A DNA stretch of 40,373 nt from contig SLOP01000002.1 in assembly GCA_007132465.1 (NCBI GenBank), positions 1 to 40,373 of the forward strand, read 5' to 3'. This document shows, in pieces, positions 1 to 40,373 of the stretch. The stretch is from Candidatus Izemoplasma sp. (lineage in GTDB: Bacteria > Bacillota_I > Bacilli_A > Izemoplasmatales > Izemoplasmataceae). Numbering within the stretch: position 1 is the first letter of the stretch; every line of letters starts with the position of its first letter. The translations under genes and the position numbers were made by a program. The notes under the pieces were generated by a model. The model made no database searches, had not been told where the DNA came from, and saw only the letters and a list, made by a program, of their open reading frames with translations.

Positions 1-132
1 GAACCGGAAGACCCCGAAGATGCCGACGAACTCTACCTCGACGATGAGATTGAATTTGACCACGACACTGCGAAAACGCCGGTCGACGATTGGATTGAAC
101 AACCGGGCGACGACGACGAGTACCTCGATTAA
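1..132 (+). CDS. C-terminal end of an acidic protein, probably RNA polymerase beta' (rpoC), partial
   Basis: The window opens inside a reading frame that runs 43 codons to TAA at 130-132. The visible tail is very acidic, with runs such as DADELYLDDE and PGDDDEYLD, and contains no recognisable domain. In Bacillota the gene before rpsL is rpoC, sometimes with a small L7Ae-like gene between, and RpoC often ends in a variable acidic tail. That position is the main reason for the call. The L7Ae-like proteins are basic and do not end like this. A terminator follows directly, so this gene is transcriptionally separate from the str operon. The tail alone cannot prove identity. Confidence 0.5.
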   Translation, partial: EPEDPEDADELYLDDEIEFDHDTAKTPVDDWIEQPGDDDEYLD

Positions 133-137
133 GCCAT

Positions 138-170
138 AAGGCGTCCCACGGGACGCCTTTCCCATCTTTT
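138..170 (+). terminator. Intrinsic terminator after the first gene
   Basis: A perfect 10-bp stem (AAGGCGTCCC, 138-147, with 150-159) is followed by a pyrimidine tract containing TTTTT. It starts 6 nt after the stop codon and separates the upstream gene from the rpsL promoter. Confidence 0.8.
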
Positions 171-182
171 TCACCATCGTGG

Positions 183-211
183 TTGACACACCAGGCTCTG
201 TGTTATATAAT
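183..211 (+). promoter_or_regulatory. Sigma-70 type promoter of the str operon
   Basis: Perfect TTGACA (183-188) and TATAAT (206-211) are separated by 17 nt. This is one of the two best promoters in the window, as expected for ribosomal protein genes. Transcription should start near 218, leaving a leader of about 105 nt before rpsL. Confidence 0.9.
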
Positions 212-223
212 TACACGTGCGTA

Positions 224-296
224 AAACCCATAAAACGGTTGGGTTCGAATAGTAACCCACTGTTTTAACGAAAAAACCGGCACACATGGATGTGTT
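224..296 (+). promoter_or_regulatory. Foldable leader of the rpsL operon with two competing hairpins
   Basis: TGGGTT at 240-245 can pair with AACCCA upstream (225-230) or with a second identical AACCCA downstream (254-259). The downstream pairing extends into a hairpin of about 13 bp (232-266, one bulged T). A further short palindrome ACACAT/ATGTGT lies at 282-295, before the Shine-Dalgarno sequence at 311-316. Mutually exclusive pairing suggests a switch or a protein binding site, but no T-tract follows, so a transcription terminator is not evident. The function is inferred only. Confidence 0.4.
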
Positions 297-323
297 GTAC
301 TATGAACGAAAGGAGGAACCCCC

Positions 324-743
324 ATGCCAACCATTAACCAATTGGTCAGAAAAGGGAGACACTCGAAAACGAAAAAAACCAAATCACCGCATTTGGGCAC
401 CGGATTTAACACGCTGAAAAAACAATACACCGACCTCCCGAGCCCGCAAAAACGCGGTGTTTGTACTCGCGTTGCGACGATGACGCCAAAGAAACCGAAC
501 TCGGCGTTGCGTAAATACGCCCGTGTGCGTCTTACCAACAACATCGAAGTGACCGCATACATTCCCGGCATCGGACACAAGCTACAAGAACATAGCGTTG
601 TGTTGATTCGCGGAGGCCGTGTTAAAGACTTACCGGGTGTGCGCTACCACATCGTGCGCGGAACCCGCGACACATCGGGCGTTGAAGGCCGTAAACAAGG
701 CCGCTCGAAATACGGCACCAAGAAAGACGAAAACGCACTATAA
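324..743 (+). CDS. rpsL: 30S ribosomal protein S12
   Basis: This is the decoding-centre protein of the small subunit. The 139-residue product has the usual Bacillota length and carries the family signatures [11 protein letters not shown] (54-64) and [13 protein letters not shown] (97-109). Lys56/Lys57 and Lys101, the positions where streptomycin resistance changes arise in other bacteria, are the normal residues. Asp102 is the residue methylthiolated by RimO in many species. The start ATG lies 7 nt after AAAGGAGG. It is the first gene of the rpsL-rpsG-fusA operon, with 43 nt to rpsG. Identification is secure. Confidence 0.98.
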
Positions 744-786
744 ATAGACTTCCACGCAGTTATTCAATCGAAAGGAGGAGCCAACG

Positions 787-1257
787 ATGCCTCGTAAAGG
801 ACATATCGCCAAACGGGATGTGTTGCCGGACCCGCTATACAACTCAAAACTGGTAACCAAACTCATCAACAACATCATGAACGACGGAAAGAAAGGCACG
901 GCGCAACGCATTTTGTACAACGCGTTCGGCCGTGTGGAAAAAATGACCAACAAACCACCGCTTGAAATTTTCGAAGAAGCACTCAAAAACGTGATGCCTA
1001 CCTTCGAAGTACGCGCGCGCCGCATCGGCGGGCAAAACTATCAAGTGCCGGTGGAGGTTCGTGAAGAACGTCGCTACACGCTCGGTCTTAGATGGATGGT
1101 GCTTTACTCGCGCCTTCGCAGCGAGAAAACCATGGAAGAGCGTTTAGCCAAAGAAATTGTCGACGCCGCAAACGGCGTTGGAAATTCCGTGAAAAAACGC
1201 GAAGAAATGCATAGAATGGCCGATGCCAACAAAGCATTCGCCCACTATCGCTGGTAG
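787..1257 (+). CDS. rpsG: 30S ribosomal protein S7
   Basis: This primary 16S rRNA-binding protein nucleates assembly of the small-subunit head. The product is 156 residues, the standard length, starting [16 protein letters not shown] and ending in the HYRW tail found in bacterial S7. AAGGAGGAG lies just upstream of the ATG. It is second in the str operon, and fusA follows after 15 nt. In E. coli S7 represses this operon by binding the rpsL-rpsG gap. The 43-nt gap here is short and I see no convincing equivalent structure in it. Confidence 0.98.
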
Positions 1258-1272
1258 AAAGGAGAACACATT

Positions 1273-3342
1273 ATGCCACGTGCATTCAGCCTAGAAAAAA
1301 CGCGCAACATCGGCATTATGGCGCACATCGATGCAGGCAAAACGACGACGACAGAACGTGTTCTTTATCATACCGGTAAAATCCACAAAATGGGCGAAAC
1401 CCATGACGGTGCTTCCCAAATGGACTGGATGGAACAAGAACAAGAACGGGGAATTACCATCACATCCGCCGCCACCACGGCGTTTTGGAAAGATCACCGT
1501 GTCAACATCATCGACACGCCCGGCCACGTCGACTTCACCGTCGAAGTATCTCGGTCACTCCGCGTGCTCGACGGCGCCGTCACCGTGCTTGATGCGCAAG
1601 CCGGCGTCGAACCCCAAACAGAAACTGTTTGGCGTCAAGCCACCGAATACCGCGTCCCCCGCATCGTGTTCGTCAACAAGATGGACAAGATTGGTGCGGA
1701 CTTCGCATTCAGCCTTAAATCGATCCGTTCACGCCTCGGCGTGAAAGCCGCCGCCATCCATTGGCCGATTGGCGCAGAATCACAATTTGAAGGAATCGTC
1801 GACATCGTTGAAGGCAAAGCTTATCTGTTTGATGGCGCCGCCGATGAAGTCGCTAAAGAAGTGCCGATTCCTGAGGAGTACCAAACCATCGTTGATGAAA
1901 AACGCGGCGAACTCATTGAAGCCCTCGCTGACTTCAACGAAGACATGATGATGCTTTACCTCGAGGATGAACCCGTGCCCACCGAGATGATTAAAACTAC
2001 GTTGCGTACGGCCACCCTAAGCGTTAAATTTTTCCCCGTTTTGTGCGGGAGCGCCTTTAAAAACAAAGGCGTCAAGTTGATGCTTGACGCGGTCATCGAT
2101 TACCTGCCTGCACCCACCGACGTGCTTGAAGTCAAAGGCACGCTCAATGATGGCAGTGAAGTCCGCGTTTCCAGCGACGACAGCGAAAAATTTTCTGCCC
2201 TTGCCTTTAAAGTCATGACCGATCCCTTCGTTGGGAAACTGACCTTCTTCCGGGTTTACTCCGGAACGATGAAAAAAGGATCATACATCATGAACAACAC
2301 CAAAGGCAGTAAAGAACGCGTTGGTCGCATCTTGCAGATGCATGCCAACCACCGCGAGGAAATCGACACCGTCTACGCCGGCGACATCGCCGCCGCGGTC
2401 GGCCTAAAAAACACCTCAACCGGTGACACCCTCGCCCAAGAAGGCTACCCGATCATCTTAGAGAAAATGAACTTCCCTGAGCCAGTCATCAGCGTCGCCA
2501 TCGAGCCTAAGTCGAAAGCCGATCAAGATAAGATGGGCGTCGCGCTTCAAAAACTAGCAGAAGAAGACCCGACTTTTCGAACCTACACCGACGATGAAAC
2601 CGGACAAACCATCATTGCCGGCATGGGAGAGCTTCACCTCGACATCATCGTCGATCGGATGAAGCGAGAATTCAAGGTCGTCGGCAACGTCGGCGCGCCA
2701 CAAGTCAGCTACCGAGAAACCTTCACCACCCCTGCTGACGTAGAAGGCAAGTTTATTCGCCAATCCGGCGGACGCGGCCAATACGGTCACGTCAACATTC
2801 GCTTCGAACCCAACCCCGGAAAAGGCTTCGAGTTCATCGACAAAGTCGTCGGTGGGGTCGTCCCAAGAGAATACATTCCAGTGGTTGCCAAAGGACTTGA
2901 AGAAGCATTGCAGCACGGCGTCATCGCCGGGTATCCAATCATCGACATCAAAGCAACGCTCTACGACGGGTCATATCACGATGTCGACTCCTCGGAAGTG
3001 GCCTTCAGAATTGCCGCATCCATGGCGCTTAAACAGGCTAAAGATGTCTGTAAAGCGATTTTGTTGGAACCCATCATGAACGTGGATGCCATCGCCCCCG
3101 ATGACTACCTCGGCAACGTCATTGGCGACCTCACCAGCCGCCGTGGCAAAATCGAGTCGCAAGAACAACGCGGCAACGCCCATCAAGTTTCGGCCAAAGT
3201 GCCCTTGTCGGAAATGTTTGGATACGCCACAAGCTTGCGTTCGAACACGCAAGGACGTGGGAACTACACGATGCAGTTTTCACACTACGAAGCGTGCCCG
3301 AAATCGATTGCCGAAGAAATCATCAAGAAACGCAACGGGTAA
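1273..3342 (+). CDS. fusA: Elongation factor G
   Basis: This translational GTPase drives tRNA-mRNA translocation. The 689-residue length is normal for EF-G. GTPase motifs are all present: AHIDAGKT (17-24), RGITIT (59-64), DTPGH (81-85) and NKMD (135-138). Domains II to V follow, including the domain IV loop region around [19 protein letters not shown] lies close upstream and the gap to rpsG is 15 nt, so the two are cotranscribed. A separate promoter for tuf begins only about 10 nt after the stop codon. No paralogue features (such as TetM or RF3) are seen. Confidence 0.98.
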
Positions 3343-3353
3343 ATACCCAACAC

Positions 3354-3382
3354 TTGCATTAGCCAACAATTTAAGGTAAAAT
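3354..3382 (+). promoter_or_regulatory. Promoter of tuf
   Basis: TTGCAT (3354-3359) and TAAAAT (3377-3382) are spaced 17 nt apart in the short gap between fusA and tuf. This would let EF-Tu be made in excess over EF-G, as is usual. Read-through from the str promoter is also possible because no terminator follows fusA. Confidence 0.7.
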
Positions 3383-3419
3383 AACACTGTTATAAGACGA
3401 AATCAAGGAGGAAAACATA

Positions 3420-4610
3420 ATGGGAAAAGCTAAATTTGAACGTACAAAACCCCACATGAATATTGGAACCATCGGTCACGTTGACCATGGAAAAACCACG
3501 CTAACCGCTGCCATCGCAACCGTGTTGGCTAAACGTGGGATCGGCGACACGGTCGCAAGCGATTACGACTCGATCGACAACGCGCCGGAAGAAAAAGAAA
3601 GAGGCATTACCATCAACACCGCACACATCGAATATTCAACCGAAGCGCGTCACTACGCGCACGTTGACTGCCCGGGACACGCGGACTATGTTAAAAACAT
3701 GATTACCGGAGCTGCTCAAATGGACGGCGCCATCCTCGTTGTCTCAGCTGCCGACGGACCCATGCCACAAACCCGTGAGCACATTTTGCTCAGCCGTCAG
3801 GTTGGCGTGCCTAAACTCGTTGTCTTCATGAACAAAACCGACATGGTTGATGACGAAGAACTGCTCGAACTCGTTGAACTCGAGATTCGCGAACTCCTGA
3901 GTGAGTACGACTTCCCCGGCGACGACATTCCTGTCATCAAAGGGTCGGCTCTGAAAGCCCTAGAGGGCGATGAAGCGTATGAAGAGAACGTCATTGAACT
4001 CATGGCGGCCGTCGACGAGTATTTCGAAAATCCTGAGCGCGACATCGACAAGCCGTTCTTGATGCCTGTTGAAGATGTTTTCACCATCACCGGGCGCGGC
4101 ACCGTCGCCACCGGCCGTGTCGACCGCGGCACCGTCAAAGTCGGCGAAGACGTTGAAATCGTCGGCATCAAACCAACCAAGAAAACCGTCGTCACCGGCG
4201 TTGAAATGTTCCGTAAGTTGCTCGACCGCGCAGAAGCCGGCGACAACATCGGCGCACTCCTCCGCGGCATTACCCGTGACGAAGTGCAACGCGGCCAAGT
4301 GCTCTCTAAACCTGGCAGCGTCACCCCGCACACCAAGTTCCGTGGTGAAGTCTACGTCCTTTCAAAAGAAGAAGGCGGACGCCACACGGCATTCTTCTCG
4401 AACTACCGCCCGCAGTTTTACTTCCGCACCACTGACGTCACCGGCGTCATCGAACTGCCTGAAGGCGTCGAGATGGTCATGCCTGGGGACAACGTTGAAA
4501 TGCACGTTGAACTCATCGCACCGATTGCCCTCGAACAAGGCACCAAATTCTCAATCCGCGAAGGCGGTCGCACTGTCGGTGCCGGCGTCGTCGCAGAAAT
4601 CCTTAAGTAA
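3420..4610 (+). CDS. tuf: Elongation factor Tu
   Basis: This GTPase delivers aminoacyl-tRNA to the ribosome. The product is 396 residues with GHVDHGKT (19-26), RGITIN (61-66), DCPGH (83-87, His87 being the catalytic histidine of the family) and NKTD (138-141). Domains II and III are complete and end in a GRTVGAGVV signature. The Shine-Dalgarno AAGGAGG lies 8 nt before the ATG. It has its own promoter and a strong terminator, so it can be a single-gene transcript. No second tuf copy lies in this window. Confidence 0.98.
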
Positions 4611-4618
4611 CCACCCAA

Positions 4619-4646
4619 AAGAGGCTTGTACAAGCCTCTTTTTTTG
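4619..4646 (+). terminator. Intrinsic terminator after tuf
   Basis: The perfect inverted repeat AAGAGGCTT-GTAC-AAGCCTCTT (4619-4640) runs into a T-tract. It begins 9 nt after the tuf stop. The 135 nt between this terminator and the tatD promoter hold no gene that I can support. Confidence 0.92.
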
Positions 4647-4781
4647 TCGTTCACACCGTGATAACAGGAGCATGCCCACCACATGGCACCGACATCACTG
4701 ACCATGAGGATGCGACAAACCATCCCCAACGCTCACCAATCTTGATGCGACAATAAGCCGATGTGAAATGCACCGTTTCGG

Positions 4782-4811
4782 TTGTGCTAAGGGGGGCGTG
4801 ACGTGTATAAT
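4782..4811 (+). promoter_or_regulatory. Promoter of tatD
   Basis: TTGTGC (4782-4787), an 18-nt spacer and TATAAT (4806-4811). The predicted start near 4818 rules out the long upstream extension of the tatD frame and leaves a leader of only about 10-16 nt. Confidence 0.65.
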
Positions 4812-4833
4812 GGTACGTACAGGAGTGATGCGT

Positions 4834-5598
4834 GTGCTGATTGATACCCATGTTCATCTAAACAACCCTAAGCTCTATGAACGGCTCGATGCCATCGTAA
4901 AAAACGCCACCGACGCGGGTGTTGAAGCGATGATTGTTGTCGGTTATGATCGAAAAACCAATCGACGTGCGCTTGAGATTGCGGACCGTTATCCCTTTGT
5001 GTACGCGTCGGTGGGCATTCACCCGACGGAAGCCAAACACACAAGCGACGCGGACCTCGACCAACTCATTAGCATGCTCGAAAACCCACGTGTCGTCGCC
5101 GTTGGCGAATGCGGACTGGATTACCATTGGGACAAGGACCACAAAGACGCCCAGATTCGTGTGTTCACCCAACAAATCGAACTTGCTAAGGCACGTGACC
5201 TTCCCATCGTCGTGCACATGCGCGAGGCGACCGAAGCCACGTATGACACGTTGAAAAAACACGCGCCCATCAAAGGCGTGATGCATTGTTATAGCGGGTC
5301 AGCCGAGATGGTCGAACGGTTTTTAGACCTCGGCATGCACATCTCGCTTGGTGGACCAATTACATTTTTAAACGCCAAAACACCAAAAGACGTGGCCCGC
5401 GCTGTGCCGCTGGAACGATTGCTCATTGAAACCGACGCGCCCTACCTTTCGCCGCACCCGTTTCGCGGAAAGATGAACGAACCCGCTCGCGTGACGCTCG
5501 TGGCCGAAAGCCTTGCCAAAGAAAAAGGGCTGCCCTTAGCCACCATCGCACAGGCAACCACGAAAAACGCACGAGCCCTCTTTGGGCTCAAGGAGTGA
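4834..5598 (+). CDS. tatD: TatD family metal-dependent DNase
   Basis: This is a TIM-barrel hydrolase of the TatD/YcfH family, whose members are metal-dependent DNases (3'-5' exonuclease activity in E. coli TatD). Metal ligands are visible: the HVHLN motif near the N terminus, Glu in VGECGLDYHWD, His in VVHMRE, His in MHCYSGS and Asp in ETDAPYLSP. The frame is open back to 4768, but the promoter -10 box lies inside that extension. The GTG at 4834 is preferred because AGGAG (4821-4825) is 8 nt away and the product then starts MLIDTHVHLN like relatives. The ATG at 4828 is the alternative. The product is about 254 residues. The next gene starts 5 nt after the stop, so the two are probably cotranscribed. 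Confidence 0.92.
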   Translation: MLIDTHVHLNNPKLYERLDAIVKNATDAGVEAMIVVGYDRKTNRRALEIADRYPFVYASVGIHPTEAKHTSDADLDQLISMLENPRVVAVGECGLDYHWDKDHKDAQIRVFTQQIELAKARDLPIVVHMREATEATYDTLKKHAPIKGVMHCYSGSAEMVERFLDLGMHISLGGPITFLNAKTPKDVARAVPLERLLIETDAPYLSPHPFRGKMNEPARVTLVAESLAKEKGLPLATIAQATTKNARALFGLKE

Positions 5599-5603
5599 TG
5601 ACG

Positions 5604-6851
5604 ATGAAAAAACTGCTGGTGATGCTCGCATTCATGTTGACGCTAACCCTCAGCGCTTGTGAACTCGATCTTGACTGGAATGGTGAATCCAACCGAGATC
5701 CAAACTACGTGACCCACGGAGAACTTGAGAGCCTTGTCTCGTCGCTGGTGACAGCGTCGGTGACCGAAGGGGAAATCATCGCCATCGTCCAACAACACAT
5801 TCCCCACGACCTGACTGAAGCGGAGCTTGTCGATCTGATTCAGAGCATGCTTCCGGAAGACAGACACACCACCACCTATGACCTAGCGACCTTTCAAAGC
5901 GATGTCGTGGACATGCTTGAGTCGCGCCGACAAAGTGTCATTGGTCTTCAAGTGCAAAAAATTGGGTCAAGCAGTGTTGGCTCGGGCGTCATTTACAAAG
6001 TCGATAACAGCGCCTATGAAGACGGACGCCACACGTATTTTGTCGTGACCAATCATCATGTGATTGCAGATGCGCAAGCCATCACCGTCGTCTATGAACG
6101 TTTCGGCATCTTAAACGAAATTCCCAACGACAACGTCGAACTGCTTGGTTCCAACGCAACCACCGACATCGCCGTGCTCACGTTTCAATCAAGCGAAACC
6201 TTCCCGACTGTCGAGTTTGCCGATTCCTATGCTATCCGTCCGGGCGAGTTCGTCTTCGCGATTGGCAATCCCCTCGGTTTCAGCTACTACGGCAGCGTCA
6301 CGATGGGCATCATCTCAGGCACTGCCCGGTTTTTGACGGTGGACGATTTTGACGCCACCGTGATTCAACATGACGCCGCCATCAGCCCCGGAAACAGCGG
6401 CGGCGCCCTCTTTGATATCAACGGTCGTGTCCTCGGCATCAACCACATGAAACTCGACCAGGCACAAGCCGCCAACATCGGCTTCGCCGTTCCTTCAAAC
6501 ACCGTCGAGCGCATCGTCCGTGACCTCGAAGAATACGGTTTCATCATCCGCCCTTTCCTCGGCATCACAGCCTCGCCTTACTTTAGCGACTGTGATTACG
6601 AACACGGCGCCTGCATCTCAAGTGTCGTCGCCGGAGGCTCCGCCGAAGCCGCGGGCATCCAAGCCGGCGACGCTGTCATCGGCTACAAGCATGAAGGCGA
6701 CGAGGAATTTATGGATGTCTTTAACTTCAACGATTTGCGCGAACACATCTTAAACTCCCGCGTCGGGGACGTTGTCATCATCCGCTACGTCCGCAACGGT
6801 GAGTACCACGAGTCAGACCCGACCACCCTTGGGTCACACCCTGACGACTAA
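5604..6851 (+). CDS. HtrA/DegP-type serine protease, predicted lipoprotein, with PDZ domain
   Basis: This is a predicted surface serine protease for protein quality control. Numbered from ATG 5604, residues 1-19 form a lipoprotein signal (MKKLL, hydrophobic core, lipobox LSAC), so Cys19 would be lipid-anchored. Residues about 20-110 form a charged helical linker. The trypsin-like domain has the triad His152 (TNHHV), Asp188 (TTDIAVL) and Ser265 (GNSGG). A C-terminal PDZ domain begins near FLGITASP. Family members are usually anchored by an N-terminal transmembrane helix, so the lipid anchor is a variation. The PDZ carries a pair of cysteines (SDCDYEHGAC) that could form a disulfide outside the cell. 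AAGGAG lies 8 nt before this ATG, while GTG 5595 and ATG 5598 are too close to it. Confidence 0.9.
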   Translation: MKKLLVMLAFMLTLTLSACELDLDWNGESNRDPNYVTHGELESLVSSLVTASVTEGEIIAIVQQHIPHDLTEAELVDLIQSMLPEDRHTTTYDLATFQSDVVDMLESRRQSVIGLQVQKIGSSSVGSGVIYKVDNSAYEDGRHTYFVVTNHHVIADAQAITVVYERFGILNEIPNDNVELLGSNATTDIAVLTFQSSETFPTVEFADSYAIRPGEFVFAIGNPLGFSYYGSVTMGIISGTARFLTVDDFDATVIQHDAAISPGNSGGALFDINGRVLGINHMKLDQAQAANIGFAVPSNTVERIVRDLEEYGFIIRPFLGITASPYFSDCDYEHGACISSVVAGGSAEAAGIQAGDAVIGYKHEGDEEFMDVFNFNDLREHILNSRVGDVVIIRYVRNGEYHESDPTTLGSHPDD

Positions 6852-6871
6852 GTGATGAAGGAGGGCTTATG

Positions 6872-7969
6872 ATGCCCCTAAAAGCCGGCATCGTCGGGTT
6901 GCCAAACGTCGGCAAATCGACCTTGTTTAACGCCGTCACCAGCGCCAACGCCCTGGTGGCTAACTACCCGTTCGCCACCATCGAACCCAACGTCGGCACC
7001 GTCTATGTGCCTGATGAACGCTTGTCACGCGTGGCTGAGCTTATCGACTCAAAGAAGATGGTCCCAACCGCCATTGAAATCATCGACATCGCCGGCCTTG
7101 TGAAAGGCGCAAGCCACGGCGAAGGCCTCGGAAACCGGTTTCTCTCACACATTCGCGACGTCGACGCCATCGTGCACGTCGTGCGCTGTTTTAACGACGC
7201 CAACGTTTCACACGTCACCGGCATGAGTGACCCCGTCGCCGATGTCGACATCGTCGACGCCGAACTTGCCATTGCCGACCTTGACATCGCGTTAAAACGG
7301 ATGCCGAAGATCGAGAAAAAAGCCCGCCTCAAAGTCGACAAAGACGCCGAAAGCGAGTACGCCATCTTAGCTCGCGTCAAAGAAACCTTAGAAGCGGGAA
7401 GACCACTTCGCGAACTCGACGTCACACCGCATGAACGCAGGCTCCTAAAAGGCTTTGGCTTTTTAAGCTATAAGCCGGTGCTGTATGTGGCCAACGTCGA
7501 TGAAAACGACCTTGAAAACGACAACCCGCTTGTCGAGGTTGTGCGCGCACACGCCGACAAGACCGGCGGCGAAACCGTCGTCTTGAGCGCACGCTTAGAG
7601 CACGACCTCGGTGAGCTCGACGACGACGACCGTAGAGAGTTCATCGCTGAACTCGGTGTAGATGAATCAGGCATCGCTTCGTTCATCGCCCGCACGTATG
7701 CTTTGTTGGGGTTGCAGACATTTTTTACGGCCGATGAGAAAGAAGCGCGCGCCTATGCGTTTACCGAGGGCATGACTGCACGCCAATGCGCCGGGATGGT
7801 GCATAGCGATTTCGAAAAAGGGTTTATTCGCGCCGAGACGATCCATGTCGATGATCTTTTCGACCATGCGTCCATGGCCAAGGCGAAAGAAGTCGGCAAA
7901 ATCCGATTGGAAGGCAAGGACTACCGTGTTCAAGACGGTGACGTCATGTGGTTTCGCTTTAATGTTTAG
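6872..7969 (+). CDS. ychF: Ribosome-binding ATPase YchF (Obg family)
   Basis: This P-loop protein of the Obg/TRAFAC class hydrolyses ATP and binds ribosomes in other bacteria. It shows GLPNVGKS (9-16), DIAGLVKGAS as the switch II region, and YVANVDE in place of the GTPase motif NKxD, which is the change that makes YchF prefer ATP. A TGS domain closes the C terminus. The product is 365 residues from ATG 6872. That start is chosen over ATG 6869 because AAGGAGG is better spaced and the N terminus (MPLKAGIVGLPNVGKS) then matches relatives. It follows the protease gene by 20 nt. Confidence 0.96.
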   Translation: MPLKAGIVGLPNVGKSTLFNAVTSANALVANYPFATIEPNVGTVYVPDERLSRVAELIDSKKMVPTAIEIIDIAGLVKGASHGEGLGNRFLSHIRDVDAIVHVVRCFNDANVSHVTGMSDPVADVDIVDAELAIADLDIALKRMPKIEKKARLKVDKDAESEYAILARVKETLEAGRPLRELDVTPHERRLLKGFGFLSYKPVLYVANVDENDLENDNPLVEVVRAHADKTGGETVVLSARLEHDLGELDDDDRREFIAELGVDESGIASFIARTYALLGLQTFFTADEKEARAYAFTEGMTARQCAGMVHSDFEKGFIRAETIHVDDLFDHASMAKAKEVGKIRLEGKDYRVQDGDVMWFRFNV

Positions 7970-7981
7970 GAGGGTCGTGTC

Positions 7982-8446
7982 ATGATTATTGCCTATATTA
8001 GTTTTACCTTATTGATATTTTTTCTTACCTTTTTTGCGGGGGTATTCATTCGTTACTTTAAGACGAAGACCATCACCCCCGGGAAAATGTTGTCGATTAA
8101 AAAAGGCGGCGTCTTCGAGTTTTATCCTGTCGTGTTTGGGCTGGTCGCCGTGCTCATCATCTTGCATGCCTTGTTTGGGATGAATCCTTTTGAAGCCGAT
8201 TCGTTGTATGCGGAAATCATCGGCATCATTCCGCTGACGTTCGTGTTTTTCTTGTTTTCGGTTTTTGTGCTTGTCTTTGTGTTTTATGTGACGACGCGAC
8301 TTGCACTAAAACTGCGAAAGGTCGATAATCCCGCCGCATACTATGATAAACACAGCACCACCATAATCACCATCGCCATCTGGATATCGGTGTTTTTCGC
8401 CGCGATCTTTCTTATCGGTTCACTCTATGTTGCGTTGGTGCTCTAG
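7982..8446 (+). CDS. Unknown four-helix membrane protein
   Basis: I do not recognise this 154-residue protein. It has four strongly hydrophobic segments: about 2-24, 54-70, 78-104 and 126-152. Short basic loops lie between them, such as RYFKTKTITPGK and LKLRKVDNPAAYYDK. The AGGAGGG ribosome binding site overlaps the stop codon of ychF, so it is cotranscribed and probably coupled to it. A terminator follows immediately. The base composition is visibly more T-rich than its neighbours, as expected for a membrane protein. No catalytic motif is visible. Confidence 0.7.
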   Translation: MIIAYISFTLLIFFLTFFAGVFIRYFKTKTITPGKMLSIKKGGVFEFYPVVFGLVAVLIILHALFGMNPFEADSLYAEIIGIIPLTFVFFLFSVFVLVFVFYVTTRLALKLRKVDNPAAYYDKHSTTIITIAIWISVFFAAIFLIGSLYVALVL

Positions 8447-8469
8447 GCGTTCAAAGGGACGCTTTTTTT
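8445..8469 (+). terminator. Intrinsic terminator after the membrane protein gene
   Basis: The stem GCGTTC (8447-8452) pairs with GGACGC (8457-8462) around loop AAAG and is followed by seven T. The stem partly overlaps the stop codon at 8444-8446. Confidence 0.75.
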
Positions 8470-8491
8470 CTGCGTTCTCGGCACGGGTCTA

Positions 8492-8500
8492 TGATATAAT
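8492..8500 (+). promoter_or_regulatory. Extended -10 promoter of cinA
   Basis: TGATATAAT is a full extended -10 element. No good -35 box is present at the right distance. Transcription would start near 8507, only about 11 nt before the ATG at 8518. Confidence 0.6.
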
Positions 8501-8517
8501 GGGTTCGGGTGATACGT

Positions 8518-9738
8518 ATGAAAGCAACCGTTTTATCGGTCGGAAACGAACTGCTCTCCGGCTTGACGACTAACACCAACCTCGTCGACATCGCGCGCGA
8601 GCTTTTTGCGCTGGGAATTGAAACCAGACAAAGCGTGAGCGTACCGGATGACAAGCAAGCGATTCAAGATGCCATCAAGCATGTCGACGATGATCTGCTT
8701 GTGGTGACAGGCGGCCTTGGACCGACGCACGACGACATCACAAAAGAGAGCATCTGCGATTATTACAGGCTGGAATTATCCTTGCATCATGAAACCAAAA
8801 CTCGCATTGAAAACTACTTCAAGCGCCTTGGCAGAGAGATGCGAGACACCAACGAAAAACAAGCGTACTTTCCCAAAGACGCCATCGTCCTAACCAATAA
8901 TCATGGCACGGCACCGGGCGTCATCTTTAGTGCCAACGGCACCACGGTGGTGCTGTTACCGGGGCCCCCCTCAGAAATGCGTCCGATGCTTGAGCGGGTT
9001 AAAACATACTTAAAAGAACGCATGCAAACCAGCGTTTACAGCGCCGGCTATTTAGTGGTTGGCATCGGTGAATCGGAACTCGAAGCAGACATGGCCGAAT
9101 ACTACCCGAAGCACCCCGATGTCAACATTGCACCGTACGCCGGCTTAAGCCAGATTCGCGTGGTGTTTGTGGCACACGATGCACGGGCTTTGGACAAGGC
9201 ATTGGATGATTTTAAACGTCGGTTTAGAGCCTACATTGTTGGTCCTCATGACGCCACCATTGAGCAACGACTCGTCGACACACTCATCGCCCAAGGTAAA
9301 GTGATTAGCTTCGCCGAGTCATGCACCGGAGGCATGATGGCCTCAACCTTAGTAAGTGTTCCCGACGCCTCACAGGTGCTTAACGAATCGTACGTGCTTT
9401 ACAGCAACGAATCCAAGATAAAGCACCTTGGCATCAACCGCATAATCATGGAACGGTTTGGCGCCGTCAGCGAACAATGCGTCTATGAGCTGGCGTATCA
9501 CCTCGCGCATCGCACCGACGCCGACATCACCTTGAGTGTGTCTGGCATCGCCGGGCCGAGTGGTGGCACCGCCGCCAAACCAGTGGGCACGGTCTATTAC
9601 GGCATCCATCATGAAGGAAAAACAAAAACTTATCACCGCGTGTTCTCAGGCGATCGAAACATGATTCGCACCAAGGCTACGGTGACGGGCATGGCGCTTT
9701 TGTTGAAGGCATTGATGCATGAAGACGACCATTCATAA
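8518..9738 (+). CDS. cinA: CinA protein: competence/damage-inducible, with nicotinamide-nucleotide amidase domain
   Basis: This is a two-domain protein of about 406 residues. The N-terminal half is a MoaB/MogA-like fold (SVGNELLSG, TGGLGPTHDDIT, LPGPPSEM). The C-terminal half is a PncC-type domain (FAESCTGGMMA, SGIAGPSGGT) that in characterised proteins deamidates nicotinamide mononucleotide to recycle NAD. CinA also associates with RecA in competent bacteria, but no recA lies nearby here. ATG 8518 gives the family N terminus MKATVLSVGNELL. A GTG at 8509 is in frame but would sit almost at the transcription start. The ribosome binding site is weak (GGGTGA). The next gene overlaps its 3' end. 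Confidence 0.95.
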   Translation: MKATVLSVGNELLSGLTTNTNLVDIARELFALGIETRQSVSVPDDKQAIQDAIKHVDDDLLVVTGGLGPTHDDITKESICDYYRLELSLHHETKTRIENYFKRLGREMRDTNEKQAYFPKDAIVLTNNHGTAPGVIFSANGTTVVLLPGPPSEMRPMLERVKTYLKERMQTSVYSAGYLVVGIGESELEADMAEYYPKHPDVNIAPYAGLSQIRVVFVAHDARALDKALDDFKRRFRAYIVGPHDATIEQRLVDTLIAQGKVISFAESCTGGMMASTLVSVPDASQVLNESYVLYSNESKIKHLGINRIIMERFGAVSEQCVYELAYHLAHRTDADITLSVSGIAGPSGGTAAKPVGTVYYGIHHEGKTKTYHRVFSGDRNMIRTKATVTGMALLLKALMHEDDHS

Positions 9739-10453
9739 ACGCAATCTCAACGGCATCGAGACGCTCGAGTACACGACGAAACGCGCCGATAAACTGATGT
9801 TTCTGCAACACGGCATCCACGGCAACAAACAAAAAATCATGCACTTGTTAGGCGTGGCCTTTGTCAAGCTTGGTTACCATGTTGTTGCCATTGACGCCGC
9901 CAAGCATGGATCGCGGCTTGAAGAACCCTTCTTGTCCAAAGACGAAGCCTTGTGTGAACTCGACACCATGCCGGTGGTTAAACAGACGGCCGAAGACATC
10001 CGGCGCCTACACAGGAAGCATTTTTCAGACACCCATGCCCATTTCGAGATGGTGGGGGTGTCGATGGGAGGGTTGATTGGCTATTATCTCTCGACCATCA
10101 CCGACGCCATCGACCAACTCATCGCCATCATCAGCAGCCCCGATTTTCACGCCGCCGCCGCGCACACGTTCCCCCCAGAAAAACGCCAGCAATACCCAGA
10201 AGAAAGCGCCAAGGCAGAGAAGCTTGTCAACGCGATGAACCCGGCCACACGGCCGGAGGATATGGCGTTTAACCGCCTCATCATGGTCAACGGAAAACAC
10301 GATGAGGTCATCCCCTACAGCCACAGCGAACGATTCAAGCAAGCGAACCCTGACTTAGACATCATTTTCACGCTTTACGACACCGACCACAGCATCGTCA
10401 AACCGATGCAAGATGACATCCTGCGTTGGCTGAAAACTGCCCGACGTAAATAA
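9719..10453 (+). CDS. Alpha/beta hydrolase
   Basis: This is a serine hydrolase of unknown substrate, 244 residues. The catalytic triad can be placed: Ser116 in the nucleophile elbow GVSMGG, Asp195 in NGKHDEVIP and His224 in DTDHSIV. The oxyanion region is FLQHGIHG (29-35). There is no signal peptide, so it is cytoplasmic. The ATG lies inside cinA, a 20-nt overlap, with no strong ribosome binding site of its own, so translation is probably coupled to cinA. Members of this fold include peptidases and esterases, and nothing here chooses between them. Confidence 0.85.
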   Translation: MKTTIHKRNLNGIETLEYTTKRADKLMFLQHGIHGNKQKIMHLLGVAFVKLGYHVVAIDAAKHGSRLEEPFLSKDEALCELDTMPVVKQTAEDIRRLHRKHFSDTHAHFEMVGVSMGGLIGYYLSTITDAIDQLIAIISSPDFHAAAAHTFPPEKRQQYPEESAKAEKLVNAMNPATRPEDMAFNRLIMVNGKHDEVIPYSHSERFKQANPDLDIIFTLYDTDHSIVKPMQDDILRWLKTARRK

Positions 10454-10459
10454 ACGAAA

Positions 10460-10494
10460 AACGCGGGTCCATCGGTTTACAATCGACCCGCGTT
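10460..10494 (+). terminator. Hairpin after the hydrolase gene, overlapping the rpsF promoter
   Basis: A 10-bp perfect stem (AACGCGGGTC, 10460-10469, with 10485-10494) encloses a 15-nt loop. There is no T-tract on the plus side, so its strength as an intrinsic terminator is doubtful. The loop contains the -35 box of the next promoter. Confidence 0.45.
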
Positions 10495-10504
10495 GTGCTA
10501 TAAT
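10476..10504 (+). promoter_or_regulatory. Promoter of the rpsF-ssb-rpsR operon
   Basis: TTTACA (10476-10481), a 17-nt spacer and TATAAT (10499-10504). The -35 box is in the loop of the preceding hairpin and the spacer contains its 3' arm. Transcription should begin near 10511. Confidence 0.85.
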
Positions 10505-10510
10505 CATATA

Positions 10511-10575
10511 TCGTGAGTTTCGGCTCACATCATCCTTGCCGCACACGCGGCCAGAAGACCAAAAGGAGGAATACC
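10511..10575 (+). promoter_or_regulatory. Leader of rpsF with two hairpins
   Basis: The 65-nt leader can form GTGAG/CTCAC (10513-10528) and GCCGC/GCGGC (10538-10551, loop ACAC) before AAAAGGAGGA. In many bacteria the S6:S18 complex binds a hairpin in the rpsF leader and represses the operon. The position fits and a CCG is present in the second stem, but I cannot confirm the binding motif by eye. Confidence 0.35.
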
Positions 10576-10863
10576 ATGCGCAAATACGAAATCATGTACA
10601 TCATTCGGCCGGACCTTCCGGAAGACGAGCGAAAGGCGTTAGTTGAGGAATTAGGAAACGTCCTCACCAGCAACGGCGCCGAGATTCGCAAAGCCAACGA
10701 ATGGGGCATGCGCGATCTCGCCTACGAAATCGACCATCACCGCAAAGGGTACTACGTGGTGCTCAACGTCACCGCCCCCGAAGCGGCACGTGCCGAATTC
10801 GACCGTATTATTCGCCTAAAAGAAGACATCATTCGCTTCTTAGTTGTTAAAGACGAACAGTAG
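10576..10863 (+). CDS. rpsF: 30S ribosomal protein S6
   Basis: S6 is a small-subunit platform protein that binds 16S rRNA with S18. The product is 95 residues, the usual length for Bacillota, starting MRKYEIMYIIRPD. The frame is open further upstream to 10513, but AAAAGGAGGA lies 5 nt before ATG 10576 and the family N terminus begins there. It is first in the conserved rpsF-ssb-rpsR operon, with ssb 15 nt downstream. Confidence 0.97.
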   Translation: MRKYEIMYIIRPDLPEDERKALVEELGNVLTSNGAEIRKANEWGMRDLAYEIDHHRKGYYVVLNVTAPEAARAEFDRIIRLKEDIIRFLVVKDEQ

Positions 10864-10878
10864 AAGAAAGGTGATACC

Positions 10879-11319
10879 ATGATTAACCGGACCGTACTCG
10901 TCGGACGATTGACGAAAGACCCAGAACTTAGACGCACGCAAAACGACATTCCCGTCGCCACCTTCACCCTGGCTGTGAACCGGCCCTTTACCTCACGCGG
11001 CGGCGAGCGAGAAACCGACTTCCTTCCCTGTGTCGTCTGGCGACGTCAAGCCGAAAACGTCGAACGTTACCTTTCCAAAGGAAGCCTTGTCGGCATCGAT
11101 GGCCGTATTCAGACCCGAACCTACGACGACCAAGACGGAAACCGTAAATACATCACCGAAATCGTCTGTGACTCCGTGCAATTTCTCGAGCCACGTTCGG
11201 CTCAAGATAACACCTCATACGATAACGACTCCCGTTCATCGCGCACGGACAACCGACGCGACAACGAACCTAAAGACACCGCCGACGACCTCGTCAGCGA
11301 AGACGACTTACCATTCTAA
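10879..11319 (+). CDS. ssb: Single-stranded DNA-binding protein
   Basis: SSB coats single-stranded DNA in replication and repair. The OB-fold domain occupies residues 1 to about 105 ([18 protein letters not shown], then [18 protein letters not shown]). A low-complexity polar linker follows, and the last residues SEDDLPF are the acidic tip that recruits partner proteins. The length is 146, close to other primary SSBs. AAAGGTGAT precedes the ATG. Placement between rpsF and rpsR is the common bacterial arrangement. Confidence 0.97.
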
Positions 11320-11334
11320 AGGAGGATTCAACGC

Positions 11335-11565
11335 ATGGCCAGAGGAAACTTTCGTAAACGCCGTAAGAAAGTGTGCTACTTCACACAAAACAAAATCGAT
11401 TACATCGATTATAAAGACGCCGAACTGCTCAAACGCTTCATCTCGGATCGCGGTAAAATTTTACCCAAGCGTGTCACCGGAACCAAAGCCGGGTACCAAA
11501 AACAACTCAGCGTCGCCATCAAACGCGCACGCCACATGGCGCTCCTGCCGTTTGTCAAAGACTAA
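11335..11565 (+). CDS. rpsR: 30S ribosomal protein S18
   Basis: This 76-residue basic protein of the 30S platform partners S6. It shows the family pattern [17 protein letters not shown], then [19 protein letters not shown] and an [12 protein letters not shown] terminus. A single cysteine is present, so it is not of the zinc-binding four-cysteine type. AAAGGAGGA lies 7 nt before the ATG. It is the last gene of the operon and is followed by a terminator shared with the convergent glycosyltransferase gene. Confidence 0.97.
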
Positions 11566-11571
11566 AAAAAC

Positions 11572-11606
11572 AGCACGACCTTATCAGGGTCGTGCTTTTG
11601 TTTTGT
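11572..11606. terminator. Bidirectional terminator between rpsR and the glycosyltransferase gene
   Basis: AGCACGACC (11572-11580) pairs with GGTCGTGCT (11588-11596). T-rich sequence follows on the plus side, and a run of A (11565-11570) gives a T-tract on the minus side. The last codons and the stop of the minus-strand gene lie inside the stem and loop. Confidence 0.88.
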
Positions 11607-12735
11607 GTGCATCGATGGTTTGATGGTACATCGCTTCTAAGCCATCGATGGTATAATCAAGCGTAAACTGACGTCCGTACTCAATGTAACGTTGGCGCAT
11701 CGCCCGGCGTTGATTAGGGTGCTCAAGCCACCGGTCAATGCGCGCGCTGAGCGAGGTGGCATCCCCGGCGTGAAACAGGTTGGCATCGGACAAAGCAAAT
11801 TGGTTGGTGGCGCTAATCTTCGAGTCGGAGATAATTGGAACGACGCCACAACTGAACGCTTCGATGCAAGAGATGGCCTCGATTTCTACATCGGATGCGT
11901 GGACGTATAGATCGCTGGCTTGAATGATGTCAACCAATGCCTCTTGTGTGAAAAAGTCGAACATGGGGGGATTAGGTAAATCCTTCCCCATTTTTTCAAG
12001 CGTCCGCCGCCACGGGCCTTGACCGGCGAACACGAGCTGGATGTCGGCGGCGTGTTTGGATTGTTTCACCGCCTCAATCAACAAGTCCTGTCGTTTTTCA
12101 CGACTTAACCGACCAATCATCAAGATGACGTGTTTATCGTGCCAACGATGATTTGGCGCGGTATCGGTCGGTTTAAACGCCGCATCAACGCCGTTAGATA
12201 CCACATGAAGCTTGGCTTGGTAATCATGCCGTCTGAGTTCGTTCGCAATCATGTTACTTGGGCAGTGGACATGTTGAAAACGGTCATAAAACCGCTTAAA
12301 TAACCGATAGATCGACGCGTTGAACGGTTTGATTTTTTCCATGTGCAACGTCGACGTGATGTTTTCAGGCTGCACATGAAAGGCCGCACATGAAGGAACC
12401 CCAAGGCGATCGGCAATGCGTTTCCCTGAGCGACCGTGTTTGAAAGGTAAGAAAAAATGCACCACATCGACGGCTGAAAAGATGTCTCTATACACCTTGT
12501 CATTGGCTTTGGCCAATGGCATTCCTTGGGATTTGCACACCTGATAAAGCAGTGGGGTTTTACGATACCCCGTGGTGTGCACGTCGGTCTCTTCGCACGA
12601 GCTCCCGGTGATAACATGCACGCGATGACCGCGCCGTCGCAAGCCTTCAGCCGTGCGCATCGCTGTGATCGTTGTGCCGTTGGTTGGGGTGCCGTATGTG
12701 TCTATCACCAAGGCGATGGTGAGTAGCGCGGGCAT
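11584..12735 (-). CDS. Family 4 type (GT-B) glycosyltransferase
   Basis: This 383-residue protein transfers a sugar from a nucleotide-sugar donor, and the acceptor is unknown. The N-terminal half has the Gly-rich acceptor-side motif (DTYGTPTNGTT) and AFHVQPENIT. The C-terminal half has MIGRLSREKRQDLLIEAV and the E-x7-E-like donor site IEAISCIEAFSCGVVPI. Similar proteins glycosylate membrane diacylglycerol or surface polymers in Bacillota and Mollicutes, so a glycolipid synthase is plausible but inferred. The frame is open upstream to 12792. I chose ATG 12735 because GGAGGGAG lies just before it and it shares one base with the stop of the upstream gene, which implies coupling. Confidence 0.85.
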   Translation of the reverse strand: MPALLTIALVIDTYGTPTNGTTITAMRTAEGLRRRGHRVHVITGSSCEETDVHTTGYRKTPLLYQVCKSQGMPLAKANDKVYRDIFSAVDVVHFFLPFKHGRSGKRIADRLGVPSCAAFHVQPENITSTLHMEKIKPFNASIYRLFKRFYDRFQHVHCPSNMIANELRRHDYQAKLHVVSNGVDAAFKPTDTAPNHRWHDKHVILMIGRLSREKRQDLLIEAVKQSKHAADIQLVFAGQGPWRRTLEKMGKDLPNPPMFDFFTQEALVDIIQASDLYVHASDVEIEAISCIEAFSCGVVPIISDSKISATNQFALSDANLFHAGDATSLSARIDRWLEHPNQRRAMRQRYIEYGRQFTLDYTIDGLEAMYHQTIDAHKTKARP

Positions 12736-13421
12736 CACTCTCCCTCCTCGCCGACGATGAGGTTCATGTTTGGAAAGTGATCTTGAATCCATTCATCGGT
12801 GAAGTGTTGGTCGTACAGGACGCCAATCGGCGTTAAGGGTTCATGACCTTGGGCTCGCAGGCCTTGTCGAATTAACATGGTGTAGGTGATAAGCATGTTG
12901 GCGGCGAGGAAAATAATCAGCGTCTGGGTGATGAATCGGCCGGTGTGGTAGGGGATTTTCTCAATCACGGAAGATAACGGCTGGAAAACGATTTTTACCA
13001 TGAACGTGGCAAACAACCCCCAAAAGAGCGCGTAATGCACGGTGGTTCGACCGTGAATGTTAAACCACAGGTTGCGGTAATCCCACGACACGCTGCCGGT
13101 GAAAAATTGCTGTGCCCAGCTGGCAGCATACTCAAAGCCACCAAACACCACCGCACCGATGAGTATTGATACCCACCAGGACTTGATGCGATGAAGCAAC
13201 ACCACTGCCAACAAAAAACCGACACCATAAAGCGGGTTAAACGGACCGACAATAACGGCGCTGCGGTTTTCCCACACGCCTTTTGTCACGAACGTTATCA
13301 CCTCTTCATACCAAGTGCCGATGACCGATCCGGCGATGAATATCCACCACTTCTTATAAAAGGAGAGCCCCTCAGCAAAAACACGGTCCCGCGTGCGGCT
13401 ACTCGCATACGTGGTTTCCAC
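12735..13421 (-). CDS. Multi-helix membrane protein of the ABC-transporter type IV / CmpB-like family
   Basis: The product is about 228 residues with five or six hydrophobic segments. Conserved-looking patterns are WENRSAVIVGPFNPLYG, EYAASW and SWDYRNLWFNIHGRTT, which I recognise from the family named putative ABC transporter type IV (CmpB). No ATPase partner is adjacent and its function is not established. The frame is open to 13472, but a -10 box lies inside that stretch. GTG 13421 with AGGGAG 8 nt upstream is therefore preferred. It overlaps the start of the glycosyltransferase by one base, so the two probably act on the same envelope component. Confidence 0.75.
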   Translation of the reverse strand: METTYASSRTRDRVFAEGLSFYKKWWIFIAGSVIGTWYEEVITFVTKGVWENRSAVIVGPFNPLYGVGFLLAVVLLHRIKSWWVSILIGAVVFGGFEYAASWAQQFFTGSVSWDYRNLWFNIHGRTTVHYALFWGLFATFMVKIVFQPLSSVIEKIPYHTGRFITQTLIIFLAANMLITYTMLIRQGLRAQGHEPLTPIGVLYDQHFTDEWIQDHFPNMNLIVGEEGE

Positions 13422-13449
13422 ATAACCATCTCCCTTATCCCTCATCATT

Positions 13450-13477
13450 ATTATAACATTCACATCGCACAACGCAA
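13450..13477 (-). promoter_or_regulatory. Promoter of the membrane protein and glycosyltransferase pair
   Basis: On the minus strand TATAAT (13455-13450) is preceded by TTGCGT (13477-13472) with a 16-nt spacer. It begins directly after the yhhQ terminator. Transcription would start near 13443, about 22 nt before the chosen GTG. Confidence 0.6.
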
Positions 13478-13478
13478 T

Positions 13479-13501
13479 AAAAATCCCGCCAGGGCGGGAT
13501 T
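13479..13501 (-). terminator. Intrinsic terminator of yhhQ
   Basis: The 9-bp stem AATCCCGCC/GGCGGGATT (13482-13490 with 13493-13501) is followed on the minus strand by TTTTATT. It starts 5 nt after the yhhQ stop codon. Confidence 0.85.
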
Positions 13502-13505
13502 GGGA

Positions 13506-14180
13506 TTATCGTAAAGGGGTGATGCGTTTCATCGCGTAGATGAATGGGGTGTCAAGCGCAGCCACAATCAGTTTAATCACATACGTGGTCAACACAATCT
13601 CCCAAAACATGGTTGTAGAAACCACACCAACAAAGGCAATGGTCACAAACACCAGAGAATCAATCAACTGCGACACGGACGTTGATCCGAGGTTTCGCAC
13701 AAAGAGCCACTTGTCCGCGGCCAACATGCGTTTGATTCGGTCAAAGAGATGCACGTCGATAAGCTGGCTTACCAAGTAAGCGGTCAAACTCCCTAAAACA
13801 ACCCGGCCAAGCAATCCAAAAACCGTTTGCATCGCTTCTTGCATGGCCACATCAAGCGGCGCGAACCAGAGCATCATCTGGGTTAACACGAGAAAAGCGA
13901 TGAGCGAGAAAAAACCGATAAACACCGAACGTTTCGCCACCGTGACACCGTATTTTTCATTTAAGGTATCGGTGGCCAAAAAGAGCGTCCCGAACATGAT
14001 GTTACCCAAGGTCGCGGTCAAACCGAACAGCTCGACAAATTTAACGACTTGAATGTTGGCCACGACGGTGCCCATCGCAATCCACGCGATGAGTCCCAAG
14101 CGCCCAAACAGCTTGTAGCTGACAACAATCATCACAAAATTGACAATGGCAAACAAAAACCACATCATTTCATTACTCAT
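13506..14180 (-). CDS. yhhQ: Queuosine precursor transporter (YhhQ/VUT family)
   Basis: This 224-residue integral membrane protein has about six hydrophobic helices. The family signatures are the early GNIMFGTLFLATDTLNE region and the later NLGSTSVSQLIDSLVF. YhhQ imports the 7-deazaguanine precursors preQ0/preQ1 used to make queuosine in tRNA. AGGAGG lies 5 nt before the ATG. The gene is a single-gene transcript with its own consensus promoter, terminator and a short leader that resembles a preQ1 riboswitch, which would fit the substrate. No queuosine synthesis genes lie nearby, so salvage from outside is likely. Confidence 0.92.
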   Translation of the reverse strand: MSNEMMWFLFAIVNFVMIVVSYKLFGRLGLIAWIAMGTVVANIQVVKFVELFGLTATLGNIMFGTLFLATDTLNEKYGVTVAKRSVFIGFFSLIAFLVLTQMMLWFAPLDVAMQEAMQTVFGLLGRVVLGSLTAYLVSQLIDVHLFDRIKRMLAADKWLFVRNLGSTSVSQLIDSLVFVTIAFVGVVSTTMFWEIVLTTYVIKLIVAALDTPFIYAMKRITPLR

Positions 14181-14185
14181 ACAAT

Positions 14186-14225
14186 CCTCCTAGTTTTGGT
14201 AACGCAGGATGGTTTCGAACTGCGC
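14186..14225 (-). promoter_or_regulatory. Candidate preQ1-I-like riboswitch in the yhhQ leader
   Basis: The leader from the predicted start (about 14230) to the ATG is only about 50 nt. It holds one hairpin, CGCAG/CTGCG (14220-14224 with 14203-14207), with an AACC in its loop. An A-rich tail follows that ends in the Shine-Dalgarno sequence (ACCAAAACTAGGAGG). The size, the single stem, the AACC and the A-rich tail merging with the ribosome binding site are all features of class I preQ1 riboswitches. The loop-tail pseudoknot is not clear by eye, since only a weak C-G/G-C pairing is visible. The known substrate of YhhQ strengthens the call. Confidence 0.5.
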
Positions 14226-14236
14226 GATACCTCACC

Positions 14237-14265
14237 ATTGTATGCAATGCCTAAGACTTTGTCAA
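14237..14265 (-). promoter_or_regulatory. Promoter of yhhQ
   Basis: On the minus strand TTGACA (14265-14260), a 17-nt spacer and TACAAT (14242-14237) form a near-consensus promoter. Confidence 0.88.
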
Positions 14266-14292
14266 CAATTCCATGCGCTGTCGCCTTCGCTC

Positions 14293-14321
14293 TTTTACTT
14301 ACCTATGCCTTGTGGTATAAT
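14293..14321 (+). promoter_or_regulatory. Promoter of gdpP-rplI-dnaB
   Basis: TTTTAC (14293-14298), a 17-nt spacer and TATAAT (14316-14321), with TGG directly before the -10 making it an extended -10. It diverges from the yhhQ promoter about 30 bp away. Confidence 0.75.
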
Positions 14322-14353
14322 GATTTAAGCAAAAGACCACGGGAGGTGTGGAT

Positions 14354-16780
14354 GTGGATCGTTGGTTCAACGCAACAATCATCACCATGGGCGCGCTATT
14401 CATCGGCTTGCTCATCTGGTTTCAAGACGCGACGACCGTCTTTCTAGCGGTTGCGTTTTTAGCGATCGCGTTTGTGTTCAATGCCACCGTGCTCGCCCGC
14501 TATATCCGCCACAAACAACGACGCATTACCTTCCTTGCGGCAAAGGTGCAAGACAAAGAATCGCTGCTGATACGTAAACAAAACGTGGAAGCACGGCTGG
14601 TCGACGAACTGCCCGTCGGCATCATCTTAATTAATCGAGAACACGACATCGAGTGGGCCAACGCCAAAGCCAAGGAAATTTTTCATAATTCACTCGAATC
14701 GCGCAACCTCGAACTCTTGCACAAACCCCTGAAAGAGAAACTCAAGACGGCCGAAGCCAACCAACCCTTCGTCATGAAAATCTACGAGTACGAGTATGAC
14801 ATCAACCACGTTCCCACCCAAAACGCCATCTATTTGTTCCCCGTCACCGAACGCGAAGAGATTAAGCGACGTCACCACGAACTCACCGACTGCATCGCCG
14901 TGTTGCATCTCGACAACTTCGACGACGCCGTCACCGTCCTTGACGTTCAAGAACGCAATGAACTGCAAGGCAAGTTCTTAGGCGCCTTAGACGACTGGGC
15001 AGAAGAACACGGCTTTTACCTCATTCCACTCACCACATCGAAACTCGTGGCCTTCATGCATCGAAAAAACCTCGATGCGCTAATCGAAAGCCGGTTGACT
15101 ATCATCGACACCATCGCAGCCTTGTCGCGTGATAACGACTTACGTGTCACGTTATCAGGCGGAGTTGCCTGCGCCAACATTCCACTCAATCAACTGGCCA
15201 ACCTCGCCGAAGAAGGCTTGCAGATAGCCTTTGATCGAGGCGGTGACCAAATCGTTATCAACGTCCAAGATGAGGCAATTCGTTACTTCGGTGGAAACAC
15301 CAACACCATGGAGAAGCGCACCCGCATTTCCAGCCGCATTAACGCACAAAAACTCGCAACGTTGATTGGAGAAAGCGACCGCGTGTTCATCGTGCCACAC
15401 ACCCACCCAGACACCGACGCCCTTGGCGCCGCCATCGGCGTGTTGAAGATTGCCCAGGCGTTGAAACGCGAGGCACACATCGTGTTAGACTTTGATGCGC
15501 TCGATAAAACGGTCCGGAAAATCACCCAGCTTATGGAGTACGAGTACGTCACGTTTTTGGAACGCTTCATCGCCCCTGAAGACGCGTTGAGTGACGCCGG
15601 TCCAAGCGCGTTGCTGGTGCTTGTTGACCACCATTCATACGGCCAGACACCGGATGTGACCTTGGTGGAAAGAAGTTCCAGCCGAGCCATCATCGACCAT
15701 CACCGGAAACTTGAGGACTTCATCAAAGACGCACGGTTGACCTACATCGAACCCTACGCCTCCTCGACGACGGAACTCGTCGTCGAGATGCTTGAAGTGT
15801 TTAAAAAAACCGTCACCATCAATCCGTTTGAAGCCACCGTCATGTTGTCGGGCATCATTGTCGACACGAACAACTTCATGTATCGCACCGGCGCCCGAAC
15901 GTTTGAAGCCGCCGCGGTGCTCAGAAAACACGGCGCCGACATGACCAAGGTCAAAAACATTTTGCGAGAATCACACAAAGAGATTCAACTAAAAGCCTCG
16001 CTGTTATCACGTGCTGAGGTCATCAAAAAGCGCTTCAGCCTTGTTGTCGTCCCAGACACCATCGACGCCGACCGAACGTTGTTGGCCCAAATTGCTGATC
16101 AGATGTTGGACATCGACAACATCGTTGCCGGCTTTACCATCGGCAAACTCGACAACCAGTTTATCGGCATCAGCGCTCGTAGCCTCGAGGGTTACAACGT
16201 GCAGACCCTCATGGAAACGTTCGGCGGTGGTGGACACCTCAACAACGCCGGCGCACAAGTGGAAACCAACGACATCGACAAAGTCAAACGCGACCTTATC
16301 GATGTGCTCGAAAACAGCATACAGGAGGAAAAACCGATGAAAGTCATCCTCAAAAAAGACTTAAAAAACAAAGGGAAAAAAGGCGATGTCATCAATGTTG
16401 CCCCGGGGTATGGGAACTATTTGCTGACAAGCAAACAAGCCATCGAGGCCACGCCGGAAAACATGCAGGTCATCGACGATGAGCAAACCAAAGCAGCCGA
16501 ACAAGCCCGAAAGGAACTCGAGGAAGCCAAAGCCCTCAAAGAGCGCATCGACTTTCGCTCTGTGAAGCTCTATGTGAAAATTGGTGAAAACGGAAAAATG
16601 TATGGAAAAATCACCACCAAGCAAATCGCCGATGCCATGAAAGAACAACATGCCATCGATCTCGACAAACGAAAAATCCAGCTGGACAATCCCATCACCT
16701 CTCTCGGGACCACGTCCATCGACGTAAAACTTCACAAGGACGTCACCGCAACGTTTGAATTGCTCGTGGTTGAAGCGTGA
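14354..16780 (+). CDS. gdpP: Cyclic-di-AMP phosphodiesterase GdpP, in frame with ribosomal protein L9
   Basis: Two normally separate proteins lie in one open frame of 808 residues. Residues 1-60 carry two transmembrane helices. Next come a degenerate PAS-like part, a degenerate GGDEF part (to about 310), and the DHH domain with HPDTDALGA (about 350) and VDHHS (about 423). A DHHA1 domain with FGGGGHLNNAG follows near 622. Residues 662-808 are a complete ribosomal protein L9. GdpP degrades the second messenger c-di-AMP at the membrane. GTG 14354 is chosen over GTG 14348 because GGGAGG (14341-14346) is then 7 nt away. No stop codon separates the parts, yet AGGAGG and ATG for L9 remain inside the frame. 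The order gdpP-rplI-dnaB is as in B. subtilis. Confidence 0.9.
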   Translation: MDRWFNATIITMGALFIGLLIWFQDATTVFLAVAFLAIAFVFNATVLARYIRHKQRRITFLAAKVQDKESLLIRKQNVEARLVDELPVGIILINREHDIEWANAKAKEIFHNSLESRNLELLHKPLKEKLKTAEANQPFVMKIYEYEYDINHVPTQNAIYLFPVTEREEIKRRHHELTDCIAVLHLDNFDDAVTVLDVQERNELQGKFLGALDDWAEEHGFYLIPLTTSKLVAFMHRKNLDALIESRLTIIDTIAALSRDNDLRVTLSGGVACANIPLNQLANLAEEGLQIAFDRGGDQIVINVQDEAIRYFGGNTNTMEKRTRISSRINAQKLATLIGESDRVFIVPHTHPDTDALGAAIGVLKIAQALKREAHIVLDFDALDKTVRKITQLMEYEYVTFLERFIAPEDALSDAGPSALLVLVDHHSYGQTPDVTLVERSSSRAIIDHHRKLEDFIKDARLTYIEPYASSTTELVVEMLEVFKKTVTINPFEATVMLSGIIVDTNNFMYRTGARTFEAAAVLRKHGADMTKVKNILRESHKEIQLKASLLSRAEVIKKRFSLVVVPDTIDADRTLLAQIADQMLDIDNIVAGFTIGKLDNQFIGISARSLEGYNVQTLMETFGGGGHLNNAGAQVETNDIDKVKRDLIDVLENSIQEEKPMKVILKKDLKNKGKKGDVINVAPGYGNYLLTSKQAIEATPENMQVIDDEQTKAAEQARKELEEAKALKERIDFRSVKLYVKIGENGKMYGKITTKQIADAMKEQHAIDLDKRKIQLDNPITSLGTTSIDVKLHKDVTATFELLVVEA
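16337..16780 (+). CDS. rplI: 50S ribosomal protein L9 (internal start within the gdpP frame)
   Basis: From ATG 16337 the frame encodes a 147-residue L9 of normal length. The N-terminal rRNA-binding domain begins MKVILKKDLKNKGKKGD and contains PGYGNYLL. A long charged connecting helix and the C-terminal domain ending in ATFELLVVEA follow. CAGGAGGA (16322-16329) stands 7 nt before this ATG, which is the expected ribosome binding site for a free L9. I infer that L9 is made mainly from here, because ribosomal protein is needed in far larger amounts than GdpP. Whether a GdpP-L9 fusion is also made cannot be told from sequence. The stop overlaps the dnaB start. Confidence 0.88.
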   Translation: MKVILKKDLKNKGKKGDVINVAPGYGNYLLTSKQAIEATPENMQVIDDEQTKAAEQARKELEEAKALKERIDFRSVKLYVKIGENGKMYGKITTKQIADAMKEQHAIDLDKRKIQLDNPITSLGTTSIDVKLHKDVTATFELLVVEA

Positions 16781-18165
16781 TGGAAAAGACCATTCCCCAC
16801 AGCAACGACGCTGAACAAAATGTGCTGGGTGCCGTGTTCATCGAACCGGGAACCATCAAGGCCATCGTCGACGCCCTGGACGTCAACGATTTTTACTCAC
16901 GTCGTCATCGGTTAATCTTCGGCGCCATCGTCGACTTGTTCAATGAAAACGTCGACATCGACTACACCACCTTAATCAACCGGCTTGAAACCAAAGATTT
17001 ACTCGGCGAAGCAGGCGGTGAAGCATACATCCTTGGGTTATCAGAAACAACCCCTTCGGTGGTTAACCTCGAACACTACATCAACATTGTTCGTGATAAA
17101 GCCATCGTCCGAAACATGATCGACGTCACCAAAGAAATCGCCGAAAGCGGCTACAAAGCCACCGACATGGCCGAGTACATCGACGAAGCAGAAAAACGCG
17201 TGTTCGATGTTGCCAAGTCACGACGAACCTCAGATTTTGTTACCTTAAAACAAGCCACCCAAGACGTCATCGATAAAACCGAAGATGCGAAAAACCGCAA
17301 AGACCATTTGCTTGGCCTCGACACAGGGTTCCCGAAGTTAAATCGCTTCTTGCTCGGGTTGCAAGCGAGCGAACTCTACATCATCGCCGCCCGACCTTCG
17401 ATGGGGAAAAGCGCCTTTGCCCTCAACATCGCGACCAACGTCGCAGGGCTCAAGCACCGACCGTACGTCGCGTTTTTCTCGCTCGAGATGGGCGTTGAAC
17501 AACTTGTCGGCCGCATTTTATCGTGCGAATCCAACGTCAAAAGCGGGTTGATTCGTACGGGAAAACTCACCGACACCGACTGGGAGCAAATCAGCGTGGC
17601 GTCCTCACGCCTCGCCGGATACAACATTCTCTTTGATGACTCAGGTACCGTCAAGGTCACCGACCTTCGGCAAAAATGCCGTAAACTGGCCCAAGAAGGC
17701 AAACTGGATCTCGTCGTGGTCGATTACCTGCAGCTCCTTAGTGGCTCAGGACGCGTAGACAACCGCGTGCAGGAAGTCTCGGAAATATCGCGAACACTCA
17801 AAGAGATGGCCCGCGAACTCAAAGTGCCTGTCATCGCACTCTCGCAACTTTCACGAAGCGTCGAACAACGGCAGAACAAGCGGCCTATTTTGGCTGACTT
17901 GCGGGAATCGGGGTCAATCGAGCAAGACGCCGACGTCATCGTGTTCTTATTCCGCGAGGACTATTACCGCAAGGACGATGAAGCCGAACAACAAAAAGAA
18001 AAAGCGACGAGCGAAGTGGAGATCATCATCTCAAAAAACCGCTCCGGTGCTATCGCGACCGACGGCATTAAAATGCTTTTCAAAAAACCTTATAGCGCGT
18101 TTAAAGAAACCCAAGGTTATGGGGATGTCAACTTCCCCACCAGCGAACTCGAGGACCTAGAATAG
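16780..18165 (+). CDS. dnaB: Replicative DNA helicase
   Basis: This hexameric 5'-3' helicase works at the replication fork (named DnaC in B. subtilis). The product is 461 residues. The N-terminal collar domain starts PHSNDAEQNVLGAVF. The RecA-like domain has Walker A RPSMGKSA near 204-211 and Walker B LDLVVVDYLQLL near 310. The SRSVEQRQNKRP and EQDADVIVFLFRE motifs complete the family pattern. No intein interrupts it. ATG 16780 overlaps the L9 stop (TGATG) and has little ribosome binding site of its own, so it is probably translationally coupled. Confidence 0.97.
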   Translation: MEKTIPHSNDAEQNVLGAVFIEPGTIKAIVDALDVNDFYSRRHRLIFGAIVDLFNENVDIDYTTLINRLETKDLLGEAGGEAYILGLSETTPSVVNLEHYINIVRDKAIVRNMIDVTKEIAESGYKATDMAEYIDEAEKRVFDVAKSRRTSDFVTLKQATQDVIDKTEDAKNRKDHLLGLDTGFPKLNRFLLGLQASELYIIAARPSMGKSAFALNIATNVAGLKHRPYVAFFSLEMGVEQLVGRILSCESNVKSGLIRTGKLTDTDWEQISVASSRLAGYNILFDDSGTVKVTDLRQKCRKLAQEGKLDLVVVDYLQLLSGSGRVDNRVQEVSEISRTLKEMARELKVPVIALSQLSRSVEQRQNKRPILADLRESGSIEQDADVIVFLFREDYYRKDDEAEQQKEKATSEVEIIISKNRSGAIATDGIKMLFKKPYSAFKETQGYGDVNFPTSELEDLE

Positions 18166-18182
18166 CACTCGAGATGACACCG

Positions 18183-18213
18183 ACCGATTGCGTGAGACGC
18201 AATCGGTTTTTCC
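18183..18213 (+). terminator. Intrinsic terminator after dnaB
   Basis: ACCGATTGCG (18183-18192) pairs with CGCAATCGGT (18198-18207) around loop TGAGA and is followed by a T-tract. The next promoter starts almost immediately after it. Confidence 0.88.
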
Positions 18214-18214
18214 A

Positions 18215-18243
18215 TGGTTTTTTCACATGAACGGTGGTATAAT
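18215..18243 (+). promoter_or_regulatory. Promoter of the MATE exporter gene
   Basis: TGGTATAAT (18235-18243) is an extended -10. The -35 match (TGGTTT at 18215-18220) is poor. Confidence 0.6.
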
Positions 18244-18275
18244 GGTCGAGGACATTGTACGGCGAGGGTGAAACC

Positions 18276-19697
18276 ATGATACGAAGAAACGGCAGACGCG
18301 ACAAGCCGATGAAGGTAAAAATTGACCTGACGAAAGGCAGCATCATGAAAAAGATATTGATTGTTGCCATTCCGATGCTGTTGGCGAGTTTGGTTCAAAT
18401 GCTCTACAACTTGACCGATATGTATTGGGTCGCGCGCGTCGACCGTCTTGGCGAAAGCCCAGAAGAGGCGGTTGCAGCGGTGGGCACGGCAGGCTTTTAC
18501 CCTTGGTTAGGCTTTGGCTTAATCGCCATCGTGAAAATAGGTGTGAGCGTTCGAGTCAGCCAAGCAGCTGGTCGAAACGATGAGACCAGCGTCAATCGCA
18601 TCGCCACCAACGGCGTGTTGTTGATGGCAGCGCTGGCCGTTTTATACATCAGCTACGGGGTGTTTTTCAACCACCACTTCGTTGGCATCTTCAACATCGA
18701 TAACGACACCGTGGTGACCCAATCAATGTCTTACCTCCGCATTGTCACCGCCTTTGGTATGGCCTACTTCATGGTGAACTTGTTCAACGGCGTCTACGAC
18801 GGCCTTGGCAAAACCATCAACACCTTTTACATCATGGCCGTGGGCCTCGGTTTGAACATGGCCCTCGATCCCATCTTGATACTCGGCTTTGGCATGGGTG
18901 TTCAAGGGGCGGCCCTGGCAACCGGCATCTCACAAACCGTGACGTTGCTCATCTATATCATCATCTATCTCTCACCTAAAGCACCGGCCAAGCTGCGCTT
19001 CTTGACACAGACCAACAAAGACGAGATGAAACGCATCTTTACGTTGGGTCTCCCTGTTGGCGTCCAAAGCATGGCGATGACCATCATCGCTGTCTACCTC
19101 GGCGTCTTGGTGGCGGATTACGGTCCCCGGGTGATGAGCGTGTCGCGCATTGGTGCGATGATTGAAGCCCTTAGTTGGATGATCGCGGCAGGATTTCAAG
19201 TTGCCTTGGCAGCGTTTGTCGGTCAAAATTTTGGCGCCGGTCAATTCAATCGGGTTAAACAGGGTTACAAAACGAGCATGAGTCTGTTGGTGCCCTATGG
19301 GTTGGCAATCAATGCGCTACTCTTTTTCGCCGCCGAACCGCTTTTTGCGCTGTTTATCGATAACGAAGCCACGTTACGTCACGGCGTGGCGTACTTACGG
19401 ATATTAAGCATTTCACAGCTGTTCATGATTCTCGACATGGTCACCGCCGGGGCGTTTAACGGTCTCGGTAAAACCTACATTCCATCGGCCGTGCAAATCA
19501 TCGGCAATGGCCTGCGTATCCCACTAGCGTATTTGCTGATGGGCATGTTTGACGAGCCGTTCCATGGCATCTGGTGGGCGATATCGATCAGCTCGTTGTT
19601 TAAAGGCATTGTGCTTGTCACGTTGTTCTTGCTGCACATGATGAAACTCAACAAACAAGGCGGCTTTCAATCGGTTGAAAAAACTGCCACTGCGTAA
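18276..19697 (+). CDS. MATE family efflux transporter
   Basis: This 473-residue membrane protein has about twelve hydrophobic segments in two similar halves, typical of multidrug and toxin extrusion antiporters. These export organic cations using Na+ or H+ gradients. Recognisable patterns are IPMLLASLVQMLYNLTDMYWV in the first helix and the repeat around PVGVQSMAM in the second half. ATG 18276 is chosen because GAGGGTGA precedes it. The TTG further upstream lies too close to the promoter. The N terminus carries a basic extension of about 20 residues before KKILIV. The substrate cannot be inferred. Confidence 0.88.
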   Translation: MIRRNGRRDKPMKVKIDLTKGSIMKKILIVAIPMLLASLVQMLYNLTDMYWVARVDRLGESPEEAVAAVGTAGFYPWLGFGLIAIVKIGVSVRVSQAAGRNDETSVNRIATNGVLLMAALAVLYISYGVFFNHHFVGIFNIDNDTVVTQSMSYLRIVTAFGMAYFMVNLFNGVYDGLGKTINTFYIMAVGLGLNMALDPILILGFGMGVQGAALATGISQTVTLLIYIIIYLSPKAPAKLRFLTQTNKDEMKRIFTLGLPVGVQSMAMTIIAVYLGVLVADYGPRVMSVSRIGAMIEALSWMIAAGFQVALAAFVGQNFGAGQFNRVKQGYKTSMSLLVPYGLAINALLFFAAEPLFALFIDNEATLRHGVAYLRILSISQLFMILDMVTAGAFNGLGKTYIPSAVQIIGNGLRIPLAYLLMGMFDEPFHGIWWAISISSLFKGIVLVTLFLLHMMKLNKQGGFQSVEKTATA

Positions 19698-19703
19698 TAT
19701 AAT
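19675..19703 (+). promoter_or_regulatory. Promoter of prfA-prmC
   Basis: TTGAAA (19675-19680), a 17-nt spacer and TATAAT (19698-19703). The -35 is inside the end of the exporter gene and the -10 follows its stop codon directly. The leader is only about 14 nt. Confidence 0.82.
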
Positions 19704-19723
19704 AGACAATCGGAAGTGATACT

Positions 19724-20794
19724 GTGAAAGACAAACTGGATAACATCGTTGCCCGTTATGAGGAACTGAACAACTTGTTGAGTCAACCTGACGTGTCCTC
19801 AGACATCAAACGAATGACGGCGCTCGCCAAAGAACGCAGCGACTTAGAGAAAACCGTTGAGACCTATCGTCGCCTCAAAGCGGTCGAACAGACCATCGAG
19901 GACCTCATCGCGATGAGCAAAGAAGACGATCCTGACATACGGGAAATGGCGCTTGCCGAACTTGAAGAGAACAAACATGCCCACACAAACCTCGAAACCG
20001 AACTCGAGCGCCTGCTGGTGCCCAAAGATCCTAACGATGACAAGAACGTTATCGTCGAGATTCGCGGAGCCGCCGGCGGCGATGAAGCCAACATCTTTGC
20101 GGGTGATTTGTTCCGCATGTACAGCCGCTTTGCCGAAAGCAAACACTGGACCCTTGACCTGCTCTCAAGCACTCCCGCTGAAGCGGGGGGCTTCAGCCAA
20201 GTTGAGTTCACCGTATCCGGCGAGCGTGTCTATGCGTTCTTAAAATACGAATCAGGCGCTCACCGTGTTCAACGCGTGCCACAAACCGAGTCCCAAGGGC
20301 GTGTGCACACCTCAACCGCGACCGTGCTTGTCCTCCCTGAAGCCGAAGACGTTGAAGTCGAGCTGTCGATGAACGACGTGCGCATCGACACCTTCCGTTC
20401 CAGCGGCAAGGGCGGTCAAAGCGTCAACACCACCGATTCGGCCGTGCGGTTAACCCACGAACCGACCGGGCTTGTTGTTAGCTGTCAGGATGGCAAAAGC
20501 CAACACGAAAATAAAGCCACGGCGTTTAAAGTGTTGCGTGCCCGGTTGCACGATAAGGTGTTGCAAGAACGCATGGAAAAAGAAGGCGAAGAACGCCGTA
20601 GCAAAATCGGCACCGGGGATCGAAGTGAGAAGATTCGCACCTACAACTACCCGCAAAACCGCATCACCGATCACCGCATCGGTTTCACCATCCAACAGCT
20701 TGACCGTGTCATGGAAGGACGCCTCGAGCCGATTATTGACGCCCTCGTGGCAGAGGAACTCGAACGCAAATTGAAAGCCACTGACGCACAGTAA
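19724..20794 (+). CDS. prfA: Peptide chain release factor 1
   Basis: RF1 recognises UAA and UAG stop codons and releases the finished peptide. The product is 356 residues with the stop-recognition tripeptide PxT as PQT (186-188) and the catalytic GGQ (230-232) within RSSGKGGQSVN. Codon recognition helix alpha-5 and the coiled N-terminal domain are intact. The start is GTG with a weak GGAAGTG site, the only in-frame choice matching the family N terminus. There is no programmed frameshift, which is a feature of RF2 rather than RF1. prmC, whose product methylates this GGQ, follows after 10 nt. Confidence 0.96.
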   Translation: MKDKLDNIVARYEELNNLLSQPDVSSDIKRMTALAKERSDLEKTVETYRRLKAVEQTIEDLIAMSKEDDPDIREMALAELEENKHAHTNLETELERLLVPKDPNDDKNVIVEIRGAAGGDEANIFAGDLFRMYSRFAESKHWTLDLLSSTPAEAGGFSQVEFTVSGERVYAFLKYESGAHRVQRVPQTESQGRVHTSTATVLVLPEAEDVEVELSMNDVRIDTFRSSGKGGQSVNTTDSAVRLTHEPTGLVVSCQDGKSQHENKATAFKVLRARLHDKVLQERMEKEGEERRSKIGTGDRSEKIRTYNYPQNRITDHRIGFTIQQLDRVMEGRLEPIIDALVAEELERKLKATDAQ

Positions 20795-20804
20795 GGAGAT
20801 TATC

Positions 20805-21653
20805 ATGCCCACCTATAAAGAAGCCCTCAAAATAAACGAACATTACGCCTTGGACAACAACAAAGAGCCAAGCGCCGTTAAACTTCTGATGCTCCATCAC
20901 GCTGAAATGACAAGCTCCGCCTTACTCGCGCGCTTCGATGAACCGATGGATTCAGAGGCGTACACAGCATTTTTACGTTCGGTAAACCAATACGTCGTCG
21001 ACCATAAACCGGTCCAATACATCACCGGAAGCGAGTACTTTTTCGGCCATTATTTTTGCGTTAACCGCGACGTATTGATTCCACGATTCGAAACCGAAGA
21101 GTTGATTGGTCACGTGCTTGATTTTAAGCAGGAGTACTTTGGAGACCAACCGATTACCTTGCTTGATGTGGGCACCGGCTCAGGATGCCTCGCCATCACG
21201 TTAGCCCTCGAAGACGAACGCATTGAGGCCCACGCCACCGACATCAGCGAAGCCGCCGTCAAGGTTGCCAAGGAAAACAACGACACCTTGGGTGCCAACG
21301 TTACCTTCCACCACGGCGATTTGCTTAAACCGGTTAAATCAATGCGGTTCGACATGCTGATTTCCAACCCGCCCTACATCCCGGATGATGAAAGCGTTGA
21401 ACCACTCGTCAAAAACCACGAGCCCCACCTGGCGTTGTTTGGTGGAGAAGACGGACTTGATTACTACCGCGCCATCCTCAAAGATGCCGAATCGATTCTG
21501 GCTGACCGGTATGTCATTGCCTTTGAACACGCCCACGACAAAGCCGATGCCCTCAAACGGTTGATTCGCAAACACCTTAAACACGTCAAAATCATTCACA
21601 AAAAAGACATGCAGGGCAAGGATCGCATGACTTTCGTGCTCAAGAAACGATAA
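20805..21653 (+). CDS. prmC: Release factor glutamine methyltransferase
   Basis: This enzyme methylates the glutamine of the GGQ motif in release factors using S-adenosylmethionine. The product is 282 residues. A helical N-terminal substrate domain precedes the methyltransferase fold, which has DVGTGSG (121-127) for S-adenosylmethionine and the catalytic NPPY (188-191). It forms an operon with prfA, as in most bacteria. AAGGAG lies 8 nt before the ATG. No terminator with a T-tract follows; two inverted repeats lie in the gap to topA. Confidence 0.95.
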   Translation: MPTYKEALKINEHYALDNNKEPSAVKLLMLHHAEMTSSALLARFDEPMDSEAYTAFLRSVNQYVVDHKPVQYITGSEYFFGHYFCVNRDVLIPRFETEELIGHVLDFKQEYFGDQPITLLDVGTGSGCLAITLALEDERIEAHATDISEAAVKVAKENNDTLGANVTFHHGDLLKPVKSMRFDMLISNPPYIPDDESVEPLVKNHEPHLALFGGEDGLDYYRAILKDAESILADRYVIAFEHAHDKADALKRLIRKHLKHVKIIHKKDMQGKDRMTFVLKKR

Positions 21654-21658
21654 AACAT

Positions 21659-21678
21659 TAGCTATATCCATATAGCTA
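21659..21678. repeat. Perfect 20-nt inverted repeat between prmC and topA
   Basis: TAGCTATAT-CC-ATATAGCTA: two 9-nt arms with a 2-nt centre. It is AT-rich, lacks a terminator tract and lies about 15 nt upstream of the topA -35 box. The layout suits a dimeric regulator binding site more than a terminator. No regulator is identified. Confidence 0.6.
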
Positions 21679-21679
21679 C

Positions 21680-21704
21680 CGAGCGTGTCGTCTTGACACG
21701 CTCG
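21680..21704. terminator. Hairpin overlapping the topA -35 box
   Basis: CGAGCGTGTC (21680-21689) and GACACGCTCG (21695-21704) form a 10-bp perfect stem around GTCTT. No T-tract follows. The -35 hexamer of topA is formed by the end of the loop and the 3' arm. It could be a weak terminator for prmC or an operator for topA. Confidence 0.5.
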
Positions 21705-21722
21705 ACTTGTGTGTGGCATAAT
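21693..21722 (+). promoter_or_regulatory. Promoter of topA
   Basis: TTGACA (21693-21698), an 18-nt spacer and CATAAT (21717-21722). topA promoters in other bacteria respond to DNA supercoiling, and an 18-nt spacer is compatible with that, but this is inference. Confidence 0.72.
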
Positions 21723-21744
21723 ACAACGGACTGGAGGCGATGGG

Positions 21745-23814
21745 ATGAAAAAACTCGTCATCGTTGAATCACCGAGCAAATCAAAAACCATCAAACAATA
21801 CCTTGGTGACGACTACGACGTGCAGTCGTCCAAAGGCCATATCCGCGATCTGTCGATTTCCAATGTCGGCGGGCTTGGTCTTGATATTGAAAACCGATTC
21901 AAACCACGCTACGACATCATTAAGGAAAAAGAAAAAACGGTTCGCGATTTGAGAAAAGCAGCAAAAAGCGCCGACGAAATCTACCTTGCCACCGACCCCG
22001 ATCGCGAAGGAGAAGCCATCAGCTGGCACCTCAAGGAAGTCCTTGATCTGAAGGGGAAACCGACGTTCCGCGTCATCTTTAACGAAGTGACCAAACAAGC
22101 GGTTCAATCGGCATTTGAACATCCCCGTGAGATCGACACACACCTTGTATCCTCACAAGAAACGCGACGCATTTTGGATCGCATCATCGGCTTTAAACTC
22201 AGCAAACTTCTGCAAAACAAAATCCGTTCAAAATCAGCCGGTCGCGTTCAAAGCGCAGCCCTGAAACTCATCGTCGAACGTGAAAAAGAAATTGAAGCTT
22301 TTACCTCCGAAGAATACTGGAAAGTCAAGGCGCTTTTTGACGCGTTCGAAGCCGAACTTTCAAACATCGGCAAAAAACGCGCCAAGCTTCACAACGAAGA
22401 AGAAACCGATGCGTTGCTAAAGACCATCGATAAGACCTTCACCGTGGCATCGATTAAAAAGCGTAGCCGTAACCGCGCTCCTAAGCCACCCTTCACCACA
22501 TCGTCGCTCCAACAAGAATCCTCAAACAAACTGAACTTCAACGGCCAAAAAACCATGATGATTGCCCAAAAACTGTACGAAGGCATCGACCTTGGCGATG
22601 AAACCGTCGGGTTGATTACGTACATGCGAACCGACTCCACACGCCTGTCCGGTGCGTTCATCGCCCCGGCCAAACAAGTAATCCATGAACGCTACGGCGC
22701 TGAGTACGTCGGCGGTTCGCGCATCAAGGCCGTCGCTAAGAACGCTCAAGATGCCCATGAAGCCATTCGACCGACCGACGCTCACATAGACCCTGAATCG
22801 ATTAAAAACCAACTGACTCGTGACGAATATCGGTTGTATAAAATCATCTACTACCGCGCCGTTGCCTCATTGATGAAACCGGCCCAACTAGCCTCAACCA
22901 CCATGAAACTCAGCACCGGTGAGGCGACCTTTAAAGCACGGGCTCAGGCATTGACATTTGACGGGTACCTTAAAGCATACGGCGCCTATGAATCCATCGA
23001 CGCCACCACCCTTCCGGATTTCAAGGAAGGACAAACCATCGAGGCGGCCGCGCTTGAGAAGTCACAGCACTTTACCCAACCACCGGCGCGCTACACCGAG
23101 GCTAAACTCATCAAGACCATGGAAGAACTCGGCATTGGTCGCCCAAGCACGTATTCGCAAACCGTCGTCACCCTTAAAAAACGCAAATACGTGACCATCA
23201 AAGATAAGAAGTTTACGCCCACCGACCAAGGAAGACTGACGATTGAAAAACTCGATCAGTTTTTCGACCGCATCATCAGCGTCGATTACACAGCGAAGAT
23301 GGAGTCGGTGCTCGACGATATCGCCAAAAACGAAGCTGAGCAGACCGACATTGTCAGCGAATTTTATCACACCTTTATTCCGCTTGTCGAAAAGGCCAAT
23401 CAGCACATGGAAAAAGAAGCGCCAAAAACCACCGGCGAAACCTGCCCGAAATGCGGCCGCCCGATGGTCTATCGCGAATCCCGCTATGGCACCTTTGAGG
23501 CATGCAGCGGATTCCCTGAGTGCAAACACATTAAGAACGACGAGACACAGCAAACCGACCTCGAAAAAACCGATATCACATGCCCGTCATGTGGCAAAGG
23601 CCACATCGTCGAACGCATCGCCAAACGCGGCAAGAACAAAGGCAACCGCTTTTACGCCTGCGACACCTTCCCGCGATGCAAGCATATCATGCAAGGACGG
23701 CCGATTGGTGAGGCTTGCCCACAATGCGGGAAACCACTTGTCGAAGACGACGAAGGCAGCGTCCGCTGCGATGATGTGAAAGGCTGCGGCTACCTGCGAG
23801 ATCAAGGAAAGTAA
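21745..23814 (+). CDS. topA: DNA topoisomerase I (type IA)
   Basis: This enzyme relaxes negatively supercoiled DNA through a 5'-phosphotyrosine. The product is 689 residues from ATG 21745. The Toprim domain begins LVIVESPSKSKTI and includes TDPDREGEA. The catalytic tyrosine is in LITYMRTDSTR near residue 292. Three C-terminal zinc-ribbon repeats each start CPxCG (CPKCGRP, CPSCGKG, CPQCGKP), and the third is shorter. GGAGG (21733-21737) is 7 nt before this ATG. The longer in-frame extension to 21709 would start within the promoter. The start context is GGGATG. Confidence 0.96.
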   Translation: MKKLVIVESPSKSKTIKQYLGDDYDVQSSKGHIRDLSISNVGGLGLDIENRFKPRYDIIKEKEKTVRDLRKAAKSADEIYLATDPDREGEAISWHLKEVLDLKGKPTFRVIFNEVTKQAVQSAFEHPREIDTHLVSSQETRRILDRIIGFKLSKLLQNKIRSKSAGRVQSAALKLIVEREKEIEAFTSEEYWKVKALFDAFEAELSNIGKKRAKLHNEEETDALLKTIDKTFTVASIKKRSRNRAPKPPFTTSSLQQESSNKLNFNGQKTMMIAQKLYEGIDLGDETVGLITYMRTDSTRLSGAFIAPAKQVIHERYGAEYVGGSRIKAVAKNAQDAHEAIRPTDAHIDPESIKNQLTRDEYRLYKIIYYRAVASLMKPAQLASTTMKLSTGEATFKARAQALTFDGYLKAYGAYESIDATTLPDFKEGQTIEAAALEKSQHFTQPPARYTEAKLIKTMEELGIGRPSTYSQTVVTLKKRKYVTIKDKKFTPTDQGRLTIEKLDQFFDRIISVDYTAKMESVLDDIAKNEAEQTDIVSEFYHTFIPLVEKANQHMEKEAPKTTGETCPKCGRPMVYRESRYGTFEACSGFPECKHIKNDETQQTDLEKTDITCPSCGKGHIVERIAKRGKNKGNRFYACDTFPRCKHIMQGRPIGEACPQCGKPLVEDDEGSVRCDDVKGCGYLRDQGK

Positions 23815-23859
23815 CTGACAGGAATATTTTGCAACTAAAGTAAACATCTGTTTCAGGGG

Positions 23860-23888
23860 TTGACAGGTTTAGGTCTCTGTGATACCAT
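23860..23888 (+). promoter_or_regulatory. Promoter of a candidate small RNA
   Basis: Perfect TTGACA (23860-23865), a 17-nt spacer and TACCAT (23883-23888, 4 of 6 matches). It lies about 45 nt after the topA stop. Transcription would start near 23895. Confidence 0.55.
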
Positions 23889-23894
23889 AAAGTT

Positions 23895-23990
23895 GCCATC
23901 GAGAGATGGTGTAACATCCCTTACATAGCATGGTGAATATTCGTATTCACACATCCCCTTCCTTAATCCGCCGCAAGGCGGATTTTCCCT
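23895..23990 (+). ncRNA. Candidate small regulatory RNA between topA and ftsY
   Basis: About 96 nt lie between a promoter and an intrinsic terminator. Four hairpins follow in tandem: CCATC-GAGA-GATGG (23896-23909), TGTAA-CATCCC-TTACA (23910-23925), GTGAATA-TTCG-TATTCAC (23933-23950, a UUCG tetraloop) and the terminator AATCCGCC-GCAA-GGCGGATT. The motif CATCCC(C)TT occurs twice, in the second loop (23915-23922) and in the single-stranded stretch at 23952-23960. Repeated unpaired C-rich motifs are the seeds of RsaE/RoxS-type small RNAs of Bacillota, which pair with ribosome binding sites. No protein frame with a ribosome binding site is present, and the conserved SRP RNA loop is absent. Confidence 0.5.
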
Positions 23991-23995
23991 TTTCA
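23965..23995 (+). terminator. Intrinsic terminator of the small RNA (or of topA)
   Basis: An 8-bp stem AATCCGCC/GGCGGATT with a GCAA tetraloop (23965-23984) is followed by TTCCCTTTT. It is the only terminator between topA and the ftsY promoter, so it may also end the topA transcript. Confidence 0.8.
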
Positions 23996-24007
23996 TGGGG
24001 ATTTTCT

Positions 24008-24036
24008 TTTTGTCTCGCTGCGTGCTATGGTATAAT
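24008..24036 (+). promoter_or_regulatory. Promoter of ftsY-ylxM-ffh
   Basis: TGGTATAAT (24028-24036) is an extended -10. The -35 region TTTTGT (24008-24013) is weak. Transcription should start near 24043. Confidence 0.65.
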
Positions 24037-24064
24037 ACAATGTGACCTGATGGGGGGTGATGAC

Positions 24065-25033
24065 GTGGGATTTATTCAAAAATTGTTTCAATCGAAAAAA
24101 GCGAAACAGCGTGCCCAAAAGTATCGAATCGGCATGGAGAAAACGCGTGAACGCGTTTTTGGACGTCTTGATGAGTTGCTTGCCGCTGGCGCGCCCATCG
24201 ATGAGCCGCTCTTTGAGGAAATCGAAGAAATCTTTATCGCCGCCGACATGGGCGTTGATGTCGTTTTATCGCTTGTCGAGCACTTACGAAACACGGTCGC
24301 GCTTAAACGCATTCGTGATGCCGCTAGCCTCAGGGAAGAGATTGTTGAAGCGATGTTTGAACGCTACGTACAAGGCGACATTGTCGACACGAACCTCGAC
24401 GTCGATCATCCGTTGTCGGTGTTGCTGTTTGTGGGCGTCAACGGCGTCGGCAAAACCACAACCATCGCTAAGGTCGCGCATCTTTTGCAGGCGCAAGGGA
24501 AGCGCGTAATGATGGTGGCGGGCGACACGTTTCGAGCTGGCGCGATCAATCAACTCCGTGTTTGGAGCGAACGCGTGGGGTGTGATTTCTTTGACAAACC
24601 CCAAGGCATTGACCCTTCGAGCGTGATGTTCGATGCCATACAAAAAGCGAAAGCGACCGACGTCGATGTCCTGCTTTGTGACACAGCCGGTCGACTACAA
24701 AACAAAACCAACTTGATGAAAGAACTTGAGAAGATTCATCGCGTCATCGGACGAGAAATCCCTGACGCTCCTCATGAAACGTTGTTGGTGTTGGACGCCA
24801 CAACGGGCCAAAACGGCATGAGCCAGGCGAAAGTGTTTAACGAAGTCACACGCTTAAGCGGCGTGGTGTTAACCAAACTCGACGGCACTGCCAAAGGCGG
24901 CATTGCCTTGGCCATCAAGGAGACGCTCAACATTCCAATTAAACTCATCGGGCTTGGCGAGAAACTCGATGACCTCGATTACTTCGATATCGAGGAATAC
25001 ATCTACGGCATGTTTTCGGATTTAGTCACATGA
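24065..25033 (+). CDS. ftsY: Signal recognition particle receptor FtsY
   Basis: This membrane-associated GTPase docks SRP-ribosome complexes at the translocon. The NG domain occupies nearly the whole 322 residues: GVNGVGKT (124-131), DTAGRLQNKTN and TKLDGTAKGG. The long acidic A domain of some bacteria is missing, as is common in Gram-positives. The frame stays open to 23930, but that stretch contains the terminator and promoter. GTG 24065 after GGGGGGTGA gives MGFIQKLFQ. ATG 24049 is a possible but nearly leaderless alternative. It shares an ATGA overlap with ylxM. Confidence 0.93.
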   Translation: MGFIQKLFQSKKAKQRAQKYRIGMEKTRERVFGRLDELLAAGAPIDEPLFEEIEEIFIAADMGVDVVLSLVEHLRNTVALKRIRDAASLREEIVEAMFERYVQGDIVDTNLDVDHPLSVLLFVGVNGVGKTTTIAKVAHLLQAQGKRVMMVAGDTFRAGAINQLRVWSERVGCDFFDKPQGIDPSSVMFDAIQKAKATDVDVLLCDTAGRLQNKTNLMKELEKIHRVIGREIPDAPHETLLVLDATTGQNGMSQAKVFNEVTRLSGVVLTKLDGTAKGGIALAIKETLNIPIKLIGLGEKLDDLDYFDIEEYIYGMFSDLVT

Positions 25034-25353
25034 ACGAACTGAAAAAGAAGCTGGACGTCGACCGATTGTTCGGTCACTACGACGCGCTGCTGACCAAAAA
25101 ACAACGCGACCTCGTCATCGCCTACTATCACGACGACCTTAGCCTTGGTGAGATTGCCGAGCGCGACGGTGTCAGCCGCAACGCGGTGTTCGATCAACTG
25201 AAAAAAACGGTGCGAAAGCTGGAAGGTTATGAAGCTAAACTGCACCTTGCCACGCGCGAAGAAAAACGAAACGAAATCATCAAAGCCATGGACAAGGCAA
25301 CCGACGACAAACGGGTTAAAGCCTTGCTTGAAGCACTGAAGAGGGTGGAATAA
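25030..25353 (+). CDS. ylxM: YlxM family SRP-associated DNA-binding-like protein
   Basis: The product is 107 residues, mostly helical, with a helix-turn-helix resembling sigma-factor region 4 (DLSLGEIAERDGVSRNAVFDQLKKT). YlxM proteins are encoded next to ffh in Gram-positives and are linked to SRP function; in streptococci YlxM binds SRP parts. It overlaps ftsY by 4 nt (ATGA) and ends directly at the ffh ATG, so the three are translated from one mRNA. It lacks an obvious ribosome binding site of its own, which suggests coupling. Confidence 0.9.
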   Translation: MNELKKKLDVDRLFGHYDALLTKKQRDLVIAYYHDDLSLGEIAERDGVSRNAVFDQLKKTVRKLEGYEAKLHLATREEKRNEIIKAMDKATDDKRVKALLEALKRVE

Positions 25354-26760
25354 ATGGCGTTCGACCAATTGTCAGACCGCTTACAAATGGCCCTACGGCG
25401 CATGACCGGAAAGGCACGATTGACAGAAAAAGACATTGAAGAAATGATGCGTGAGGTACGCCTTAGTTTGCTTGAGGCAGACGTGAACTTCAAAGTGGTC
25501 AAAAGTTTTACCAAGGAAGTCAAGGAGAAAGCGCTTGACGAAAAAATCATCAAAGGCCTCAATCCCGGCCAACAAGTGATCAAAATCGTTCATGACGAAC
25601 TGAAAAACTTGCTTGGTGGCGACACCGCCGAATACGCCGTAAAAAGCGACGCGTTGACGACGGTGATGCTCACCGGTCTGCAAGGCTCAGGGAAAACGAC
25701 GACGGCGGGGAAACTCGCCCTTTACATGCGTAAGAAGCATGCGGTGAAGCCACTGCTTGTGGCGCTTGACGTGTATCGTCCCGCTGCGATTGAGCAACTG
25801 GTTACACTCGGCCAGCAACTCGACATCCCCGTGTTCGAACAAGGCATCGATGCCAAACCTGAACTGATTGCCAAAGCGGCCATTGCTTACGCCAAAGCAC
25901 ACGGGCACACGTTCGTGATTTTTGACACCGCGGGTCGTTTGCACATCGATGAGGCAATGATGGACGAGTTGACACGCATAAAAAACACCGTGAATCCCGA
26001 CGAAATTTTCCTCGTGCTCGATGCGATGACCGGACAAGACGCGGTCAGCGTGGCCGACCATTTCCACGGCTCGCTTAGTGTCACCGGCAGCATTATCACA
26101 AAACTTGATGGCGATACACGCGGCGGCGCGGCGCTCTCACTCAGGCACGTCACCGGCGTTCCAATCAAGTTCATGGGCCTGGGCGAAAAACTCGATGCGC
26201 TTGAGGTATTTCATCCCGAACGCATGGCGGGTCGCATCCTCGGCATGGGCGACATGATGACCCTGATTGACAAGGTCACCGACAACGTCGATGAAGACGA
26301 CATGATGACCCTGATGGAAAAGATGTCGTCGGGGAAGTTCAACTACAACGACTTCTTAAAACAACTTAAGATGATCAAACGCATGGGCTCGCTCGGGGGC
26401 TTGATGAAACTCATTCCCGGCATGAACAAGGTGACGAAAAATGCCACCATTGACGACAAGCAAATCGTTTATGTTGAAGCGATGATCCAGTCGATGACCA
26501 CGCATGAACGCAAAGACCCAGCCTTGGTAAAACGCAGTTCTTCACGCCGTCGTCGCATCGCACAGGGCAGCGGCCGGCGTGTCGCTGAGGTCAACCGACT
26601 GATCGACAACCTCGACCAACAAGTTCAAACGTTTAAACGCATGTCGACCATGGATCCAAGCCAAATTGATCCCAAAAATCCAATGAAAAACATTCCGGCG
26701 CAAGCGCCGAATAAACGCAAAAAAGGCAAAGGTAAAAACCGCGGAGGCTTTCGCTTTTAG
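25354..26760 (+). CDS. ffh: Signal recognition particle protein Ffh
   Basis: Ffh binds SRP RNA and signal sequences and targets nascent membrane proteins. The product is 468 residues. The NG domain has GLQGSGKT (108-115), DTAGRLHIDE and TKLDGDTRGG. The methionine-rich M domain includes MIKRMGSLGGLMKLIPGM and the RNA-binding region RSSSRRRRIAQGSG, and ends in a basic tail. It starts at the base after the ylxM stop. The SRP RNA gene itself was not found in the window. Confidence 0.97.
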   Translation: MAFDQLSDRLQMALRRMTGKARLTEKDIEEMMREVRLSLLEADVNFKVVKSFTKEVKEKALDEKIIKGLNPGQQVIKIVHDELKNLLGGDTAEYAVKSDALTTVMLTGLQGSGKTTTAGKLALYMRKKHAVKPLLVALDVYRPAAIEQLVTLGQQLDIPVFEQGIDAKPELIAKAAIAYAKAHGHTFVIFDTAGRLHIDEAMMDELTRIKNTVNPDEIFLVLDAMTGQDAVSVADHFHGSLSVTGSIITKLDGDTRGGAALSLRHVTGVPIKFMGLGEKLDALEVFHPERMAGRILGMGDMMTLIDKVTDNVDEDDMMTLMEKMSSGKFNYNDFLKQLKMIKRMGSLGGLMKLIPGMNKVTKNATIDDKQIVYVEAMIQSMTTHERKDPALVKRSSSRRRRIAQGSGRRVAEVNRLIDNLDQQVQTFKRMSTMDPSQIDPKNPMKNIPAQAPNKRKKGKGKNRGGFRF

Positions 26761-26781
26761 CTGAGAAGGAGGACATTCACC

Positions 26782-27045
26782 ATGGGCTTTATCATTTTTG
26801 TTGTGGCAGGATTCATCTTGATTGCGGTCATCTCTGGCGCGGCCGATGCACAAAAACAACGCCAGCGCCAGCATCACCGAACCAACCCACACGAGCGACA
26901 CACGCCTCGTGACACCGACGTCACTGAGACGTCATCAAAAAAAACCTCATCCGACAAGGCGTCAGATGAGGACGATTTCATGAAAGCATACGACGATCTT
27001 TTTGATGACGATGATGAAGACGATCCCTTTGAAAAGTATCGTTAA
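26782..27045 (+). CDS. Small single-pass membrane protein with acidic tail, unknown function
   Basis: I do not recognise this 87-residue protein. Residues 2-19 form one hydrophobic helix (FIIFVVAGFILIAVISG). A polar stretch rich in Gln, His and Arg follows, then Ser/Thr/Lys, then a very acidic end with DDLFDDDDEDDPFEKYR. AGAAGGAGGA stands before the ATG, a strong site, so it is probably translated. It follows ffh after 21 nt and ends in a terminator, so it is the last gene of the SRP operon. The linkage to Ffh and FtsY suggests a membrane role but proves nothing. Confidence 0.7.
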   Translation: MGFIIFVVAGFILIAVISGAADAQKQRQRQHHRTNPHERHTPRDTDVTETSSKKTSSDKASDEDDFMKAYDDLFDDDDEDDPFEKYR

Positions 27046-27071
27046 TGGCTCCTTCTGGAGCTATTTTTTTT
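27045..27071 (+). terminator. Intrinsic terminator of the ftsY-ffh operon
   Basis: ATGGCTCC (27045-27052) pairs with GGAGCTAT (27057-27064) with one G-T pair, followed by seven T. The convergent HAD gene ends inside its 3' arm (stop at 27063-27061). Confidence 0.88.
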
Positions 27072-27879
27072 GTTCAAACCGATGCCGCAAAAAGCGTTCG
27101 ATGGCGTGTTGGCGGTTGGTGTAGGGGCTGATCACATCGGCGACCTCAAACAAACCTTCATGCGCGTTTTTCATCGCGACCCCTAACCCCGCCCAACGAA
27201 GCATTTCAATGTCGTTGTGACCATCGCCAAAGGCGATGACTTCATCTTGCGTGTGGCCGAGCACCTCGGCGACGTAAGCGAGCGCCTTACCTTTGTTTGT
27301 CTTGGGGGTGTATAACTCAATGATGAAACGGTATTCGTCGCCCCAATTACGGACGAGAATGTCGTTTTTATAATGCTTTTTGACGTAGGCCTCAATGTGC
27401 TGACCTTGATGCTTATGGGCAACGACGATAAAACCATGAGGGTCTGAGGGGAGCGTTTCATCGAAAGGCCCGACGTGAAGTTTTGCGCCGTTAAAATAAT
27501 GCAAGAGGCCCATGATGTCTTCGCGCTTCTCAAGCAAGTAGATGTCGTCCTTAATTTCACAAAAAGCGTTGTCGATAAACGCGCGGTTGGCCTCGAAAAT
27601 AGCTAAAATCATGTCGCGGTTCACGTAATGACCAACCTCTTCAAAATCGGGATTGTTGCGCCAGGAGATAAGGCCGCCGTTGTAATTGATCATCGGTGTG
27701 TCCAAATCGAGCATTCGATAAAAAGGCTCGCTGCTTCGGTAGGGGCGTCCCGTCGCAATCACCAGCGTGTGTCCTTGGTTTTTAAGGGCTTTCAGGTAAT
27801 CGACCGTCCGCGGCAACAAGGTATCCCAATCGTATAACAGCGTGCCGTCGAGGTCGAGCGCAATCAAGTGTTTTTTCAT
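27061..27879 (-). CDS. HAD-superfamily phosphatase, Cof type (class IIB)
   Basis: This is a cytoplasmic phosphatase of about 272 residues, substrate unknown. Motif I is ALDLDGTLL with nucleophile Asp9 and acid Asp11. Motif II is IATGRPY, motif III contains the Lys of NKGKAL, and motif IV is FGDGHNDIEML. The class IIB cap lies between motifs II and III. Cof-type enzymes act on sugar phosphates, FMN or similar small molecules. ATG 27879 is chosen over the long upstream extension because the family begins at this Met and a promoter lies beyond it. GGTGA is a modest ribosome binding site. Confidence 0.88.
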   Translation of the reverse strand: MKKHLIALDLDGTLLYDWDTLLPRTVDYLKALKNQGHTLVIATGRPYRSSEPFYRMLDLDTPMINYNGGLISWRNNPDFEEVGHYVNRDMILAIFEANRAFIDNAFCEIKDDIYLLEKREDIMGLLHYFNGAKLHVGPFDETLPSDPHGFIVVAHKHQGQHIEAYVKKHYKNDILVRNWGDEYRFIIELYTPKTNKGKALAYVAEVLGHTQDEVIAFGDGHNDIEMLRWAGLGVAMKNAHEGLFEVADVISPYTNRQHAIERFLRHRFEQKK

Positions 27880-27897
27880 TGAATAATCACCGAGGGT

Positions 27898-27926
27898 ATT
27901 ATCGCACAAACGACGAATTTTGGCAA
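27898..27926 (-). promoter_or_regulatory. Promoter of the HAD phosphatase gene
   Basis: On the minus strand TTGCCA (27926-27921), a 17-nt spacer and GATAAT (27903-27898). The -35 box overlaps the palindrome at 27922-27939. Confidence 0.65.
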
Positions 27927-27939
27927 ACAATTGTTTGCC
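27922..27939. repeat. Perfect 18-bp palindrome between divergent promoters (candidate operator)
   Basis: GGCAAACAATTGTTTGCC is a perfect palindrome with no spacer. It covers the -35 of the minus-strand promoter and lies about 25 bp from the -10 of the divergent plus-strand promoter. This placement is typical for a dimeric repressor site controlling both genes. The regulator is unknown. Confidence 0.6.
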
Positions 27940-27963
27940 CTTGCGGGTTTTCTCGGGGTCTTG

Positions 27964-27972
27964 TGATATAAT
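27964..27972 (+). promoter_or_regulatory. Extended -10 promoter of the membrane protein/thioredoxin/ftsK run
   Basis: TGATATAAT (27964-27972) is a full extended -10 with no good -35 at the right spacing. It diverges from the phosphatase promoter. Confidence 0.62.
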
Positions 27973-28000
27973 AAGAGAAGCAGGGAAAGGAGTGAACGGG

Positions 28001-28732
28001 ATGGAATATTTCACCACATTAATCACGTTTTTGCTCGGGTTGTTGTCCGGGTTCATTCTGTTTGCCCTCGTTTATGTCTATTTCGTCATTCGCGGTCGCG
28101 GCATTGATAAGGCGTGGCGAGAGCGTCATGCGACCGATATAGGGGACGAGGAACTCAAAGGCATCGTCACCGCGAAACAAGCTACCTACAAACGCCTGCG
28201 GAAAAAAGGTCAAAGCCCGACCCGCTTGGTGCTTGATCTTTCAATTGAAATGGTGGATGAAATTGCGCGCGCTTACTTCCCTAAATCAAAATACCCAACG
28301 CTCGAACTCAGCGTTGATGAAATGTTGTTACTGAATCACTACATCGCCAAACGCATCGAAAAAATTCTCGACCAGCCGGTGCTGCGAAATACCCGCAACC
28401 TTCGGGTGACAAAAATTGTGCGAATGTATGAAACACAACGGGCCATTTCCCAAGCGAAAATCGTGAAAGCGGCGCGCAGTAAAGCGGTGAAAAAAACCAT
28501 TAAATACACCATGGGTGCGATCAACTACATGAACCCGGCTTACTGGTTTCGCAAACTCGTCATCAACAAGAGCGTTGACCTTGTGACCACGCACATCGCC
28601 TTGATGGCGCTTGCCATCGTCGGCGAGGAAACCATCAAGGTGTACTCGAAAAAACTCTTCGACAAAGACGTTGAACTCGACTTGGTCGACAAAGAACTCA
28701 GAGCGCTCGAGGCCGACGATGATGACGATTAA
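28001..28732 (+). CDS. Membrane-anchored protein of unknown function
   Basis: I do not recognise this 243-residue protein. Residues about 5-31 form one strong transmembrane helix. The rest is charged and mostly helical, with a moderately hydrophobic stretch near 190-206 (LVTTHIALMALAIVGEE) and an acidic DDDDD end. A basic middle (KAARSKAVKKTIKY) could contact nucleic acid or membrane. AAAGGAGTG lies upstream of ATG 28001, whose context is GGGATG. It begins a run of tightly packed genes, overlapping the thioredoxin-like gene by about 14 nt. Confidence 0.75.
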   Translation: MEYFTTLITFLLGLLSGFILFALVYVYFVIRGRGIDKAWRERHATDIGDEELKGIVTAKQATYKRLRKKGQSPTRLVLDLSIEMVDEIARAYFPKSKYPTLELSVDEMLLLNHYIAKRIEKILDQPVLRNTRNLRVTKIVRMYETQRAISQAKIVKAARSKAVKKTIKYTMGAINYMNPAYWFRKLVINKSVDLVTTHIALMALAIVGEETIKVYSKKLFDKDVELDLVDKELRALEADDDDD

Positions 28733-29054
28733 CACAGTTGATGATTACGAAACGATGCTTTGCCAGCGCGGACGCAAGTTCGTGTATGTCAAAAGTGATT
28801 GGTGCGCGGATTGTGCTTACGCCGATGTGTTTTGGCCCTACATCGAGACACTGTATCCTCACACCGCTTGTCACGTGATTAACCGTGACACATTGCCAGA
28901 ACTGACCACACGGTTACGAGTCACCGGGGTTCCGAGCTACCTCGTCTATGAAGACGATCACGAAGTGGCTCGGTACGTCGATACACAACGCAAAACCTTC
29001 GAACAAGTCAAGGCGTTTCTAGACGCCGCCATCGCCAAAGGAAGTGACCGCTGA
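28719..29054 (+). CDS. Thioredoxin-like protein
   Basis: This 111-residue thioredoxin fold has redox motif WCADC (Cys29, Cys32) and the cis-proline region GVPSYLVY. There is no signal peptide, so it is cytoplasmic. The WCxDC form differs from the classical WCGPC, so its redox potential and partners are probably different from thioredoxin 1. The start overlaps the upstream gene, and its stop overlaps the next start (TGATG), so translation is likely coupled. ATG 28719 and ATG 28722 are equally possible. Confidence 0.85.
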   Translation: MMTINTVDDYETMLCQRGRKFVYVKSDWCADCAYADVFWPYIETLYPHTACHVINRDTLPELTTRLRVTGVPSYLVYEDDHEVARYVDTQRKTFEQVKAFLDAAIAKGSDR

Positions 29055-31120
29055 TGTTTTTCTTTAAGCGTAAACGAAAACTAAAACCACCATTGGAGCG
29101 CACACCGGACGAAACCCCGTTCCAGGTGTATGAAATCTTGGAGCCGGCAGCGAAACGAACGTACAAAGGAAATCGTTTCGTCTCACCGATTTTTGGCAAG
29201 CACGTCAAGGATGACATTGTCATTCCCATCATGACCAACCAAAAACGCGACCTCGATAAACTTGATTCGTTTCGCGCCCATCCCAAACTTTCCAAAGAGA
29301 TATTGATTGAAAAATACGGCACCGCCTATCCTGAGTTTGACCTAGTCCGCGGGAAGAACCTTCAAGAAGCGATGGACTCACAAGGAAAACCGCGAGAGAA
29401 ATTTGTCAAAGCCACCGTGATTGAGGCCTCACCCGAACCATCCAACACCGCCTCAAATAACACGGATGCTTCCGACCGCGAGGCGTATCCGCCGCGCGAT
29501 GAGGGAGCCCACACTCGGCCCGACCCGTCGCAAGAAACACACCAGAAACCGACGCCGTCCGACACCCCCGAGCCCACCGATTCGATCGCCCAGGAAGCCG
29601 AGAAGGAAGCGACGAAACCGCCCGAATCACCCGAGGCCGATGCCTTCACCGACACCAACTCGATGACGCCCAAGGAAGGGTTTGTACGCTCAGACGCTAA
29701 AGTGCTGAAAAACTATCGCTTACCACCGGCATCACTGATATCCAAACCGCAAGAAAGTCAACCTGATCTGACAAAATCTATCCAAAAACACATCGACATA
29801 CTCGACAAGACGTTCGCCGAGTTCAACGTGGGCGCGTCGGTGCTCAAGCACACCCAAGGCCCCACGGTCACCCGCTATGAGGTGGTGCTGGAAAAAGGCG
29901 TTAACGTCAAAAAAGTCACCGCCCTACAAGACAACCTTAAAATGGCGCTTGCGGCAAAAGAAATCCGCATCGAAGCCCCCATCCCAGGAAAATCCACGGT
30001 CGGCATCGAAGTGCCCAACGAAATCAAACAAACCGTGCATTTTGCTGACATCATCGATCACTCGCGTTTCACCAAGGCAGCCCAACCGCTGACCGTTGCG
30101 CTTGGCCTTGACATCGATGGGAATCCTGTTTACGCGTCAATTCGCTCGATGCCACATGGCTTGGTCGCTGGACAAACCGGCAGCGGGAAAAGCGTCTGCA
30201 TTAACACGGTGTTGATGAGTTTGTTGCTGACATACACACCAAGCGAACTGAAACTGATTCTAATCGATCCCAAAATGGTCGAACTCAGTAGCTACAATGA
30301 CATCCCCCATCTCATCACCCCCGTCATCACCGACTCGAAAGCCGCTACAGCAGCTTTGCGTTGGGTGGTTGAGGAAATGGACCGGCGTTTCAACACCTTC
30401 TCAGACACTCGGGTGCGTGACATCGATGCCTACAACCAAAGCGTCGACAACCCAGACGACAAGATGCCTTACATCGTCATCGTTGTCGATGAGTTGTCCG
30501 ACTTAATGATGGTGTCGAGCCAACACGTCGAAGACGCCATCAAACGGTTGACACAAAAAGCGCGCGCCTGCGGCATTCACTTAATCATCGCCACACAGCG
30601 GCCGTCGACCGACGTCATCAAAGGCACCATCAAATCGAACATTCCCACACGCATTGCCTTCAGCGTGGCCAGCCACGTCGATTCACAAACCATCATCGAC
30701 GCCAGCGGAGCCGATAAGTTGCTTGGGCGTGGGGATATGTTGTTTGCGACGAACGGACAAGGAAAAATACGTGTCCAAGGGGCGTTCATCCACGACGACG
30801 ACATCGACAAAGTCACCGCCTTCATTCGCGAACAAATGAAACCGAACTACTTGTTCGACCAAGAAACCTTAGCCAAAAACGTCGCCAAAGCCCTCGAACG
30901 TGACGAGTACTTCGACGACGTCGCCCGCTTTGTCGTCACCGAGCAAGAAGCCAGCATCAACAAAATCAGCAAACGTTTCGGCATCGGGTTTAACCGTGCC
31001 CAAAGCATCGTCGAGGGTCTAGAGGAACTCGGCGTCGTCTCGGAAAACCTCGGCTCCCGCGCCCGCGAGGTGTTGGTTGCTGAAGACGCCTTGGAGGCGT
31101 TGCTGAACAAACACAGGTGA
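29054..31120 (+). CDS. FtsK/SpoIIIE-family DNA translocase without membrane domain (SftA-like)
   Basis: This ATP-driven DNA pump helps clear chromosomes from the division site. The 688-residue product starts MFFFKRKRKLK and has no transmembrane helices, unlike FtsK and SpoIIIE, which have four. A disordered Pro/Glu/Thr-rich linker covers roughly residues 125-215. The motor follows, with Walker A GQTGSGKS near 373-380 and Walker B VVDELSDL near 477. The C-terminal winged-helix gamma domain (ISKRFGIGFNRAQSIVEGLEELG) reads orientation sequences. B. subtilis has a soluble member, SftA, of the same plan. The identification as the family is secure, and the SftA subtype is inferred. Confidence 0.92.
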   Translation: MFFFKRKRKLKPPLERTPDETPFQVYEILEPAAKRTYKGNRFVSPIFGKHVKDDIVIPIMTNQKRDLDKLDSFRAHPKLSKEILIEKYGTAYPEFDLVRGKNLQEAMDSQGKPREKFVKATVIEASPEPSNTASNNTDASDREAYPPRDEGAHTRPDPSQETHQKPTPSDTPEPTDSIAQEAEKEATKPPESPEADAFTDTNSMTPKEGFVRSDAKVLKNYRLPPASLISKPQESQPDLTKSIQKHIDILDKTFAEFNVGASVLKHTQGPTVTRYEVVLEKGVNVKKVTALQDNLKMALAAKEIRIEAPIPGKSTVGIEVPNEIKQTVHFADIIDHSRFTKAAQPLTVALGLDIDGNPVYASIRSMPHGLVAGQTGSGKSVCINTVLMSLLLTYTPSELKLILIDPKMVELSSYNDIPHLITPVITDSKAATAALRWVVEEMDRRFNTFSDTRVRDIDAYNQSVDNPDDKMPYIVIVVDELSDLMMVSSQHVEDAIKRLTQKARACGIHLIIATQRPSTDVIKGTIKSNIPTRIAFSVASHVDSQTIIDASGADKLLGRGDMLFATNGQGKIRVQGAFIHDDDIDKVTAFIREQMKPNYLFDQETLAKNVAKALERDEYFDDVARFVVTEQEASINKISKRFGIGFNRAQSIVEGLEELGVVSENLGSRAREVLVAEDALEALLNKHR

Positions 31121-31124
31121 GGCC

Positions 31125-31967
31125 ATGACACGTCCTTCAATTGAGGGGTATTTTAACCCCGCCCAACGAGAGGCCCTACGCCGGCAAGACCGCGTAGCGT
31201 TCAAGCAAAAACAACTTAAAAAACGCCTGATTAGGGCGTTTTTCGGCGTTATCATTATTGCGGCTATACCCCTCATTTTCCCGCATCAGCGGGATTTTGA
31301 CGTCATTCATAACGCACCGCTCTTCATGGCAATCATCGGTGCTGTCATGATGTATGGGGTGGTGGTTGCCTCGACGTCACTAGGCAAAAGCCTAGGTGAA
31401 ACAGACAAAGGTGAGCGCATCGTTTCTGCCCATACCGACGTGGTTGATTTCACCAACTTTATCGTCGGGTTATTCGCATTTTTCACCGTTCTCAACGCTT
31501 TTTTCTTTTCCCTGGCGAGCATCGCCATCGACAACAGCGACAGCATGCGTCCCACCCTTGCCCCAGGCGATCAGTTGATTATCCGTCACATCGGCATCAG
31601 GTATGAACGTGGTGACATTGTTGTCGCCCGCATTGACGCATCGAGTTACTACGTCAAACGCATCATTGCCTTACCCGGAGAAACGATTGCCTGCGCCAAC
31701 AATCAGCTCACGATTACCGACACCAACGGGGTGACCTTCGACCTAGAAGAACCCTATTTACCAACCACGCACGGCACATGCATCGGCCTGCTTCAAGAAG
31801 GAGAGATGGTCGCCTTGGAAGACGATGCGTATTTTCTTCTTGGCGACAACCGATTGGTGTCGAGCGACTCACGCGACGCCAACATTGGTCCCATACCATA
31901 TCATCGACTCCATGGGAAAATCATATTCCGCACGCTGCCGATAGGCGACATTGGGAAGGTGGATTAG
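31125..31967 (+). CDS. lepB: Signal peptidase I with extra N-terminal membrane helices
   Basis: This enzyme removes signal peptides from secreted proteins. The catalytic Ser140 is in DSMRPTL and Lys178 is in YYVKRIIALPGE. The conserved GDNR...SSDSRDANIGPIP box is present. The protein is 280 residues, longer than typical Gram-positive enzymes. Hydrophobic segments lie near 36-53, 64-84 and 110-134, so two helices precede the usual anchor. The ATG lies 4 nt after the ftsK-like stop. Two terminator-like hairpins occur within its first 180 nt (31219-31243 and 31279-31298). Confidence 0.9.
   Translation: MTRPSIEGYFNPAQREALRRQDRVAFKQKQLKKRLIRAFFGVIIIAAIPLIFPHQRDFDVIHNAPLFMAIIGAVMMYGVVVASTSLGKSLGETDKGERIVSAHTDVVDFTNFIVGLFAFFTVLNAFFFSLASIAIDNSDSMRPTLAPGDQLIIRHIGIRYERGDIVVARIDASSYYVKRIIALPGETIACANNQLTITDTNGVTFDLEEPYLPTTHGTCIGLLQEGEMVALEDDAYFLLGDNRLVSSDSRDANIGPIPYHRLHGKIIFRTLPIGDIGKVD
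31219..31298 (+). promoter_or_regulatory. Two terminator-like hairpins inside the start of lepB
   Basis: AAAAACGCC (31219-31227) pairs with GGCGTTTTT (31235-31243), ending in its own T-run. TCCCGC-ATCA-GCGGGA (31279-31294) is then followed by TTTT. Both are in coding sequence. They could attenuate transcription when translation is slow, or could be chance. Confidence 0.35.
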
Positions 31968-32831
31968 ATGACGACCATCCAATGGTTTCCCGGTCACATG
32001 GCCAAAGCGAAACGGCAAATCAAAGAACGGCTTACACTGATTGACATCGTGTTCGAACTGCGTGACGCAAGGGCACCTGCGGCGACGCAAAACCCAATGA
32101 TTCAGACACTGATTGGCTCGCGGCCTCGCGTGGTGCTTTTAACGAAGGCTGATTTAGCTGACACCCAACCACTCAACGCGTGGCTTGAGCATTTTAAAGC
32201 CCGTGGCGTGAGCGCAATGGCGATCAACGCCAAGGCCGGCTTACCGGTCGAGAAGTTGGTTGGTGAATGCCGGCGACTGCTTAAAGACAAGTTGGATAAA
32301 GACGCCCGCCGAGGCATATTGGTCCGGCCTTTCCGGGCACTGATTGTCGGCGTTCCCAACGTCGGCAAAAGCACCCTTATCAACAAACTCGTCAACCGTC
32401 GCGCCACCAACGTTGGGGCGGTTCCGGGCATCACCAAAAACCTTCAAGTCATCCGGATTCATAAAGACCTTGAACTGCTTGACACCCCAGGCCTGCTTTG
32501 GCCTAAGTTCGATGACCAAGAAGCGGCGAAAAAACTGGTCCTCATCGGGTCGCTTAAAGACAGCGTCGTCGCTCTTGACGACGTCGTCATCAGCGCTTTC
32601 AAGTTGATGGCTACGCGGTACAAAGAAGCCTTTGATCGCCGTTATGATATCGATGCCGATCCCGATGATCCGCTGAGCATCTTCGAAGCCATCGGTCGAC
32701 GACGCGGCTGTTTGAAAAAAGGCGGAGCGATCGATGACGATCGTGTGATGGAAATCTTCCTTGACGATTTTCGTCACGCCCGTTTCGGTCCCGTGATGCT
32801 TGATTTACCGGAGGACGACACGGATGTATGA
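31968..32831 (+). CDS. rbgA: Ribosome biogenesis GTPase RbgA (YlqF)
   Basis: This circularly permuted GTPase is needed for late assembly of the 50S subunit. The motif order is permuted as expected: the NKxD equivalent TKAD near residues 56-59 comes first, then GVPNVGKS (128-135), then DTPGLLWP. Length 287. The N terminus has [13 protein letters not shown], typical of the family. It begins at the base after the lepB stop, and rnhB overlaps its end by 8 nt. The rbgA-rnhB pairing is as in B. subtilis. Confidence 0.95.
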
Positions 32832-33453
32832 TTGTGAAACTCCCTTTTGGGAACGTGGTGAACTGGTTGCCGGCACTGACGAGGTTGGTCGCGGGCCGCT
32901 TGCTGGGCCCGTCGTGTGCGCGGCGGTGGTGTTGGACCCTGCGCAACCTATCAAGGGACTTTTTGATTCCAAGGCCTTAAGTGCCGCTCGTCGCGAGGCA
33001 CTTGACACCATGATTCGCACACGAGCGAAAGCCGTCTCGGTCGCGTTCGTTGAACCCGATGAAATCGATGCCATCAACGTGCTGCAAGCCAGTCGACGGG
33101 GCATGGAACGGGCGCTTTCTTCCTTGTGTGTACCGATTAGCCATGTGTTGGTTGATGCCCTCACGTTAACCATAGACATACCGCAAACCAACTTGATTAA
33201 AGGCGACCAACGAAGCGCATCCATCGCCGCGGCCAGCATCGTCGCGAAAGTCGCGCGCGACCGACACATGATCGCCCTTGCCGAGCGGTACCCGGGATAC
33301 GGGTTTGAACGACACAAAGGGTATCCGACTAAAGCACACCTTGAGGCGCTCGATGCCTTAGGCATCTCCCCCATTCATCGCCGGTCATTCGCCCCTGTCG
33401 CTGCGCGATGTCAGACAGAACTTTCCTTGGAGGTGGGCACGCATGAAGATTAG
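32824..33453 (+). CDS. rnhB: Ribonuclease HII
   Basis: This enzyme cleaves RNA in RNA-DNA hybrids and removes single ribonucleotides from DNA. Catalytic acids are visible: Asp19 and Glu20 in [12 protein letters not shown], and Asp111 in VDALTL. The family box [15 protein letters not shown] and [13 protein letters not shown] follow. Length 209. GGAGG (32810-32814) precedes ATG 32824, inside the end of rbgA. Earlier in-frame starts lack a site. The 3' end overlaps the next gene by 11 nt. Confidence 0.96.
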
Positions 33454-34021
33454 TTTAGATGAACTGCTTAAGAAAAAACTCACCGACGAAATCATCATTT
33501 TTCCGACCGACACCGTCTATGGGATCGGGTGCCGGATGGATAGTGCGACGGGTGTGGAAAAAATTTATGCCGTAAAACGTCGTGAAGGAAAAAAACCGTT
33601 GCCAGTTTTAGTTGGCAACCGTGATGATGCGAAACGCTTAAGTGAAAATTTCGCTACCTACGCAGCGTACGCCGATGCACACTGGCCGGGGGCGCTGACC
33701 CTGGTGGTGAGAAAGAGTCAGGCTGTGCCAGACTATGTCACTCGAGGCCTTGATACGGTCGGTTTGCGCATCCCTGACAACGCGATTGCTCGCGCTATAC
33801 TCAACCGATTCGGGCCGATGGCGGTGACGAGTTTAAACCACGCTCACGAACCACCAATCACCCGTTTCGCCGACGCTGAGGCGTTCGCGACGCTCGTCGA
33901 TTACACGCTCGAAGGCGGCAATCTCAAAACTGTCAGTTCCACCGTGTTCGATGTGGAAAACCGAAAAACGTTGCGTCAGGGGACCGTGGTTGTGCATGCG
34001 CTTCCCGATTCGGACGACTAA
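33443..34021 (+). CDS. tsaC: Threonylcarbamoyl-AMP synthase (YrdC/Sua5 family)
   Basis: This enzyme makes the threonylcarbamoyl-AMP intermediate for the t6A modification at position 37 of ANN-decoding tRNAs. The 192-residue single YrdC domain has [10 protein letters not shown], the [13 protein letters not shown] loop, HWPGALTLV and VGLRIPDN. The usual TSANxSGxP motif reads [10 protein letters not shown], keeping Ser and Asn but replacing the Ala and Ser-Gly. It lacks the C-terminal Sua5 domain, so it is of the short bacterial type. GGAGGTG precedes the ATG within rnhB. Confidence 0.92.
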
Positions 34022-34042
34022 ATTATAAATATAGGAAAAAGG

Positions 34043-34070
34043 TTGTTTTATCATACGCTTTTGTTATAAT
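34043..34070 (+). promoter_or_regulatory. Promoter of rpiB-upp-atp region
   Basis: TTGTTT (34043-34048), a 16-nt spacer and TATAAT (34065-34070) in an AT-rich gap. It is the last clear promoter before the end of the window, so it may serve rpiB, upp and the atp genes. Confidence 0.75.
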
Positions 34071-34104
34071 TGTAATGAAAAAAACGCGTTAGTGAGGTGG
34101 AATC

Positions 34105-34536
34105 ATGCGAGTTGTTATTGGTGCGGATCACGGTGGCTTTGAACTGAAAGAAAAAATCGTCGATTTTTTGAAATCTAAGAACATTCACGTCCATGATTAT
34201 GGGACCCACAACACAGAGAGCTGCGATTACAATGAGCCTGCGAAAGCCGTGGCTAAGGCAGTGGCAGAAGGCGAGGCCGATCGTGGCATTTTGCTATGTG
34301 GCACCGGGGTGGGTATGAGTATCCAAGCCAACAAAATTAAGGGCGTGCGCGCCGCGAACGTCAACGATGCTTACACGGCGAAGGCGACCCGTTTACACAA
34401 CGACTCAAACGTGCTGACCTTAGGTGGACGCATCCTCGGTGATGAACTGGCGAAAACCCTCGTTGATGTTTGGCTCCATACCGAGTTTTCGGGTGAGAAA
34501 AGGCATCAACGCCGCGTTAACAAATTCGAAGAGTAG
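34105..34536 (+). CDS. rpiB: Ribose-5-phosphate isomerase B
   Basis: This enzyme interconverts ribose 5-phosphate and ribulose 5-phosphate. The product is 143 residues of the RpiB/LacAB family: [15 protein letters not shown], the catalytic Cys65 in [14 protein letters not shown] and the NDAYTAK and LGGRILG regions. GTGAGGTGG precedes the ATG. In B. subtilis the order is rpiB(ywlF)-glyA-upp-atp; here upp follows directly and glyA is absent from the spot. Ribose phosphate feeds PRPP, the co-substrate of Upp. Confidence 0.95.
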
Positions 34537-34546
34537 AGGTGTTTTC

Positions 34547-35173
34547 ATGGGAAAACTGGTGATATTGCACCATCCGTTAATCGACCATAAACTGGCGAAA
34601 ATCCGCGATAAAAATACTGACACGAAGACGTTTCGTGAAAATGTTCAAGAACTGAGCGGACTGATGGCTTACGAAGTTACCCGCGACTTGCCGACACGTC
34701 TCGTTGAGGTTGAAACGCCGCTGATGAAAACCGAAGCGAAAATGCTTGCTAAAGACGTTGTGATCGTTCCCATCCTCCGTGCCGGACTCGGCATGGTCGA
34801 TGGCATTCACATGATGATTCCAACCGCGAAGATTGGTCACATCGGGTTGTATCGAGACGAAGAAACATTGAAGCCGCACAGCTACTACGTGAAATTCCCT
34901 AAAGAAATCGTCGAAGCGACCGTGTTGCTGGTCGATCCGATGTTAGCCACGGGAGGAAGCGTGCTTGCGGCCATCGACGCGCTGAAGAAAGCCGGCGCAA
35001 AAGACATTCGTTTCGTTGCCCTCGTCGGGTGCCCCGAAGGCGTTAAAGTGCTGGAAAAAGCGCATCCTGATGTCGATATATACCTCGCCGCCATGGATGA
35101 AAAACTGAACGAAAAAGCATACATCATGCCGGGCCTCGGCGATGCCGGTGACCGGTTGTTCGGCACCAAATAA
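34547..35173 (+). CDS. upp: Uracil phosphoribosyltransferase
   Basis: This salvage enzyme makes UMP from uracil and PRPP. The product is 208 residues. The PRPP loop is DPMLATGGS (130-138), the flexible region is [11 protein letters not shown], and the C-terminal uracil-binding part is [22 protein letters not shown] precedes ATG 34547. The longer in-frame extension upstream lies inside rpiB and is rejected. The stop overlaps the next start (TAATG), so it is coupled to the atp operon. Confidence 0.96.
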
Positions 35174-35397
35174 TGGATGACAAGCGGTTTTTGTTGAAAC
35201 TGTTGGCCATCACGTCGAGTTTTCTCTACGAAGCCGTCGCGGCGATAGGCGTCGGCTTTCTGATAGGCTGGGGCATTGACCGTCTGCTTGGCTTTGAACG
35301 GCTGTTCATCATCATTTTCATGGTGCTTGGCGCCATCGCGGCGGTGCGTAACTTCATGGTACGCGTCTACCGCATAGGAGTGGAAAAAGATGACTGA
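35173..35397 (+). CDS. atpZ: AtpZ/AtpI-like small membrane protein (F-ATPase gene 1 family)
   Basis: This 74-residue protein has two hydrophobic helices separated by a short DR turn (FLIGWGIDRLLGFERLFIII). Such proteins are encoded at the head of F-ATPase operons and are reported to assist c-ring assembly or divalent cation transport with AtpI. The ATG overlaps the upp stop by one base. The end overlaps the next gene by 8 nt. Named from context and hydropathy rather than a specific motif. Confidence 0.75.
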   Translation: MDDKRFLLKLLAITSSFLYEAVAAIGVGFLIGWGIDRLLGFERLFIIIFMVLGAIAAVRNFMVRVYRIGVEKDD

Positions 35398-35779
35398 AAA
35401 GGTGTTTCTCCAGACATTCTTTTATGCGTTTATCACCACGCTTGTCTTGAGCGGGCTTTTTTGGTTGGTGTTTGACCTTGATCGCGCCATCGCTTATGCC
35501 CTTGGCGGTTTCGCCGTCATCATGATGATGAGTCATAACTACAAGACGACGATGAAAACCGCACACAAAGATCCCGACACACTCAAACGCCGGGCGATGC
35601 AAAACTACGCCCTGCGTTTCATTTTTTACGCCATCATTGCCGCGGCGGTGTATTTCCGTCGTCAAGACATCATCGATATGGTCTTTTCGTTCTTGGGCAT
35701 CGCCTCGTTCAAGTTCGTGATGATGATAAACTTCTTCGTGCACCGAAACGCGCTTGATGACGATGAAGGAGGCGCTTGA
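35390..35779 (+). CDS. atpI: ATP synthase subunit I-like protein
   Basis: The product is 129 residues with four hydrophobic segments, in the place of AtpI before atpB. The pattern RRAMQNYALRFIFYAIIAAAVYF resembles the ATP synthase I family. AtpI is thought to help assemble the c ring. ATAGGAGTGG precedes the ATG inside the upstream gene. The acidic end DDDEGGA overlaps the ribosome binding site of atpB. Sequence support is moderate and context is strong. Confidence 0.75.
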   Translation: MTEKVFLQTFFYAFITTLVLSGLFWLVFDLDRAIAYALGGFAVIMMMSHNYKTTMKTAHKDPDTLKRRAMQNYALRFIFYAIIAAAVYFRRQDIIDMVFSFLGIASFKFVMMINFFVHRNALDDDEGGA

Positions 35780-35780
35780 G

Positions 35781-36500
35781 ATGCTTGATTTTTACGCCGA
35801 TTTATCACCGAACATGAAAACATCGTTAATCGTGGTTGTCTTCGTGTCCATCGCCAGCGTCATCATCGGCCGGAAAGTGGCGAAGTTGAAACCGACCGAC
35901 CAACCCAAAGGCATCGTCTTTTTGGCGGTGTTGTTGGTGGAACAACTCAACGATTTCATCAAAGAGTTTTACGGCGAACGGTGGAAGACGTTCACACCGA
36001 TTCTTGTGGCCACGTTGCTGTACTTGGTTTTTGCCAACACCTCAGCGCTCTTTGGCCTTGCTAACCCGTTGGCCAACATCACCATCGCGCTGGCATTCAG
36101 CCTGTTTGCTTTTTTGACCATTCAACTCGGCGGCTTATACGTTCGCCGACCGAAAAACCGCATCAAAGATTTAGCGACGCCTAACGTGCTTTTGATGCCC
36201 TTAAACGTCATCAGTGAAATTTCCACGCCACTCGCCATGGGGCTTCGTCTCTTCGGGAACCTCCTCAGCGGCAGCGTGATGGCGGTTGTCGTGTTTAATT
36301 TGCTGCATATTCTCGGTGAATCACTGGGCACCATCGGTGCGGTATTAAGCACCGCAGGAAACATCTCCATCGCCTCGGTGTTCTTGCATCCGATTTTCAA
36401 CATTGGGTTTGGTATTGTCCAGGCGTTTGTGTACTTCATGTTGTTAACCATTTTCTTGTCCATGGCCATTGAAGAACCGGACTTGGCCACCGACGAGTAA
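35781..36500 (+). CDS. atpB: ATP synthase F0 subunit a
   Basis: This stator subunit forms the ion half-channels next to the c ring. The product is 239 residues with about five or six helices. The essential arginine is Arg156 in MGLRLFGNLLSG, and the C-terminal helix (FGIVQAFVYFMLLTIFLSMAI) has the conserved Gln-Ala-Phe-Val. AAGGAGG lies 9 nt before ATG 35781. Earlier in-frame ATGs overlap atpI and lack spacing. It is followed after 45 nt by atpE. Confidence 0.95.
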   Translation: MLDFYADLSPNMKTSLIVVVFVSIASVIIGRKVAKLKPTDQPKGIVFLAVLLVEQLNDFIKEFYGERWKTFTPILVATLLYLVFANTSALFGLANPLANITIALAFSLFAFLTIQLGGLYVRRPKNRIKDLATPNVLLMPLNVISEISTPLAMGLRLFGNLLSGSVMAVVVFNLLHILGESLGTIGAVLSTAGNISIASVFLHPIFNIGFGIVQAFVYFMLLTIFLSMAIEEPDLATDE

Positions 36501-36533
36501 TTGATGGTATATAGTTTACCCACATACCCTTAA

Positions 36534-36812
<279 letters not shown>

Positions 36813-36836
36813 TACACATGGATTGGAGGCAACACC

Positions 36837-37364
36837 ATGCAAAGATTAGCCGATGCCATTCAACGGCTGGTCGACATTGCGCTTGGCGCCGATGCGCTTG
36901 AACTCTTCATCCAGCTTGCCGCCACCGTCGTCCTTGTCATCATCGTCAAGGTGTTTTTCTGGGAAAAAGTCACGGGCTTCATCGAAGCACGACGTGAACT
37001 GATGGACCAAGAACTCACCGAAGCGATGGAGAAGAACGAAGAAGCCAAAGCCCTTAAAGAAGAAGCTGAAACCAGCTTTGAGCGTGTGAAAGATGAAGCG
37101 CGCCAGTTGCTTGAAGAAGCGAAAACGCGCGGTGAAGACACGCGGCGCGACATTATTGCCAAAGCCAAAGACGAGGCCACCAACATCAAGAAAGACGCCC
37201 AAAAAGACCTCGCCCAAGAAGTCGACGTCGCACGCAGCCAGCTGCGTGAAGAAATCGTCAACATCGCGGTGATGTTGACGGAGAAAGTCATTGCCAAGAA
37301 AATTGATCAAGCCACATACGAACGCTTGCTTGAGGACACCATCAACACGGTGCGTAAGACATGA
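36837..37364 (+). CDS. atpF: ATP synthase F0 subunit b
   Basis: This peripheral stalk subunit is 175 residues long, with one N-terminal transmembrane helix (about 24-45, FIQLAATVVLVIIVKVFFW) followed by a long charged coiled coil rich in Glu, Lys and Ala. GGAGG precedes the ATG by 8 nt. The stop overlaps atpH by 4 nt (ATGA). No b' partner is present, so b should form a homodimer. Confidence 0.94.
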   Translation: MQRLADAIQRLVDIALGADALELFIQLAATVVLVIIVKVFFWEKVTGFIEARRELMDQELTEAMEKNEEAKALKEEAETSFERVKDEARQLLEEAKTRGEDTRRDIIAKAKDEATNIKKDAQKDLAQEVDVARSQLREEIVNIAVMLTEKVIAKKIDQATYERLLEDTINTVRKT

Positions 37365-37876
37365 GCGCGATCAGCGAACAATATGCCGTCGCGCTTTTTG
37401 AGCTTGCACTCGATGCCGATCAACTCACGGACGTTCAGCAAGCGTTCGACCGTTTTCTCAAGGCTTTCGACGAGACAACAAGGGCTTTTTTCCTGAGTCC
37501 GGCCGTTACCAAAAACGACAAGAAAGCGATGCTAAATCAGCTTGACATGCCGGCGACGTTCCGCGATTTTCTCAAGGTGTTGATTGACAACAACCGACTC
37601 ACGCATCTTGAAGGCGCGAAACAAGCGTATGGACGACTGATGGACAAACGCGATGAAACAATGCGTGTGAGCATCAGGGTCGGAAAACCGCTTGGGCATG
37701 ACCGCATCGAAGCGCTTGAGAAAGCGTATCAAGAAAAACACAAACGCCGCGTCATCGTCGACGTCATCGTCGATGAATCCATCGTCGGCGGCATGCGCGT
37801 CGAGTACGACGGCATGGTTTTATCTGACACCGTCCAAGATAACCTCAACAAACTGAAGTCACGACTGACGAAATAG
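37361..37876 (+). CDS. atpH: ATP synthase F1 subunit delta
   Basis: Delta (OSCP) links the peripheral stalk to the top of F1. The product is 171 residues: the N-terminal helical bundle starts MSAISEQYAVALFELA, and the C-terminal signature includes VDESIVGGMRVEYDGMVLSDTVQ. It overlaps atpF by 4 nt, so translation is coupled. atpA follows after 12 nt. Confidence 0.94.
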   Translation: MSAISEQYAVALFELALDADQLTDVQQAFDRFLKAFDETTRAFFLSPAVTKNDKKAMLNQLDMPATFRDFLKVLIDNNRLTHLEGAKQAYGRLMDKRDETMRVSIRVGKPLGHDRIEALEKAYQEKHKRRVIVDVIVDESIVGGMRVEYDGMVLSDTVQDNLNKLKSRLTK

Positions 37877-37888
37877 GCAGGTGGTACC

Positions 37889-39397
37889 ATGAGTAAAATT
37901 AACCCCGTGGAAATCAGCACGTTAATCAAAGAACAAATCAAACGCTACCAAAAGGACATTAAGACTGAGAATGTCGGCACCGTCATCAGCGTCGGTGACG
38001 GCATCGCGCTTGTGCACGGCTTAGACCAGGCCATGAGCGGCGAGCTTTTGGCGTTCCCAGACAATGTCTTTGGCATGGCCCTCAACCTAGAAAAAGACAG
38101 CGTTGGCGTCATCATTCTTGATGAGTCGACGGCGATTAAAGAAGGCGACGAAGTCAAGACGACCGGACGCATCTTACAAGTCCCCGTCGGAGAAGCGCTT
38201 ATTGGACGGGCCATCAATCCGCTTGGACAAGCCATCGACGGACTTGGGGCTATTAAGACCGAGGAGTTTCGACCACTCGAACAAAAAGCGCAAGGGGTCA
38301 TGAGCCGCAAATCGGTCGATGAACCGCTACAAACCGGCATCAAAGTGCTCGACGCCCTCGTGCCTATCGGCCGTGGCCAACGCGAGTTGATCATCGGCGA
38401 TCGGCAGACAGGAAAAACCTCGATTGCGATTGACACCATCATCAACCAAAAAGGCAAAGATGTCATTTGCATCTACGTGGCCATCGGTCAGAAAGAATCG
38501 ACTGTGGCTGGTGTCATCCAATCGCTTAAAAAACGCGGTGCGATGGACCATACCATCATCGTCAGCGCCAGCGCCAGTGAACCCGCACCGCTGCTTTATT
38601 TGGCTCCTTACGCCGGCGTAAGCATCGCCGAAAAATTCATGTTCGAAGGCAAAAGCGTCCTCGTCGTTTACGACGATTTGACCAAGCATGCGATCGCCTA
38701 TCGCGAACTGAGTTTGTTGCTGCGTCGTCCACCGGGACGCGAAGCGTACCCTGGAGACGTGTTTTACCTTCATTCGCGTCTGTTGGAACGCGCCGCGAAA
38801 CTCAACGATGATCTCGGCGGCGGTTCCATCACGGCTTTGCCAATCATTGAAACGCAAGAAGGGGACATTTCAGCCTACATCCCAACCAACGTCATCAGCA
38901 TCACCGACGGCCAAATATTCTTGCAAAGCGATCTCTTCTACACCGGCGTACGTCCAGCCATTAACGCTGGATTGAGCGTCTCACGCGTTGGCGGTGCCGC
39001 TCAAATTAAGGCGATTAAGAAGGTGTCAGGAACCTTGCGACTCGACCTTGCGAGTTACCGAGAGCTCGAAGCGTTTACGCAGTTTGGCTCCGATCTTGAT
39101 GAGGCCACAACGAAGAAACTAGAGCGTGGCAAACGCACCGTTGAGATCCTTAAACAAGGCTTGCATCAGACGATGGATGTGGAGAAACAAGTGTTCAGCA
39201 TCTACTCACTGACTAAAGGATTCCTTGATGATGTGTCTGTCGATCACATTAAACGCTTTGAATCCGAACTTCACCAATACCTTGATAAAGACGATAAAGG
39301 GCAACAATTATTGAAGCAAATCCGAGAAACGAAAGCCCTCCCGGAGAGCGACGACATGAACGACGTTTTAAAAGCTTTTAAAAAAACCTTTGCCTAA
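37889..39397 (+). CDS. atpA: ATP synthase F1 subunit alpha
   Basis: This non-catalytic nucleotide-binding subunit of F1 is 502 residues, the usual length. The P-loop GDRQTGKT is at 170-177, with [19 protein letters not shown] and the [10 protein letters not shown] region of the alpha family further on. GCAGGTGG precedes the ATG. It is followed by atpG after 12 nt with the standard operon order. Confidence 0.98.
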
Positions 39398-39409
39398 GGA
39401 GGTGGTCCG

Positions 39410-40294
39410 ATGGCTGCCATGCGAGACATCAAAAAGCGCATCAATGCAACCGATAAAACCTCGCAAATCACCAGAGCGATGTACATGGTTAGCGCTTCGA
39501 AACTCAAGCGTGCCGAACGCAACATCACCAATTTTCGACCACTCACAAAACGCTTGACTGCCTCGCTTTCTCGAGTGATGCAAAGCGACCCCGACATCAC
39601 GCATCCGATGTTCGAATCGCGCGACGTTGACAAAACCGTCTACATTCTCGTGACCTCGGACCGCGGCTTAGCTGGACCTTACAACGCCAGTTTGTTTAAA
39701 GCGTTCTTGGCCTACGTCAACAAGCACCACGGTTCTCACGACGAGTTTGCTGTGGCTGCGCTCGGCTACAAAGCTTATGCGTTTGCAAAGCGCAAAGGCT
39801 TTACGCTGATCAACGAAAACGTTATTCAAGTGCGAGACGATATCCAATTTCTCGATTTCCAAGAAGTCACCGACGATTTCATCAAAGGGTATTTATCGGG
39901 AAAATACGACAACGTCGTGGCATTCTATAACCATTTCGTCAACACGTTGACACAAAAAGTTGAACACCAGACGTTGTTGCCACTGGACAAAAGCCCCTAT
40001 ATTCAACCAGAACAAGCACCTAGCGAGCGCTATAAGCGCATGTACCATTTCGAACCAAGCGCATCCACCGTGCTCAACCAACTCTTACCAACGGTCGTGG
40101 TCTATGTGCTTTACGGCATGATACTTGAGGCGAAAGCAAGTGAACACGCCGCTCGCATGACGGCGATGAAGAGCGCAACCGACAACGCCAAAGATTTGAT
40201 TCGCGATCTTAAACTGCGCTACAACCGTGCCCGGCAAGACGCCATCACCATCGAACTCACCGACATCATCGGCGGCGCCGAAGCGGTGAACTAA
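39410..40294 (+). CDS. atpG: ATP synthase F1 subunit gamma
   Basis: This is the central rotor shaft. The product is 294 residues. The N-terminal helix starts MAAMRDIKKRINATDKTSQITRAM-like, and the C-terminal helix has ASEHAARMTAMKSATDNA, with the typical IELTDIIGGAEA end. AAGGAGGTGG is a nearly perfect ribosome binding site, consistent with high expression. It lies between alpha and beta as expected. Confidence 0.97.
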   Translation: MAAMRDIKKRINATDKTSQITRAMYMVSASKLKRAERNITNFRPLTKRLTASLSRVMQSDPDITHPMFESRDVDKTVYILVTSDRGLAGPYNASLFKAFLAYVNKHHGSHDEFAVAALGYKAYAFAKRKGFTLINENVIQVRDDIQFLDFQEVTDDFIKGYLSGKYDNVVAFYNHFVNTLTQKVEHQTLLPLDKSPYIQPEQAPSERYKRMYHFEPSASTVLNQLLPTVVVYVLYGMILEAKASEHAARMTAMKSATDNAKDLIRDLKLRYNRARQDAITIELTDIIGGAEAVN

Positions 40295-40306
40295 GGAGGA
40301 ATGACC

Positions 40307-40373
40307 ATGAACAAAGGCAACGTCGTGCAAGTGATGGGACCGGTCGTCGACGTGCGTTTTGACGACGAGCTCC
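40307..40373 (+). CDS. atpD: ATP synthase F1 subunit beta, 5' end only
   Basis: The window ends 22 codons into this gene. The start MNKGNVVQVMGPVVDVRF is the typical beta N terminus. AAGGAGGA lies 6 nt before ATG 40307. ATG 40301, two codons upstream, is in frame but too close to that site. The catalytic P-loop is beyond the window. Confidence 0.95.
   Translation, partial: MNKGNVVQVMGPVVDVRFDDEL

Follow-up and report, generated by a model that had tools for sequence, protein, structure and literature searches.

The small RNA RsaE/RoxS is not known to be encoded in the topA-ftsY interval, and its transcription is controlled by Rex and by ResDE/SrrAB. In 2017, RoxS was reported to be, besides 6S, the only trans-acting sRNA common to B. 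subtilis and S. aureus (PMC5419742). In B. subtilis, FsrA and CsfG also carry C-rich regions, with a predicted structure similar to that of RoxS (PMC8216469). The C-rich sRNAs of Bacillota studied so far pair with mRNAs through such regions, and RoxS/RsaE and FsrA use theirs on B. subtilis mRNAs (PMC8216469, PMC5419742); RosA and RsaI are sponge RNAs whose G-rich regions bind C-rich sRNAs (PMC8216469). One survey of structured RNAs, covering 26 genomes, describes an Acholeplasma motif upstream of aroF; topA and ftsY are not named in its main text. Our search of the open-access literature, where absence is not proof, yielded no description of an sRNA between topA and ftsY or of any sRNA from Izemoplasma.

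We analysed a stretch of 40,373 nucleotides (the window), which is contig 7 of a 1.43 Mb Candidatus Izemoplasma genome, and followed up the original prediction that it encodes a small regulatory RNA with repeated unpaired C-rich motifs, a reading strongly supported by class-wide conservation, covariation, a conserved promoter and a terminator. The sRNA unit lies on the plus strand in the gap between the topA stop (23814) and the ftsY start (24065), flanked in conserved synteny by topA (21745-23814, plus strand) upstream and ftsY (24065-25033, plus strand) downstream, the latter with its own -10 box TATAAT near 24031. The proposed TTGACA promoter (23860-23888, plus strand; 10 of 12 matches) was confirmed, with the -35 box at 23860-23865, a 17-nt spacer and a TG-extended -10 box TACCAT at 23883-23888. 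Its distance to hairpin 1 is fixed in relatives, the -10 box ending 5 nt before the hairpin in 69 of 83 homologues, and the TG is present in 71 of the 83. Transcription is predicted to start at about 23894-23895, directly at hairpin 1 (23895-23910, plus strand; GCCAUC-GAGA-GAUGGU, from fold and covariation) at the RNA 5' end; given the fixed distance, hairpin 1 would cap this end and is expected to protect it against 5' decay. C-rich region 1 follows (23912-23929, plus strand), a segment predicted from its conservation to be unpaired and to serve in pairing, which reads UAACAUCCCUUACAUAGC in the window versus ACUUAUCCCUUACAUAGC in most relatives. Hairpin 2 (23930-23954, plus strand; AUG GUGAAUA-UUCG-UAUUCAC A CAU, from fold and covariation) has its UUCG-capped core at 23933-23950 and an extension at 23930-23932/23952-23954. 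It leads into C-rich region 2 (23951-23965, plus strand; ACAUCCCCUUCCUUA), likewise a predicted pairing segment on conservation, whose CAU may pair with the AUG at 23930-23932. The intrinsic terminator (23965-23993, plus strand) consists of a stem-loop at 23965-23984, AAUCCGCC-GCAA-GGCGGAUU, and a T-rich tail. A weak second hairpin (23985-24011, plus strand; UUCCC...GGGGA, then a T-run) is a possible back-up terminator or alternative 3' end, and the sRNA may end near 23990 or 24010; a similar CCC...GGG with T-run follows the terminator in many topA-ftsY copies and is missing from others. The fold in the window reaches -34.3 kcal/mol (z -3.6), and none of 200 shuffles was as good. Further upstream (21680-21722), prmC is followed by a strong hairpin resembling a terminator (21680-21704), which overlaps a TTGACA (21693) that probably belongs to the topA promoter, so that terminator and promoter would share sequence.

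Compensatory changes in the stems, which a covariance model had been proposed to reveal, were found in relatives. Using alignments that were fitted to the model and hence lean towards it, we obtained 98.1% paired cells at the order level (84 sequences, 75 distinct), with both sides changing in 21 of 25 pairs and 235 compensatory cells against a shuffle mean of 47.6, a value reached by none of 500 shuffles, and 97.6% paired cells class-wide (38 sequences), with both sides changing in 22 of 25 pairs and 220 compensatory cells, again reached by none of 500 shuffles; when the class-wide pairing was slid along, paired cells dropped to 32-43%. The raw sequences show the same complementary changes, with hairpin 1 variants such as CCATCGAGAGATGG, GCGACTTAGTCGC, GCAATCGAAAGATTGT and GTGGTAGAAATACCAC. 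Among relatives, both sides change in all seven helix pairs of hairpin 1 and all eight pairs of the terminator; in hairpin 2, 99% of the cells are paired in the order-level set and both sides change class-wide in six of the seven inner pairs. Three of the four hairpins originally predicted are conserved, namely the 5' hairpin, the middle hairpin and the terminator. The fourth, GUAA-CAUCCC-UUAC, occurs in the fold of the window species and not in that of relatives (ACUUAUCCCUUAC), so that both CAUCCC copies are normally free of pairing; the two motif sites themselves exist (CATCCC at 23915-23920, CATCCCC at 23952-23958), and the supposed loop position of one of them is not conserved. Hairpin 2 keeps its arms with a loop variable in length and sequence, the UUCG cap being present in the window and not conserved elsewhere. 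Since the loop length varies, no reading frame is kept across this hairpin, and a small peptide starting from the internal AUG was rejected. The prediction of an intrinsic terminator without a protein gene held: the terminator pairs covary and no conserved reading frame was found in the sRNA region.

The class-wide structure begins with a short 5' hairpin, followed by C-rich region 1 between hairpins. In the order-level set of copies of the type found in the window's own family (f1), the unpaired C-rich segments are the most conserved parts, above the stems, with a mean pairwise identity of 95% for C-rich region 1 (97% in its core) and, rounded, 100% for C-rich region 2; the terminator reaches 80%, hairpin 1 61% and loop 2 37%. 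The nearly invariant segments are (C)UUAUCCC(U/C)UACAUA and ACAUCCCCUUCCU, the latter practically invariant in f1-type copies and at 85% class-wide, and the core common to the class is UAUCCC(C/U)UA and (A)UCCCCUU. Stems kept by shape and single strands kept by sequence form the pattern expected of an antisense RNA. The invariance reaches past the C-runs (ACAUAGCAUG), more than a simple 7-nt seed would account for; one conserved partner, or a protein, could account for it.

By comparison among genomes, the existence of the topA-ftsY sRNA is near certain: it has a promoter of its own, three stem-loops that covary and two unpaired segments with almost no variation. An antisense mode is likely. 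We consider it probable that the RNA represents a new family of Hfq-independent C-rich antisense sRNAs, about 100 nt long, independently transcribed, stable and trans-acting. The stems would act as spacers and end-protectors displaying the two C-rich segments. Several mRNAs would be bound by these segments, without Hfq, at G-rich stretches in the Shine-Dalgarno region or at the 5' end, which would keep ribosomes off or change the decay of the mRNA, as with RsaE/RoxS. Copies on integrative elements and a plasmid might reinforce this regulon or disturb it.

Hfq was not found in 24 of 25 related genomes, that of the window included, with positive controls. The single Hfq (G014:C109:1347-1535; L316) lies in a MAG with 4% contamination and may be foreign. 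The motif GGGATG, originally proposed as a pairing partner, is present at topA (21742-21747) and at 27998-28003, where the gene at 28001 starts; topA was rejected as a target through this motif, which the window's topA alone carries among the relatives compared. Perfect 11-nt complements of the segments outside sRNA genes are rare. When 808 gene starts from two genomes were ranked by duplex energy, there was no excess over shuffled seeds, and no convincing conserved target pair emerged from these partial genomes (2 x 400 kb). A lead at the rnf operon (rnfE and rnfA starts in G020) was not upheld in 15 relatives.

The missing conserved target in the partial genomes would also fit an RNA that mainly binds a protein or the ribosome, by sequestration or by anti-Shine-Dalgarno mimicry through CCUUCCU, and does not act on selected mRNAs; two long, nearly invariant single-stranded segments are in line with this, and a protein might bind the repeated AUCCC motif. 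We nevertheless regard such a role as unlikely, as the core motif is short and changes from family to family, reading UUUCCCU/ACCCUUCCU in family f3, and as the C-rich loops of the Bacillota sRNAs studied act by mRNA pairing (PMC8216469, PMC5419742).

Still less credit is due to the idea that the RNA is a divergent RsaE/RoxS orthologue derived from one ancestral C-rich sRNA of Bacillota, which we judge improbable. RsaE was indeed the best-scoring related family, and the two RNAs share the logic of repeated C-rich segments plus a terminator, the topA-ftsY sRNA having, like RsaE/RoxS, at least two unpaired C-rich regions with the last one before the terminator. The Rfam scan of the window, which was to cover the RsaE and SRP RNA models in particular, nonetheless gave zero matches at gathering scores, SRP RNA included. 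At a relaxed threshold only sub-threshold matches appeared, the best being RsaE (RF01820) at 18.1 bits, where the gathering score is 79 (E 1.6, 501 bases); here the hairpin and C-rich region of the RsaE model were aligned to GUGAA...UUC-CAUCCCCUU. Moreover, the hairpin order differs, C-rich region 1 is not enclosed by a large 5' stem-loop, and RsaE scored above the cut-off in 0 of 296 genomes of the class, with a positive B. subtilis control. The one weak RsaE match in the class (L167) lacks C-rich segments and does not represent the topA-ftsY sRNA. Because the tests of score, structure and range fail, RsaE/RoxS is an analogue and not a demonstrated relative; the original assignment to the RsaE/RoxS type stands as an analogy in logic and is not supported as a membership. 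To the extent that Rfam models FsrA and CsfG, neither gave a match in the same scan of the window. The statement that no known RNA has such a hairpin order agrees with the lack of an Rfam match and of any description in the open-access literature.

Nearly all 'Candidatus Izimaplasma'-type genomes have a homologue. When 40 relatives were searched at the DNA level, the gene was recovered in all other f1 genomes except one (E 1e-60 to 1e-24), and the covariance model placed it in 47 of 49 f1 genomes, in 60 of 90 order-level genomes and in additional families of the class. With a broader model, 37 of 392 genomes of a phylum sample were positive, all within the same class; most matches outside the order came from family f12, and the homologues in Acholeplasmataceae and other families of the class are more diverged. 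Acholeplasmataceae bacterium SMBSF03 (probably G139:C2) belongs to f12, as does a genome with a 1,496,992-bp contig that we take to be A. laidlawii PG-8A. An exact-pattern search of named genomes matched 57 stretches, with record titles naming Izimaplasma, Izemoplasma, Mollicutes, Tenericutes, Mycoplasmatota, Acholeplasmataceae/Acholeplasmatales and Bacilli/Bacillales MAG. In four families (f1, f3, f7 and f12) topA and ftsY flank the main copy, and the covariance-model search found no copy in f2. Six f3 genera (L292, L293, L298, L299, L301, L304) keep the topA-ftsY gap with no trace of the sRNA in it; some of these gaps hold a terminator-like hairpin only, and f3 is patchy. One f18 genome (L160) has two sRNA copies less than 700 bases apart (2004-2120 and 2548-2640, minus strand). 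A diverged copy at L079 (2020-2132, minus strand) keeps CAUCCCCUUCCU and has lost C-rich region 1, with CUUUUUCAUAGC in its place, which may reflect a functional split or decay. A minus-strand match at L035 is the palindrome of hairpin 1 and was left out of the copy count, and L068 is a fragment that covers no more than the 3' part of the sRNA.

With main copies between both genes and a terminator before the ftsY start, the sequence could be read as nothing more than the 3' end of topA with its terminator, or as a leader that attenuates ftsY, with no separate RNA. This is very improbable: a conserved promoter directly precedes hairpin 1, the -10 box of ftsY follows the terminator, the conserved parts are the unpaired segments and not the terminator alone, and copies exist elsewhere without topA or ftsY.

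These extra copies have intact C-rich segments and different stems, and were found on four IMG/VR contigs, in chromosomal islands and on the 93-kb plasmid CP017949.1 of Tenericutes bacterium MO-XQ, where no annotated feature lies under the match. Copies outside the topA-ftsY gap keep their own promoter and terminator in the absence of topA or ftsY. Several (L143, L144, L145, L146, L087, L089, L108, L080) lie 60-70 nt after two tandem serine recombinases with Resolvase and Recombinase domains and just before tRNA genes (tRNA-Leu, tRNA-Cys), tmRNA genes or 3'-end-like repeats, and look like the ends of integrative elements or phages; the element-end repeats resemble tRNA 3' ends and lie outside the RNA gene. 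That the sequence is instead a DNA element, an attachment or recombination site placed between the recombinases and the tRNA or tmRNA ends, is scarcely credible, as the topA-ftsY copy is vertical and syntenic, the stems covary as RNA, and the mobile copies keep their promoter with the repeats outside the gene.

Mobile-type sRNAs also occur without an adjacent recombinase (L110/L026 in zrk2, L106, L082), near a cation-efflux gene in L106 and L082, which suggests cargo-carrying islands at tmRNA/tRNA sites. Two copies occur in strain zrk2 of family f3, a diverged one of the f3 type at topA-ftsY (L190) and, next to tmRNA and smpB, one resembling those of f1 (L026/L110), so that copies appear to move between families. 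In f1, a second chromosomal copy is often found after a large putative lipoprotein gene (L102, L113, L137, L093, L033, L035, L084, L128), for which the one tested, in L102, had no Pfam match. A TMEM164-like gene lies on the other side of the second copy in L102, L105 and L137, and lipoprotein gene, sRNA and TMEM164-like gene form a possible conserved unit. It is tentatively proposed that wall-less bacteria and their relatives share the RNA as a core sRNA across the class, and that phage-like elements and plasmids target its regulon by carrying copies that mimic or override the host RNA. Through the mobile copies, interference with a host regulon at the RNA level could be tested directly.

As a probable new family of C-rich antisense RNA, an sRNA that keeps its place and its pairing segments across several families would offer a tractable handle on post-transcriptional control in Hfq-less, genome-reduced bacteria. 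The putative hosts include wall-less marine bacteria, Acholeplasma laidlawii and two cultured strains of the Izemoplasma group. Xianfuyuplasma coldseepsis zrk13 (CP048914, 1,958,905 bp) and Hujiaoplasma nucleasis zrk29 (1,808,583 bp) are cultured, with public RNA-seq (PRJNA664657, PRJNA669477 and PRJNA669478 for zrk13; PRJNA672795, PRJNA750283 and PRJNA751724 for zrk29). Contig G087:C1, taken to be zrk13, carries sRNA copies at 83809-83914 (plus strand; mobile type), 413309-413417 (minus strand) and 1345905-1346013 (plus strand), and contig G028:C1, taken to be zrk29, at 800020-800125 (plus strand) and 1089240-1089344 (minus strand). For A. laidlawii a transcription start site map with 607 starts is published (PMC5138195), and the predicted sRNA start would lie near 352,880 (plus strand) on the 1,496,992-bp chromosome.

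Among described systems, RsaE/RoxS of Staphylococcus and Bacillus resembles the topA-ftsY sRNA in being about 100 nt long and intergenic, in its several C-rich segments with (A)UCCCCUU, in the succession of hairpin, C-rich single strand and terminator, and in being expected to act without Hfq. The topA-ftsY sRNA differs in placing C-rich region 1 between two hairpins, whereas the RsaE consensus encloses it in a large 5' stem-loop, and furthermore in its locus, its bacterial class and its copies on mobile elements. It shares C-rich regions with FsrA and CsfG, which belong to other taxa, and CsfG, unlike the topA-ftsY sRNA, is under sporulation sigma factors. RosA and RsaI are, like it, stand-alone sRNAs in the same kind of network, but they bear the G-rich regions where the topA-ftsY sRNA bears C-rich ones.
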